Of a DNA stretch of 50,953 nt, positions 1 to 50,953 are shown one piece after another. Both the position numbers and the translations under genes were made by a program. Numbering within the stretch: the first letter of the stretch is position 1; each line of letters begins with the position of its first letter. The stretch spans positions 1 to 50,953 of the forward strand of contig CAMAPL010000017.1 of the NCBI GenBank assembly GCA_945860165.1, read 5' to 3'. The notes beneath the pieces were generated by a model that was not told where the DNA came from, searched no databases, and worked only from the letters and a program-made list of their open reading frames with translations. This stretch comes from Rhizobium sp. Q54. Its GTDB lineage: Bacteria > Pseudomonadota > Alphaproteobacteria > Micropepsales > Micropepsaceae.

Positions 1-200
1 GAATGCCTTTCGGAATCCTGGCCAAGATTATCCAGCGATATATTGCTGAACGGCACATGCTCATGATCACCGGACGCCCTGGTCATGTGCTGGACATCGA
101 TGATCACGGTGGCGGCGCCTGCGCCGGTGAAGACAAGCGACAACGCAACGCAAAGCAGCGCGCAGAGCTTCCGGAACGGCAATTGGTCGGATGTCTTCAC
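1..200 (-). CDS. Partial small exported protein (N-terminal part only)
   Basis: A reading frame opens at GTG (200-198), just after an in-frame stop, and runs off the left edge. The 66 visible residues start with a basic segment and a hydrophobic stretch ending in GAGAA, which looks like a Sec signal peptide. The mature start is His-rich (VQHMTRASGDHEHV). Small His-containing exported proteins of this kind often precede metal-efflux genes, but that link is inference because the downstream gene is outside the window. There is no strong ribosome binding site, so the start and the gene itself are uncertain. Confidence 0.4.
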   Translation of the reverse strand, partial: MKTSDQLPFRKLCALLCVALSLVFTGAGAATVIIDVQHMTRASGDHEHVPFSNISLDNLGQDSERH

Positions 201-662
201 CGCGGGAAACTAGCCGGTCGACACGGGCGGGGCAACGCCAAGGTCAGGTGTTTCGCCAGTGCACATTGGTTCCATCTGTTCATGACTGTGTCTATATCCG
301 ACGTGGGTGCCAATCCCGCTACCACTCGGGGCCAAAGCCAAACCTGTCTACATGTCCGCTTTTGGCAGCGCATAGCGGACAAAATTTCCGATAAGGCCCA
401 GTAGGGCGATCTGCAGACCGGCCGGCCTACGTGGCACGGCCTCCCGGGGCTCCCTAGGGCCTCATTACCAAGCTGGCAGGCCGATATCCAGGTTATCCCT
501 ACAAAAACCGCCGGAGACTGGTTCGAAAAATGCACAGCACTGTTCGATAATTGTTGGCCTGAGCCAAAGCCTGGCCTTTAGCGCAAAGCAGACGGCGACC
601 GCCCTGCCCCGAAACGGCGTTCCGCAAAGGCGCTTCTGCGTTTCAACAGCATTGCGTTCCTC
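201..662. other. Gap with no convincing gene
   Basis: Open frames here on both strands have no recognisable domain, no ribosome binding site and poor codon structure. The only structure seen is an 8-bp inverted repeat, TGTCCGCT at 353-360 and AGCGGACA at 374-381, separated by 13 nt. It could form a weak hairpin, but no U-tract follows it. Confidence 0.4.
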
Positions 663-1556
663 CTATGCCATTTCTATCTTGAAAACCCAGCCTGAATGCG
701 GGCTGTCCCCGTTGGGCCACCCGGGATGAATACCCGCGTCGCAGCTGACCAGCATGCCGTTATGAAATTCCAGGCCATGCGGGTCGCAGGAGCCGGGCGC
801 AAAATCATAGGTTGTAAGCACTTGCCCGGTCTTGCCGTCATACTTGACTAGGCCAGGCTTGCCTTCCTTGTAGCTCTTGGAGTTGTTGCCAGTGATCAGC
901 CAGATGTCGCCATTGGCGTCGAAGGTCATGTCGTGCCATCGCGTCTGTTCGGCAGTGACATAGATCGGGATCGCCGCTTCCGGCGACCAGGTCTTGGGGT
1001 CCACCCGCAGCATCAGGCGCGGCCGGTTGGCGACGATCCACAGTTTGCCATCATGCCATTGTGCCCCATGGCTGCCACCGCCATCCTGGCCCGGCAAGCC
1101 GAGAGGAATCTGGCGATGACTGATCTGCCTGCCGCTCATGTCGTGCTGGAAGACGCCTTGAGGTTCCTGATTGGCCATCATCCAGACGCAGCCATTACCG
1201 TAAGCCATACCTGAAGTGTTGCGCGAATTGGTATAGACGGTCTTCAGTAACTTGCCATTCCAGTCCACCAGCCACGCAGCTTCACGGAGGTCAGTCGGCT
1301 CTGGCAGGTGATAGGACTGTGCCGTCTTGCCCGACAGCTTTTGCTGTCCTAGCCACAGGCCTTCCGGCGCGACCGCCAGCGCATTGACGAAACCAGGCGG
1401 CGACTTGAACAGCCTAGTGGTCTTGACGCGACCGCGCGAAATCTCGCGGCGCTGCGGGCCATAAGTGACCTTAGCCGTGTTCTGAGCCATCGCGCTGCCC
1501 AGCCCGGCCAGCACCAAACTGGTCGCGCCGGCCGCGAGTAATTCTCTTTTATTCAT
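663..1556 (-). CDS. Exported beta-propeller protein (SMP-30/NHL-like)
   Basis: 297 aa. The N-terminus (MNKRELLAAGATSLVLAGLG) followed by SAMAQ is a signal peptide, so the protein is periplasmic or secreted. The remainder is a series of short blades with the WL..G / LWIV / DGKLW / NGDIWLITG pattern of six-bladed propellers such as SMP-30/gluconolactonase and NHL proteins. Examples are NALAVAPEGLWLG near residue 60, WHDGKLWIVANRP near 165-180 and DMTFDANGDIWLITG near 210-225. A good ribosome binding site (CGGAGGA) precedes the ATG. It is the last gene of a unit with the TonB receptor and an unknown protein, which suggests binding or hydrolysis of an imported organic ligand. The substrate cannot be read from the sequence. 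Confidence 0.7.
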   Translation of the reverse strand: MNKRELLAAGATSLVLAGLGSAMAQNTAKVTYGPQRREISRGRVKTTRLFKSPPGFVNALAVAPEGLWLGQQKLSGKTAQSYHLPEPTDLREAAWLVDWNGKLLKTVYTNSRNTSGMAYGNGCVWMMANQEPQGVFQHDMSGRQISHRQIPLGLPGQDGGGSHGAQWHDGKLWIVANRPRLMLRVDPKTWSPEAAIPIYVTAEQTRWHDMTFDANGDIWLITGNNSKSYKEGKPGLVKYDGKTGQVLTTYDFAPGSCDPHGLEFHNGMLVSCDAGIHPGWPNGDSPHSGWVFKIEMA

Positions 1557-1667
1557 TGTATCCTCCGTTGATCGGAATGCTGCGGAAACCAGGCATATTT
1601 TTCAAGTCTTGCTGGCGCGGATATCTCATCTGTAGAGTTTGCATCGCACTAAATTTCTGCAAAAGAA

Positions 1668-2429
1668 TCAGGGCTTCTTTGGCTTGAGCAGTTTCTTGGG
1701 CCGGCGCGACCGGGCTGTACCGAACAGCGAGAAAGTGCGGCTGACATAGTTGGTCACACCGCGCATACCGATTGTGTAGGCCCGCAGGTCGTCGGTCATC
1801 TCTGCTTCCACCAGCCTGACATGGCGCGCCGGGTTTTCGGTTTCGAAATTGAGGTAGAACCAGGGATCGCCTCGCTTGATGATGAGGTCGGCGTTGATGT
1901 CGTGCCATTCAAACGCCCAGACCAGCTCTCGCGGCCAGACATGGATGGGAAAGCGCCCGCCCATCATGATACCAGGCAGCTGCGGGCTGGCGCGGTGGTA
2001 AAAAGCCGGCATCTGAGTGAGCCAGACCGGCTCGTCGGAAACAAAAAACAGAGGCGTCATCACTTGGATCACCGGGCGCTGCGGGTCTCGCCACTCATTG
2101 GGATGTACCGCCATCACCATCTGCGAGAATTGCTGCGGCCGGATAGTAGATTGATCCCCATCTATCGCCGCCATAGAGGGATTTCCTTGGGCGTCGCGGA
2201 AGAACCGCAGCTTGATATCAATCGGACATGTCACTTCCACCAACCGGGATTCATGGTCGCTGATGGCGGGACAATTCGAGATGCCCTTGGCGTGATTGAT
2301 GCGCCCTTCAGGGCGGGTCAGCTTGTGCGGCGCGTCCCAGATGAAGCTGGCCTCGCGCGCTGGATCAATAACCCAGCCCACATCGAGAGTGCGCGACCCT
2401 TTCTGCGTCAGTTTTCCCAGCGAGAACAT
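1668..2429 (-). CDS. Unknown protein linked to a TonB receptor
   Basis: 253 aa, no signal peptide and no membrane segment, so probably cytoplasmic. A strong ribosome binding site (AGGGAGGCAAG) precedes the ATG. Visible features are a Trp/aromatic-rich middle (PVWLTQMPAFYHRASPQLPG, then WPRELVWAFEWHDINADLII and KRGDPWFYLNFE) and a very basic tail (RSRRPKKLLKPKKP). The order of a bound-aromatic region, then W..EW, then a KRGDPW strand, recalls DUF6065-type proteins from memory, but this was not checked and I do not assign it. It lies 90 bp downstream of the TonB receptor and 111 bp upstream of the propeller gene, all on the minus strand, so co-transcription is likely. Confidence 0.7.
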   Translation of the reverse strand: MFSLGKLTQKGSRTLDVGWVIDPAREASFIWDAPHKLTRPEGRINHAKGISNCPAISDHESRLVEVTCPIDIKLRFFRDAQGNPSMAAIDGDQSTIRPQQFSQMVMAVHPNEWRDPQRPVIQVMTPLFFVSDEPVWLTQMPAFYHRASPQLPGIMMGGRFPIHVWPRELVWAFEWHDINADLIIKRGDPWFYLNFETENPARHVRLVEAEMTDDLRAYTIGMRGVTNYVSRTFSLFGTARSRRPKKLLKPKKP

Positions 2430-2519
2430 ACTTGCCTCCCTGGGCCAAGCCTAGGCCTGGTATTTTCCAAGAAAAAATCTCCCAGCATAGGTCGAGACGC
2501 TTTTGCGTTGCCGCGATTG

Positions 2520-5420
2520 TCAGAACTTGGCGCGCACTCCCACCACGACCAGTCGTCCGATCAGGTTTGTCACCATGTCGTCGGTGCCCGTGATGGCGGC
2601 CTGTCCCGGGCTATTGTAGAAGGGCGGACGTTTGTCGGTTGCATTGGTGACGGTGACGTAGATCTGGTCGCCGGAGAAAATACCGCTGGGAAAATCGTAG
2701 GCGGCGTGAACGTCGAAGGTAGCGTTTGCCTTTACCGCGTCGCCGCCGCCATTGGGATTCCCGGCGGCGTTGCGAGTAAGTGGGTTGGCCGGCGTCGCCC
2801 AATTGCGATAGCCGCCAGTGAAATTCATGAACAGATCAAGCGCAAGCGGCCCGTCACTCCAGCCGATATTGCTGCGTGACTGGTGCTGGATTTGCGGGAA
2901 CTGCGAGGTCTGACCGACAGTGTTCAGGAGGCTGTAGGTCGGACCTTCAACAGGATAGCCGAACGAGATGTCATACTGCAGGAACTCGGTGATGGCCGAG
3001 CCCAGCGAGAAATGGCCCCAGCTAGTATCGAAGTCGTAATTGATAGCAACGTCCAAGCCCTGCGCCCGCAAATTCATAATGTTGTTCTGACTGGCATCGT
3101 CAATCACATAAACGGTCGCCGGCAGCGCGCTATTTAGCGTCGGGTAGGGCGCTATGGTAGCAGACACCAACGCTGCCGAGCATCCGGTCGGGCAGATAGT
3201 GACCAGACGAGTTAACGACGGCACGTTTGACCTCACACTGGTGTTAGGCGAGGTCACCGCGCCTTTGAAATGGGCGCTGAACAAAGTAACATTGGCGGTC
3301 AGCCCAGGCAAAAAATCCGGGGAGAAATCCGCGCCGAGTGTATAGCCATTACCCTTCTGCGGCTGTGCGCTCGGGCCGATACCGCGCTGAACCGTCACGC
3401 CCTGGGTCGCCGCTGTGCCGATTTGGCAGGTGACCGCGCCGGCGGCGCATCCTGGCAGTAAGCCAGCGGTACCCGGATAAAGCGCGGTCGAGAAGGTCGT
3501 GGGCGTGGAGAACAGGCTAGCGCCGCCATAGGCTGCTCGGTAATTTTGCGTTGGGTCGCCGACACTGTCGGTCTGCGGCGCTACGAAGGATGTCGAATAG
3601 CTGCCACGAATCTTCAGACTAGGAATAACCGTCCAGTCGGCCGCGAATTTGGGATTAAAGGTGTTGCCAACATCGGAATATTCGTCATACCGTCCTGAAA
3701 CGTTCACTTCGAACTTGTTGACTAAGGGAACGTTCATCTCCGACGCGATTAGTGGAATATTCATTTCGGCAAATACTGAACGGGTCGAGCGCGGGAAATG
3801 AAAGATGCTGTATGCCGAGCCATAGGATGAGGAACCGGTGCCGTTTGTTCTCGTTACCTTTTGTACCGTCGAGTAGTTAACCGTTTCGGCACCGACTGCG
3901 GCCCTCACCGTCCCGCCCGGAAGGTCGAACAGCGGCCCATCAGCCCCAATCTTGAACTGGGTATAAGAGTCCAACTGATTAGTGCTGGAATTCAGACTGT
4001 TCAGTGAACGGATTGTAGCAGCCGAGGTGCGGTTACTGCTGATGGGGTTCCACACATCCAGCGCATTGGCGGTGGTCAGCGGCAGTTTCGTTGCGGTCAG
4101 CGTCGTACCAACAATAGACGACGCCGTAGTCGAACCGCTTGTCTGGGTAGTACCATTCAGCGCCAGAAGTGCACAGCTGTTGCAGAATCCGTTATTGATA
4201 TCGGCATAGGCATTGTTCTGCCCAGTCACAGCCCAAATATTCGCGTCCCATCCATTCAGGAAGCCCTTGTCAAAGGTGTAACGCAGGTTGGCGTTGCCAT
4301 ACATCGTCGAGGCGCCCTGCGTAGCGATGTTCAGCGGGTTAATTTTGCCGAAATCATAGCGCACGGTCTGCGAGATCGCGGTCACGCCCGGCGGGTTGGT
4401 GTAGAAGGGATTGGCCTGTGCGCCAGTGCCAAAGGCCGTCGCGCTGATGTTGCCGGCGGAGGTAAAAGTGACATCCTTACGATTTGCCATCAGGCCAGTC
4501 ACCGAAAGGGTAAAATTGCCGAAAGACTGCTTAAACTTCATCATCATATTATCGCGCGTTTCCTTCGGCAGATAGCTGCCATAGATTAGGTCACATGGCG
4601 CGTTTACCTGGGAATTAACGATGGTGCTCGTGGCAGTCACTGACGGGTAGATCACCGAGGAGCCGGCCGGTTGGATGCTAGCCGGCGAGCAGTTGAAACT
4701 GCGCTGGTTGGTACCACCGAATGGAATAAAGTTCTGCGTTGCCACCCGCGTGGCCATCTGGATATCGCTGATATAGGAATGCTGGATCGCCACAAAAGCG
4801 CTGCCGCCTTCCCAGCTTGTTCCGGCCAAGCCGCTGGCGCTGTACTTGACATAATCGGCGGCGCCACCACCTTCGGCCTGCAACAACAGTCCATCATAAC
4901 TGTCGCGGGTTATGAAGTTGACTACCCCAGCCACTGCGTCAGAGCCATAGATCGAGGAGGCGCCGTCGGCCAGCACTTCGATGCGCTGAATAGCGATGGT
5001 GGGAATGGTCGAAGGGTCGGGCTGAGAATGGCTGGTGCCGCCCAAGGGGAATCGTAGTCCGTCCATCACCACCAAGGTCGAGCCGGAAGCGCTGCCTCCC
5101 AGCTGGTGGATGTTGGGAGAGAAATAAGTGCTGTTATGCTGGCCCTGACCGACCTGCCCCATGTTGGACAGCGACGGCACCTGCTTTAGGATTTCGTCCA
5201 GCGTTTGACCGCCCTGCTTCTGCATTTCAAGGGGACCGACGGTGATCACGTTGGCGCCAACCGGGGCGACGCCGCGGATGCTGGTACCAGTCACGGTCAC
5301 CGATTCTACGGGCGCCTCACCCGGCCGCGCGCTTTGCGCCAACGCTGGTACGACGGCAGTGGCGGCTATGAAAGCCAGCGTCGAACCACTGAGCTTGAGC
5401 TGTCGCGACAGAATACGCAT
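2520..5420 (-). CDS. TonB-dependent outer-membrane receptor
   Basis: 966 aa, the size of large TonB receptors of aquatic and soil alphaproteobacteria. A signal peptide ends in VPALAQ (residues about 1-29). A TonB-box-like strand follows (VESVTVTGTSIRG, about 39-51). The plug domain has the usual order: GGQTLDEILKQVPSL near 72, LVVMDGLRFPLGG near 115, and RIEVLADGASSIYGSDAVAG followed by VVNFITR near 145-172. The rest is beta-barrel, ending in LIGRLVVVGVRAKF with a terminal Phe as needed for barrel assembly. It begins the minus-strand unit with 1668-2429 and 663-1556. AGGGGGATCGTC just upstream of the ATG serves as ribosome binding site. The ligand is unknown. The upstream 220 bp is AT-rich and probably holds the promoter. 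Confidence 0.93.
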   Translation of the reverse strand: MRILSRQLKLSGSTLAFIAATAVVPALAQSARPGEAPVESVTVTGTSIRGVAPVGANVITVGPLEMQKQGGQTLDEILKQVPSLSNMGQVGQGQHNSTYFSPNIHQLGGSASGSTLVVMDGLRFPLGGTSHSQPDPSTIPTIAIQRIEVLADGASSIYGSDAVAGVVNFITRDSYDGLLLQAEGGGAADYVKYSASGLAGTSWEGGSAFVAIQHSYISDIQMATRVATQNFIPFGGTNQRSFNCSPASIQPAGSSVIYPSVTATSTIVNSQVNAPCDLIYGSYLPKETRDNMMMKFKQSFGNFTLSVTGLMANRKDVTFTSAGNISATAFGTGAQANPFYTNPPGVTAISQTVRYDFGKINPLNIATQGASTMYGNANLRYTFDKGFLNGWDANIWAVTGQNNAYADINNGFCNSCALLALNGTTQTSGSTTASSIVGTTLTATKLPLTTANALDVWNPISSNRTSAATIRSLNSLNSSTNQLDSYTQFKIGADGPLFDLPGGTVRAAVGAETVNYSTVQKVTRTNGTGSSSYGSAYSIFHFPRSTRSVFAEMNIPLIASEMNVPLVNKFEVNVSGRYDEYSDVGNTFNPKFAADWTVIPSLKIRGSYSTSFVAPQTDSVGDPTQNYRAAYGGASLFSTPTTFSTALYPGTAGLLPGCAAGAVTCQIGTAATQGVTVQRGIGPSAQPQKGNGYTLGADFSPDFLPGLTANVTLFSAHFKGAVTSPNTSVRSNVPSLTRLVTICPTGCSAALVSATIAPYPTLNSALPATVYVIDDASQNNIMNLRAQGLDVAINYDFDTSWGHFSLGSAITEFLQYDISFGYPVEGPTYSLLNTVGQTSQFPQIQHQSRSNIGWSDGPLALDLFMNFTGGYRNWATPANPLTRNAAGNPNGGGDAVKANATFDVHAAYDFPSGIFSGDQIYVTVTNATDKRPPFYNSPGQAAITGTDDMVTNLIGRLVVVGVRAKF

Positions 5421-5640
5421 GACGATCCCCCTGTTGTTCCCTCGACCTGATTTTTCCGATATTTCGGTTCATGGCCGCTTTATTTGATTTTTATGGTACT
5501 CTTTTTTAGGGTGGCATTAAAAATATACGGCAAGTAATTCTCTCAGCAGATGAGTGAATAGATGATTAAATCTGCGATTGCATTGGAAACTTTCTTCGGA
5601 GCACATGATTAGAACAGCTCAAAACTGGTATTGGAGATGT

Positions 5641-6357
5641 ATGACTGAGAATAAATCGCGGATCGCAAGACTCTGGTTCGCCGTGCTTTTTGCATGTTTT
5701 CCACTTTTTCTTTCTACGCCCGCCGCTGCGCGGCCGCGCGATGAGGTAATGGCGGGTGCCTTTCGCTGCGCCGCAATAGGCGAGATGCGGCTCTGGCTGG
5801 ATTGTTTCTACGGCGCCGCACAGCCGGTGCGTGCCGCGCTGGCTCTTCCGCCAGCTCCACCCGCGCAAGTGAAGTTGGTGTCCGCGCCGCCTTCAGGCAG
5901 GGTCACGTCCACCGATATCACGATCCGCGATGGAGTAATGGCGAGCGCTATCGGCTGCCCCAACATGAGCGAAGATCGCGCATGGCTGAATTGTTACTAT
6001 GCCGCGGCAGAAGCTGCGCGTGTGCGAGTGGGACTAGCGACAAGCGTTCCAGTGAAGGCTTCGGCGCCCACCCCAACACCCGCCGATATCAGTTTCGGTA
6101 TGCCACAGCCGGTTGCGCAGTCCACCAGCCGCGTTGCGGCACGCATGACGTCTTACAAGTTTGACAGGTATGGAATATTTACTTCCACCCTCGACAGCGG
6201 CCAAGTTTGGCAACAGGTGTCAGGCGACAGCAGCTTCGCCCGCTGGACCAAAGCGCCAGGCAATTACCGGGTTCACATCTCGCGCGGCGCGCTCGGCAGC
6301 TACAACTTCCAGGTCCAGGACAACCCCGGCATGTTCAAGGTCCGCCGCATCAAGTAG
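5641..6357 (+). CDS. Exported protein with duplicated Cys-Trp motif
   Basis: 238 aa from the ATG at 5641; ATGs at 5605 and 5578 are in frame. The 5641 start is chosen because a typical signal peptide follows directly (basic MTENKSRIAR, hydrophobic core, cleavage after STPAAA) and GGAG lies 4 nt upstream. The mature protein carries two copies of a motif C-x8-WLxC-[FY]Y-x-AA-x3-R: C43 to R64 and C106 to R127, probably each with one disulfide. The two are joined by a Pro/Ala linker. A second linker leads to a C-terminal domain (about 165-238) rich in aromatic and Gly residues. No known family was recognised. The gene is divergent from the TonB receptor. Confidence 0.75.
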   Translation: MTENKSRIARLWFAVLFACFPLFLSTPAAARPRDEVMAGAFRCAAIGEMRLWLDCFYGAAQPVRAALALPPAPPAQVKLVSAPPSGRVTSTDITIRDGVMASAIGCPNMSEDRAWLNCYYAAAEAARVRVGLATSVPVKASAPTPTPADISFGMPQPVAQSTSRVAARMTSYKFDRYGIFTSTLDSGQVWQQVSGDSSFARWTKAPGNYRVHISRGALGSYNFQVQDNPGMFKVRRIK

Positions 6358-6515
6358 CAGAGGGTCATGTCCTTCGCCAACGCACTGAGCTGCTGCCGGT
6401 TTTAAAAACGCCGAGTTAGGTGCTTTATGGAACCGGAAGTAGGTCATGTCTGCTTTGCGCCGATTGTGTTGAAAATGTCCTGCTTGAAGCCGTTCAGGCG
6501 TCATCGGAGGGCATT

Positions 6516-7064
6516 CTATTTCTCACGTTTTGGCAGCACTGTCTCAGGATTGAGCGGTTTAGAAGACTGCCGGATTTCAAAGTGAAAAATATTCGGCTCC
6601 TTCCTGGAGCTACTGCAGTAGCCAATTATTTGGCCGACCTCGACACTATCGCCCTTCTTTACCACGTAGCGATCTGCGTATGAGTAAACGCTGACGTATT
6701 CTTCGCGATGCTCTATTAGCAAGAGGTTGCCGTAGCTGGCCAGTTCTTTGCCTTGATAGACAACCCTACCCGAAGCGATGGCACGAATGGGGGCACTATC
6801 CGTGACTGCGATATCAAGACCTGCGTTTTTGGGGGTCCGCGTAAGATCAAAAGATTTCACTATCTTGCCGTCAACGGGCCAGCGAAACCGGCTCAAGGGC
6901 TGGGGTGGAGAAAGCATGGGCCGGGAAATGCGCTCGATTTCTTTGCCCGACCTGCTGGTAAATGTATCTCTCACATCCCACTGAAAAAACGTTACTGGCG
7001 AGCTTGGCCGACACCCCCCCAGAAGTATCGATGCCAGTAGCACGCCCAGAAGAATGTAAGCCAC
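6516..7064 (-). CDS. Degenerate LytM/M23 domain lipoprotein
   Basis: 182 aa starting at GTG (7064). The N-terminus is a lipoprotein signal with lipobox LLGGC, so Cys18 would be lipidated and the protein anchored in the envelope. Residues about 58-178 form an M23/LytM fold: FRWPVDGKIVKSF, GLDIAV, APIRAIASGRVVYQG, GNLLLIEH, VKKGDSVEVGQIIGY, FHFEIR, and LNPETVLP at the end. The zinc site is broken. The first ligand His of HxGxD is Asn80, the catalytic-region His is Asp131, and the first His of HxH is Ile159; only Asp84 and His161 remain. As in NlpD and EnvC, such a domain would bind or activate rather than cut peptidoglycan. It lacks the LysM domain of NlpD. Confidence 0.8.
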   Translation of the reverse strand: MAYILLGVLLASILLGGCRPSSPVTFFQWDVRDTFTSRSGKEIERISRPMLSPPQPLSRFRWPVDGKIVKSFDLTRTPKNAGLDIAVTDSAPIRAIASGRVVYQGKELASYGNLLLIEHREEYVSVYSYADRYVVKKGDSVEVGQIIGYCSSSRKEPNIFHFEIRQSSKPLNPETVLPKREK

Positions 7065-7183
7065 GCCTCCACCTCAGTAGGCATCCAATACCGATACTAT
7101 AAGTAGGCGTCCATTCCCGCAATGAGCTACATGATGTGTAATATGAGCGCTAACACTCTGTAAACCTCCTGAAGGTATCCATT

Positions 7184-7600
7184 ATGGATACTTTGACGAT
7201 GGGGATGATGGAAAAGCCAAGAGCCGATACCAAAAGCCTGAAGCGGACAATGGGCCGTCGGATCGCACTGGCTAGGAAAATTGCCAGTGTGAGGGAAAAC
7301 CGGCCGATAACCCAGGAGGTCTTGGCAGCGCGATTGCGCATGTTTCCACGACGTATCTGGGAGATCGAAGAAGGCATTTTGGCCATCGACACTAGCGAGC
7401 TGTGCCGGCTTGGGGATGTCCTTGATCTGCCGGCGGGTTGGTTTTTTGGCCAATTTGAATGGGCCACCTGCCAAACTTCCGAAAAACTTGATATGTCGGA
7501 TTTGGTACTCGCAAAAACCATCAACGAGATGGATTCGCAAGCCAAGGGCGCAATCCATCAGATCGTGATGCGCATTTCGGGGGCTAACCCCAGGAATTGA
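7184..7600 (+). CDS. XRE-family helix-turn-helix regulator
   Basis: 138 aa. Residues about 22-80 form a Cro/C1-type helix-turn-helix: GRRIALARKIASVRE, then ITQEVLAARLRMFPRRIWEI, then EEGILAIDTSELCRLGDVLD and LPAGWFF. This is the family's order of helices, with the recognition helix around FPRRIWEIE. No ligand domain follows; the C-terminal 50 residues look helical (DLVLAKTINEMDSQAKGAIH). It is divergent from the M23 lipoprotein gene with a 119-bp gap, and may regulate it or a neighbour, but no operator was identified. GAAGG upstream of the ATG can serve as ribosome binding site. Confidence 0.8.
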   Translation: MDTLTMGMMEKPRADTKSLKRTMGRRIALARKIASVRENRPITQEVLAARLRMFPRRIWEIEEGILAIDTSELCRLGDVLDLPAGWFFGQFEWATCQTSEKLDMSDLVLAKTINEMDSQAKGAIHQIVMRISGANPRN

Positions 7601-7640
7601 ATCAGCGCCGGGAAGTTCGAGAAAAGGGACCTTCGGCGAC

Positions 7641-7845
7641 TGACCGGCCCCCACTGAGTGGCCCAGTTGCAATGTTAGTTTATGAGCGGCGTTTGCGCTA
7701 GCTGGCCATCTGCGGACTGCCCCGGCGGCCAGCATATTGCTTCTGGTGCTGGCGGACGGTACCGGAGCGATGAGTGTGGCCTGACGGTATTGTAGTGCCG
7801 TCTCCAGGCTTCGATCATGATCTTTGCCTCTTTCAGCGGGCCGCG
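7641..7845 (-). mobile_element. Remnant of an IS3-family insertion sequence (transposase 3' end)
   Basis: The minus strand from 7845 to 7675 encodes the last residues of an IS3-type integrase-core transposase: LKEAKIMIEAWRRHYNTVRP, directly followed by HSSLRYRPPAPEAI, then a stop at 7677-7675. This is the conserved C-terminal rve_3 region. The stretch 7641-7665, beginning TGACCGGCCCCC, has the TG start and C-rich run expected of an IS3-group terminal inverted repeat. The rest of the element is missing: the fragment abuts the stop codon of the propeller gene at 7846. No partner inverted repeat was seen nearby. Confidence 0.75.
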
Positions 7846-9108
7846 CTAGCGCTTCGGCGCCACCATTTTTGTGATGCGGGCGATGTTGGTGTCGCCGGCA
7901 TAGAGGTTGTTGGCGGCGTCAAATGACCAGTAGCTCGCTTCCATGAACTCGCCCGCGCCGATCCCCATGCCGCGCCCGATGGCGCCCAGCACTTTGCCGT
8001 TCCGGTCAATCTTGAGGAATTGTCCGTCCTGACCGCTGGCGTACCAGGGTTCGCCCTGCGCATCGAACTGGATGGCACAGACCAGATTGGTCGTCTGGAT
8101 CGTTTTGACGAACTTGCCATCGGCGGTCAGCACGACGATCCGGTAGTCCTCCCGGTCGCCGATCCACAGATTGCCCGTCTTGGGATCCACCGCAAAACCA
8201 TGCGCCGAGTAGAATTTTCCCGGGCCATGATTGTTGCCGAAATACTGGTTTTTGAAATTGCCGCTCCTGTCGAGATGCAGAATCCGGGAGTTGCCCAGAT
8301 TGTTGGCAGGATCGCCGGATCCCACATCGTTGGGACTTTCATGGCCATGGCCTTGCGCGATGTAGATGTCGCCATTGGCGCCGAAATCCACCATCACCGG
8401 CTCCCACAACAGCCGCTGGCCTTTCGCCTCATCCCAGTCGCCGCGCTTGCCGCTGACGCCAATGGTCTGCAGCAGCTTTCCGTCGGGGCTGATTTTCCTG
8501 GCGGTGGCCCAACTGGTGTCCAGAATCCAGACATTGCCGTCGGCATCGGCTTTCATCCCATGGGCCTTGAGCATGTCGCCGGTCACCGCCTCCGGGACCG
8601 TCAGGACCAGCCTGGCATTGGCGTCAAACTTGAAAAGCTTGGGCGTGCCCGGCGGCGTACGCTGGAGCACCCAGAGATTGTTGGCCTTGTCGAGCGCGAC
8701 CGCGACCGCGCCGCCCGCACTGGTCGGCATGTTGTAGGGATACTGGTACGCGTAACCGAGCTTCTCTCGGTAGGTGACGCGCAGAACCGAGGTGCGCGCG
8801 GGGCCGGCCGGGTTGGCGCAAATGATCGAGCGCTCGCAATAGGGCACAGGATTGGCGCGCGCCGGGCCGCGTTCGGACGGGTGCTTCAGAACCGTCACCT
8901 TGCCGCCCGGCGCGACAGAGGTCGGCCCCGTCAAGGCATAGGAGCCCCGGATGAACCAGGGCGGCATGCCGTCCCGGGCGGGGCTGCTGGTTGTGGCATA
9001 CGCGACGGGGGGAGCGGCGGGGGCCTTGGCGGGTTGCGAGCCTGCATGGGCGATTGTCAGAAACATGCCAGCGACGGCGATTGAGGCGACGAGAACAGGC
9101 CTGCCCAC
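7846..9108 (-). CDS. Exported NHL-repeat beta-propeller protein
   Basis: 420 aa from a GTG start (9108) with AGGAGAG upstream. The signal peptide is MGRPVLVASIAVAGMFLTI followed by AHAG. From residue about 125 onward NHL-type blades repeat: AVALDKANNLWVLQRTPPGT, GMKADADGNVWILDTSWATA, MVDFGANGDIYIAQGHGHES, GFAVDPKTGNLWIGDREDYR, AIQFDAQGEPWYASGQDGQF, and SFDAANNLYAGDTNIARITK. This resembles the propeller of peptidylglycine amidating lyases and related extracellular enzymes or binding proteins; no specific substrate is claimed. It is convergent with the XRE gene and divergent from the M20 pair. Its stop codon abuts the IS3 scar, so its last residues may have been altered by that event. Confidence 0.75.
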   Translation of the reverse strand: MGRPVLVASIAVAGMFLTIAHAGSQPAKAPAAPPVAYATTSSPARDGMPPWFIRGSYALTGPTSVAPGGKVTVLKHPSERGPARANPVPYCERSIICANPAGPARTSVLRVTYREKLGYAYQYPYNMPTSAGGAVAVALDKANNLWVLQRTPPGTPKLFKFDANARLVLTVPEAVTGDMLKAHGMKADADGNVWILDTSWATARKISPDGKLLQTIGVSGKRGDWDEAKGQRLLWEPVMVDFGANGDIYIAQGHGHESPNDVGSGDPANNLGNSRILHLDRSGNFKNQYFGNNHGPGKFYSAHGFAVDPKTGNLWIGDREDYRIVVLTADGKFVKTIQTTNLVCAIQFDAQGEPWYASGQDGQFLKIDRNGKVLGAIGRGMGIGAGEFMEASYWSFDAANNLYAGDTNIARITKMVAPKR

Positions 9109-9315
9109 TGTGACTCTCCTGTGTTTTTGTTATGGAAGAGCGATGCGCCGCGATGAACCCTCGCGGACATGATGGGAAAGTACAGGATAGGTCCGCACCC
9201 CGCAACCGGCGTGGGCAACACACCTCAAGCGAAATCAACCTGCCGTCCATCGCCTCGCCTATTTTCTATTCGGCAAATGGGAGTAGGCTGACGGACGGCT
9301 TGAAGGGGGATTGTA

Positions 9316-10719
9316 ATGCGGGCATTGGTAGGCACAGCACTGAGCGCCATTCTGGTTCTGCCGGCGGCGGCGCAGCCCCGCCCCGACCAGCTCAAATTCC
9401 GCGAGATCTACAAGGAACTGGTCGAGACCAACACCACTCTGTCTGCGGGAAGCTGCACTCTGGCGGCGCAGCGCATGGGCGCGCGGTTGAAGGCAGCCGG
9501 CTTTGCCGAGAGCGACCTGCATTATTTCGCCGTCCCCGAAAATCCCAAGGAAGGCGGACTGGTCGCCATCCTGTCCGGCAGCGAACCGGCGGCCAAGGCG
9601 GTGTTGCTGCTGGCGCATATCGATGTGGTCGAAGCCAAACGTCAGGACTGGACCCGCGACCCTTTCAAGTTGATCGAGGAAGGCGGCTATTTCTATGGCC
9701 GCGGCACCGCCGACATGAAGGCCCAGGCCGCCGTGTGGGTGGATATGCTGATCCGCTTCCGTCAGGAGGGTTTCAAACTCCGCCGCACGCTCAAGCTGGC
9801 GCTGACCTGCGGCGAGGAAACCTCCTACGCCTTCAACGGCGCTAGATGGCTGGCAAAAAACCGGCGCGAATTGATCGACGCCGGCATCGCGCTGAATGAA
9901 GGCGGCGGCGGGCGGCTGGATGCTTCGGGCAAGCGGTTGATCCTCAACATCCAGGCCGGCGAGAAATTCCCCCAGAACTACCGGCTGGAAGTGACCAACC
10001 CCGGCGGCCATTCCTCGCGGCCAACCCCCAACAATGCGATCTATCGCCTGGCGTTCGGGCTGAACAGGATCAGCGCCTACCAGTTTCCTGTCAAAACAAC
10101 CGATGCCACCCGAGCCTTCTTTGCCACCATGGGATCGCAGGCCGGCGGCAAGATGGGTGCGGCCATGACCACCTTCGCCAAAAATCCGACGGATGAATTG
10201 GCGGCCGAGACGATCGCCACCGATCCCGGCTTTAACGCGATGCTGCATACAACCTGCATCCCCACCTTGCTGGACGCCGGCCATGCCAACAACGCACTGC
10301 CCCAGCGCGCCAGCGCCAATATCAATTGCCGCATCTTTCCCGGCACCAGCGTGGAACAGGTGCGGCTGAAACTGGCGCAGCTGGTGGCGGACCCCCAGAT
10401 CAAAGTAACGACTCTGGAAAAACGCAGCGAAGTGCCCAAGGCGCCGCCACCTTTGACGCCCGAGGTGATGGAGCCAGTCAAGGCCGCCGCCGCCAAAATC
10501 TGGCCGGGCCTTCCGATCGCGCCGGTGATGCTGGCGGGTGCCACCGACGGCGCTTTCCTGAACCCGGCCGGGATTCCCACCTATGGCCTGTCGGGCATGT
10601 TCGGCGACCCCGATGGCGGTGGCGTGCACGGACTGAACGAACGTATCCGAGTGCGTTCGCTGTATGAGGGCCGCGATTTTCTCACCGAAGTGGTAAAGGC
10701 CTACGCCAACCAGAAATGA
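9316..10719 (+). CDS. Exported M20/M25/M40-family metallopeptidase (copy 1)
   Basis: 467 aa with a signal peptide ending LPAAAQ, so it acts in the periplasm or outside. The M20 dizinc site is complete in order: His in LLLAHIDVVEA (about 96), Asp bridging in YGRGTADMKAQ (about 135), the catalytic Glu pair in TCGEET (about 172), the acid in ALNEGGGG (about 198), and the last His in GVHGLNERI near the C-terminus. A dimerisation/lid domain sits between (GGHSSRPTPNNAIYRLAFGL is in its start). GGGGG upstream of the ATG is the ribosome binding site. It is followed 31 bp later by a close paralogue, suggesting a co-transcribed duplication. The natural substrate (dipeptides, N-acyl or carboxypeptidase-type) is not determined. 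Confidence 0.88.
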   Translation: MRALVGTALSAILVLPAAAQPRPDQLKFREIYKELVETNTTLSAGSCTLAAQRMGARLKAAGFAESDLHYFAVPENPKEGGLVAILSGSEPAAKAVLLLAHIDVVEAKRQDWTRDPFKLIEEGGYFYGRGTADMKAQAAVWVDMLIRFRQEGFKLRRTLKLALTCGEETSYAFNGARWLAKNRRELIDAGIALNEGGGGRLDASGKRLILNIQAGEKFPQNYRLEVTNPGGHSSRPTPNNAIYRLAFGLNRISAYQFPVKTTDATRAFFATMGSQAGGKMGAAMTTFAKNPTDELAAETIATDPGFNAMLHTTCIPTLLDAGHANNALPQRASANINCRIFPGTSVEQVRLKLAQLVADPQIKVTTLEKRSEVPKAPPPLTPEVMEPVKAAAAKIWPGLPIAPVMLAGATDGAFLNPAGIPTYGLSGMFGDPDGGGVHGLNERIRVRSLYEGRDFLTEVVKAYANQK

Positions 10720-10750
10720 TGCGCTAGGCTCCCAAAAAAGGGGAAGCGGA

Positions 10751-12145
10751 ATGCGGATGTTTCTTGGCGCGGCGCTGGCCGCCTTGTTGGCCTTTCCAGC
10801 GGCGGCGCAAAACCCGCGCCCGGATCAGGCGCAGTTCCGCGATCTGTATAAAGAGCTGGTGGAGACCAACACCACCCTGTCGGCGGGAAGCTGCACCCTG
10901 GCAGCCCAGCGCATGGCCGCAAGGCTGAAGGCGGCGGGCTTTTCCGATGCCGACCTGCACCTGATCGTCACGCCCGCCAATCCCAAGGAAGGCGCGCTAG
11001 TCGCGGTGCTGCCCGGCAGCGACCCCAAGGCCAAGGCGATCCTGCTGCTGGCGCATCTTGATGTGGTGGAAGCAAGGCGTGAGGACTGGGAGCGCGATCC
11101 CTTCAGCTTCATCGAGGATGGGGGCTATTTCTACGGCCGCGGCACCGCCGATGACAAAGCACAGGCCGCCATCTGGGTGGACATGCTGGCGCGCTTCAAG
11201 AAGGAGGGTTTCAAGCCCCGCCGGACTTTGAAGATGGCGCTGACCTGCGGCGAGGAAAGCGCGCCATTCAACGGCGCGCACCATCTCGTCACCCAGCATC
11301 GCGCCCTGATTGACGCCGAATTTGCTTTGAATGAAGGCGGCTGGGGCCGGATGGACGAAAAAGGCCGCCGCATCTATCTGGGCATCAATGCGGGCGAGAA
11401 AACCAACCAGAATTACCGGCTGGAAGTGACCAATCCGGGTGGCCATTCCATGCGGCCGGAGAAAGACAATGCCATCTATAGGCTGGCGGGCGGCGTGATG
11501 AAGATCGGCGCCCATGATTTTCCGGTGCAGACCACCGATGCCAGCATAGGCTTTTTCTCCAAGATGGGGCCGCAGCTCGGCGACGAAATGGGCGCGGCCA
11601 TGACCGCCTTCGCCGGCAACCCCGCTGATGCACAGGCCGCCGCAAAACTCGCCGTCGATCCGGCCTACAACGCCATGATGCGCACCACCTGCGTAGCCAC
11701 CGTGCTGGAGGCCGGCCACGCCACTAACGCCTTGCCCCAGCGCGCGAGAGCCAATGTCAATTGCCGCATTTTCCCGGGCACCAGCGTGCAGGAAATGCAG
11801 CGCAAGCTGGAGGAACTGGTGGCTGACCCGCAGATCAAGGTTACCATCCTGTCGGGCCGCGGCGCCGGCGGCCCCGCGCCGCGGCTGACGGACATGGTGA
11901 TGAAGCCGATCCTGGCGGCGGCGGCGAAACGCCGGCCCGGCGTGCCGGTGGTTCCCATGCTGGAGATTGGCGCCACCGACGCATCGCATCTGACCCCGGC
12001 CGGCATTCCCACCTACGGCTTCACCGGCATCTTCTTCGAGCCGGACGGCAGCCGGTTGCACGGATTGAACGAACGGGTGCGCGTCGACGCGGTCTATGAG
12101 GGCCGGGACCTGCTCACCGACGTGGTGCGGGAGTATGTGAAGTAA
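10751..12145 (+). CDS. Exported M20/M25/M40-family metallopeptidase (copy 2)
   Basis: 464 aa, strikingly similar throughout to the preceding gene, including the signal peptide region and the stretch YKELVETNTTLSAGSCTLAA. The metal site is conserved: LLLAHLDVVEA, YGRGTADDKAQ, TCGEES, ALNEGGWG and LHGLNERV. Differences cluster in the loop after the catalytic Glu (SAPFNGAHHL against TSYAFNGARWL) and in the C-terminal ligand-facing part (EIGATDASHLTPAG against LAGATDGAFLNPAG), which may alter substrate choice. It has its own ribosome binding site (AGGGGAAG). It probably shares a transcript with copy 1. No U-tailed terminator follows, only the hairpin at 12218-12242. Confidence 0.88.
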   Translation: MRMFLGAALAALLAFPAAAQNPRPDQAQFRDLYKELVETNTTLSAGSCTLAAQRMAARLKAAGFSDADLHLIVTPANPKEGALVAVLPGSDPKAKAILLLAHLDVVEARREDWERDPFSFIEDGGYFYGRGTADDKAQAAIWVDMLARFKKEGFKPRRTLKMALTCGEESAPFNGAHHLVTQHRALIDAEFALNEGGWGRMDEKGRRIYLGINAGEKTNQNYRLEVTNPGGHSMRPEKDNAIYRLAGGVMKIGAHDFPVQTTDASIGFFSKMGPQLGDEMGAAMTAFAGNPADAQAAAKLAVDPAYNAMMRTTCVATVLEAGHATNALPQRARANVNCRIFPGTSVQEMQRKLEELVADPQIKVTILSGRGAGGPAPRLTDMVMKPILAAAAKRRPGVPVVPMLEIGATDASHLTPAGIPTYGFTGIFFEPDGSRLHGLNERVRVDAVYEGRDLLTDVVREYVK

Positions 12146-12183
12146 GGCTTTGCTTGATGGCCGCGCTGCCGCTCGCCCAAGCC

Positions 12184-12206
12184 GTCCGAACGCTGTCGCT
12201 ACGGAC
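12184..12206. repeat. REP-like hairpin repeat, intergenic copy
   Basis: A 23-nt hairpin with GTCCG at the left, a loop containing ACGCTGTCGCT, and CGGAC at the right. It matches the sequence at 21776-21798 at 19 of 23 positions. One stem pair differs by a compensating change (G-C here, A-T there), which argues for a conserved hairpin rather than chance. It lies downstream of the M20 pair. Confidence 0.5.
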
Positions 12207-12217
12207 CCCTAGTCGCT

Positions 12218-12242
12218 CGAAAAGGTCCGCTGGACCTTTTCG
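12218..12242. terminator. Strong perfect hairpin downstream of the M20 pair (terminator-like)
   Basis: An 11-bp perfect stem (CGAAAAGGTCC) with a GCT loop, between two convergent units: the M20 genes and the ndh remnant. The 3' arm includes TTTT, but no further U-run follows on either strand, so termination is possible but not certain. It may instead be part of the REP-like element just upstream. Confidence 0.4.
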
Positions 12243-12265
12243 TTCGCTATGGCGAACCGCTCCTC

Positions 12266-12543
12266 TCAATGCAGCTTCAGGCGCGGCCGGATGATGTGAT
12301 TGACATGGCCCGCCAGGATCAGGGTCAGGCCCTTCAGCCAGCCGTGAATGGCGATCAGCTTGCCCATCAGCGAGCCGACCGTGGAGAAATGCCTCAGTAA
12401 CACCAGCGAGCCATGATCCTTTTTAACAAACGGCTTCAGCGCGCCGCCCTTAATAAGCGCGCGCAGGTTGTTGCCAGCTCCAGCTCGCCGGCGCCGCCGT
12501 CCACGACAACTATTTGGGTTTTGCGGGGTTTGCCATCCGTCAT
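12266..12543 (-). pseudogene. ndh: Type II NADH dehydrogenase remnant with internal deletion
   Basis: From the ATG at 12543 the first residues read MTDGKPRKTQIVVVDGGAGE then LELAT. This is the FAD-binding beta-alpha start of NDH-2 proteins (normally VVVGGGAGG). The frame then shifts to NNLRALIKGG and ALKPFVKKDHGSLVLLRHF, STVGSLMGKL, IAIHGWLKGLTLILAGHVNH and IIRPRLKLH, which is the typical C-terminus of NDH-2. About 300 residues of the normal 400-plus between these parts are missing and the two ends are out of frame. The former enzyme passed electrons from NADH to quinone at the inner membrane. No function is expected now. Confidence 0.75.
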
Positions 12544-12627
12544 GTGACGAGAGATAGCAGGGCGATGGCTTTCCCTGCTGCGCTTTTTCAGTCAGGCTGC
12601 CGGCGAAAAATCACAGGAATCCCGTGC

Positions 12628-13059
12628 ATGTCCGACTATCGCATCAGCCTGGAAAAGGCCAACACCATCATCACGGCCGCTTTCGCCAAGGGCAAGGACG
12701 CCGGCATGAAGCCGCTGTCCTGCGTGGTGACCGATGCGGGCGGCCATGTCATCGCCTTCCAGCGCCAGGACGGCACCAGCTTCCTGCGCATGGACATCGC
12801 CCGCGGCAAGGCGGCGGGTGCGCTGGCCATCGGGGTATCTTCGCGCAAGCTGGGCGAGATGGCGGCCGAGCGGCCGGCTTTCCTGGGCGCACTGTCCCAC
12901 CTGACGCCGGGCGGGCTGATGCCGGTGGCGGGCGGGGTGATCGTCAAGGGTCCCGACGGCTATCCCATCGGCGCGGTGGGCATAACCGGCGACACATCCG
13001 ACAATGATGAAATCGCCGCGCTGGCCGGGATCAAAGCGGCGGGCCTCACGCCACAGTAA
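12628..13059 (+). CDS. GlcG/HbpS-type heme-binding family protein
   Basis: 143 aa from ATG 12628, preceded by AGGA at 9 nt. An upstream in-frame extension exists, but it has no binding site and would overlap nothing useful. The family signature is clear: ISLEKANTIITAAFAKGKDA, then SCVVTDAGGHVIAFQRQDG, RGKAAGALAIGVSSRKLGE, and GGLMPVAGGVIVKGPDGYPI with GAVGITGDTSDNDEIAA. Members form compact octamers and have been linked to heme binding, glycolate operons and redox sensing. No signal peptide is present, so it is cytoplasmic. It stands alone, convergent with the exported-protein gene at 13069-13677. Confidence 0.8.
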   Translation: MSDYRISLEKANTIITAAFAKGKDAGMKPLSCVVTDAGGHVIAFQRQDGTSFLRMDIARGKAAGALAIGVSSRKLGEMAAERPAFLGALSHLTPGGLMPVAGGVIVKGPDGYPIGAVGITGDTSDNDEIAALAGIKAAGLTPQ

Positions 13060-13068
13060 TAAGCCGGG

Positions 13069-13677
13069 TCAGGTGGCGTTGCGCAGGATCACGCGCGAGA
13101 AGCGGATTTCCCAGAACGGCTTTGACTGGGTGTCGTCCGCCGTGACCGGACCCGGATAGCCCACCACCGCAAACATGAAAATCTCGCCGGTCGGCACGCC
13201 CTTGGCGTTCACTTCGTTGCGGTAGGACATGGCGCTGGCGACGCCGTCGCCCATGGGACGCTGCGTTGCCGAACCCTCCACCAGCCTGTTGCCTTTGGCG
13301 GCGACGAACCTGTCCGCCGCGGCGTTGAAGGATTCGGTCGAAAAGGGCGTGAGCACGGCATGGCGTATGGTGCAGGCGTGATAGGGCGGCAGTTCTTCGG
13401 TCAGGACATACCGCCCGCCCTTGCCCTGGATCAGCCAGCCCTGGCCGCCCGACTTGCTTCGGATGAACAGTTTGGCTTCGTCCGCGCTCAGAACCTTCAG
13501 CCTGGCGTCGGACGCCGCGGAAAAGACCGCCGCATCGTCAGGAAATTTTTCCAGACAGTAAGACGAGAACAGGCTGATGAACTCGTCCGGCGACGGCACG
13601 GAATCCGGCGCAACCTCCTGCGCGCGGGCGCCGCCGCCTAGAAGCAGCAACCCGCAGCAGAAGGCGGCAAGTTTCAA
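13069..13677 (-). CDS. Exported protein of unknown function, coupled to an MFS transporter
   Basis: 202 aa from a TTG start at 13677 that overlaps the TGA of the transporter gene (TTGA, 4 nt). That start is chosen because a good signal peptide begins exactly there: LKLAAFCCGLLLLGGGARAQ. Residues upstream in the same frame are transporter sequence read out of frame. The mature part has a conserved-looking core with one Cys pair (YCLEKFPDD and HACTIRHA) and a Gly-rich C-terminal sheet (GEIFMFAVVGYPGPV). It looks like the many small exported proteins with two Cys that lack assigned function. Translational coupling suggests its level follows that of the transporter. Confidence 0.65.
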   Translation of the reverse strand: MKLAAFCCGLLLLGGGARAQEVAPDSVPSPDEFISLFSSYCLEKFPDDAAVFSAASDARLKVLSADEAKLFIRSKSGGQGWLIQGKGGRYVLTEELPPYHACTIRHAVLTPFSTESFNAAADRFVAAKGNRLVEGSATQRPMGDGVASAMSYRNEVNAKGVPTGEIFMFAVVGYPGPVTADDTQSKPFWEIRFSRVILRNAT

Positions 13678-14954
13678 GCGGTGACCTGTTCCGCAACCTG
13701 CAACCGGCGATTGGGATTGACGAAGAACCAGGCGAACATGCAGACGAAGCACAGGCCCGCCGCGACATAGAAGGCGGTTTCCCAGCCATAATATGTGGCA
13801 AGCCACGGCGTCAGCGAAGCCGTCGTCGCGCCCGCAATCTGCCCGCCCATATTGATCAAGCCTGACACAACCCCAGTAAACGGCCCGCCAATGTCCGCCG
13901 CCACCGCCCAATAGGTCGCCTGGCCCAGATACAACACGCCCGCACCGCCCGCCAGCACCAGCACCGCCACGGTAGTGTCCTGTGCCTGGCTGCCCACGAC
14001 CAGGAAAATGCCAGCCAGAAACAGCGTGAAGGCGCCGAACAGGCTGCGGCCGACATACTGGCCTTTATGCTTGACCAGCCAGTCACTGATCACCCCGCCC
14101 AACAGGCAGCAGAGTGTCATGGCGATAAAGGGAAGCGTGCCAAGCAGCGCACTGGTCTTGAGATCGAGGCCGCGCCCGTCCCTCAGATAGATGAAGAACC
14201 AGGTGTGGAAAATGAAGGCGACGTAGCAGAAGGCGACATAGGCCAGCGCAGTGCACATGACATCGACGCTGGTGAAGACGCGCACCCACGGCACTTTGCC
14301 GATCGGGCCTTCGATCTTGACCGGTTGGCCGGCGGCGATATACGCCCTTTCCTGTTCCGTGACGCTGGAATGCTCGGCCGGCGTGTCGCGCGCCACGTAC
14401 CACCAGATCGCGGCCACGACCAGGCCGATGGCGGCGGAGAAATAGAAGACTTCGTGCCAGCCAGAGAAAGCGATAATCGCCGCGACCAGCGGCGGCGCGG
14501 TGCCCGAGCCGAAGCCGACGCCGCCGAACACCCAGCCATTTGCCTTGCCGCGCTCATGCGAGGGAAACCAGGCGGCGATGAACTGGTTGGTCGAGGGATA
14601 GGCCACAGCCTCGCCCAGACCCAGGGTGAAGCGCACCGCGATCAGCACCCACAACGCGCCGCCCATCGTGGGCGGCACCAGCGCGGTGATGACAGAGAGT
14701 ACACTCCACCAGATCAGGCCGTAGGTCAGGGTCTTGCGCGGACCGAGCTTGCCCACCAGCCAGCCGGCGGGAATCTGGAACGCGGCATAACCAAGCAGGA
14801 AGGCGGAGAAGACCCAGCCCAGCTGGATCTTGTCGATGCCATAGTCCTGGGCGAGATAGGGACCGGCAATGGAGATGTTGCTGCGGTCAATATAGACCAC
14901 CGCGCTGACCAGGAAGATCAGCATGATCAGCAGGTAACGGACCTTGTGCGTCAT
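13674..14954 (-). CDS. MFS transporter, anion:cation symporter (sugar-acid) type
   Basis: 426 aa from ATG 14954, with GGGGGAA upstream; an upstream in-frame extension has no binding site. Twelve hydrophobic segments are visible. The N-terminal signature YIDRSNISIAGPYLAQDYGI is typical of the ACS family that carries hexuronates, glucarate, galactonate and tartrate. The MFS loop 2-3 motif appears as GWLVGKLGPRKTL (about 62-74). RFTLGLGEAVAYPSTNQFIA in helix 4 and PSHERGKANG are also ACS hallmarks. It is divergent from a DHRS6-like dehydrogenase of the type used in deoxy-sugar-acid breakdown, so uptake of a sugar acid is a fair inference. Confidence 0.88.
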   Translation of the reverse strand: MTHKVRYLLIMLIFLVSAVVYIDRSNISIAGPYLAQDYGIDKIQLGWVFSAFLLGYAAFQIPAGWLVGKLGPRKTLTYGLIWWSVLSVITALVPPTMGGALWVLIAVRFTLGLGEAVAYPSTNQFIAAWFPSHERGKANGWVFGGVGFGSGTAPPLVAAIIAFSGWHEVFYFSAAIGLVVAAIWWYVARDTPAEHSSVTEQERAYIAAGQPVKIEGPIGKVPWVRVFTSVDVMCTALAYVAFCYVAFIFHTWFFIYLRDGRGLDLKTSALLGTLPFIAMTLCCLLGGVISDWLVKHKGQYVGRSLFGAFTLFLAGIFLVVGSQAQDTTVAVLVLAGGAGVLYLGQATYWAVAADIGGPFTGVVSGLINMGGQIAGATTASLTPWLATYYGWETAFYVAAGLCFVCMFAWFFVNPNRRLQVAEQVTA

Positions 14955-15180
14955 TATTCCCCCAAATACTTTTTCGGCTTGTCTGGCCGTTCGCTTATGC
15001 GCGGGACGCGCGCCGCTTTCGCCGCTATCACGCCATCGAGGGCAGCAAACCCTAGTTCGCGGCATTCGTCAAAGCCGACCGGTGTGCGCTGCAAAACGCC
15101 CCTGCCCGCTGCGCACTGGAAACCGGCCAGATGATGCCGCATGATGATTGCCGCGTTTGAGAAATTATCACAGGAAGAAA

Positions 15181-15909
15181 ATGTCCAGGAAACTCGAGGG
15201 GAAAACCGCGCTGATCACCGGCGCCGCGGCGGGCATCGGCCGCGCCACGGCGGAACTGTTCGCCGCCGAAGGCGCCAAACTGATCGTCACCGACCGCGAT
15301 CTCAAGGGCCTTGACGGCCTGGCGGGCGACAAGCGCCAACTGGATGTCACCGACGCCGCCGCCATCACGGCGCTGGCGAAGGAAGTGGGCCAGCTGGACA
15401 TCTTGTTCAACTGCGCCGGCTTTGTGGAAAACGGCACCATCCTGGAAAGTGACGACGCCCAATGGGAGAAGTCGTTCAACATCAATGTTTATGCCATGGC
15501 GCGGATGATCAAGGCGTTCCTGCCCGCCATGATCGAGGGCGGCGGCGGCTCGATCATCAATGTCGCCTCGGTCGCCGGCTCCATCAAGGGCGTGCCCAAC
15601 CGCTGCATCTACGGCGCCAGCAAGGCCGCCGTGATCGGCCTGACCAAGTCGGTGGCCGCCGATTTCGTCACCAAGGGTATCCGCTGCAATACAGTCTGTC
15701 CCGGCACGGTGGATTCACCATCCTTGCAGCAGCGGCTGCATGACACCGGGGACTATGCGGCGGCGCGCAAGGCCTTTACCGCCCGCCAGCCGATGGGACG
15801 ACTGGGCACCGCCGAGGAGATCGCCGGCATTGTGCTGTGGCTGGCCAGCGACGATTCCCAGTTCGCCACCGGCCAGAATTTCATCGTGGACGGCGGCATA
15901 ACCATTTGA
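15181..15909 (+). CDS. Short-chain dehydrogenase, DHRS6/2-keto-3-deoxy-L-fuconate dehydrogenase-like
   Basis: 242 aa from ATG 15181 with AGGAAG upstream. Classical SDR motifs: TGAAAGIG cofactor loop (about 13-20), LDVTDA (about 53), NCAG (about 79-82), Ser in INVASVAGS (about 130), YGASK catalytic pair (about 146-150), and CPGTVDSPSL (about 177). The stretch SIKGVPNRCIYGASKAAVIG and the CPGTVDSPSLQQ region closely match the DHRS6/BDH2 group, whose bacterial members oxidise 2-keto-3-deoxy-L-fuconate with NAD. TDRD after beta-strand 2 (Asp37-like) suggests NAD rather than NADP. Divergence from an ACS-type sugar-acid transporter supports such a role. 3-Hydroxybutyrate is an alternative substrate. 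Confidence 0.82.
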   Translation: MSRKLEGKTALITGAAAGIGRATAELFAAEGAKLIVTDRDLKGLDGLAGDKRQLDVTDAAAITALAKEVGQLDILFNCAGFVENGTILESDDAQWEKSFNINVYAMARMIKAFLPAMIEGGGGSIINVASVAGSIKGVPNRCIYGASKAAVIGLTKSVAADFVTKGIRCNTVCPGTVDSPSLQQRLHDTGDYAAARKAFTARQPMGRLGTAEEIAGIVLWLASDDSQFATGQNFIVDGGITI

Positions 15910-15926
15910 CATTTGTTATGGTCGCG

Positions 15927-15950
15927 CCGGGACGCGCTTCGCGTTCCCGG
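15927..15950. repeat. GC-rich hairpin downstream of the SDR gene
   Basis: CCGGGACGCG and CGCGTTCCCGG pair around a CTT loop with one bulged base. No U-run follows. The loop region (ACGCGCTTCGCG) and the flanking TATGGTCGC are reminiscent of the REP-like copies at 12184 and 21776, so this may be a diverged member. Confidence 0.4.
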
Positions 15951-16009
15951 TCGCTCCTGCAACACCGGGTGGCTTGACGCCCGGCCCGGGCGGCGCGAAA
16001 ACGCAACAC

Positions 16010-16354
16010 ATGCAGGGGATTTTCCGCTTCGCACGGCATGTCGCGTTCATCGCGCTGGTGGCGCGCGCCCTGATGCCCACCGGCTGGATGCCTGACGCCC
16101 AGGCCGGCGTCACCATCTGCTCGGTGAATGCGCCGGCCCAGCATCAGGAACAACAGAACCCGCCGCAGGATGCCGGTCGACACGACCTCTGCCCCTTTGC
16201 CGCCACCCCTCAGCTGGCTTCTACGCCTGACGCACCTGCATTGACCGCGCCCGCGCTGCACGCCTTTCTGGCGGCGGCCGACCGCAACTATGCTGCGGCA
16301 ATCGTCGCGCATTTCACCCCGCAATCCCCACGCGCCCCACCCCTGAACGCCTGA
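16010..16354 (+). CDS. DUF2946-type small exported protein
   Basis: 114 aa from ATG 16010; an in-frame TTG at 15974 would add a Gly/Pro-rich stretch that disrupts the signal peptide. The N-terminal segment HVAFIALVARALMPTGWMPD followed by ICSVN is the DUF2946 hallmark (a hydrophobic helix, then P-x-G-[WF]-M-P, then a Cys). A second Cys lies in HDLCPFAA. Members are commonly found directly upstream of copper-related TonB receptors, exactly as here (65 bp before the receptor). The role is unknown; metal handling at the envelope is inferred from context. Confidence 0.75.
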   Translation: MQGIFRFARHVAFIALVARALMPTGWMPDAQAGVTICSVNAPAQHQEQQNPPQDAGRHDLCPFAATPQLASTPDAPALTAPALHAFLAAADRNYAAAIVAHFTPQSPRAPPLNA

Positions 16355-16418
16355 ACGATCCTTCGCGCCGCGCCGGAAAACGCGGCGGCCGTTCGTTTTC
16401 AGCTTTCAGGGAAATCCC

Positions 16419-18704
16419 ATGCAACGTTCTTCCATGCGCATTGGCGCATCCGTCCTGGCGCTTTGCGCCGCGACAACCGCACAGGCGCAGACCATCGGCG
16501 CAGGCCTGCAGTCGGAGTATGTCATCGTCACCGCCGACCGCGCCGGCGCCGCCGATCCGAACCAGCCCGACACCCAGATTACCGCCGCCAAGGCCCAGGA
16601 ACAGATCAACACCGTCAACACCGAGGACATGCTGAAATACGCGCCGTCCCTGGTGGTGCGCAAACGCCATTTCGGCGACACTCAGGCCCCCGTTGCCACC
16701 CGTACCTCGGGCCTAGGCGCCTCGGCCCGCAACCTGATCTTTGTCGACGGGATCATGCTCAACTCCCCCATCGGCAACAACAACAGCGGCGCAAGCCCGA
16801 ACTGGTCGGTTGTCGCGCCCCGGGATGTCAGCCGCATCGACGTTCTCTACGGACCCTTCTCGGCGCGCTATGCCGGCAACTCCATCGGCGCCACCATCAG
16901 CATCAGCACAAGGATGCCGGATGACTTCGAGCTGTACGTCAACACGGTCGGCGGCATCCAGAATTTCGACCAGGAAGGCACGCGCAGCACCAGCGGCACC
17001 TGGCAACTGTCGGGCGGGGTGGGCGACCGCATCGGCGCTTTCAGTTGGCGGTTGTCGGTTAATCACCTGGATACCACCGGCCATCCGCTGAACTACGCCA
17101 CCCTGACGCGCCCGGCCGCGACCAGCGCCGCGGGCACCGCGCTGACCGGAGCTTTCAATGATTTCAACCGCACCGGCGCGCCCATCGTGGTGGTCGGCGC
17201 TACCGGCATCGAGCACCAGGTGCAGGATACATTCTCGGCGAAGCTGGCCTATGATTTCAGCAACGGCATGCAGCTTTCCTATCTCGCCAGCCTGTTCCGG
17301 CAGGACAATGATTCGGGCGTGGAAACCTATCTGCGCAATGCGGGCGGGACGCCGGTTTATGCCGGCAACAGCAACATCGAAGGGCGCAACTACAACATCG
17401 CCGCCAGCACCTTTTCCAACAATCTCTACAACACCCAGCAGAGCAAGCTGGCGCAGGGCCTGACGCTGAAATCGGCGCAAGATGGCGACTTCGCTTGGGA
17501 AATCATCGCCACCGATTTCGCCTATCTGAACGACAAGCAGCGCGTGGCCACCACCAACCTGCCGGGCGCCTTTACCGGCGGGGCGGGCACGGTAAACCGA
17601 ATGAACGGCACCGGCTGGTATACGCTGGATGCCAATGCGGTGTGGCGCGGCCTGCAGGATCACGAAATATCCTTCGGCGCGCATCGCGATGCCCAGACCT
17701 TCGCGCAGGTCCGCAACAACCTCACCGACTGGATCACCGGCGGCATGGGAACGGTGGTGAATTCCGCCAAGGGCCGCACCGCCACCAACGCGCTATGGCT
17801 GCAGGACATCTGGACCCTGACGTCCAGCCTGAAGGCATCGGCAGGCCTGCGCTATGAGGACTGGCGGGCGTATGCCGGCAACAATTTCTCGGCATCGCCG
17901 GCGTTGAACGTCAACCAGCCGCGCATTTCCGCCAGCACACTGTCACCCAAGGCGACCATCGCCTGGCAGGGGTCGGAGAAATGGCGGTTCACCGGCTCGT
18001 GGGGCGTGGCCTATCGCATGCCCACGGTCACCGAGCTCTACCAGGCGATCACCACGGGTGCGACGCTTTCGGTGCCCAATCCGAACCTGAAGCCGGAGAG
18101 GGCGAGCAGCTACGAACTGGCGGCGGAACGGCGTACCGACAGCGGCTTCCTGCGTGTCTCGCTGTTCTGGGAAGACATTTCCAAGGCGCTGCTGTCGCAG
18201 TCGGCACCGCTGGTTCCGGGGTCCAACACCTTGTTCAGCTATGTGCAGAATGTGGACCGCACCCGGGCGCGCGGCATCGAGCTGGTCGCCGACCAGTATG
18301 ACGTCTTTATCCCGGGGCTGGAGCTGATGGGCAGCCTGACGGCGACCGAGGCGCGGATCGTGCGCAATTCCACCTTCGCTGCAGCCGTCAACAAGTTCCT
18401 GCCGGGCGTGCCTCAGCTGAAGGGCAACCTGGTGGCGACCTATCGTCCCGACGATCAATGGTCCTTCACCCTGGGCGCGCGCTACAGCGACAAGATGTTC
18501 GGCACCATCGACAACAGCGATCCCTATGCGCGGACCTATCAGGGTTTCGAGGGCTATCTGGTGGCCGATGCGCGCGTGCGTTACCGCTGGGACGAGAACT
18601 GGAGCGTGTCGGTGGGCGTCGACAACCTCAACGACAAGAAATACTTCCTGTTCCATCCCTTCCCGCAGCGCACGGTCCTGATGGAGATCAGCTATGCGCA
18701 ATAG
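16419..18704 (+). CDS. TonB-dependent receptor, probably copper/metal-related
   Basis: 761 aa. The signal peptide ends in TTAQAQ. Plug features: VNTEDMLKYAPSLVVRKRHF (about 69-88), TSGLGASARNLIFVDGIMLN (about 99-118), and RIDVLYGPFSARYAGNSIGA (about 142-161), which match receptor plugs of the OprC/siderophore class. The barrel ends in FPQRTVLMEISYAQ. GGGAAATCCC before the ATG includes a usable ribosome binding site. It sits between a DUF2946 gene and a YcnI-PCuAC gene, so import of copper (or a copper chelate) is the best inference. Its last 11 nt overlap the next gene. Confidence 0.88.
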   Translation: MQRSSMRIGASVLALCAATTAQAQTIGAGLQSEYVIVTADRAGAADPNQPDTQITAAKAQEQINTVNTEDMLKYAPSLVVRKRHFGDTQAPVATRTSGLGASARNLIFVDGIMLNSPIGNNNSGASPNWSVVAPRDVSRIDVLYGPFSARYAGNSIGATISISTRMPDDFELYVNTVGGIQNFDQEGTRSTSGTWQLSGGVGDRIGAFSWRLSVNHLDTTGHPLNYATLTRPAATSAAGTALTGAFNDFNRTGAPIVVVGATGIEHQVQDTFSAKLAYDFSNGMQLSYLASLFRQDNDSGVETYLRNAGGTPVYAGNSNIEGRNYNIAASTFSNNLYNTQQSKLAQGLTLKSAQDGDFAWEIIATDFAYLNDKQRVATTNLPGAFTGGAGTVNRMNGTGWYTLDANAVWRGLQDHEISFGAHRDAQTFAQVRNNLTDWITGGMGTVVNSAKGRTATNALWLQDIWTLTSSLKASAGLRYEDWRAYAGNNFSASPALNVNQPRISASTLSPKATIAWQGSEKWRFTGSWGVAYRMPTVTELYQAITTGATLSVPNPNLKPERASSYELAAERRTDSGFLRVSLFWEDISKALLSQSAPLVPGSNTLFSYVQNVDRTRARGIELVADQYDVFIPGLELMGSLTATEARIVRNSTFAAAVNKFLPGVPQLKGNLVATYRPDDQWSFTLGARYSDKMFGTIDNSDPYARTYQGFEGYLVADARVRYRWDENWSVSVGVDNLNDKKYFLFHPFPQRTVLMEISYAQ

Positions 18705-19563
18705 AATCCGCTCAGGAAGTTCCAACCTGTTCCATTTGATCGCCATGGTAGCGCTTTTTGCAGTGGCAATGCTGGGAGGCGCGCGCGCCCATGTCGCGCT
18801 GGCAGAAGCCACCGCCGCACCGGGATCTCGCTACGTCGCGCATTTCCGCGTCGGCCACGGTTGCAGTGGTTCGCCCACCACGGCGCTCAGGGTGGAAATT
18901 CCTAAAAATGTCACGGCGGTCGTGGCGGAACCCCTGCCCGGCTGGTCGTTGCAGACAGAGAAAAGTGGCAGCCCTGTTACCGCCATACGATGGCAAGACG
19001 AACGGATCGACGACGGCAAGACCAATCTCTTTGCTGTGGCGATGCGCCTGCCCGCAGTTCAGACCGAGCTCGCATTTCCCGTCACCCAGACATGCCAGAC
19101 GGGCGAGGAACACTGGACTGAACTGCCGGTGGCCGGCGTGAAGCTGAAGCGTCCCGCTCCCGTGCTGCGTGTTGCACTTGTACCAGCATCGACCGGGTCC
19201 GTTACTGTCACCGAAGGCTGGTTCCGGGCCCTGCCGCCTGCCGTGCCGTCGGGCGGATACTTCACCCTGCGCAATGGCGGCGGGACTAGCGTGACCCTGA
19301 CCGGCGCGGACAGCCCGGCCTGCGGCATGCTGATGCTGCACCAAAGCCAGAACCATGGCGGCATGAACCACATGGCGCATGTGGCCGACGTGGATGTTCC
19401 GGCCGGCGGCACCCTCGCCTTCGCGCCTGGCGGCCTTCACCTGATGTGCATGGCGGCGAAGCCCATGCTGAAGCCGGGCGCTTTGGTGCCGGTAACCCTA
19501 CGTTTCAAGGACCGGCATAGCCTGAACGCCAGATTTGAGGTGCGCGGCGCGGCGGGAAAATAG
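18694..19563 (+). CDS. YcnI (DUF1775) - PCu(A)C copper chaperone fusion
   Basis: 289 aa; the ATG lies within the last codons of the receptor gene (11-nt overlap). The signal peptide ends GGARA, leaving His33 as the predicted mature N-terminus. In YcnI the N-terminal His is the copper ligand of the monohistidine brace. The YcnI domain (about 33-165) has HVALAEATAAPGSRYVAHFR, LPGWSL and EEHWTELPVAG. A PCu(A)C domain follows (about 180-285): TVTEGWFRALPPAVPSGGYF, then PACGMLMLHQSQNHGGMNHM, then LHLMCM, which contains the Met/His copper site. YcnI and PCu(A)C usually occur as separate neighbours; here one polypeptide joins them. The likely role is periplasmic copper binding and delivery, for example to cytochrome oxidase. 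Confidence 0.85.
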   Translation: MRNRIRSGSSNLFHLIAMVALFAVAMLGGARAHVALAEATAAPGSRYVAHFRVGHGCSGSPTTALRVEIPKNVTAVVAEPLPGWSLQTEKSGSPVTAIRWQDERIDDGKTNLFAVAMRLPAVQTELAFPVTQTCQTGEEHWTELPVAGVKLKRPAPVLRVALVPASTGSVTVTEGWFRALPPAVPSGGYFTLRNGGGTSVTLTGADSPACGMLMLHQSQNHGGMNHMAHVADVDVPAGGTLAFAPGGLHLMCMAAKPMLKPGALVPVTLRFKDRHSLNARFEVRGAAGK

Positions 19564-19592
19564 TAGGCCTGAGGCAACAAGGGAGTTTTCAC

Positions 19593-19871
19593 ATGCGTGA
19601 CCTGCTGGCAATGTTCCTGACGGTGTTTCTGGCCGAGTTCGGTGACAAGACCCAGCTGGCGACCGTACTGTTTGCCTCGGAGCGCAAGATGTCGGCATGG
19701 GCGGTGTTCGCGGCCTGCGGCGGGGCCTTGCTGCTCAGCGCCGCCATCGTCACCTTTTTCGGAACCGTGGCCAGCCGCTATCTGACGGGCGTTCCGTTCA
19801 AGCTGATCGCCGGGATCGGCTTCATCGTGATCGGCGCCTGGACGGTGGTGCAGTATTATAGAGGCGCCTAG
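19593..19871 (+). CDS. TMEM165/GDT1 (UPF0016) family protein, half-size
   Basis: 92 aa with three hydrophobic helices and one copy of the family motif E-x-G-D-K-[TS]: AEFGDKTQLATVLFA (about 14-28). Full-length members have two such halves, so this form would need to dimerise. Family members move Mn2+ or Ca2+ in exchange for protons. It is 29 bp after the YcnI-PCuAC gene, in a metal-related cluster. Its stop overlaps the convergent TetR gene by 4 nt. Confidence 0.82.
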   Translation: MRDLLAMFLTVFLAEFGDKTQLATVLFASERKMSAWAVFAACGGALLLSAAIVTFFGTVASRYLTGVPFKLIAGIGFIVIGAWTVVQYYRGA

Positions 19872-20452
19872 GCGCGAAAGCGTCCGTCAAGGCGGGCGAT
19901 CATTTCTTCGGGCGTGAAGCCCAGTGCGGTCAGACGGCCCGAGCGGGAAAACAACGCCAGTCCCGACAGCGCAGCGGCCAGCAACAGCACATCGCATTGG
20001 CCTTGACGACCAGAGGTCGACAGCCCGCTGGCGTCGGACAACGCCTTCAGCGCCGCGATCAGCCTGCCGTTGAAAAGACGTTCCGCATCGCCGCCTTTCG
20101 CGCCCGGCAAGGCGGCCGAAGCCGCCGCCATGGTTTCCGCGCCGCGCAACAGATCCAGCACCACCGTGCCGGCGCCGGCAAGACCGCCCGAGGCGGGGGC
20201 ATCGCGCATGGCGCGCGCCAAAGACGTGAGATCGTCGGCCGCCAGCGCCAGCAGCAATTCGTCCTTGTTGCGAAAATAGCCGTAGAGCGCGGCCGGCGCG
20301 AAACCGGCTTCCGCCGCCACGCCGCGCAGGGAAAGATCGCGCGCGCCATCGCGCATCGCCACCCGGCGGGCCGCATCCAGGATGGCGGTGCGCGACGCCG
20401 CCTTGGACGCCTGACGCCGTTCAGTGGGAATGCGAACCGCCGCCTCAGCCAT
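19868..20452 (-). CDS. TetR-family transcriptional regulator
   Basis: 194 aa from ATG 20452; an in-frame ATG 12 codons upstream (20488) is possible. The TetR DNA-binding domain is clear: AILDAARRVAMRDGARDLSL, RGVAAEAGFAPAALYGYF, RNKDELLLALA (about 20-70). The C-terminal ligand domain (about 75-190) is Ala/Leu-rich with no identified effector. It overlaps the GDT1 gene tail to tail by 4 nt, so it is not in an operon with the metal genes. The target genes are unknown. Confidence 0.85.
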   Translation of the reverse strand: MAEAAVRIPTERRQASKAASRTAILDAARRVAMRDGARDLSLRGVAAEAGFAPAALYGYFRNKDELLLALAADDLTSLARAMRDAPASGGLAGAGTVVLDLLRGAETMAAASAALPGAKGGDAERLFNGRLIAALKALSDASGLSTSGRQGQCDVLLLAAALSGLALFSRSGRLTALGFTPEEMIARLDGRFRA

Positions 20453-20531
20453 AGCGGAATCATAGGTGATTCGTTGCCAACCGCGCATGGCGCATCCCGA
20501 CAAATAAACTGCCCGAGCGCGGCAAAAGGAA

Positions 20532-21254
20532 TCACACCTCCCCTCCGAACTTCTCTGGCCCCGCGCGCGTAGCACGCTGGGGAGGAACGCTAGTTCGGGC
20601 CAGCTTGGAGGCGGTGACAGCGCCGTTGACCGAAGCGCCGGCCCGGCCCTGCGCCTTCTGGCTGGCGACGATCATGAGCCTAGCACTGGTCTCGATCATC
20701 GGTTCAAAAGGCTGGCCGCCGGCAGTGACCTGGGTCTTGGCGGCCTCGATCTCCCGCAGCAGGCTGTCCTGATAGAGACACGACTGGGCGATGAAATCGC
20801 GAGCCTCGGCCAGCGCGACGCGCATCCTGTCGGCGCTGGCGCCAAACACCACCATCGGGGTGCTGCCACCGGACAGGTGGAGGACGTTGGGCAGGAACAC
20901 CGACAGGAGATAGACGCCCTAACTGGCGCAAAAGCCCCAGAACAGCTTGCGGCTCAGTCTTTCCGGCCAGGCAAAATCGGGCACAAGGCGGGCGGTCAGG
21001 CGGCAGGCCGCCTCCACCACCGTGGCGGCAAAGAAGAGAAGTAAGGTGTAGCGTCAGGCCAGCTTTCTGCCCAGGCGGACGCCGTTTTCAGCAAAGCCGC
21101 GAAACCCGATGGCGCCCAGCACCACCGCGACACTAACCAGCGCGATGCCCGCCACCAGCGACGCGAGTTTGACGCGCAACCGGGGAACGGAACCGAAGAT
21201 TGCGTGGTTATCGAGAGCGACCATAAATCCCACCAGGCTTGTCGTGAGATGCAA
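20532..21254 (-). pseudogene. Membrane protein gene with two in-frame stop codons
   Basis: One continuous frame from the ATG at 21254 to a stop at 20532 is interrupted by TGA (21056-21054) and TAG (20921-20919). The parts read like one protein: a hydrophobic helix (LASLVAGIALVSVAVVLGAI), FRGFAENGVRLGRKLA, stop, RYTLLLFFAATVVEAACRLT, a basic loop, LFWGFCAS, stop, GVYLLSVFLPNVLHLSGG, then a soluble helical part (EARDFIAQSCLYQDSLLREI). This suggests an inner-membrane protein of about 240 residues. No family recognised. No frameshift is needed to connect the pieces, which favours two point mutations. Confidence 0.6.
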
Positions 21255-21281
21255 CGCGCACTGGGATGAAAAGATGTGCGT

Positions 21282-22415
21282 TTAAGCGGTCAAAGCGACC
21301 GCAAAGCCTTCTACCGGCTGATTGGCCTCAAAGCGTGGCGTTGCAGCCACCAGGCCGGCGAGCGACAGGCCGGCGGCCTGCGCGGTGGCACGCAAATAGG
21401 CATCGCTGTGACGCCAGCGGCGCTTGGGGCCGAGTTCAAAACCGTCGCCGGACTTGGCCTCTGTGGTGAACAGGAAATAACCCTCCGGCGCCAAGCGGGC
21501 GCGGACGCCGTTAAACACGCCCCGGAGATCGCCCAGATAGACCAGCGTGTCGGCCGCCAGGATCAGGTCATAGCGGGGGCCGGCCTCCGCCAGCGCGGTT
21601 TCCAGGTCCGCGACCATCAGCTGGTCGTATAGGCCCCGCGCCCGGGCCTTTTCGATCATGGCGGGCGAGAGATCAACGCCGTCCAGCTTTGATGCCAGCG
21701 GCTTGAACACCGCCCCCGCCAGGCCGGTGCCGCAGCCCAGATCCAGAATGGACAATCCTTTTTCTATGGTCGCTCGTCCATACGCTATCGCTATGGACCC
21801 CGCCGACGCTCCCAGCCGCCCCGGCATCACCATCGCGGCCAGGTCCAGCAGGATCTGCGGCCCGGCATAGGACAGTTGCCCGATCATGCGGGCGTCGTAA
21901 TCAGCAGAGAACTGGTCGAACAGATGGCGCACATAGCCGGCATCGGAGCGCGGCGCCGTCTTGATCGCTTGCGCGGCCGCGATCATCGCGTCGACCTGCG
22001 GCGACCGTTCCAGCGCGCCCAGCGCCTCCAGCGCCTTGTCGGCCTCCCCCGCCTTCAGCCAGGCCACCGCGATCAATTCGCGCGCACGCGGCAGATCGGG
22101 ATCGATGCGCAGCGCCCGTTGCAGTTCGGCGATGGCGGTGGGCAGCACATCCGCCGCCAGCAAGGCCTCGCCCAGCCCCAGTACCGCGACGGCGATATTG
22201 GGATTGAGCGATACGGCTTCGCGCGCCTCTTCCAGCGCCCCCTGCGTGTCACCCGCCGCCACCAGCGCCTCGACCAAGGTCAGCCGCGCCAGCAAGCCGC
22301 CGCGCCCCGCCGCCAGCCTGGCCTTGAGACCCTGCGCCGCCTCGCCTGCCTTGCCCACGGCAATCAGCGCCTGGGCGGCTTCGATAGGATCATGCCCCTC
22401 TTCCAATTCAAGCAT
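21282..22415 (-). CDS. TPR-containing SAM-dependent methyltransferase
   Basis: 377 aa from ATG 22415, overlapping the end of the dehydratase gene by 8 nt. The N-terminal half (about 1-170) is a set of TPR-like helices (LLARLTLVEALVAAGDTQGA, AVLGLGEALLAADVLPTAIA). The C-terminal half is a class I methyltransferase: YDARMIGQLSYAGPQILLDL, then ILDLGCGTGLAGAVFKPLAS as SAM motif I, LDGVDLSPAMIEKARARGLY as motif II, and YDLILAADTLVYLGDLRGVF. Proteins of this layout are common in alphaproteobacteria; the methyl acceptor is unknown. Between the pre-motif helix and motif I there is an extra stretch of about 20 residues (GASAGSIAIAYGRATIEKGL) encoded by the REP-like repeat at 21776-21798 and its flank. 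Confidence 0.8.
   Translation of the reverse strand: MLELEEGHDPIEAAQALIAVGKAGEAAQGLKARLAAGRGGLLARLTLVEALVAAGDTQGALEEAREAVSLNPNIAVAVLGLGEALLAADVLPTAIAELQRALRIDPDLPRARELIAVAWLKAGEADKALEALGALERSPQVDAMIAAAQAIKTAPRSDAGYVRHLFDQFSADYDARMIGQLSYAGPQILLDLAAMVMPGRLGASAGSIAIAYGRATIEKGLSILDLGCGTGLAGAVFKPLASKLDGVDLSPAMIEKARARGLYDQLMVADLETALAEAGPRYDLILAADTLVYLGDLRGVFNGVRARLAPEGYFLFTTEAKSGDGFELGPKRRWRHSDAYLRATAQAAGLSLAGLVAATPRFEANQPVEGFAVALTA
21776..21798. repeat. REP-like hairpin repeat, copy inside a coding gene
   Basis: A 23-nt hairpin with arms GTCCATA and TATGGAC around CGCTATCGC. It matches the intergenic copy at 12184-12206 at 19 of 23 positions, with a compensating stem change. The flanking sequence on the minus strand (GAGCGACCATAG then AAAAAGG) also resembles the flank of the first copy. 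It lies in frame within the TPR-methyltransferase gene. Confidence 0.5.
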
Positions 22416-23289
22416 CGGCAAGCAAGCAGAGGCCGTTGTTGAGAACCACCGTCCCGGGCCTTTCCTTGACCGAGGCGCGATACGAAATCGTGCCGCCGTC
22501 CTTCCACATCTCCACCACCAGGGTCTCGCCGGGAAATACCGGTTTGGAAAAACGAACGTCGAACTGGCGGATGCGCTCGGGCTGATACTCCGCCACCGTG
22601 GACAACACCGCGCGGCAGGCCGTGCCGTAGGAACACAGGCCGTGCAGGATGGGGCGCGGGAAGCCGACCATTTTGGCGAAGGCCGGATCGCGGTGCAGCG
22701 GATTGCGGTCGCCCGACAGCGCATAGAGAAACGCCTGGTCGGGACGGGTATCGCATTCCTTCACCAGGTCGGGGGCACGACCGGGGATTTCATGCAGCTC
22801 TGGCCCGCCCTGCGGCTTGCCCCCGAAGCCGCCATCGCCGCGCGCGAAAATCGACGACACGATGGTAAAGAGTTTTTCGCCCGTGGCGGCGTCGCGACTG
22901 ATGCGTTCCTGGATCAGAACCGCGCCCTTGCCCTCGCCCTTGTCAAGAATGTCGAGATACCGCTCATCGGACACCACGTCGCATTTGGGCGGCAAGGTCT
23001 TGTGGATGGTGATGCGGCGCTCGCCATCCACCACCATCATGAAATTGATGTTGGACTTCTGCGGCATGCGCTGCTGTTCCGGCGGCGCATCGCCGCGCGA
23101 GATCACGCTGGCGAAGGTCGGCACCACTTTCAGCTCATTATTCTCATAGACGAAAGGCAGCTCTTTTTCGTCCAGGGGATCGCGCATGAAGCCCACGCCA
23201 ATGGCATAGAGCATAACGTCTTTCTCGTCATAGCGCGAAACCAGCGCGCTCGCGCCGGACTGCATCATGTCGTCATAATCAATCGCCAT
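22408..23289 (-). CDS. MaoC-family (R)-specific enoyl-CoA hydratase (hydratase 2 type)
   Basis: 293 aa from ATG 23289 (GGGA 8 nt upstream); ATG 23304 would add five residues. The protein has the double-hotdog layout of hydratase 2 / peroxisomal multifunctional enzyme homologues. The N-terminal hotdog (about 1-140) has LYAIGVGFMRDPLDEKELPF and VYENNEL. The C-terminal hotdog carries the catalytic motif AFLYALSGDRNPLHRDPAFA followed by GFPRPILHG (about 185-220). It would hydrate trans-2-enoyl-CoA to (R)-3-hydroxyacyl-CoA in fatty-acid or polyhydroxyalkanoate metabolism. It is co-directional with, and overlaps, the methyltransferase gene. Confidence 0.85.
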   Translation of the reverse strand: MAIDYDDMMQSGASALVSRYDEKDVMLYAIGVGFMRDPLDEKELPFVYENNELKVVPTFASVISRGDAPPEQQRMPQKSNINFMMVVDGERRITIHKTLPPKCDVVSDERYLDILDKGEGKGAVLIQERISRDAATGEKLFTIVSSIFARGDGGFGGKPQGGPELHEIPGRAPDLVKECDTRPDQAFLYALSGDRNPLHRDPAFAKMVGFPRPILHGLCSYGTACRAVLSTVAEYQPERIRQFDVRFSKPVFPGETLVVEMWKDGGTISYRASVKERPGTVVLNNGLCLLADA

Positions 23290-23354
23290 GACTTTTATTC
23301 CCATGTTCTTGCGAAGCTATGGCGGCAATCTAATCGCTGTGGTCTGCTAGTGCC

Positions 23355-23834
23355 ATGGTCATGCCCGCTCCCGCCGCCCCGGTACAGGCCTATGCGCCCA
23401 AACGCGGAAATGGCTGCCTGTGGGGCTGCCTCATCTTGATTTTGGTGCTTGCGGCTCCCCCGATACTGGCGGGCGGCTATGGCGCCTGGTTCCTGTGGGA
23501 CGGTTACAAGCACGATCCGGTGCTGCGGCTGGTGGGCGAGCTGGTGCGCGAGGACGGCATGGCGCAGCAAGTGCTGGGCCATGGCGCAGTGATCACCGGC
23601 GTGGACGGCAATTATTTCTCCTGGATGCCGGGCCGGTCCGACAATGGCTATGCGGTGACCTTGCAAGGCCCCAAAGGCGAAGGCCATCTGGCGGTGACCG
23701 CCCATACCGGCTTTGCCGGACCCAAGCTGGACAGCGCCATCCTCACCGGACCGGACGGCCGGCGCCATGACCTGCTGAAGCGCATCCTGCTACCAGAGGA
23801 CGGCCGCAGCAGGAGCATCGAAAATTCAATTTAG
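23355..23834 (+). CDS. Membrane-anchored protein resembling cytochrome oxidase assembly factor Coa1
   Basis: 159 aa. A Pro/Ala-rich N-terminus is followed by one membrane helix (about 20-50: LWGCLILILVLAAPPILAGG) and a soluble domain of about 100 residues. The domain pattern, with HDPVLRLVGELVREDG, LGHGAVITGVDGNYFSW, DNGYAVTLQGPKGEGHLAV and DSAILTGPDGRRHDLL, resembles the Coa1/Tim21-like fold, in which the chain is tethered to the membrane and faces the periplasm. The assignment is from pattern only. It is divergent from the hydratase gene and overlaps the patatin remnant tail to tail by 4 nt. Confidence 0.6.
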   Translation: MVMPAPAAPVQAYAPKRGNGCLWGCLILILVLAAPPILAGGYGAWFLWDGYKHDPVLRLVGELVREDGMAQQVLGHGAVITGVDGNYFSWMPGRSDNGYAVTLQGPKGEGHLAVTAHTGFAGPKLDSAILTGPDGRRHDLLKRILLPEDGRSRSIENSI

Positions 23835-24325
23835 GTCATGACCAGCGTATTGGGTATCGGCATCCCCGGCCCTTCGCTCTTGACGTGCGTCAGCGGAATA
23901 CCGTTCTTGTCGATGCAGGCGCGGGCAGCGTCATAGCCCTCCTGGATGGTCTGGTCGAATTTCTTCCATTCACGCAGCCCGATATCGGGCATCGGCGGCT
24001 CGATCAGTAAATCGCATTGCTCGCGCACGATGCGGCGCTGAGCTTCCGATCCCACCGTGCCGGAGCGCATCAGGATGGAGACGATGCTGGGGGTGCCCCG
24101 CATGCGCTGGCCCAGCAGCCACCACCAGGGGCGCTCGCCATAGCGCGCATCCTCCGCCTGGAGATCCACTTCGCCGGTCACGTCGCAGGCGATGATGGGG
24201 CCGGCATCCATCGACTGTTCGCGCATCACATCCACCGGCAGGTTGTTCATCACTCCGCCATCGACCAGCAGATGGTCGTGATGGGTGACTGGCGGCAGGA
24301 TGCCCGGCAGGGTCGTCATAAAGCC
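23831..24325 (-). pseudogene. 3' fragment of a patatin-like phospholipase gene
   Basis: The frame encodes RGFMTTLPGILPPVTHHDHL followed by LVDGGVMNNLPVDVMREQ. This is the conserved DG[GA] catalytic Asp region of bacterial patatins (RssA/YlbK type), continued by ACDVTGEVDLQ and a normal-looking C-terminus. The whole N-terminal part, with the oxyanion loop and GXSXG nucleophile, is missing. Upstream the sequence passes directly into an SDR gene fragment in a different frame. No start codon with a ribosome binding site is present. A deletion joining two genes explains it best. Confidence 0.7.
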
Positions 24326-24791
24326 GCGCGTCGGGCGAGACCGCCCCATACATCGAGGCGATGTTGATCACGCTCGCCTCACCATCCGCCGCCACCGCCG
24401 CTTTCAGCGCGGGTAGCGCGCTGCGCACCGCTTCAAAGGATGCCGTGACGCTGCTGGCATAGGTGGCGGCGAAGTCCTGCGCGGTCAGCGCCGCGAAACC
24501 CTTCACCTGCATCGCCAACGCATTGTTGACCAGAATATCCAGGCGCTTCAGACCTGCGAAGAAAGCGCGCGCGGCCGCCGTATCGGCGACGTCGAAGGCC
24601 GCACGGGAAACCGAATGTCCCTACTGGCGCAGGTCGGCCTCGAACAGGGCCAGCGCCGCGTCGTCACGGCCATTGACGATGACATGGGCGCCGGCCGCGC
24701 ACAGGGCACGGGTCATAACGGCGCCCAGATGGCCGCGACTGCCCGAAACAAAGGCGGTTTTGCCGTCCAGACGGAAAAGATGCTGCGCCAT
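24326..24791 (-). pseudogene. 5' fragment of a short-chain dehydrogenase gene with an amber stop
   Basis: From ATG 24791 the frame reads MAQHLFRLDGKTAFVSGSRG then HLGAVMTRALCAAGAHVIVN (cofactor-binding region). TAG at 24623-24621 ends it after EADLRQ. Past the stop the same frame continues with normal SDR sequence: FDVADTAAARAFFAGLKRLD, ILVNNA, and VINIASMYGAVSPDARLYD. It then breaks into patatin sequence at about 24325, before the YxxxK active site. So there are two lesions: an in-frame amber and a truncation by deletion. Confidence 0.7.
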
Positions 24792-25035
24792 TTTGCCGGT
24801 GCCCTAGCCCGCGAACCACGCTGACACCGCAGGGTAAACAAGGTATTATAGCGCCGCGCGACGGAGGAACAATTAGCTGCGGTGCAGCATAATCTTCGCG
24901 CGGAAAAACTGGGCTGGTGTCGCCATATTGGAAACAGCACACCGCCACAGTAAAGTTGCAAATACGCTCATACTGGGCAAATCAACTGGGGCTTCTTCGC
25001 GGCCGTCAGGCCGCACTACAAGGGACGACTTTCAT

Positions 25036-26256
25036 ATGACCAGCAAAAACCTTCGCGCCGCTTTGACGGCCGCCTTCCTGCTCGGCGCTGCATCGGGCGC
25101 CGCCCATGCCCAGAAGCCCGCTGCTCCGCCCAAGCTGACCGTCGCTGTCCAGAAGGCGCTGGTTGAAGCCCAGACCGCCAACAAGAAGTCGGACTTCCCC
25201 ACCGCCATGGCCGCCATCGCGAAGGCGCGCGCCGTCACCAGCCGCACGCCTTATGACGATCTGCAGATCAACCGTTATGCGATGTCGCTGAACGTGCAGC
25301 AGAAGGATCTGACGGCCGCCGCCGTCGCCGGCGAAGCCGCCGCCGATACCGATCCAGCCGTCATTCCCGACGCGGAAAAGGGTCCGGTCTATACCGCCGG
25401 TCTGCAGCTGGCGTTGAACGCCAAGCATTACGACAAGGCCGCCAGATACGCCAAGCTGGTGCAGTCGACCACGCCGCCGCCCGATGAGAGCATTATGGCG
25501 ATGGCGGCCCAGGCCATGTATTTGGGCAGCGACTATGCCGGCGCGATGGAACTGGCGCAGAAAAGCATCGCTGCCGCCAAGGCCGCGGGCAAGCTGCCGC
25601 AGCGCACCGACTTTGAAATCACCATGAGTGCGCAGGTCCAGCAGAAAAACCAGGCCGCTGCCGAACAGACGCTGGAACAGATGGTCGCCACCTACAATGC
25701 TCCGAAGGACTGGGCCCAGTTCCTGGGCGTGTCGTTGGGCGTCAAGGGCATGCGCGACATCGACTATATCTATCTAGGCCGCCTGATGTTCGCGACCAAG
25801 GCCCCGATGCAGCCCAATGACATGCAGCTGGTCGGCGCCACCGCCAACAAGCAGGGCTTCTATGGCGATGCCGAGCAGGCCCAGCAGCAGGGCGGTCCGG
25901 CGCCGGATTCGCGCATGGGGGCGGACCGCAAGTCCATCCCACAGCAGATCGCAGCGGGCGAGAAAAAGGAGGGCGGGGAATATAACGTCAAGCTGGCCCA
26001 GGCTTTGTACGCCTATGGCATGTTTGCCGAAGCGGAAACCGCCGCGCGCCTGGCTAAAACCAAGGGCGGCGCCAAGGACCCGACCGAGGCAGACATGGTG
26101 ATCGGCATGTCGCAACTCGCACAAGGCAAGAATAGCGAGGCCGTAGCCACCTACGCCGGCATCACCGCGCCGAACCCCGCTTCGGCCCGCGTGCTGCGCC
26201 TGTGGGGCTATCACGCCAAGGCCAAGACCCAGCCCGTCACGGCCGCCGCGCAGTAA
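25036..26256 (+). CDS. Exported TPR-like helical repeat protein
   Basis: 406 aa from ATG 25036 with AGGGACG upstream; the longer in-frame extension is not convincing. The signal peptide ends GAAHAQ. The mature protein is Ala/Gln/Lys-rich and helical with TPR-like pairs: LVEAQTANKKSDFPTAMAAI, AGLQLALNAKHYDKAARYAK, AAQAMYLGSDYAGAMELAQK and KLAQALYAYGMFAEAETAAR. No enzymatic motif. A periplasmic scaffold role is likely. Regulation is not visible upstream. A strong terminator follows at 26271. Confidence 0.75.
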   Translation: MTSKNLRAALTAAFLLGAASGAAHAQKPAAPPKLTVAVQKALVEAQTANKKSDFPTAMAAIAKARAVTSRTPYDDLQINRYAMSLNVQQKDLTAAAVAGEAAADTDPAVIPDAEKGPVYTAGLQLALNAKHYDKAARYAKLVQSTTPPPDESIMAMAAQAMYLGSDYAGAMELAQKSIAAAKAAGKLPQRTDFEITMSAQVQQKNQAAAEQTLEQMVATYNAPKDWAQFLGVSLGVKGMRDIDYIYLGRLMFATKAPMQPNDMQLVGATANKQGFYGDAEQAQQQGGPAPDSRMGADRKSIPQQIAAGEKKEGGEYNVKLAQALYAYGMFAEAETAARLAKTKGGAKDPTEADMVIGMSQLAQGKNSEAVATYAGITAPNPASARVLRLWGYHAKAKTQPVTAAAQ

Positions 26257-26270
26257 CACGCATCTGACAG

Positions 26271-26309
26271 GGCCGGTGCGCGCATTCGCGCGCACCGGCC
26301 TTTTCTTTT
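26271..26309 (+). terminator. Intrinsic transcription terminator
   Basis: A perfect 13-bp stem (GGCCGGTGCGCGC at 26271-26283 with its complement at 26288-26300) around an ATTC loop, followed by TTTTCTTTT. It begins 15 nt after the stop of the exported TPR-like gene and is the clearest terminator in the window. Confidence 0.92.
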
Positions 26310-26320
26310 ATAACCCAGCA

Positions 26321-26866
26321 ATGAACCTGGTCGTGGGCTTCGCGCCCTTCATACTGTTCGCGTTCCTGTCACGGCTTTCAGCTGATCTGGCGCTCTGGAT
26401 GGCGTTCGCCGCCGCCTTTATAGTGACTATCCGCGATTTCGTCGAAAGCCCGTCGCTGCGCCTGCTGGATGTCGGCAGCCTGGTGCTGTTCGCCCTGCTG
26501 GCGCTGGTGCGCGGCTTTCTCGATCCCAACATGTCGCTGGCGGCAGTGCGCTTTATCGCGGCCCTGGCCCTGTTCCTGCTACTGGCCATACCGCTGGCGC
26601 TGAAGCGCCCCTTTTCGGTGGACTATGCGCGGCTTGACCCGAAGGAAAAGGACTGGCCACCGGAACTTTTCCTCAGGGTCAACTATCTGGTGTCAGGCGC
26701 ATGGGTCGCCGCCTTCGCCGTCATGGCCCTAGCCGACGGCGCGGTGACATTTTCCCCAGAACTGCCGCTCTATGCCAGCGTCGCCGTCAGCGTCGTGGCG
26801 CTGGCCGCCGCCGTCACCTTCACGCTGCGCTATCCGACACTGGCAGCCAAACGGGCGAGCAGCTAG
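26321..26866 (+). CDS. Integral membrane protein of unknown function
   Basis: 181 aa from ATG 26321, just past the terminator. Five or six hydrophobic helices are visible: VVGFAPFILFAFLSRLSADL, LALWMAFAAAFIVTI, LLDVGSLVLFALLALVRGFL, AVRFIAALALFLLLAIPLAL, LVSGAWVAAFAVMALADG and YASVAVSVVALAAAVTFTLR. A short polar loop (SVDYARLDPKEKDWPPELFL) lies between helices 4 and 5. No family recognised with confidence. No obvious ribosome binding site. It precedes the thiolase gene by 50 bp. Confidence 0.7.
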   Translation: MNLVVGFAPFILFAFLSRLSADLALWMAFAAAFIVTIRDFVESPSLRLLDVGSLVLFALLALVRGFLDPNMSLAAVRFIAALALFLLLAIPLALKRPFSVDYARLDPKEKDWPPELFLRVNYLVSGAWVAAFAVMALADGAVTFSPELPLYASVAVSVVALAAAVTFTLRYPTLAAKRASS

Positions 26867-26916
26867 GTTCGCGCTGCTTCGCGGGGCCTGACCGTCCCCA
26901 AAACAAAGGCGCTTTC

Positions 26917-28110
26917 ATGAAACAGGCAGTCATCGTTTCAACCGCGCGCACCGGCCTCGCCAAATCCATGCGCGGCGGCTTCAACGAAACCCATGGCGCG
27001 GTCATGGGCGGCCATGCCGTCCGGCACGCCATCGCCCGCGCCGGCATCGCGGCGGGCGAGGTCGAAGATGTCTATATGGGATGCGGTTTCCCCGAAGGCG
27101 CAACCGGCAACAATATCGCGCGCGAAAGCGCCATCTGGGCGGGCTGCCCCGTCACCACCGGCGGCGTCACCAGCAACCGCTATTGTTCCAGCGGGCTGAA
27201 TGCCATCGCCTGCGCCGCGCAGCAGATCATGACCGACGGCACCGACATTGCGGTCGGCGCGGGCGTGGAATCCATCTCGCTGGTGCAGATGGGCGGGATC
27301 AACCTCAAGAATTTCACCGAGGAACACCTGCTCAAGGCCCATCCGGCGCTGTGGATGACCATGATCGTGGCCGAACGCTATGGCATCAGCCGCGAACGCC
27401 AGGACCAGTATGCCCTGCAAAGGCAGCAGCGCACGGCCGCGGCCTAGGGTAGCGGAAAATACCAGGACGAGATCGTGCCGCTCGCCACCAAGATGAAAAA
27501 GATCGACAAGGCGACGGGCGCCGAGAGCATGGTGGATGTCACCGTCGACCGCGATGAGTGCAACCGCGCCGATACCACGCTCGAAGGCCTGTCGGCGCTG
27601 AAACCGGTTCATGCCGGCGGCCAGCAGGTGGCGACAGGAAAATACATCACTGCCGGAAACGCCTCGCAATTCGCGGACGGCGCCAGCGCCTGCGTGCTGA
27701 TGAGCGCAGACGCCGCCGCCAAAAAAGGTATCAAGCCACTGGGGATTTTCCGGGGCTTCGCGGTGGCGGGCGTGGAGCCGGACGAGATGGGCATCGGCCC
27801 GGTGATCGCGGTGCCGCGCCTTCTGTCGCGCCATGGATTGAGCGTCAGCGACATCGATTTGTGGGAACTGAACGAGGCATTTTCCAGCCAGGCCCTCTAT
27901 TGCATGAACAAGCTTGGGCTCGCCCCCGCCAAGACCAATGTGAATGGCGGCGCCATTTCCATCGGCCATCCCTATGGCATGACGGGCGCGCGCCTGACCG
28001 GCCACTTGCTGATCGAAGGCCGGCGGCGCGGCGCCAAATACGGCGTGGTGACCATGTGCATCGGCGGCGGCATGGGCGCGGCCGGGCTGTTCGAGATCCT
28101 GCCCGCCTGA
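26917..28110 (+). pseudogene. Acetyl-CoA acyltransferase (thiolase) interrupted by one amber codon
   Basis: A full-length thiolase frame of about 397 codons from ATG 26917 to TGA 28108-28110 is broken only by TAG at 27445-27447. The catalytic residues are all present: nucleophile Cys in NRYCSSGLNAIA (about 90), His in [14 protein letters not shown] (about 350) and the second Cys in [14 protein letters not shown]. The stop falls in RQQRTAAA[14 protein letters not shown], where homologues usually have Gln, so a CAG-to-TAG change is likely. The intact enzyme would cleave 3-ketoacyl-CoA in beta-oxidation or condense acetyl-CoA. A downstream restart is unlikely to give an active enzyme because the first part holds the nucleophile. 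Confidence 0.8.
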
Positions 28111-28769
28111 TGCTGAAGCGCGCACTCGTCTCTTTTGTGGCTTTGCTGATGTTTGCCGGTTGCGCGAGCATGGACAAGGGTCCGCCCCCGCTGCCCGATC
28201 CCAAGAGCCAGATGGCAGCGCTGGAAATGCGCATCGCCATCCTGGTAGAAGAACAGCGCCAGAGGATGAACCCCAAGGCCAAGAAGCTGGCGATCGATCC
28301 CGCCCTCACCACCATCGCCCGCGCCCGGGCGGCGGACATGGCCGCCAAGGACTATCTTGCCCATACCGCACCGGACGGCGCGACCAGTGCCAGCCTGCTG
28401 ATGAAACAGGATGCCAACTGGCAGGGGCTGCTAGGCGAAAATCTTGCAGCGCAGCATTACACGCGCCAGAGCGGGGTGGTGGTCAATGATTTCGCCAAGC
28501 GCTTCCTGGACGAATGGATGAAAAGCACGCCGCATCGGGAAAATATGGCCTTCGCCAATTACGACCATGCCGGTGTGGGCACGGCGGTCAACGGCGACAC
28601 GGTCTATGTCGCTCTGCTCTTTTCTACTGATCTGGGGCTGCCGCCGCCCAAGCCGGAAGGCCCAGCCATGACCGCCATGCCCTTTGAAAGCCCGGGCGCC
28701 GCCAGCAAAGAGACGTTGCCGCCCGCGCCCGCCCCATTGCGCCTACGGGGGGCGACCGGGGCGCGGTAA
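28110..28769 (+). CDS. CAP/SCP-domain lipoprotein
   Basis: 219 aa; the ATG overlaps the thiolase TGA by one base (TGATG). The signal has a lipobox (LLMFAGCAS), so Cys is lipidated. The CAP domain follows (about 40-175): KKLAIDPALTTIARARAADM, AAKDYLAHTAPDG, LLGENLAAQHY, FLDEWMKSTPHRENMAFANY and HAGVGTAVNGDTVYVALLFS. This gives the His/Glu/His set of the family. Bacterial CAP lipoproteins are envelope proteins of mostly unknown activity. A Pro-rich tail closes the protein. Confidence 0.85.
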   Translation: MLKRALVSFVALLMFAGCASMDKGPPPLPDPKSQMAALEMRIAILVEEQRQRMNPKAKKLAIDPALTTIARARAADMAAKDYLAHTAPDGATSASLLMKQDANWQGLLGENLAAQHYTRQSGVVVNDFAKRFLDEWMKSTPHRENMAFANYDHAGVGTAVNGDTVYVALLFSTDLGLPPPKPEGPAMTAMPFESPGAASKETLPPAPAPLRLRGATGAR

Positions 28770-28800
28770 CATCCGGTTAAGTGTATTGGTCCAAGTATCT

Positions 28801-28956
28801 GTGCATGACCCAACACAGTCAGGCCCGCCGCGCACCGCCCTGCCGTTGCAGCAGCGCGACGTGCGCAACGCGCCGCTGTTTTACGGCCTGATCTGCGTCT
28901 TCATGGCGATGCTGCTGGGCTGGATTTCGTCGGTGCTGTTCCCCGGACCCGCTTAA
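28801..28956 (+). CDS. Small single-pass membrane protein
   Basis: 51 aa from a GTG at 28801 (a TTG at 28786 is an alternative). A polar N-terminus (DPTQSGPPRTALPLQQRDVR) precedes one strong membrane helix (APLFYGLICVFMAMLLGWIS) and a short tail. No ribosome binding site is strong, and no homologue is recalled. It sits in the gap between the CAP lipoprotein and the convergent alpha/beta hydrolase. Support comes from its coherent topology and its fit to the gap. Confidence 0.45.
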   Translation: MHDPTQSGPPRTALPLQQRDVRNAPLFYGLICVFMAMLLGWISSVLFPGPA

Positions 28957-28965
28957 GCCGTTGCG

Positions 28966-29745
28966 TCAGGCGCCGAAAAAATCGAACACGGCCTGGCGGG
29001 TATGGCGGTCGCCCACCGCCGACATATGATCGCGATTTGGAATGATTATGGCTTTGCCTTCGGCAAAAGCCTGTGCCAACGGCTCGGGCCGGCCCGCGAC
29101 ATCGTCCAGTGCACCGCACACGACAAGGATCGGCCGCTGCAGCGCCGCAAGTGTGGCGGGCGGCAGCCGCGGCGACATCGCCCGCATGCAGGCGGCCAGC
29201 GCGAACCGGTCCTTGCCGGGCTGGTCCGCAAAAGCGCGAAACATCTTCGCCTTGGGGTCGGTGATCGAATCCTTGTCCGGCGTCAGCAGCGCATCGGCCA
29301 GCACGGCGCGCGCCGCGGGCGCGGTAATGCGATCCTGCAGATAATTTTCGCCGACGCCGGCGAGTGCCAGCTTCTTGATGCGTTCGGGATGCGAGGCCAG
29401 AAGCCGAAGTCCGATAAAGCCGCCCATGGAATAGCCGCACAGCAGCGCTTCGTTCACCCCCGCCGCATCCATGACACTAAGAACATCCTCCGCCATGCGG
29501 CCATGGCCGTATGCCGCCTCATCATGGGGCTTGCCGCTGTCGCCATGCCCCCGGCAGTCCATCGCCAGAATGGAAAACCCGGCCTCGGTCAATCCGCCAT
29601 ACCAGCCGGTGGATTTCCAGTTCTGCGACCGGCTGGAACCGAAGCCGTGGACAAGCACAATGGTCGGGCGCTCCGTTGTTTCCTCGGGTCCCAAGCGCTC
29701 AAAGGCCAGTGCCGTGCCATCGCTGGCGATTGCGAATTCGGACAT
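28966..29745 (-). CDS. Alpha/beta-fold hydrolase
   Basis: 259 aa. Oxyanion region LVHGFGSSRSQNW (about 31-43), nucleophile elbow LLCGYSMGGFIG (Ser near 107), the acid in VCGALDDVAGRPEPL (about 215) and catalytic His in IPNRDHMSAVGDRH (about 240). These are in the right order and spacing for a soluble esterase/lipase-like alpha/beta hydrolase. A short lid region contains DRITAPAARAVLADALLTPD. No signal peptide. The substrate is unknown. It is divergent from the DUF423 gene, with a 57-bp gap. Confidence 0.88.
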   Translation of the reverse strand: MSEFAIASDGTALAFERLGPEETTERPTIVLVHGFGSSRSQNWKSTGWYGGLTEAGFSILAMDCRGHGDSGKPHDEAAYGHGRMAEDVLSVMDAAGVNEALLCGYSMGGFIGLRLLASHPERIKKLALAGVGENYLQDRITAPAARAVLADALLTPDKDSITDPKAKMFRAFADQPGKDRFALAACMRAMSPRLPPATLAALQRPILVVCGALDDVAGRPEPLAQAFAEGKAIIIPNRDHMSAVGDRHTRQAVFDFFGA

Positions 29746-29802
29746 AGATTTTCTCCGGCTTCAAACTCGCAAAGCCCGGCCTGTCTGTCTATAACCGCAA
29801 GC

Positions 29803-30177
29803 ATGAGACGATGGCTTTTCATCGCCGCCCTTATGGGCGGCCTGGCAGTGATACTGGGTGCGTTCGCCGCCCATGGCCTGCGCGCGGTGCTGAGCGACAG
29901 GATGCTCACGGCTTTTGAGACCGGCGCGCAATACCAGATGTATCACGCCCTCGCCATCGGACTGGCGGCGCTTGCCGTGCGGGACCGCGCCGCGCGCCTC
30001 GCCAATGCAGCCGCCGCACTGTTCCTGATCGGCATCGCGCTGTTTTCCGGTTCGCTCTATCTGATGGCCTTCACCGGCCTGACATTCCTGGGAATGGTCA
30101 CGCCTTTGGGCGGATTGAGCATGATGGCGGGATGGGCCGTGCTGGCGCTGGCGGCCTTGAAACTGGAAAAAGCCTGA
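29803..30177 (+). CDS. DUF423 family membrane protein
   Basis: 124 aa from ATG 29803. Four membrane helices. The family signature is present: LAVILGAFAAHGLRAVLSDR, then FETGAQYQMYHALAIGLAAL, then ALFLIGIALFSGSLYLMAFT and GMVTPLGGLSMMAGWAVLAL. This matches the full length of DUF423 (YgdD-type) proteins. The function is unknown. It is divergent from the hydrolase gene. Confidence 0.9.
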   Translation: MRRWLFIAALMGGLAVILGAFAAHGLRAVLSDRMLTAFETGAQYQMYHALAIGLAALAVRDRAARLANAAAALFLIGIALFSGSLYLMAFTGLTFLGMVTPLGGLSMMAGWAVLALAALKLEKA

Positions 30178-30260
30178 GACCGTTCAGACCTGGGTGATAA
30201 AGTCGCTCAGGTCCTGGTCCTCGCGCGACGAGCGGCCCTTTGCGGGGCCCTCCAGGACTT

Positions 30261-30980
30261 TCAGGAAGCGATCCCCACGTGGCGGGTCCAGGCGAAAGCG
30301 CCGCCTTCCATACCCGCGGCATTGTCAACGATGGTCACATTACGCGGCAGCTTGAAATCCACCAGGCGAGAATTGCCGCCGCCGAGATAGAGATGGTCGT
30401 AATTGAACACCGTGCCCAGCACGGCGACCAGTTTCCTGATCCGCCTGTTCCAGTTCTGGTCACCGATTTTTCGCCTTGTCTTGTCGCCCACCAGCACGTC
30501 GAAATCGTTTTTTCGCTGCAGGGTGAGATGCGCCAGATCCATATGGGGCATCAAGATGCCATCGCGGAACCAGGCGCTGCCGAAACCGGTGCCCAGGGTG
30601 CAAACCAGCTCCAGCCCCTTGCCCTTGATGACGGCCAGGCCCTGCACGTCGGCGTCGTTCAGCAACTTGACCGGCTTGCCTAGTTTTTTGCGCATCACCG
30701 CAGCCAGCGGAAAATTCGCCCAGTCCTCGGTACCAAGATTGGGCGCGCTGACCACCTTGCCCGCCTTGACCATGCCGGGAAATCCGATAGTGACATGATC
30801 GAACTTGCCCAGCGGTTTCACCAGCGCGAGCAGTAGCGGCACCACCTTGCCGGGGGTGCGCGCCTTGGGTGTCTTCACCCGTACCCGCTGCACCAGGAAT
30901 CTGCCGGTGCGGCCGACAATGGCCGCCTTCAGCCCGCTGGCGCCGATATCGATGCAAAGAATGCGTATCGCCCCGGTCAT
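30261..30980 (-). CDS. ppgK: Polyphosphate glucokinase (ROK-type)
   Basis: 239 aa. Phosphate loop CIDIGASGLKAAIV (about 9-22), VTIGFPGMVKAGKVVSAPNL (about 64-83), LLNDADVQGLAV with the catalytic Asp (about 106-117), and LGTGFGSAWFRDG (about 129-141) followed by PHMDLAH. This set identifies the polyphosphate glucokinase branch of ROK kinases, which phosphorylate glucose using polyphosphate (and often ATP). It is the last gene of an operon with gnd, zwf and pgl; its ATG overlaps the pgl stop by one base. Product glucose 6-phosphate is the substrate of the zwf enzyme encoded two genes earlier. Confidence 0.88.
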   Translation of the reverse strand: MTGAIRILCIDIGASGLKAAIVGRTGRFLVQRVRVKTPKARTPGKVVPLLLALVKPLGKFDHVTIGFPGMVKAGKVVSAPNLGTEDWANFPLAAVMRKKLGKPVKLLNDADVQGLAVIKGKGLELVCTLGTGFGSAWFRDGILMPHMDLAHLTLQRKNDFDVLVGDKTRRKIGDQNWNRRIRKLVAVLGTVFNYDHLYLGGGNSRLVDFKLPRNVTIVDNAAGMEGGAFAWTRHVGIAS

Positions 30981-31708
30981 CAGAATCCATAACCTTGATA
31001 TTGCTCACCGCTAGCGGCTTCATCCACCAGCCAAAGGACCTCGCCCTGCGGCTTGAGCGCGCCCGCCGGCAGCCCACCGCCACGCGCCTGCGCCAGCGCA
31101 TCGCGCTTGGCCGCGCCCGACACCAGAAAAAGAATCAGCGCGCTGGATTCCAGCGCCGGATAGGTCAGGGTGATGCGCGGCTCGCTGCGGCCTTCGGGCA
31201 CCGCCGCCGCCCAGCGCTCACGCTCTTTCAGAACCGGCTGGCCCGGCAGCAGCGAGGCGGTATGGCCGTCATCGCCCAGCCCCAGCAGGGTGAGATGAAA
31301 CAGCGGCACGCCGCGCTCGAGATTGCCGGCGCCATATTTCTGGCGCAGGACTTCGTTGTAACGGTCGGCGGCGCTTTGCGGCGTGCCGTCGGTGGGGATG
31401 GCCAGCAGCTTGCGCGGCATCACCGTGCCGTCCGCCAGCAAACTTTCGCGCACCATGCGGTAATTGGAATCCTGATGATCCGGCGGTACACAGCGCTCAT
31501 CGCTGAAAAACAGCTCGGCGCAACTCCAGTCCACATCCTTGCGCGCCGCCAGCAACTGATAGGCAGCGCGCGGCGTCGCTCCCCCCGACAGCACGATGCG
31601 ATAGGGCCATTTCGCGGTTTTCACCTGCCCGGCAATAATCTCCGCCGCCCGCGCCGCCAGCGCGCCCGCATCCTTCACCACTTCCAGCGCGCCCGCGATG
31701 CCAGTCAT
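30980..31708 (-). CDS. pgl: 6-Phosphogluconolactonase
   Basis: 242 aa, DevB/SOL family. Motifs in order: IVLSGGATPRAAYQLLA (about 38-54), LFFSDERCVPPDHQDSNYRM (about 66-85), LLGLGDDGHTASLLPGQPVL (about 141-160) and RITLTYPAL (about 176). It hydrolyses 6-phosphoglucono-lactone to 6-phosphogluconate, the step between the zwf and gnd products. The start overlaps the zwf stop by 4 nt (ATGA) and the stop overlaps ppgK by one base. Cytoplasmic. Confidence 0.93.
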   Translation of the reverse strand: MTGIAGALEVVKDAGALAARAAEIIAGQVKTAKWPYRIVLSGGATPRAAYQLLAARKDVDWSCAELFFSDERCVPPDHQDSNYRMVRESLLADGTVMPRKLLAIPTDGTPQSAADRYNEVLRQKYGAGNLERGVPLFHLTLLGLGDDGHTASLLPGQPVLKERERWAAAVPEGRSEPRITLTYPALESSALILFLVSGAAKRDALAQARGGGLPAGALKPQGEVLWLVDEAASGEQYQGYGF

Positions 31709-33225
31709 TTGCCGCCCAGAATGCGTATGTCGCGCCAGGAGCGGCCATCCTTGGCCAGGAGGTCGTTGGCCGCGCTGGGACCCTCGCTGCCCGCCGCGTA
31801 ATTGGGAAAGTGACGCGGATGGGTGTCATGCCAACCTTTCAGCACTGGCTCGACCAGCGCCCAGGCAGCTTCCACCTGGTCGGCGCGCTGGAAAAGCGTG
31901 GCGTCACCGATCAGGCAGTCATAGATCAGCGTCTCATAGCCAACCGCTGGCGCCTGGTGGAAATAATCCTTGTAGTTGAAGCGCATCGAGACGCTTTCCA
32001 GCGTCATGGCCGGACCGGGCCGTTTGGCGTTGAAGCGCAAGCGGATGCCCTCGTCGGGCTGGATGCGCAGGATCAGCCAGTCGGCATCCAGCTCTTCCAC
32101 CGGCGTGTCACGGAACAGGGCATGCGGCGCCTGCTTGAAGCGGATGGCGATCTCGCTGGAGCGGATGTTCAGCCGCTTGCCGGTGCGCAGATAGAAAGGC
32201 ACGCCCGCCCAGCGCCAATTGTCGATCTTCAGCCGCATGGCGACATAGGTTTCAATATTGGAGTCGGGCGAGACATTGGGCTCGCGGCGATAGGCTGCTA
32301 CCGGCTCGCCCTGCACCGTGCCGGTGTCATACTGGCCGCGCACCACGTCGGTCATGGCGAGCGTATGCATGGCCTTGAACAGCTCCGCCTTCTTGGCGCG
32401 GATGTCCTCGGCGTCAAAGCTCACGGGCGGCTCCATTGCCGTCATGGCGACCAGCTGGAACAGGTGGTTGGGCACCATGTCGCGCAGGGCACCGGTCTTC
32501 TCATAGAAATTGCCGCGGCCCTCGATGCCGATGCTTTCGGCCACCGTGATCTGGACATGGTCGATACGGTCGCGGTTCCAGATCGGCTCGAACAGTCCGT
32601 TGGCGAAGCGCAGCGCCATGATGTTCTGCACCGTCTCTTTGCCCAGAAAATGATCAATGCGGTAGATCTGATCTTCCTTGAGATAATTCAGCAGGTAGGC
32701 ATTGAGGTCCCTGGCCGATTGCAAGTCGTGGCCGAACGGCTTTTCCACGATGACGCGGCGAAAGCCCTTGTCGTCCTTGACCAGCCCGGCCTCGCCCAGC
32801 TTGCCGGCGATGGGGGCAAAAAACCGGTCAGCGGTGGCGAGATAGAACAGCACATTGCCACCCAGTCCCACATCCTTGTCGATCTTGCCCAGAAGGCCGT
32901 CCAGCGTCTTATAGGTTTCGGGTTTTTCGAAATCGCCCTTCAGGAAGATCATGTTCTGCGACAAGGCTTTCCACAGACTTTCGTCGATGGCCTGCTCGGT
33001 TTTGGACAGCATCTGTTCCAGGAATTCGCGCAAGCCATCGCGCCACTGCTCGCTGGTCTTGTCGTTATGGCCCACGCCTACCAGCGCCAGGCGCGACGGC
33101 AAGAGGCCGGTGCGCGCCAGATTGTATAGCGCCGGCACGATCAGGCGCTTGGTCAGATCACCATTGGCGCCAAAGATCACGATGGCGCAGGGCGGCGGCG
33201 GGTTCTTGTGCGACAGGGTGCTCAT
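31705..33225 (-). CDS. zwf: Glucose-6-phosphate 1-dehydrogenase
   Basis: 506 aa, the usual length. The cofactor loop is [10 protein letters not shown] (18-27), EKPFGHDL at 161-168, and the active-site signature RIDHFLGKE at 189-197 with its catalytic His. Substrate-binding residues follow in [20 protein letters not shown] and further on. It oxidises glucose 6-phosphate to the 6-phospholactone with NAD(P). It overlaps gnd (4 nt, ATGA) upstream and pgl (4 nt) downstream, so the three are translationally coupled. Confidence 0.97.
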
Positions 33226-34223
33226 TTGTCGTCGTCCTTGGCTTTGCGCTCCGGCACAGTGCTTTCAATATGGCCGCCGAACTCCTTGCGCATGGCCGAG
33301 AGCAGCTTCTCGCCGAAGGTGTTTTCGCTGCGCGAGCGGAAGCGGGCGAACAGGGCCGCGGTGATCACCGGCGCCGCCACCGATTCATCCACCGCCGCCT
33401 GAATGGTCCAGCGCCCCTCGCCGCTATCGTCCACCTTGCCGCTGAAGTCGTCCAGACTTTCCGATTTGGACAGCGCGATGGCGGTGAGGTCGAGCAGCCA
33501 GGAGGCGACCACGCTGCCGCGCCGCCACACTTCGGCGACATCGCCGACATTAATGTCGAAACGCTCATCCTCCGCCAGCCTGTCGCTGTTTCGGCCGCGC
33601 ATGATGTCGAAGCCCTCGGCATAGGCCTGCATCAGGCCATACTCGATGCCGTTATGGACCATCTTGACGAAATGGCCCGCGCCGGCCAGGCCGGCATGCA
33701 TATAGCCCTCGGTGACGCGCGGATCGAATTTTTCCCGGCCCGGAGTTTTGGCGATCTCGCCGGCACCCGGCGCCAGGCTCTTGAAGATGGGATCAAGGCG
33801 ATCCACCACGGCCTTGTCGCCGCCGATCATCATGCAATAACCGCGCTCCAGCCCCCAAACGCCGCCAGAGGTGCCGACATCGACATATTCGATGCCACGT
33901 TCCCGCAAGTCTTTGGCGCGGCGGATATCGTCCTTGAAGAAGGTGTTGCCGCCATCGATCACCACATCGCCCTTCGATAACAGCTTGCCCAGGGCGGCGA
34001 TTGTCTCCTCGGTGATCTTGCCTGACGGCAGCATCACCCAGACAGTGCGCGGCGCGGCAAGCTTGGCCACCACATCTTCCAGCGAACTGGCGGCGGTCGC
34101 GCCTTCCAGGCCTTTCACAGCATCGGGGTTGGCGTCATAGCCCACCACCGCATGGCTGTTCTTCATCAGGCGCCGGCCGATATTGGCCCCCATGCGGCCC
34201 AGTCCAACAATTGCGATCTGCAT
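33222..34223 (-). CDS. gnd: 6-Phosphogluconate dehydrogenase, decarboxylating, short type
   Basis: 333 aa, the short form (GntZ/YqeC-like), not the 470-residue Gnd of enterics. The Rossmann motif is [15 protein letters not shown] (4-18). Substrate-binding parts: [37 protein letters not shown] (the GTSGG loop) and [20 protein letters not shown] with the catalytic Lys. Short forms usually prefer NAD; that preference is inferred. It starts the gnd-zwf-pgl-ppgK operon. The 258-bp gap to maeB on the other strand must hold both promoters. Confidence 0.93.
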
Positions 34224-34481
34224 GAAAACTCCTCAAGACCCGCGCGAAACACGCGGTATGGCGAAGACAAGAATCGTTCAAATCAATCGCCGCCAAACTA
34301 GCCTATCGGGAGGGGTGTGAAATCCGCCCTCGACGTCCCCGAGCACGGGCCTGTGCAGGAACGTGTGCGCCGGGGCGCGGTTCCGGGAAAAAGGTCGGGA
34401 AACCCCCAAAAACAGGGGGAAAGGATTGATTTTGCCCCCCCGTACCTGCCAATTACCCCCCCTCGCGCAACAGGCTTTTTC

Positions 34482-36755
34482 ATGGACGACGATTTCCGCA
34501 AGGCGGCCCTCGCCTATCACCGCCTACCGCGACCCGGCAAATTGTCGGTAGAAGCGACCAAGCGCATGGCTAATCAGCGCGACCTGGCGCTGGCCTATTC
34601 GCCCGGCGTCGCCGCCGCCTGCGAGGCCATTGTCGCCGATCCGGCCCAGGCGCGCGAACTGACGGCGCGCGGCAACCTGGTGGCGGTGATCACCAACGGC
34701 ACCGCCGTGCTGGGCCTGGGCAATATCGGCCCTCTGGCCTCCAAGCCGGTGATGGAGGGCAAAGCTGTCCTGTTCAAGAAATTCGCCGGCATCGATGTCT
34801 TCGACCTCGAAGTCGCCGAGCTCGACATCGACCGTTTTGTCGACATCGTCGCCGCGCTGGAGCCGACTTTTGGCGGCATCAACCTGGAAGACATCAAGGC
34901 GCCGGAGTGCTTCATCATCGAGAAGAAGCTGCGCGAGCGCATGAAGATTCCTGTCTTCCATGACGACCAGCACGGCACCGCCATCGTCTGCGCCGCCGCC
35001 ATCCGCAACGGGCTGGTGCTGCAGGGTAAGCAATTGCCCGATGCGAAGCTGGTGACCAGCGGCGCCGGCGCCGCGGCACTGGCCTGTGTCGACCTGCTGG
35101 TGGCGATGGGGCTTCCGATCGACAATGTCACCCTGACCGACATCAAGGGCGTGGTGCACAAGGATCGCGGCGACGAGATGCCGCCCAACATGGCGCGCTA
35201 TGCCCGCAAGACCGACGCCCGCACTTTGGGCGATGTGCTGGTCGGCGCCGATGTCTTTCTCGGCCTGTCCGCGCCCAATGTCCTCAAGCCCGAATGGCTG
35301 CCCCAGATGGCGCCCAAGCCGCTCATTCTGGCCCTGGCCAATCCCGACCCGGAAATTTTGCCGGAAATTGCCAAGGCGGCGCGCCCGGACGCCATTATCG
35401 CCACCGGACGCTCCGATTACGTCAACCAGGTCAACAACGTCCTGTGCTTTCCCTTTGTCTTTCGCGGCGCGCTGGATGTGGATGCCACCACCATCAACGA
35501 AGAGATGAAGGTCGCGGCGGTGGAAGCCATCGCGGCGCTGGCCCGCGCCGAGGCCAGCGATGTTGTGGCCCAGGCCTATGGCGGCTCCTCGCTGGGCTTT
35601 GGTCCCGATTACATCATTCCCAAGCCGTTCGATCCGCGCCTGATCCTGCACATCGCCCCCGCCGTGGCCCGCGCCGCGATGGAATCGGGCGTCGCCCGCC
35701 GCCCCATTGCCGACTTCGGCGCCTATGAGAACGAACTGGAGAAGTTCGTGTACCGCTCCGGCCAGCTGATGCGTCCGGTGTTCGACATCGCGCGCCAATC
35801 CCCGCGCAAGGTCGTCTATGCCGAGGGCGAGGAAGACCGCGTGCTGCGTGCGGTGCAAACGGTGGTGGACGAAGGCCTGGCCCAGCCGGTGCTGATCGGC
35901 CGCCGCGATGTGATCATCGAGAAGACCAAAAAACTGGGCCTGCGACTGGACTTCAACAAGCAGGTCCGCCTGCTGGACCCGCAGCAGGACAAGGATGTGT
36001 TCGGCCCACTGACCGAACGCTACCAGAAGCTGGTGGAACGCCGCGGCGTGCAGCCGGAATCTGCTGCCCGCTGGCTGGCCACCCGTCACGGCATCGCCGC
36101 CGCCATGCTGCTGGATACGGGCGAAGTGGATGCCGCCCTGTGCGGGGGCCTTGGCGACTGGACGCGGCAACTGGCCAATATCCTGCCCATCGTACCGCGC
36201 CTGCCCGGCGTCAGCAGGCTTTATTCACTGTCGGCACTGATCCTACCCAATGGCGCGCTGTTCTTCTGCGACACGCATGTGAACATCGATCCCAGCGCCG
36301 AGCAGATCGCGGAAATGACTCTGCTGGCGGCCAAGACGGTGCGGCGCTTCGGTCTCGCCCCCAAGGCGGCGTTGCTGTCGCATTCCAGCTTCGGCACCTC
36401 CCACTCGCCCAGCGCCATCAAGATGCGCAAGGCCATGACCCTGCTGCGCGCGGGGAACCCGGATTTCGAGATTGACGGCGAAATGCACGCCGATGCGGCG
36501 CTCAGCGAAATCCTGCGCTCTCGCATCGTATCAACCAGCCCGCTCACCAGTTCGGCCAACCTGCTGGTGATGCCGACCCTGGATGCCGCCAATATCGCGC
36601 TCACCCTGCTGTCGGCTGCCACCGAAGCCCTGCTGGTAGGGCCCTTACTGCTGGGCGTCGCCAAGCCCATGCATGTGATGGTGCCGTCGGTGACGGCGCG
36701 CGGGATCGTCAACATGACGGCGCTGGCCGTGGCCCAGGCCGCCTCCCAGTCCTGA
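34482..36755 (+). CDS. maeB: Malic enzyme MaeB (with C-terminal phosphotransacetylase-like domain)
   Basis: 757 aa from ATG 34482, the usual size of MaeB; the in-frame stretch upstream is not coding-like. The malic enzyme part (1-430) has [36 protein letters not shown] with the catalytic Lys in [12 protein letters not shown], the metal-binding [21 protein letters not shown], and a nucleotide-binding [16 protein letters not shown]. The C-terminal part (about 435-757) is the PTA_PTB domain ([40 protein letters not shown]), which lacks transacetylase activity in known members and helps regulate by acetyl-CoA. It converts malate to pyruvate with NADP. Divergent from gnd. Confidence 0.95.
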
Positions 36756-36769
36756 GAGAAGAAGAAACG

Positions 36770-39280
36770 ATGGAAGTTCTGGACCTCAAAGCCATGGCCG
36801 AGCAGGCTGTACGCATTCACCAGCAGGGCGACCTGGTGGGCGCCGAAAAACTGTATCTGCAGATCCTGGATGCCGACCCCGGCCTGTTCGGCCCCCGTTA
36901 TTACATGGGACTGATCCGGCTGCAGCAGGGCCGCAGCGCCGAGGCGTGCGACTATTTGGGCGAGGCGCTGAAGATTTCCCCGGACAATCTGGGCGCGGTG
37001 ATGAATCACGGAATGGCGCTGCAGGGGGCGGGTCGCGCCGACGAGGCGCTGGAAACATTCGACCGGGCGCTGGAGATCCAGCCCAACATGCCCGAAGCGC
37101 TCTACAACCGCGGCGTGGTGTTGGCGGACATGCACCGTTTTGAACTGGCGGTGGAAAGCTACGACCGCGCCTTGGTGATGCGCCCCGAAATGATATCCGC
37201 GATCATCAACCGCGGCGTGGCGCTGTCGGCGATGAAGCAGCTGGACGATGCGCTGGCCAGCTATGACCGCGTACTGACGATGCAGCCCGGCAATGTCATG
37301 GCGATGAACAATCGCGGTCTGGCGCTCAGGGCGCTGCGGCGCCTGCCCGAAGCAGTACAGGCCTATGAGCAGGCGCTGTCGCTGAAGCCCGATTATACCG
37401 ACGCCCGCTACAATCTTGCCGTGGCGCTGCTGGACCAGAAACGCCCGGCCGAGGCCCTGGCGGCCTTCGAGAGCGTAATGGCCACGCGCGGCCAGGACGC
37501 CGAGCTGTTCAACAATCGCGGCGTGGCGCTGCTGGATCTGCAGCACCCTGCCGAAGCGCTGGCCAGTTTCGAACGCACCTTGGCGCTGGAGCCGCAATTC
37601 GCCGAAGCCTGGGGCAATCGCGGCCTGGCGCTGCGCGACCTGGTCCGTCACGAGGAAGCGCTGGCCAGCTTCGACATGCTGCTCACCATCATTCCGCGCC
37701 ATCCCGCCGCCCTGAACAATCGCGGCAATGTCCTGCGCGACATGCGGCATATCGACGAGGCCATCGAGAGCTATGGCCAGGCCCTGACGATCCGCCCCGA
37801 TTATACCGAGGCTGTGAGCAATCGCGCCAATGTCTGGTGGGCCGAGAAGCATGAATATGCCCCAGCACTGGCAGACATGAAGCGGGTGCTGCTGCTGGAC
37901 CCCGAACATCCCTATACGGCCGGCGAAATCCTGCACCTGAACATGTACGGCGCGGACTGGACGGACTATGCGGCACGGAAGATCGAACTGGAGGAAGGCA
38001 TCCGCTTCGGCCAGCGCGTGGCGCGGCCCTTCCTGTTCCAGGCGCTGGCGGAAAGCCCGGTGGACATGCAGGCCTGCTCGCGCATCTGGGCACGCGACAT
38101 GTATCCCGAAGTTGCGGGCAACCCACCCCACGACCGCGCGGCCCGCAAGAGCCACACGAAAATTCGCCTGGGCTATGTGTCCGGCGAATTCCGCGAGCAG
38201 GCGGTGCAAATCCTGATGGCGGGACTGTACGACCGGCACGACCGCGACAGGTTCGAGCTCATCGCCTTCGACAATGGCGTCAGTGACGGTAGCCCCCTGC
38301 GGGCGCGGCTGGAAAAGCGGTTCGACAAATGGATCGATATCAGCGCCCTGTCGGATGAAGACGCGGCGGCCAAAATCCGCGCCGAGGAAATCGACATCCT
38401 GGTCAATCTCAACGGCTATTTCGGCAAGGCGCGCATGAGCGTGTTCGCCCGGCGGCCCGCGCCCGTGCAGGTCAATTACCTGGGTTTCCCCGCCACCCTG
38501 GGGGCGCCCTATATGGATTATATCGTCGCCGACAAAGTCGTGATCCCCGACGACGAGCAGCGTTTTTACGACGAAAAAGTGACGATCCTTCCCGGTTGTT
38601 ACCTGGCGAATGACGACAAGGGCCGCGCCATCGGCGATGCACCGAGCCGCGCCGAGGCCGGTTTGCCGGACAAGGGCTTCGTCTTCTGCAATTTCAACAA
38701 TGCCTACAAACTGACCCCCGACACTTTCGCGGGCTGGATGCGCATTCTCAAACAGGTGGACGGCAGCGTGCTGTGGCTGCTGGAAAGCTACGCGCCTTTC
38801 GTGGACAATGTCCGCGCGGCGGCGCAAAAGCATGCCGTGGACGGCGGGCGCATTATCTTCGCGCCCAACAAGCCGCCGGCGGAGCATCTGGCGCGGCTTG
38901 GACTGGCCGACCTGTCGCTCGACAGCCTGCCCTACAATGCCCACACCACGGCCGGCGACGCCCTGTGGGCCGGTGTGCCGATCCTGACCCGGCGCGGCAG
39001 CACCTTTGTCGGCCGCGTCGCCGCCAGCCTTTTGCTGAATGCGGGATTACCCGAACTAGTGACCGAGAATCAGGCCGACTATGAAGCGCAAGCGGTCAAG
39101 CTGGCCACTGACGCCAGGCTGCTCAAGAGCTTGCGCGACAAGGTCATCAAGAAGCGCGACAAGGGCGAGTTGTTCGACACTGCCCGCTTCACGCGGCACA
39201 TGGAAGCCGCCTATCAACAGATGTGGCAGCGCTGGCTGGCAGGCGAAGGGCCGGAGGGGTTTGCCGTAAAGGCGGACTGA
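36770..39280 (+). CDS. TPR protein with SPINDLY/GT41-type glycosyltransferase domain (copy 1, 11 TPRs)
   Basis: 836 aa, 14 bp after maeB. Residues 4-380 comprise eleven 34-residue TPRs (for example AVMNHGMALQGAGRADEALE and AWGNRGLALRDLVRHEEALA). The C-terminal half is a GT41 (O-GlcNAc transferase/SPY) domain: KIRLGYVSGEFREQAVQILM, VLVNLNGYFG-like EIDILVNLNGYFGKARM, RRPAPVQVNYLGFPATLG, FCNFNNAYKLTPDTFAGWMR with the uridine-phosphate Lys, and LDSLPYNAHTTAGDALWAG. Such enzymes move sugar from a nucleotide donor onto protein Ser/Thr; in bacteria, flagellins are known targets for related proteins. The acceptor here is unknown. GAAGAAG precedes the ATG. Confidence 0.88.
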   Translation: MEVLDLKAMAEQAVRIHQQGDLVGAEKLYLQILDADPGLFGPRYYMGLIRLQQGRSAEACDYLGEALKISPDNLGAVMNHGMALQGAGRADEALETFDRALEIQPNMPEALYNRGVVLADMHRFELAVESYDRALVMRPEMISAIINRGVALSAMKQLDDALASYDRVLTMQPGNVMAMNNRGLALRALRRLPEAVQAYEQALSLKPDYTDARYNLAVALLDQKRPAEALAAFESVMATRGQDAELFNNRGVALLDLQHPAEALASFERTLALEPQFAEAWGNRGLALRDLVRHEEALASFDMLLTIIPRHPAALNNRGNVLRDMRHIDEAIESYGQALTIRPDYTEAVSNRANVWWAEKHEYAPALADMKRVLLLDPEHPYTAGEILHLNMYGADWTDYAARKIELEEGIRFGQRVARPFLFQALAESPVDMQACSRIWARDMYPEVAGNPPHDRAARKSHTKIRLGYVSGEFREQAVQILMAGLYDRHDRDRFELIAFDNGVSDGSPLRARLEKRFDKWIDISALSDEDAAAKIRAEEIDILVNLNGYFGKARMSVFARRPAPVQVNYLGFPATLGAPYMDYIVADKVVIPDDEQRFYDEKVTILPGCYLANDDKGRAIGDAPSRAEAGLPDKGFVFCNFNNAYKLTPDTFAGWMRILKQVDGSVLWLLESYAPFVDNVRAAAQKHAVDGGRIIFAPNKPPAEHLARLGLADLSLDSLPYNAHTTAGDALWAGVPILTRRGSTFVGRVAASLLLNAGLPELVTENQADYEAQAVKLATDARLLKSLRDKVIKKRDKGELFDTARFTRHMEAAYQQMWQRWLAGEGPEGFAVKAD

Positions 39281-39289
39281 GCCAAGCCG

Positions 39290-41380
39290 ATGGACCTCAA
39301 GGCCATGGCCGAAGAAGCCGTCCGCATCCATCAGCAGGGCGATCTGGCCGGGGCCGAGAGACTCTATCTGCATATCCTGGATGCCGACCCCAGCCTGTTC
39401 GGGCCGCGCTATTATATGGGCCTGCTTCGGCTGCAGCAGGGCCGCAGCACCGAGGCGTGCGACCATCTCGGCGCGGCGCTGCTTATATCGCCGGACAATG
39501 TCGGCGCCCGTTACAATCTCGGCCTGGCGCTGATGGGCCTTCAGCGGGCGCAGGAAGCCCTGGCGGCATTCGACAGCGTGATCGCCGCCGGCGTCGGTGA
39601 TGCCAAACTCTTCAACCATCGCGGCGTGGCGCTGTGGAACCTGAAGCGCCCGGCCGAGGCGCTGGCCAGCTTCGAACGGGCCCTGGGAAGCGAGCCACAG
39701 TTTGCCGAAGCCTGGGGCAATCGCGGCCTGGCGCTGCGCGATCTGGCACGGCACGAAAAAGCCCTGGCCTGCTTCGATCACCTTCTGGGGCTCGCACCGC
39801 ACAATGCTGTTGCCTGGAACTGCCGTGGTAATGTCCTGCGCGATCTGAAACGCTTTGACGAGGCCATCGAGAGTTACTCTCAGGCGATCGAAATTCACTC
39901 CGGTTACGCCGAGGCTTTGAACAATCGCGGCTATGTCTGGTGGGCCGAGAAGCATGCCTATGCCCCGGCGCTGGCCGACCTGGAGCGGGCCATGGCGCTG
40001 GACCCCGAGCATCCCTATGCGCGGGGTGAAATCGCGCACCTGAAGATGGTTGGCGCGGACTGGTCGGATTACGCGACGCAGAAGGGGATAATTGAATCCG
40101 GCGTGCGCTCCGGCCAGCGGGTGGCGCGGCCCTTCATATTCCAGGCAGTATCGGAAAGCCCCGCCGACCTGCAAGCCTGTTCGCGCATCTGGGCGCGGGA
40201 CATGGTTCTGGAAATTCCGGCTGCTCCCCACGACCGCGCGGCGCGCAAGGATCACAGGAAAATCCGCCTGGGCTATGTCTCGGGCGAATTCCGCGAGCAG
40301 GCGACACAGATCCTGATGGCCGGTCTTTACGACCGGCACGACCGCGAGCGGTTTGAACTCATCGCCCTCGACAATGGCGCCAACGACAACAGCGTCCTGC
40401 GGGCGCGGCTGGAAAAGGCATTCGGCACATGGATCGACATCGCCGCACTGTCGGATGAAGAAGCTGCGGCCCGCATCCGCGTGGAAGAGATCGACATTCT
40501 GGTCAATCTCAACGGCTATTTCGGCAAGCCACGCATGGGGGTATTCGCGCGGCGGCCCGCGCCGGTGCAGGTCAACTATCTGGGTTTTCCTGCCACCTTG
40601 GGCGCTGCCTGCATGGATTACATCATCGCCGACAAGATCGTGATCCCCGACGGTGAACAGCAGTTTTATGACGAAAAGGTCGTCACCCTGCCCGGCTGCT
40701 ATCAGGCCAACGACAATAACGGCCGCGCCATCGCCGACGCGCCAAGCCGTGCCGAAGCCGGGCTGCCCGACAAGGGGTTCGTCTTCTGCAACTTCAACAA
40801 TGCCTACAAGCTGACGCCCGACACCTTTGCGGGCTGGATGCGGATTTTGAAACAGGTCGACGGCAGCGTGCTGTGGCTCCTGGAAAGCCAGCCGCCGTTC
40901 GCGGCCAATATTCGCGCCGCGGCACAACAACACGGCGTGGAAGGCGCGCGCATCATCTTCGCCCCCGACCGCGCGCCGGCGGATCACCTAGCGCGGCTGG
41001 GACTGGCCGACCTGTTCCTCGACAGTCTGCCCTACAATGCCCATACCACCGCCAGCGACGCACTGTGGGCAGGGCTGCCGCTACTGACCCGGCGCGGCAG
41101 CGCCTTTGCCGGCCGCGTTGCGACCAGCGCGCTGCTCGCGGCGGGGCTGCCCGAACTGGTAACCGGGAGCCAGGACGATTATGAAGCGCAGGCGGTCCGG
41201 CTGGCCGGTGACGCCGGGCTGCTAAAGAGCTTGCGCGACCGGCTTAAACAGAACCGTGGCAGTTGCGAACTGTTCGACACCGACCTGTTTCGCCGCCGCA
41301 TAGAGGCCGCCTATGAACAGATGTGGCAGTGCTGGCTGGCGGGCGAAGCGCCCCAGGCTTTTGCTGTGAAGGCGGACTGA
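39290..41380 (+). CDS. TPR protein with SPINDLY/GT41-type glycosyltransferase domain (copy 2, 7 TPRs)
   Basis: 696 aa, starting 9 bp after copy 1. Very similar to copy 1 over its whole length except that four TPRs (about 140 residues) are absent: the first two repeats match copy 1, then the alignment resumes at the later repeats (AWGNRGLALRDLARHEKALA). The GT41 domain has KIRLGYVSGEFREQATQILM, DILVNLNGYFGKPRMGVFAR, RRPAPVQVNYLGFPATLGAA, NFNNAYKLTPDTFAGWMRIL and LDSLPYNAHTTASDALWAG. The difference in TPR number would change the length of the groove that selects the acceptor. Likely co-transcribed with copies 1 and 3. Confidence 0.88.
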   Translation: MDLKAMAEEAVRIHQQGDLAGAERLYLHILDADPSLFGPRYYMGLLRLQQGRSTEACDHLGAALLISPDNVGARYNLGLALMGLQRAQEALAAFDSVIAAGVGDAKLFNHRGVALWNLKRPAEALASFERALGSEPQFAEAWGNRGLALRDLARHEKALACFDHLLGLAPHNAVAWNCRGNVLRDLKRFDEAIESYSQAIEIHSGYAEALNNRGYVWWAEKHAYAPALADLERAMALDPEHPYARGEIAHLKMVGADWSDYATQKGIIESGVRSGQRVARPFIFQAVSESPADLQACSRIWARDMVLEIPAAPHDRAARKDHRKIRLGYVSGEFREQATQILMAGLYDRHDRERFELIALDNGANDNSVLRARLEKAFGTWIDIAALSDEEAAARIRVEEIDILVNLNGYFGKPRMGVFARRPAPVQVNYLGFPATLGAACMDYIIADKIVIPDGEQQFYDEKVVTLPGCYQANDNNGRAIADAPSRAEAGLPDKGFVFCNFNNAYKLTPDTFAGWMRILKQVDGSVLWLLESQPPFAANIRAAAQQHGVEGARIIFAPDRAPADHLARLGLADLFLDSLPYNAHTTASDALWAGLPLLTRRGSAFAGRVATSALLAAGLPELVTGSQDDYEAQAVRLAGDAGLLKSLRDRLKQNRGSCELFDTDLFRRRIEAAYEQMWQCWLAGEAPQAFAVKAD

Positions 41381-41381
41381 C

Positions 41382-43364
41382 ATGGACCTCCACGCCTTGG
41401 GCCGCCAGGCCATCACACTTCACCAGCAGGGCCGCCTGGCCGAAGCGGAAGCGCTTTACCGGAAAATTCTCGAGCTCGACGCCAGCGTCTTTCCCGCACT
41501 CTATTTGTTGGGAATGTTGCGGCTGCAGCAGGGCGACAGTGGCGAAGCCGTCCAGCTGATCGGCCGGGCGCTGGCGATCAATCCAGACGATCCCGCCGCG
41601 CTGCTGCATTACGGCCTGGCCCTGCTGGGTCAGAACCGCTTCGCCGAAGCCGCTGCCAGTTTCGACAGTCTTCTGGCCGCCCATCCCGGCGAACCGGCGG
41701 CGCTGATGGGCCGGGGCGCGGCCCTGCGGGCGCTGGGCCGGCACGCCGCGGCGCTGGCGGATCATGAATCGGTGCTGGCGGTGGACGCGCGCAATGCCGA
41801 TGCCTGGGCCGGCCGTGCCGTATTGCTCCGGCACATGCGGCGGATTGACGAAGCGCTGGAGAGTTTTAACCAGGCCATCGCGCTGGTGCCGGGCTTCACC
41901 GACGCCCTGCAAAATCGCGGCGACCTGCATTGGAGCGAGCGACGGGACCATGACGCCGCCGTGGCCGATCTGGAAAAAGCGCTGGCGCTGGAACCGGAGC
42001 GCGGCCTGCTGCGCGGCAGCCTGCTGCATCTGAAGATGTTCGCTGGCGACTGGACAAAATTCGACCGCGACGTCGCGCTGGTTCACGAAGGCGTCCGCGC
42101 CGGGCAACTGGTGATCCATCCCTTTGCCTACCAGGCCCTTGTGGAAAGCCCCGCCGACAGCCAGGCCTGTTCACGCCTCTACGGCCAGGGCCGCTACCCG
42201 GCGCAGACATCCCAGCCCATCGCCGCATCGGCGCGTGAAAAAATCCGCATCGGCTATGTCTCGGGCGACTTCCGCGAACAGGCGGTGGGCCTGTTGATGG
42301 CCGGCTTGTACGAACAGCATGACAAGGACCGGTTCGAGATTGTCGCCTTCAATACCGGCGACGCAAGCCACGACGATATCCGCCAGCGCGCAGTGGCAGC
42401 GTTCGACCGCTTCATCGACATCGCCCAACTGTCCGACAGCGCGGCAGCGGATCGCATCCGCCGCGAGGGCATCGACATACTGGTGACCCTGAACGGTTAT
42501 TTCGGCGCCGAGGGACTGAGCATATTCGCCCATCGTCCCGCCCCTGTGCAGGTCAGCTATATGGGCTTTCCCGCCACGTTGGGCCTGCCCTATATCGATT
42601 ACATCCTGGCCGACCGCATTGTCATTCCCGAAGGCGAACGCCGCTTCTATGACGAGCAGGTGGTCTGGCTGCCGGAAAGTTATTGGGTGAACGACTCCCG
42701 GCGCGAGATCGCCGGCGCAGTCCCTAGCCGAGCGGATTGCGGCCTGCCCGCGGATGGGTTTGTCTTCTGCAATTTCAACAGCAGCTACAAGCTCACCCCC
42801 GAAACCTTCGCCTCCTGGATGCGCGTCCTGAGCCAAGTGCCCAGCAGCGTGTTGTGGCTGCTGGCCGGCAACAACCCACATCTGGCGGACAATCTGCGCC
42901 GCGAGGCCAAGGACGCGGGCGTGGCGGGAGAGCGGCTCGTCTTCGCGCCACTCGCTTCGTCCGCGCAGCATCTGGCGCGCCTGCAACTGGCCGGCCTGTC
43001 GCTCGACAACCTGCCCTACAATGCCCACACCACCGCCGCCGACGTATTATGGGCGGGCGTGCCGATCGTGACCTGCCGCGGCACCACCTGGCCGGGACGG
43101 GTTGCCGCCAGCCTGCTGAAAGCCATCGGGCTACCGGAACTGATTTGCGAGACTATCGCCGATACCGAAGCACTGGCGGTGCATCTGGCGCAGGAGCCGG
43201 ACAGGCTGCGCGCGGTCAAGGACAAGCTGGCGGAAAACCGCCTGACCACACCGCTGTTCAACACCGCCCGCTTTGCCCGCCATATGGAGGCGGCGTATGC
43301 GGAAATGATCGCGCGCCATCGCCGCGGCGAAGCGCCGGCGCATTTCGCAGTACCGGCTCTTTGA
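41382..43364 (+). CDS. TPR protein with SPINDLY/GT41-type glycosyltransferase domain (copy 3, 6 TPRs)
   Basis: 660 aa, starting 1 base after the stop of copy 2. Six TPRs (residues about 1-205, beginning MDLHALGRQAITLHQQGRLA). The GT41 domain is more diverged: KIRIGYVSGDFREQAVGLLM, DILVTLNGYFGAEGLSIFAH, HRPAPVQVSYMGFPATLGLP (closer to the family consensus than RRPAPVQV), NFNSSYKLTPETFASWMRVL and LDNLPYNAHTTAADVLWAG. It ends the tandem triplet. A substrate change relative to copies 1 and 2 is plausible. Confidence 0.88.
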   Translation: MDLHALGRQAITLHQQGRLAEAEALYRKILELDASVFPALYLLGMLRLQQGDSGEAVQLIGRALAINPDDPAALLHYGLALLGQNRFAEAAASFDSLLAAHPGEPAALMGRGAALRALGRHAAALADHESVLAVDARNADAWAGRAVLLRHMRRIDEALESFNQAIALVPGFTDALQNRGDLHWSERRDHDAAVADLEKALALEPERGLLRGSLLHLKMFAGDWTKFDRDVALVHEGVRAGQLVIHPFAYQALVESPADSQACSRLYGQGRYPAQTSQPIAASAREKIRIGYVSGDFREQAVGLLMAGLYEQHDKDRFEIVAFNTGDASHDDIRQRAVAAFDRFIDIAQLSDSAAADRIRREGIDILVTLNGYFGAEGLSIFAHRPAPVQVSYMGFPATLGLPYIDYILADRIVIPEGERRFYDEQVVWLPESYWVNDSRREIAGAVPSRADCGLPADGFVFCNFNSSYKLTPETFASWMRVLSQVPSSVLWLLAGNNPHLADNLRREAKDAGVAGERLVFAPLASSAQHLARLQLAGLSLDNLPYNAHTTAADVLWAGVPIVTCRGTTWPGRVAASLLKAIGLPELICETIADTEALAVHLAQEPDRLRAVKDKLAENRLTTPLFNTARFARHMEAAYAEMIARHRRGEAPAHFAVPAL

Positions 43365-43392
43365 ATGCGCCTCCGCGGCAGGCCGCTACGGC

Positions 43393-43908
43393 TTAGCGAA
43401 TAAATTGATCCACGAAATCCGCGCCCAGCCCGACCTTGGTATAATGGGCGCGGCAGAGATCGATCTTGGTGAAAACATCCTCATAGCCCAAAACCGCGCC
43501 GTCGGGATCGACATAGATCATAACGCCGTTGACCTGGAACAGGGTGATCATTTCTTCCACGTCTTCATCCACCACCAATGTGTGGGTCTCTCCGGGCGCC
43601 TCATAGACATAGCCGCCTTCCTGCGCCACCCAGTCATGCTCCAGATAGCGCCAGCGGCCCTTGATGACATAGCCATGCACCGGCTGGGGATGGCGGTGGC
43701 GCGACAGCACGCCAGACTTGCGCACCTTGAGCAGGTTCATCCAGTAGCCGCGCGAGGCGCACAGGCATAGCGGGCGGAACCAGACATTCTCGCCCTGCGG
43801 CACCCAGACACGATCATCCTCGGGGATCACCGACGGGATCACCAGCTCCGGCGGCGATTCCTTGGGCTGGGGATGGCGATAGGCGATGCGGGAATTGTCC
43901 TGGGCCAT
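43393..43908 (-). CDS. Cupin protein of the 2,4'-dihydroxyacetophenone dioxygenase family
   Basis: 171 aa from ATG 43908 with GAAGGAG upstream. A single cupin: WMNLLKVRKSGVLSRHRHPQ, then PVHGYVIKGRWRYLEHDWVA, then EGGYVYEAPGETHTLVVDED. The two-His entry (SRHRHPQPVH) and the later His (ETHTL) supply the metal site. The known family member cleaves a C-C bond of an aryl ketone with Fe; most members have unknown substrates. It follows an SDR gene by 11 bp on the same strand, so the pair probably act in one pathway. Confidence 0.75.
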   Translation of the reverse strand: MAQDNSRIAYRHPQPKESPPELVIPSVIPEDDRVWVPQGENVWFRPLCLCASRGYWMNLLKVRKSGVLSRHRHPQPVHGYVIKGRWRYLEHDWVAQEGGYVYEAPGETHTLVVDEDVEEMITLFQVNGVMIYVDPDGAVLGYEDVFTKIDLCRAHYTKVGLGADFVDQFIR

Positions 43909-43919
43909 GCGGGCTCCTT

Positions 43920-44621
43920 CTATTTCGCGATATAGCCGCCATCCACCGGCAGCACCGTGCCGGTGATAAAGCCGGCGGCGTCGGAACACAGAAACACCAC
44001 CGCGCCACCAATGTCTTCCGGTTTTCCCCAACGCCCGAACGGGGTGCGGGCGATGATGGCGTCGGAACGGTCCTTGTCCGCCATGGCCGCCCTGGTGAGA
44101 TCGGTTTCGATCCAGCCCGGCGCGATGGCATTGACGCGAATGGCCGGCGCCCAGGCGACCGCCAGCGACTTGGTCAGCTGCACCACGGCGCCCTTGGAGG
44201 CGGTATAGGCCGGCGTCAGCGGCGCGCCGAAGAAGGACCAGAGCGAGGCGGTATTGACGATGGCGCCGCCGCGCTTTTCCAGCAGCGGTTTCGCCGCCAT
44301 GCACATGCGCATGGTGCCGGTGAGATTGACGTCGATCACCTTCTGGAAACCGGCGATGGAGAATTCCTTGCCTTCGCGCAGTATGGTTCCGGCGCAATTG
44401 ACCAACGCATCCAGCCGCGTGACGGAACCCATGAGGTGTGCGACTTCCGCGTCGCTGGTGACGTCCAGACACACGGCCCTGAGATGGTCCTGTGACGGAA
44501 CCGACGCGACCTCATCGGTGGTCAGCCCGGTGACGGTGACGCCATAGCCAGCGGCCAGCATGGCCTGGGCGATACCCCAGCCAATCCCCCGCGCGCCGCC
44601 CGTAATCAGGACCTGTTTCAT
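43920..44621 (-). CDS. Short-chain dehydrogenase/reductase
   Basis: 233 aa from ATG 44621. Motifs: ITGGARGIGWGIA (about 6-18), CLDVTSD (about 50), NCAGTIL (about 75), TASLWSFFGAPLTPAYTASK with Ser, Tyr and Lys of the catalytic set (about 122-141), and APGWIETDLT (about 165). The end GGAVVFLCSDAAGFITGTVL followed by PVDGGY is typical. It is first in a two-gene unit with the cupin. Substrate unknown. It is the last chromosomal gene before the integrated element. Confidence 0.88.
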   Translation of the reverse strand: MKQVLITGGARGIGWGIAQAMLAAGYGVTVTGLTTDEVASVPSQDHLRAVCLDVTSDAEVAHLMGSVTRLDALVNCAGTILREGKEFSIAGFQKVIDVNLTGTMRMCMAAKPLLEKRGGAIVNTASLWSFFGAPLTPAYTASKGAVVQLTKSLAVAWAPAIRVNAIAPGWIETDLTRAAMADKDRSDAIIARTPFGRWGKPEDIGGAVVFLCSDAAGFITGTVLPVDGGYIAK

Positions 44622-44657
44622 ACGGGCACTGTAAGACACTGATTTCAGGGGGGAAAG

Positions 44658-44707
44658 TGGTGGGTGATGCAGGGATCGAACCTGCGACAAGCTGATTAAG
44701 AGTAAGC
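44658..44707 (-). tRNA. tRNA-Lys(CUU) 3' fragment (attachment site)
   Basis: On the minus strand the sequence has an anticodon loop CTCTTAA (anticodon CTT), the 3' anticodon stem TCAGC, a variable loop TTGTC, a perfect T-arm GCAGG/CCTGC with TTCGATC, the acceptor strand ATCACCC, then A and CCA ending at 44658. The 5' half is absent: beyond the anticodon stem (GCTTA, one mismatch) there is no D-arm or acceptor 5' strand. This is the signature of an att site made by integration into a tRNA 3' end. It is not expected to make a functional tRNA. Confidence 0.8.
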
Positions 44708-44750
44708 GGTTGCAGGTGACAGGGGATGTCAGAAGCCGACACCTCATTCT

Positions 44751-44861
44751 GCGGACCCCTATAAAACCCTTGTTATAATGACTTATTCGTAGGACCATCT
44801 GACAGGCGCCGCCATTGGGTGACTGGAGACGTCACTTCACGGGGTCCGCTGTGGGTCCGCT
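44751..44861. repeat. Three GGGTCCGC repeats between att site and integrase
   Basis: GCGGACCCC (inverted) at 44751-44759, GGGGTCCGC at 44841-44849 and GGGTCCGC at 44853-44860. Three copies of an 8-9 nt word, one inverted, in the gap between att and the integrase start, are what integrase arm-type or excisionase sites look like. A TATAAT at 44774-44779 could be a -10 element, but no good -35 is seen. Confidence 0.45.
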
Positions 44862-44896
44862 AAAATCTCCGGGCCCGGTACAGGAGCGAGTGCCAG

Positions 44897-46150
44897 ATGA
44901 AGCTGACAGAACACAAAATTGCAGGCCTGACGGTAGAAGGTGCCGCTAGGGACCGGCTGGTTTTCGATGATGAACAGCGCGGACTTGCCGTGCGCGTCAC
45001 CGCCAGCGGGGGGCGGACTTATTTAGCTCAGTACACACTCCACGGACAGAAGCACCGCGTCCCCCTAGGGGCCGTTTCGGCGCTCTCACTGGCAAAAGCA
45101 CGCGAGGCGGCCGCAGCTGTCTTGGGGGATGTGGCCCACGGGAAAAACCCCGCTTTGGAGCGCAAAGAGGCCGCTGCAAGGGCTAGGAAAGTCAAAGACC
45201 GGCTGACGCTTGAAGCCCTGATTGCACAGTGGAAAACCCTACACCTGTCCCAGCGCCGCCCACGGTACGCATCCGAGGCGGAGCGGGCTTTACGGTACGC
45301 CTTTAAACGGTACTTGGACCGCGCAGCCGATGACCTCGACCGGGCTACGGTAGTGCGAGTTCTGGATGGCCTTACCTCCGCCGCCAAAGCCAAGGGAAAA
45401 TCAGGCCAGACCAGCCTGAAGGGGACCTCTATCGCAAGCCGGACCGCCGCCTATGGGCGGGCAGCCTTCGCATGGGCAGTGAAGCGTGGCGGCGTCGAAA
45501 ACAACCCGTTTGAGAACCTACCAACTATGGCAACACCGTCCAAGCGGGACCGAGTTCTAAGTGATGACGAATTAGCTAGCGTCTGGCGGGCGGCTGGCGG
45601 AGCGAGCGCCCCATTCGGCCCAATCATCCGCCTGCTGATGCTGACAGGCCAGCGGCGCGAAGAAGTCGCCGGTATAGCTTGGTCTGAACTTTCTGACGAT
45701 CTCACAAGATGGGCCATTCCAGCGTCACGGACAAAAAATGCCGTCCCTCACATTGTTCCGCTAAGTAAACCAGCGCAGGACCTCCTGCGTGGCGCTAACC
45801 AGCAAGGCAAGCTTGTATTCCCCGGCTTGAAGGGAACGCCTTTTTCTGGGTGGGGCAAATCAAAAACCGAACTCGACACAGCGTCCAAGACCTCCGACTG
45901 GCGGATACATGACCTGCGCCGCACTCTCGCTACCGGGCTGCAGCGCCTAGGTGTGAGGCTGGAAGTCACTGAAGCTGTCCTAAACCATGTGAGCGGCAGC
46001 CGCGCCGGTATTGTCGGCGTGTATCAAAGGCATGACTGGGCATCTGAGAAACGGGCTGCGCTGGAGGCGTGGGGGGCGCACGTCTTGGGGCTAGTTGGTG
46101 GTGATGCCGTTTCTACGAAAGTCATTAAAATGGCGCGGAGAGTCCAATGA
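44897..46150 (+). CDS. int: Tyrosine recombinase/integrase (P4 type, DUF4102 arm-binding domain)
   Basis: 417 aa. The N-terminal arm-binding domain (1-90) reads LTEHKIAGLTVEGAARDRLV, LAVRVTASGGRTYLAQYTLH, then VPLGAVSALSLAKAREAAAA. A core-binding domain is about 100-200. The catalytic domain has Arg253 in LTGQRREEVAG, Lys280, HDLRR with His338 and Arg341, His364 in LNHVSGS and the nucleophile Tyr376 in VYQRHDW. All residues are present, so the enzyme should be active. It would integrate and excise the element at tRNA-Lys. GGAG lies upstream of the ATG. It is read away from the adjacent att site. Confidence 0.95.
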   Translation: MKLTEHKIAGLTVEGAARDRLVFDDEQRGLAVRVTASGGRTYLAQYTLHGQKHRVPLGAVSALSLAKAREAAAAVLGDVAHGKNPALERKEAAARARKVKDRLTLEALIAQWKTLHLSQRRPRYASEAERALRYAFKRYLDRAADDLDRATVVRVLDGLTSAAKAKGKSGQTSLKGTSIASRTAAYGRAAFAWAVKRGGVENNPFENLPTMATPSKRDRVLSDDELASVWRAAGGASAPFGPIIRLLMLTGQRREEVAGIAWSELSDDLTRWAIPASRTKNAVPHIVPLSKPAQDLLRGANQQGKLVFPGLKGTPFSGWGKSKTELDTASKTSDWRIHDLRRTLATGLQRLGVRLEVTEAVLNHVSGSRAGIVGVYQRHDWASEKRAALEAWGAHVLGLVGGDAVSTKVIKMARRVQ

Positions 46151-46202
46151 ACGATTGGGTGGCCCCCTTAGGAAATAAGTACTGCCGACAGAAGGTCGCT
46201 AG

Positions 46203-46661
46203 ATGAACCCACTCGACACCAGAAAGCAGTTAGCCGATTTCGCTAGGCAGATGCGCAGTGGGGAGCCGCTCCGGGCCGATCAAAGGGACTTTCTCGCAGA
46301 TGCATTCGAACGGATAGCCAATGGCGAGAAACCGAACGAAGTCTTGGGGTTAAAGTATCAAAGGGGCAATAGCGAAAGTGACGCTATAGCACGACAGAAC
46401 TGGAGCTTTATCTTCCATTGGATTGCAGGTTCTACCGCAGAGGGACCAGATGCCATAACGCTTGAGGAGGCGTTTGTCCGCGCAGTGCCAATAGCGCAGC
46501 GCCTATTCCAAAACCAGAAAGGAAAACAATACGACGCAGACTATATCAGACAGCGTTGGTACAATACCGACTACGCGCACATGCGGAGCGTCGAGCGCGG
46601 CATTTTTGATCCAGATTCGCCCTACGAAATACCGCCGAGTAACACCAAACCCCGTGTTTAG
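46203..46661 (+). CDS. Unknown small protein of the integrated element
   Basis: 152 aa. AGAAGG 7 nt before the ATG supports the start. Helical N-terminus (TRKQLADFARQMRSGEPLRA, DQRDFLADAFERIANGEKPN), then a central region with aromatics (ARQNWSFIFHWIAGS) and a basic/aromatic end (DADYIRQRWYNTDYAHMRSV). No family recognised. Between integrase and the HTH gene, on the same strand. No catalytic motif or membrane segment. Confidence 0.7.
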   Translation: MNPLDTRKQLADFARQMRSGEPLRADQRDFLADAFERIANGEKPNEVLGLKYQRGNSESDAIARQNWSFIFHWIAGSTAEGPDAITLEEAFVRAVPIAQRLFQNQKGKQYDADYIRQRWYNTDYAHMRSVERGIFDPDSPYEIPPSNTKPRV

Positions 46662-46724
46662 TATTACAGACGCCTTTTTACGACAGTATTAGAAGTTTTC
46701 CCGCCATGCCGCGCAAGCGGTGAC

Positions 46725-47099
46725 ATGCGGGAGAGCGCCTTGCCACAAAAGAAAACGCAACGTAATCACGCTGCATTCAGATCGCAGCCTATCAATGTTA
46801 TGGCCGATACCGGCCAGCAAAAAAACCAGAATGATTCCGCGCCCAACCAAGACGGTATGCAGTTGCCACCGCCGCCCCCGCCCGGAAGCGCCCCATCACC
46901 AAACATAGAGCACGTTACGCTCAGTGAGTTAGCGCAGTGGGCTAGGTGTTCAACCCGGACGATCCAACGCCTGCTGGAAGTTGGGTCAGGCCCGCCCGCA
47001 CTCCACATTTCAAACCGCCGCATCATTTTTCGCGTCGGCGACGTCCGCGACTGGCTTGAGAAAAGGCGCTTTTCGAGACGGGCGCACCCCCAGCTATGA
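46725..47099 (+). CDS. MerR/AlpA-like DNA-binding protein of the integrated element
   Basis: 124 aa from ATG 46725; ATG 46800 would give 99 aa, and neither has a strong ribosome binding site. A Pro-rich linker (QLPPPPPPGSAPSPN) precedes a winged-helix of the MerR/AlpA/excisionase type (about 62-118): HVTLSELAQWARCSTRTIQR, LLEVGSGPPALHISNRRIIF, RVGDVRDWLEKRRF. Such proteins switch integrase expression or act as excisionase in P4-like elements; this role is inferred. Its stop overlaps the start of the primase gene (ATGA). Confidence 0.75.
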   Translation: MRESALPQKKTQRNHAAFRSQPINVMADTGQQKNQNDSAPNQDGMQLPPPPPPGSAPSPNIEHVTLSELAQWARCSTRTIQRLLEVGSGPPALHISNRRIIFRVGDVRDWLEKRRFSRRAHPQL

Positions 47100-49435
47100 A
47101 TATTCAAATGAAACGCCCTTGGGGATTCAACCCAGAGGCTGCCTCAACAGCCGATTACGCCCTTTACTACTGGCAGTCAGGAATGCAGGCCGTCCCAGCT
47201 AAGGTGCCGGGATGCAGGGGCCCATGGAAAAGACCCGATCTACATAGCTGGCAGTACTACACCGGCGATCTTGTCGACAACCTAACATTCACTGAATGGT
47301 TCCCACCGGGCTTTAAGAAGAACGTCGGCATCATAACGGGCGTCGGTGGTCACTGGGTGCTCGATATCGACCTCCAAAAGTATCCAGAAGCTGCGGTGTG
47401 GCTGCAGGCTTTACTTGTCGCGAACAACGACGGCGCGGCGCTCAAAACTGCTACCCAACGCACAGGCGGTGGCGGTCTTCAGCTAGTCTTCAAGGCTCCC
47501 GCCGGTTGGACCCCACCCACCTTCAGGACAGACATAGGCGTAGACATACGCGGCGCCGGCGGCTTTGCGGTTATGCCTCCATCGCTCCACGCATCTGGAA
47601 ACCGCTACGCATGGTTGCCCGGCAAGGAACCATGGACCGTCGGCGTGATAGTTTCTCCAGTTTGGCTTACGGACGCCGTAGATAAGCTGCCTAGGGGCTC
47701 CACCCCCTCCGCCGGCCGGGCTGAGAAGACACCGACGCCAGAACACGCCACCAATTCGTCAGGCCTTCTTGTCGATGGTCGCGAAGATTACATGACCCGA
47801 CTTGTCTGGGTGAAGGTGGTCGACATGCACCGCGCCAATCCGGCACTACCTGACGACACTACTGGCGCCATGAAGGAAGCGTTCCGCGACTACCTGCGCG
47901 AGGTCGGCACCCGGATTGATGAGGCTGGCGTGCAGAAAAATGAATTGCTGGAACGCGAAGGGCGCGGCCTCACCCTCTTCACGAAGAAATGGAAACGCGC
48001 CATCCGACAGTGGGATACGAAGGTTAAGGACGCAGCAAAGGGACAGCAACTCATCTTCAAAAGCGCGGGCGCCGCCCCGGAAAGTCATGGCGACATCAAG
48101 AATGCACGTGTGTTTGCCAGTAAGTGGCGCCGACAATTGCTGTACGTAACAACGAGAGGCCGCTGGTTCATTTGGTTGGATGGTCGCTGGACGCCATGTG
48201 AGAAAGGCGAAGAGCAAGAGTGTGCCAAGGCCACATGCGATGAACTGATGGCCTCCGGGCTAATGGCTTACAAAGCAGACCCGGATAAAGGTAAGCGCCA
48301 AGTCATGGACGCACTCGCCGCGCACCGGCTCCCTCGGATTCTGGCGATGTTGAAGCTTGCCATTTCCGAACCCGGCATGGCGGTAACGGACAAGGAGCTT
48401 GATGCTGACCCCATGCTCCTTGGGGTGGAGAATGGCGTTGTCAATCTTCGGACCGGTGGCTTTCTCCGTAATGAACCGCAGATGCTCATCACCAGATTCT
48501 GTAATGCCAAATTCGACCCCAATGCCAGCTGCCCGAGGTGGATGCAGTTTCTCGTGGAGGTGTTCCAAGGCGACGATGAAACTATCATTTCTCTGCAGAG
48601 GCTACTTGGATACACGCTGACGGGCTGGGTGACCGAGGAGATTCTCGTCATATGCTTCGGCTTCGGCAGTAACGGAAAGTCCATTTTCTCTAACACTGTG
48701 CATCGGATTGTTGGTGGCTACGCAAAAACAGCGCCAGCATCGCTTCTGGCTTCACGCCGGGACGATGACAGCAGCCCGAGGAACGACCTCGCCGCCATGG
48801 CGGGTGCGCGGTACGTCTCCATCAATGAGTATAAGGCCGGCGCTAGGCTTGATGAGCAGGTAGTCAAACAGCTTGCCGGCCGCGAACCAATTGCGGCGCG
48901 ATTTCTCTATCAGGAATTGTTCGAATACCTGCCAACTTTTACAGCTTGGCTGCGCACTAACCACAAGCCGGTTGTAGTGGGCGACGATGACGGGATTTGG
49001 CGGCGGCTGGTAGTCATACCCTTTCGCCGGAAGTTTGAGGAAAGCGAAAAGGACGAACATCTCGAGGAAAAGCTGTTTGCCGAGCGTGACGGAATATTGC
49101 GGTGGATGCTTGAGGGCACGCGCCTGTACCTTAAAGACGGCCTGCAGCTGAGTAAAACGATCAAAGCCGAACAGGCCGCATATCGCAAAGAAAGCGATAT
49201 GCTGGGCGAATTTCTTGAAGAAAAGACGAAACTGGATCCAAGCGTTAGGGCCGAACAATCAGCCATCTTCTCCAGTTGGAAGTGGTGGTGCGAAGAAAAT
49301 GGCACGCGGCATGGATCTAAGAAGTCGTTCTCCCAGCGCATGGCGGAACGCGGTTACCCGGCATGCCAGAGCAACGGCAACCGCTACTACACAGGACTAA
49401 CCCTGCTTGGTATTTTTCCTTCACAGGGCAGGTAG
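47096..49435 (+). CDS. Bifunctional primase-polymerase and D5-type helicase
   Basis: 779 aa. The N-terminal Prim-Pol domain (about 15-195) has the DxD metal motif in HWVLDIDLQ (Asp90, Asp92) and the late acid in GVDIRGAGGFAVMPPSLH (Asp150). The second motif, normally SGGxH, reads GGGGLQLVF with Gln129 in place of His. A linker leads to a D5_N/SF3 helicase (about 440-720): FLVEVFQGDDETIISLQRLL, Walker A GFGSNGKSIFSNT, RYVSINEYKAGARLDEQVVK, then AWLRTNHKPVVVGDDDGIWR and RLVVIPF. This resembles the replication primase of P4-like elements and phages. It would prime and unwind the element's own origin. Confidence 0.92.
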   Translation: MNIQMKRPWGFNPEAASTADYALYYWQSGMQAVPAKVPGCRGPWKRPDLHSWQYYTGDLVDNLTFTEWFPPGFKKNVGIITGVGGHWVLDIDLQKYPEAAVWLQALLVANNDGAALKTATQRTGGGGLQLVFKAPAGWTPPTFRTDIGVDIRGAGGFAVMPPSLHASGNRYAWLPGKEPWTVGVIVSPVWLTDAVDKLPRGSTPSAGRAEKTPTPEHATNSSGLLVDGREDYMTRLVWVKVVDMHRANPALPDDTTGAMKEAFRDYLREVGTRIDEAGVQKNELLEREGRGLTLFTKKWKRAIRQWDTKVKDAAKGQQLIFKSAGAAPESHGDIKNARVFASKWRRQLLYVTTRGRWFIWLDGRWTPCEKGEEQECAKATCDELMASGLMAYKADPDKGKRQVMDALAAHRLPRILAMLKLAISEPGMAVTDKELDADPMLLGVENGVVNLRTGGFLRNEPQMLITRFCNAKFDPNASCPRWMQFLVEVFQGDDETIISLQRLLGYTLTGWVTEEILVICFGFGSNGKSIFSNTVHRIVGGYAKTAPASLLASRRDDDSSPRNDLAAMAGARYVSINEYKAGARLDEQVVKQLAGREPIAARFLYQELFEYLPTFTAWLRTNHKPVVVGDDDGIWRRLVVIPFRRKFEESEKDEHLEEKLFAERDGILRWMLEGTRLYLKDGLQLSKTIKAEQAAYRKESDMLGEFLEEKTKLDPSVRAEQSAIFSSWKWWCEENGTRHGSKKSFSQRMAERGYPACQSNGNRYYTGLTLLGIFPSQGR

Positions 49436-49530
49436 GGCGGGATGAGAGGCTATTTCGGTAAAGTCCATAATATTTCTTCTCATAAGGGGACTTTACCCAA
49501 ATGCCCTTACATCCCGCCCTACCTGCCCTG
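49424..49530. repeat. Nested inverted repeats at the 3' end of the primase gene
   Basis: A perfect 21-bp inverted repeat pairs 49424-49444 (starting CAGGGCAGGTAGGGCGGG) with 49510-49530. Inside it, a 10-bp pair, GGTAAAGTCC at 49457-49466 and GGACTTTACC at 49488-49497, sits around an AT-rich loop. The outer left arm contains the primase stop codon. No U-run follows, so it is not a simple terminator. It could be a replication origin structure, a processing site or an operator. Confidence 0.85.
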
Positions 49531-49568
49531 CATGGCTATCCCCTCAACCCACTCACAAGGAGTCCGAC

Positions 49569-50150
49569 ATGCCCTACACTTATGAAACCTGCCACGAAGC
49601 CTTCCAACGGGGTCTAGATGACCGCAAGGCCTACCCCCTTACGTTGGGCGATTACAAAATACGCGAGTCCCTAAGGGGCCTAGGGCGCATCTCCGAGACC
49701 CTTCGCAATATCGCCGAAGATCTCAAGTTCAAGAGGCGTGGGTATTACCGCTATTTTGGAGTCTGTACGTCCGACGATGCTGACGTATGGCTTAAGTCCG
49801 TTCCGGCGCAGCTAGCCCTTGACCTTGGTTATAACGTGGTACCGGCAATCAAGGCTTTGGCTCGTGACGGAGTGCCGCCAGCCGTCGTCAACGGGTGTCT
49901 CGCTAGGGCTACCAGGGTAGTACCGGTGATCCTTGATGATTGCGAAGGGGCCCGGATCGCACTCCGTCGCGGCGTAAAGCGCGAGTTGAGGATGATGAAA
50001 ACCGGTGGGTCCACGGTGCAGCCGCTTGTAGACGCAGTGGTGGAGCTGATCGAAGTGACGCTCAGGGACGTTAAGGTTTGGCTTGATCAAGGTTCCCCTG
50101 AGGTCACCGCCAAATACCCAGCGGTTCATCCAGCCAGCCCAACAACCTAA
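49569..50150 (+). CDS. Unknown protein of the integrated element
   Basis: 193 aa with a strong AAGGAG upstream. Mostly helical and basic: HEAFQRGLDDRKAYPLTLGD, RESLRGLGRISETLRNIAED, KRRGYYRYFGVCTSDDADVW, GVKRELRMMKTGG. Two cysteines (CTSDD, DDCEG) show no pairing pattern. No family recognised. Between the nested inverted repeat and the palindrome cluster. A role in replication control is possible but only by position. Confidence 0.65.
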   Translation: MPYTYETCHEAFQRGLDDRKAYPLTLGDYKIRESLRGLGRISETLRNIAEDLKFKRRGYYRYFGVCTSDDADVWLKSVPAQLALDLGYNVVPAIKALARDGVPPAVVNGCLARATRVVPVILDDCEGARIALRRGVKRELRMMKTGGSTVQPLVDAVVELIEVTLRDVKVWLDQGSPEVTAKYPAVHPASPTT

Positions 50151-50161
50151 CAATGTTAGGT
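50145..50161. repeat. Perfect palindrome overlapping a stop codon
   Basis: ACCTAAC and GTTAGGT around AAT. The 5' arm includes the TAA stop (50148-50150) of the preceding gene. Seven paired bases, no U-run. First of three perfect palindromes in the gap before 50278. Confidence 0.8.
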
Positions 50162-50170
50162 CCACACCGC

Positions 50171-50186
50171 CCTGATACGTATCAGG
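50171..50186. repeat. 16-bp perfect palindrome
   Basis: CCTGATACGTATCAGG with no loop, so a two-fold symmetric protein site rather than a hairpin terminator. It lies 20 bp after the stop of 49569-50150. Confidence 0.85.
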
Positions 50187-50219
50187 AACCAGCCCAGCTC
50201 AGCCCCTAGGTCTAACAAG

Positions 50220-50241
50220 GGGCGTGGGAATTCCCACGCCC
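50220..50241. repeat. 22-bp perfect palindrome
   Basis: The left arm GGGCGTGGGAA is followed directly by its complement, giving 22 bp of perfect two-fold symmetry. A weaker CCCCT/AGGGG pair (50203-50207 with 50218-50222) overlaps its left side. It lies 37 bp before the next gene, a position that fits an operator or a replication/partition site. Confidence 0.85.
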
Positions 50242-50277
50242 AGTCATCCAGCCACCGTCTAGCCAGCACGTAGCCCC

Positions 50278-50592
50278 ATGCCCCTCCCATCCGTAGCCAA
50301 GTACGGCGCACTGCAATGTAAAGCCAAGTCCAAGCAGTCTGGTGTGCAGTGCAAGAACCCCGCTGTGACGTCATGGGGTATGAAGGTCTGCAAGTTTCAC
50401 GGGGCCCGAAGGCCGTCATCCATCAAACGTGGTGCCGCCCATCCGGGGTATAGGCACGGTCAGGAGACACTCCCAGCCAAGGCCGAACGTAGTGCGAAGC
50501 TAGCGCAGCTTAGAGACCTAGAGGCTGAGATGGCGATGGTTGGGGTGCTGGAAGGGCCTAGGTGGCGGGGACGGAAGCCGAAGACAGCGTGA
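50278..50592 (+). CDS. HGGxSTG-like small zinc-binding protein
   Basis: 104 aa. The pattern is C (ALQCKAKSKQSGVQCKNPAV), then VCKFHGARRPSS, then HPGYRHGQETLPAKAERSAK. This is the arrangement of HGGxSTG-domain proteins of phages and mobile elements (Cys pairs, C-x-x-H-G, a later R/H-H-G). Here the HGG is HGA, a small deviation. The family has no established function; nucleic-acid binding is inferred from the basic Cys/His-rich character. No strong ribosome binding site before the ATG. Confidence 0.7.
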   Translation: MPLPSVAKYGALQCKAKSKQSGVQCKNPAVTSWGMKVCKFHGARRPSSIKRGAAHPGYRHGQETLPAKAERSAKLAQLRDLEAEMAMVGVLEGPRWRGRKPKTA

Positions 50593-50602
50593 TATTATCA
50601 CG
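50588..50602. repeat. Perfect palindrome overlapping a stop codon
   Basis: CGTGATA, one T, then TATCACG. It includes the TGA stop (50590-50592) of the zinc-protein gene. This is the third gene in the right part of the element whose stop lies inside an inverted repeat. Confidence 0.8.
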
Positions 50603-50744
50603 GCCCTGTAGCCCAACTCTGTCGCTTGATGGAGCGCCAGTCACAGCCATTCCGTGACTCGTCCAGACTCATGCGCCACCACCCGGCGGCACGATTCACA
50701 AGACGCAAACGCCCGTCAGCGGAGTCCGCAGAGTCTGTGTCGCA
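50603..50744. other. Short gap before the autotransporter fragment
   Basis: About 140 bp between the zinc-protein gene and the convergent autotransporter end. No gene seen. No tRNA sequence or copy of the att core is visible here, so it is not evidently the element's right end. Confidence 0.4.
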
Positions 50745-50953
50745 CTACCAGCGATAGGCGACGTTACCCGCTGCTTGGAGGATGGTCGTCCCAGCGCCGA
50801 GCTGACTGTCTAGGCGAACGCCGTATGACAGGCCCGTGGCTTTTTGCGCCTGAAGGTTAAGGCCGAGGACTGCCGTGTCATTGGCGGGCTTGATGCCGTT
50901 AAGCAGGAAGCTGGAGCCGCTAAGCGACTGGAACGAGACCGTGCTGACCGGGC
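50745..50953 (-). CDS. C-terminal end of an autotransporter-like outer-membrane protein (partial)
   Basis: The minus-strand frame enters from the right edge and ends at TAG 50747-50745. The last 69 residues alternate hydrophobic and polar positions in strands: STVSFQSLSGSSFLLNGIKP, NDTAVLGLNLQAQKATGLSY, then GVRLDSQLGAGTTILQAAGN, with the end VAYRW. Terminal aromatic residues in Y-x-W are the BAM recognition signal of beta-barrels, and the layout matches the last strands of the autotransporter barrel. The passenger lies outside the window. It is convergent with the zinc-protein gene. It may be element cargo or host. Confidence 0.6.
   Translation of the reverse strand, partial: PVSTVSFQSLSGSSFLLNGIKPANDTAVLGLNLQAQKATGLSYGVRLDSQLGAGTTILQAAGNVAYRW

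Follow-up and report, generated by a model that had tools for sequence, protein, structure and literature searches.

In phage-inducible chromosomal islands (PICIs), the origin regions are located 3' of the primase gene, and deletion experiments have shown their role in plasmid replication (PMC6092414), as has been done for a region in the same position of the plasmid pRN1 (PMC4234260). The pRN1 protein did not bind specifically to its stem-loop, and direct proof of an origin is missing there (PMC4234260). Directly downstream of its alpha gene, P4 carries the crr region that is annotated as required in cis for replication (NC_001609). For SCCmec, PMC7581432 reports that direct repeats alone are needed for helicase binding and that inverted repeats are dispensable. 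Here, we describe a large inverted repeat in Rhizobium sp. Q54 that is very probably the replication origin of an integrated element, located at the 3' end of the element's own initiator gene. An earlier note on this DNA, made from the letters alone, had known of no named system with such a layout. For the large repeat this does not hold, because the layout is already in print for PICIs (PMC6092414) and pRN1 (PMC4234260), and P4 crr likewise shares its position and make-up.

The window, i.e., the whole stretch of 50,953 nucleotides that was analyzed, contains part of the element, which probably runs on beyond the contig end (Table 1). Part of its attachment-site repeat (44640-44707) was also found by similarity search on contig C13, where an intact tRNA-Lys(CTT) at positions 8254-8329 overlaps the C13 copy, and no whole tRNA was found in the window. 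A direct continuation of the contig into C13 via a single autotransporter gene was considered and is weakened by C13:4996-5273, which is a second copy of that stretch with 89% similarity; the name autotransporter was given by inspection, and a Pfam scan at E 1 yielded no match for the end fragment of 68 aa. From the gene set of Gram-negative PICIs, integrase and primase are clear, while the HTH protein matches phrog_66 and scores slightly below the curated cut-off for HTH_17 (26.4 bits, cut-off 27). Pfam and PHROG scans of six element genes in the window recognized no packaging or interference genes, and no rolling-circle Rep family was among the matches of the six proteins. The 193-aa protein was present in one of 96 genomes of the order, i.e., its own, and the 104-aa Cys/His-rich protein has a 52% identical homologue downstream of the corresponding putative origin in a related element (locus L127).

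Table 1. Features of the element in the window.
Feature	Position	Strand	Basis
Attachment-site repeat of element: tRNA-Lys 3' part plus flank	44602..44707	.	99% identity over 106 bp to G000:C13:8198-8303
Tyrosine integrase	44897..46150	+	PF00589 7e-13, PF13356 2e-14, phrog_1 6e-53
HTH protein, excisionase/AlpA-like regulator	46725..47099	+	HTH_17 8e-6, phrog_66 (excisionase and transcriptional regulator) 4e-6
Primase-helicase of PrimPol - D5/SF3 type, probable replication initiator	47096..49435	+	PF09250, PF08706, PF03288, TIGR01613; predicted fold
Inverted repeat, probable replication origin (ori)	49424..49530	.	107 bp, self-complementary arms, folding z, L127 conservation
Left arm, pair of iteron-like ~9-bp direct repeats: AGGGCAGGT AGGGCGGGA	49425..49442	+	contain primase stop codon 49433-49435
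Left-arm pair of ~9-bp repeats, inverted, in right arm	49512..49529	-	repeat comparison with left arm
Inner palindrome GGTAAAGTCC..GGACTTTACC, 21-nt A+T-rich centre, candidate melting region	49457..49497	.	palindrome scan
193-aa orphan protein gene, cargo position between ori and zinc-protein gene	49569..50150	+	no Pfam or PHROG match
Short perfect palindrome over 193-aa gene stop	50145..50161	.	ACCTAACA-A-TGTTAGGT, arms 8, 1-nt centre
Perfect 16-bp palindrome, missed in earlier note	50171..50186	.	palindrome scan
Perfect 22-bp palindrome, missed in earlier note	50220..50241	.	palindrome scan
104-aa Cys/His-rich protein, zinc-type by inspection	50278..50592	+	phrog_3678 (unknown function) 1e-8; no Pfam match
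Short palindrome CGTGATATTATCACG over zinc-gene stop; separate dyad site	50588..50602	.	CGTGATA-T-TATCACG, arms 7, 1-nt centre

Profile searches of the primase returned PF09250 (1e-18), PF08706 (2e-25), PF03288 (3e-4), and TIGR01613 (1e-78). The structure predicted for its last 480 aa (pLDDT 92.9) has a C-terminus in the order helix-strand-helix-helix-strand-strand, which we read as a predicted winged helix. VIA-align of the model gave Z 31.4 to ASFV PrimPol (9ivf) and 29.8 to the SaPI5 primase-helicase (7om0); the protein resembles the latter in sequence and fold, and ASFV PrimPol outranks it in both. The fold search used the whole primase model, which matched D5-type helicases, and the P4 origin-binding domain, which has a known structure, was not among the matches listed. 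With the window primase as single query, no relative was found in viral contigs.

The large repeat starts 12 bases ahead of the last base of the primase gene and lies between two genes of the same strand. Its outer 21 bp pair perfectly (49424-49444 with 49510-49530), and the symmetry extends inward to arms of 43 nt each (49424-49466 and 49488-49530) that are 88% complementary. This symmetry is far beyond chance, with an RNA fold of 49415-49540 at -73.2 kcal/mol compared to -34.45 (sd 3.54) in 200 shuffles (z -10.95). The A+T content of the spacer is 0.76. Taken alone, the period-9 direct repeat is not significant at this locus (p 0.13) or at L127 (p 0.067). A search of the genome with the repeat found, besides itself, only its own reverse complement. 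Near-perfect arms and a short centre would suit a palindromic, MITE-like insertion that fell on the stop codon by chance, yet we rejected this idea as next to impossible because the genome holds no second copy and because L127, from another genus, has the same structure with substitutions at the same codon. With the hairpin as query, DNA similarity searches brought up a single weak match among phages, whereas E. coli and plasmids yielded none. Apart from L127, no close relative turned up: the core pattern of the hairpin matched only the window's own genome among 385 genomes sampled from the class (the L127 genome being outside this sample) and nothing in viral contigs, while a loose pattern matched at least 119 stretches of genome contigs. 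The lone viral match of an early pattern scan (L001) lies, by inspection, in integrase coding sequence and is probably due to chance.

L127 belongs to another genus of the same family, its primase is 70% identical over aa 297-771, and the primase gene carries the same hairpin over the same stop codon. The covariation check proposed in the earlier note found the symmetry kept with paired changes: between the two hairpins, 94.9% of cells are paired compared to 30-51% when the partner strand is slid, ten pairs vary, four of the 40 pairs changed on both sides (compensatory), and four are broken in one of the two sequences. With two sequences the covariation test is weak, and covariation as high as that observed arose in 35 of 500 pair shuffles. 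The inner stem is identical in 17 of 18 columns and the centre in 12 of 21. In the left arm, the four changed columns form two pairs exactly 9 apart (chance 0.012 under random placement), and all four repeat units changed, three from AGGGC to AGTGC and one to AGTAC. A protein site would be expected to show such concerted change of its direct repeats, which an RNA stem would not ask for.

These data bear on whether the hairpin acts in the transcript, e.g., as a very stable 3' structure that shields the primase mRNA, stops read-through, or serves as a substrate of RNase III. Its folding energy as RNA, the paired changes in L127, and its place between two same-strand genes all fit such a role. 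The earlier note had reported three symmetries that each hold a stop codon, i.e., the large repeat and the two short palindromes over stops in Table 1, and had suggested that they may be a shared mRNA-end feature other than ordinary terminators. Repeat searches found all three in place, and none is followed by a U-run: by eye there is no T run 3' of any of them, so that the GC-rich hairpin plus T run of an intrinsic terminator is absent and the exclusion of ordinary terminators was right, as possibly was the suggestion of a site for element-encoded control. All Rfam matches were far below curated cut-offs (e.g., V_AS5, RF02818, with 27.9 bits and a gathering cut-off of 96). Stem stability would not require direct repeats of one arm to change in concert, and related loci share inverted direct-repeat arrays around a median spacer of 53 bp instead of a tight hairpin. 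A transcript role is therefore unlikely, and we rejected the mRNA-end proposal as main reading because the direct repeats changed in concert and the three symmetries do not travel together. The evidence instead favours a feature of the DNA, i.e., a replication origin with inverted direct repeats.

Alternatively, the repeats could be an operator that lets the primase, or some other protein of the element, control copy number or the next gene, without being the start site itself. Inverted short repeats beside an initiator gene fit this equally well, and the right arm ends only 38 bp ahead of the next start codon. However, a different ORF follows the same repeat in L127, whose genome has no match to the 193-aa protein, and the same position matters for replication in P4, PICIs (PMC6092414), and pRN1 (PMC4234260). 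We thus consider control without a start site very unlikely and keep to the origin.

To see how common such repeats are, we surveyed 104 loci, of which L135 lacks a stop; the remaining 103 formed 72 clusters (single linkage, 80% identity), and in 71 of these the first member with 240 nt downstream served as representative (the window is L123). A comparable inverted repeat, defined by a score of at least 12 that was not set beforehand, was present at 43 of 71 related primase ends including the window (42 of 70 without it), and 28 of 71 scored lower. The same score was reached by 6 of 207 other gene ends in these loci, 3 of 355 shuffles, 2 of 67 stretches 300 bp further on, and 0 of 70 intragenic stretches. 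When each primase end was compared with 40 shuffles of itself, 43 of 71 scored above every one of them. Of the genome loci, which were retrieved with the window protein alone, 17 of 22 (window included) scored at least 12, as did 26 of 49 viral representatives. A bias is possible for the viral loci, since they were retrieved with alignment A2 and its ten members had been picked after inverted repeats were seen in several. Among the 43 positive loci, 31 have a direct repeat with p<0.05 in the left arm (plus 12 nt on either side), and the period is 9 in 17 and 8-10 in 28. The same method recovered P4 crr 61-135 bp after the alpha stop with the first two type 1 repeats starting 9 bp apart. An A+T-rich spacer is not supported as a general trait (mean A+T 0.51 compared to 0.48 for the region, 43 loci). 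We did not use a Mantel test for cognate repeats as evidence (arms versus primase C-terminus r 0.27 over 36 loci, control coding DNA r 0.23), because control coding DNA tracks the C-terminus nearly as well and cognate recognition is thus inseparable from common descent.

In many relatives, the inverted repeats form separate arrays instead of a continuous hairpin, which speaks against a nick site of rolling-circle type or a single-strand origin extruded as cruciform. Others have argued for such a mode in pRN1 (reported in PMC4234260) and a long hairpin would suit it, but the element encodes a PrimPol-D5 helicase and no Rep of that type among the six proteins scanned, making it highly improbable.

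Isolated phages were also sampled, with 14 hand-picked for diversity among the 60 matches listed and 300 instead of 240 nt downstream. Primase ends scored at least 12 in 10 of 14 cases compared to 7 of 29 other gene ends, a weaker contrast than in the main survey, and the repeats of phiC31 and Sue2, which both reach 12, are by inspection unlike iterons. Bordetella phage 003 (taxonomy Rauchvirus BPP1) scored only 8.5; a stem-loop has been reported in the phage group that includes BPP-1 (PMC4234260). The layout seems to reach ordinary phages, with a usual repeat period of 9 bp and a subset that has CG-alternating spacers.

The short palindromes behave differently from the large repeat, from which size and conservation separate them. 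The window has 25 of them (arm of at least 7, loop of at most 3), covering 0.8% of its length, and four fall into 49531-50953, for which their density elsewhere in the window predicts 0.6 (Poisson P 0.003, post hoc). Among the 45 gene stops predicted in the window (from non-overlapping ORFs with at least 90 aa), only two touch such a palindrome, and both belong to this element. In this post hoc sense, they are unusual as well. The palindromes at 50145-50161 and 50588-50602 look unrelated to the large repeat. The palindrome at 50588-50602 probably serves the element as a protein-binding dyad; it is kept as CGTGACATTGTCACG, with one paired change, in remnants on G000:C9 and G104:C12. The earlier note had staked its proposal on related elements keeping the repeats. 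L127 does so for the large hairpin but has no inverted repeat with an arm of 7 or more over the stop of its downstream ORF or zinc gene, so that a single shared feature dissolves into a primase-linked repeat found at many primase ends and two short ones without counterpart there. The flank of the L127 zinc gene may have been lost, because a transposase-like sequence (by inspection) comes directly after the gene.

The case for an origin thus builds on the symmetry, the inverted direct repeats, the A+T-rich centre, the paired and concerted changes in L127, and the layout at related primases. After excision of the element, the primase-helicase would bind the ~9-bp repeats via its C-terminal winged helix and form hexamers on both arms; it could then melt the A+T-rich centre and prime, followed by hand-over to the host polymerase and replication in both directions. 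The primase reading frame ends within the first repeat, and the stop codon inside the hairpin would be a by-product since gene and origin are joined. An odd hairpin thereby becomes a testable replicon, and a rule for finding origins suggests itself, i.e., to look for inverted repeats with a period of about 9 where the gene of a D5/P4-type primase-helicase has just ended. We see roughly even chances for a wider pattern in which an inverted 9-bp-repeat array joined to the gene's 3' end is the default origin of these enzymes in ordinary phages and satellites alike, rather than the hallmark of PICIs that it was stated to be in 2018. In one group of these origins, a CG/CA-alternating (Z-DNA-prone) tract would have taken the place of the A+T-rich spacer. 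In the window's element, the spacer would have turned into another palindrome, so that the iteron type (P4, PICI) and the stem-loop type (pRN1) are merged in one structure. If the wider pattern is true, it would become possible to call origins in many prophages and satellites and to address by experiment how iteron origins relate to the stem-loop origin of pRN1.

Among known systems, the origin downstream of SCCmec cch2 (PMC7581432) is similar in that a D5_N-type helicase has its target repeats directly behind the operon that encodes it, while binding there requires the direct repeats alone. In P4, alpha is directly followed by type 1 repeats of 8 bp in inverted orientation, with the first two 9 bp apart (NC_001609), but crr is present in two 120-bp copies and the annotated ori is a separate site at a distance of about 4.5 kb. 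The primase part of P4 is TOPRIM (per PMC4234260), whereas the window protein has a PF09250 PrimPol at the N-terminus. PICI origins (SaPIs and Gram-negative PICIs; PMC6092414) are also found directly 3' of the primase/Rep gene, with short repeats in two sets around an A+T-rich region as seen here (the direct repeat alone being nonsignificant, as given above), and with int and a possible AlpA-like gene nearby on the same strand; the window element has a tRNA attachment site. Unlike in PICIs, the arms of its repeat pair into an almost continuous hairpin that encloses another palindrome. No packaging or interference functions were recognized among the six genes scanned of this element, which probably continues past the contig end. 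While pRN1 (PMC4234260) is an archaeal Sulfolobus plasmid without iterons and the window holds a bacterial integrated element with direct repeats in its arms, both have a stem-loop of about 100 nt directly after the gene of a protein with PrimPol, SF3 helicase, and winged helix, represented here by PF09250, PF08706, PF03288, and the predicted C-terminus. In both, structure is retained while sequence varies, which for the 107 bp of the window, as compared in two sequences only, includes compensatory changes.

The element starts with a 106-bp repeat containing the 3' portion of a tRNA-Lys gene, and the same 106 bp (99%) recur on contig C13, there with an intact tRNA-Lys(CTT). Reading rightward, the genes are those for an integrase, a small protein lacking matches, an HTH protein, and the primase; the large inverted repeat comes next, and then the genes for a 193-aa orphan and a Cys/His-rich protein. 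The window ends with its contig, C17, and because of the two attachment repeats the left end of C13 is probably the element's continuation past a gap. A minus-strand open frame at the window's right end reads like an autotransporter C-terminus, though Pfam gave no match for this 68-aa fragment. It lies in one of two 89% similar copies, each holding such a gene end, and this repeat may have caused the assembly break (see the table).

Coordinates of the features discussed (positions without a contig refer to the window, whose genome is G000; G104 and G111 are other genomes of the order)
Feature	Location
Repeat at element start	44602-44707
Large inverted repeat, arms	49424-49466 / 49488-49530
Palindrome at 193-aa gene stop	50145-50161
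Further perfect palindromes	50171-50186; 50220-50241
Pattern CGTGAYANTRTCACG, zinc-gene stop	50588-50602
Pattern CGTGAYANTRTCACG, other sites	G000:C9:325-339; G000:C29:3962-3976; G104:C12:1567-1581; G111:C11:149588-149602
Related-element remnant (L256)	G000:C9:59-365
tRNA-Ser gene before remnant	G000:C9:59-148
Interval between repeat and zinc-gene end	49531-50592; L127:3048-3746
Autotransporter-like repeat copies	50679-50953; G000:C13:4996-5273
Loci with CG/CA/TG runs downstream of primases	L124, L125, L138, L139, L141, L142, L143, L145, L147, L159, L198, L201, L206, L208

All three symmetries described in an earlier note are present where it placed them, each with one stop codon inside. The one at the primase stop is on a different scale from the others: it has 43-nt arms that are 88% complementary with the outer 21 bp perfect, and folds at -73.2 kcal/mol (z -10.95), while the remaining two are palindromes of 15 and 17 bp. 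Two further perfect palindromes had not been mentioned. The stretch 49531-50953 holds four short palindromes against 0.6 expected, and only 2 of the window's 45 predicted gene stops, solely the two named, touch one; this local excess is therefore real, though spotted post hoc. Within 97 bp (50145-50241), at and beyond the end of the 193-aa gene, lie three perfect palindromes, 16 to 22 bp long, for which the genomes of the order offered no homologous site for comparison.

A search of 96 genomes from the order gave primase matches at ≤1e-40 in 8, the window's own counted; a single relative among them, locus L127 in genome G066, shares 70% identity across aa 297-771. Its stop codon is covered by the same inverted repeat, in which 30 of 40 pairs are invariant (one with a gap in L127), four are changed on both sides, two on one side, and four are unpaired in one sequence. 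The symmetry is kept, with 94.9% paired cells versus 30-51% after sliding by 1 to 3 columns and four of ten varying pairs compensated, but the covariation test with these two sequences is weak on its own (observed value reached by 35 of 500 shuffles). Identical columns number 17/18 in the inner stem, 32/42 in the outer arms, 18/25 in the middle part, and 12/21 in the centre, and 240/343 in the 3' coding part of the primase gene.

The four changed columns of the left arm form two pairs spaced exactly 9 apart: the window's units AGGGCAGGT and AGGGCGGGA, alike in both arms, correspond in L127 to AGTGCGGGT and AGTGCAGGA on the left and AGTGCGGGA and AGTACAGGA on the right, and all but one of the 8 units conform to AGKGCRGGW. 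Because these direct repeats changed together, they point to a protein-binding site. The idea that the three symmetries share a role at mRNA ends finds no support.

Past the repeat, the two elements diverge (104 of 225 columns identical in a 200-nt global alignment) into different ORFs, and a 52% identical zinc-type protein reappears farther downstream in L127. The interval between the probable origin and the zinc-protein gene is likely a cargo slot.

At the zinc-gene stop, CGTGATATTATCACG is preserved in the form CGTGACATTGTCACG by G104 (C12) and by a remnant elsewhere in the window's own genome (C9:158-365, located 10 bp past a tRNA-Ser gene); since these two copies share 52 identical bp, we treated them as a single event that altered both sides. 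The window's genome has three sites with the pattern CGTGAYANTRTCACG (two at zinc-gene ends), and G104 (a zinc-gene remnant) and G111 have one each; of the 96 genomes searched in the order, the remaining 93 have none, and a reversed control pattern had no occurrence in the 96. This palindrome is probably a protein-binding dyad tied to this element family. The remnant locus on C9, directly after the tRNA-Ser gene, is 79% similar to window 50562-50781, spanning the autotransporter-like end and the zinc-gene tail.

For a survey of primase gene ends, we took one primase per 80%-identity cluster and searched the region from 45 nt upstream to 240 nt downstream of its stop codon for the top-scoring inverted repeat. 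Scores of at least 12 were reached by 43 of 71 primase ends (42/70 without the window) versus 6 of 207 other gene ends at the same loci and 3 of 355 shuffles, and scores of at least 18 by 20/71 versus 0/207 (rank test, p 5e-21). Control stretches reached 12 in 2/67 cases 300-585 nt farther on and 0/70 inside the primase gene. Among isolated phages, 10 of 14 primase ends scored at least 12 versus 7 of 29 other ends, and the repeats of AcaML1, PSA, and Adephagia are plain by eye. Eight of the 43 loci have a left arm that overlaps the stop codon, so a stop within the repeat is one variant of a more general proximity between the two. Direct repeats in the left arm region were significant in 31 of the 43 (p<0.05, letter shuffles), with a period of 9 in 17 and of 8 to 10 in 28; the window (p 0.13) and L127 (p 0.067) do not reach significance, with 9 as best period in both.

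Runs of at least 12 alternating CG/CA/TG steps, which are Z-DNA-prone, lie centred between the inverted repeats at 14 of the 43 repeat-bearing loci; over all primase ends they number 16/71, versus 0/67 farther downstream and 0/70 inside the gene.

The primase itself matches PrimPol (PF09250), D5_N (PF08706), and Pox_D5 (PF03288) in Pfam as well as TIGR01613, the phage/plasmid primase P4 family, in NCBIfam. A ten-relative profile best matched, among solved chains, the ASFV primase C962R (6.8e-26), then 7ola (2.8e-21; by title the SaPI5 primase-helicase) and poxvirus D5. The C-terminal 480 residues, modelled at pLDDT 92.9, aligned best with ASFV PrimPol 9ivf (Z 31.4, rmsd 3.7, 445 residues); SaPI5 7om0 (Z 29.8, rmsd 7.3, 395 residues) came second, ahead of poxvirus D5/E5 helicases. 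The model's final ~70 residues run helix-strand-helix-helix-strand-strand, which we read as a predicted winged helix. Another locus, L135, has a PrimPol N-terminal region with 47% identity to that of the window (aa 11-314). It belongs to a 1212-aa open frame, the rest of which shows no match to the window's primase, so domain swapping may have occurred.

With good probability, the hairpin 49424-49530 is the element's replication origin. In P4, where the annotation lists crr as a cis requirement for replication, our method gives a score of 12.5 between +61 and +135 downstream of alpha, and the first type 1 repeats begin at 4314 and 4323, 9 bp apart. For PICIs, PMC6092414 places the origin directly 3' of the primase/Rep gene, with short repeats in two sets on either side of an A+T-rich stretch. 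For pRN1, PMC4234260 describes an essential 100-nt stem-loop downstream of the PrimPol-helicase gene, kept in structure and not in sequence, and proposes it as general to such proteins, citing Bordetella phage BIP-1 as a second example; the same paper reports no specific binding of the pRN1 protein to this region and no direct proof of an origin. PMC7581432 places SaPI and SCCmec origins immediately downstream of the helicase gene, and PMC7433901 and PMC7145576 describe further iteron origins. The present survey exceeds these papers in number and in extending to ordinary phages. Among the matches listed by our literature searches, one of which returned PMC4234260, none addressed this wider statement or Z-DNA in such origins, though either may have been published before. 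The kind of origin is already known, and this element would add another case.
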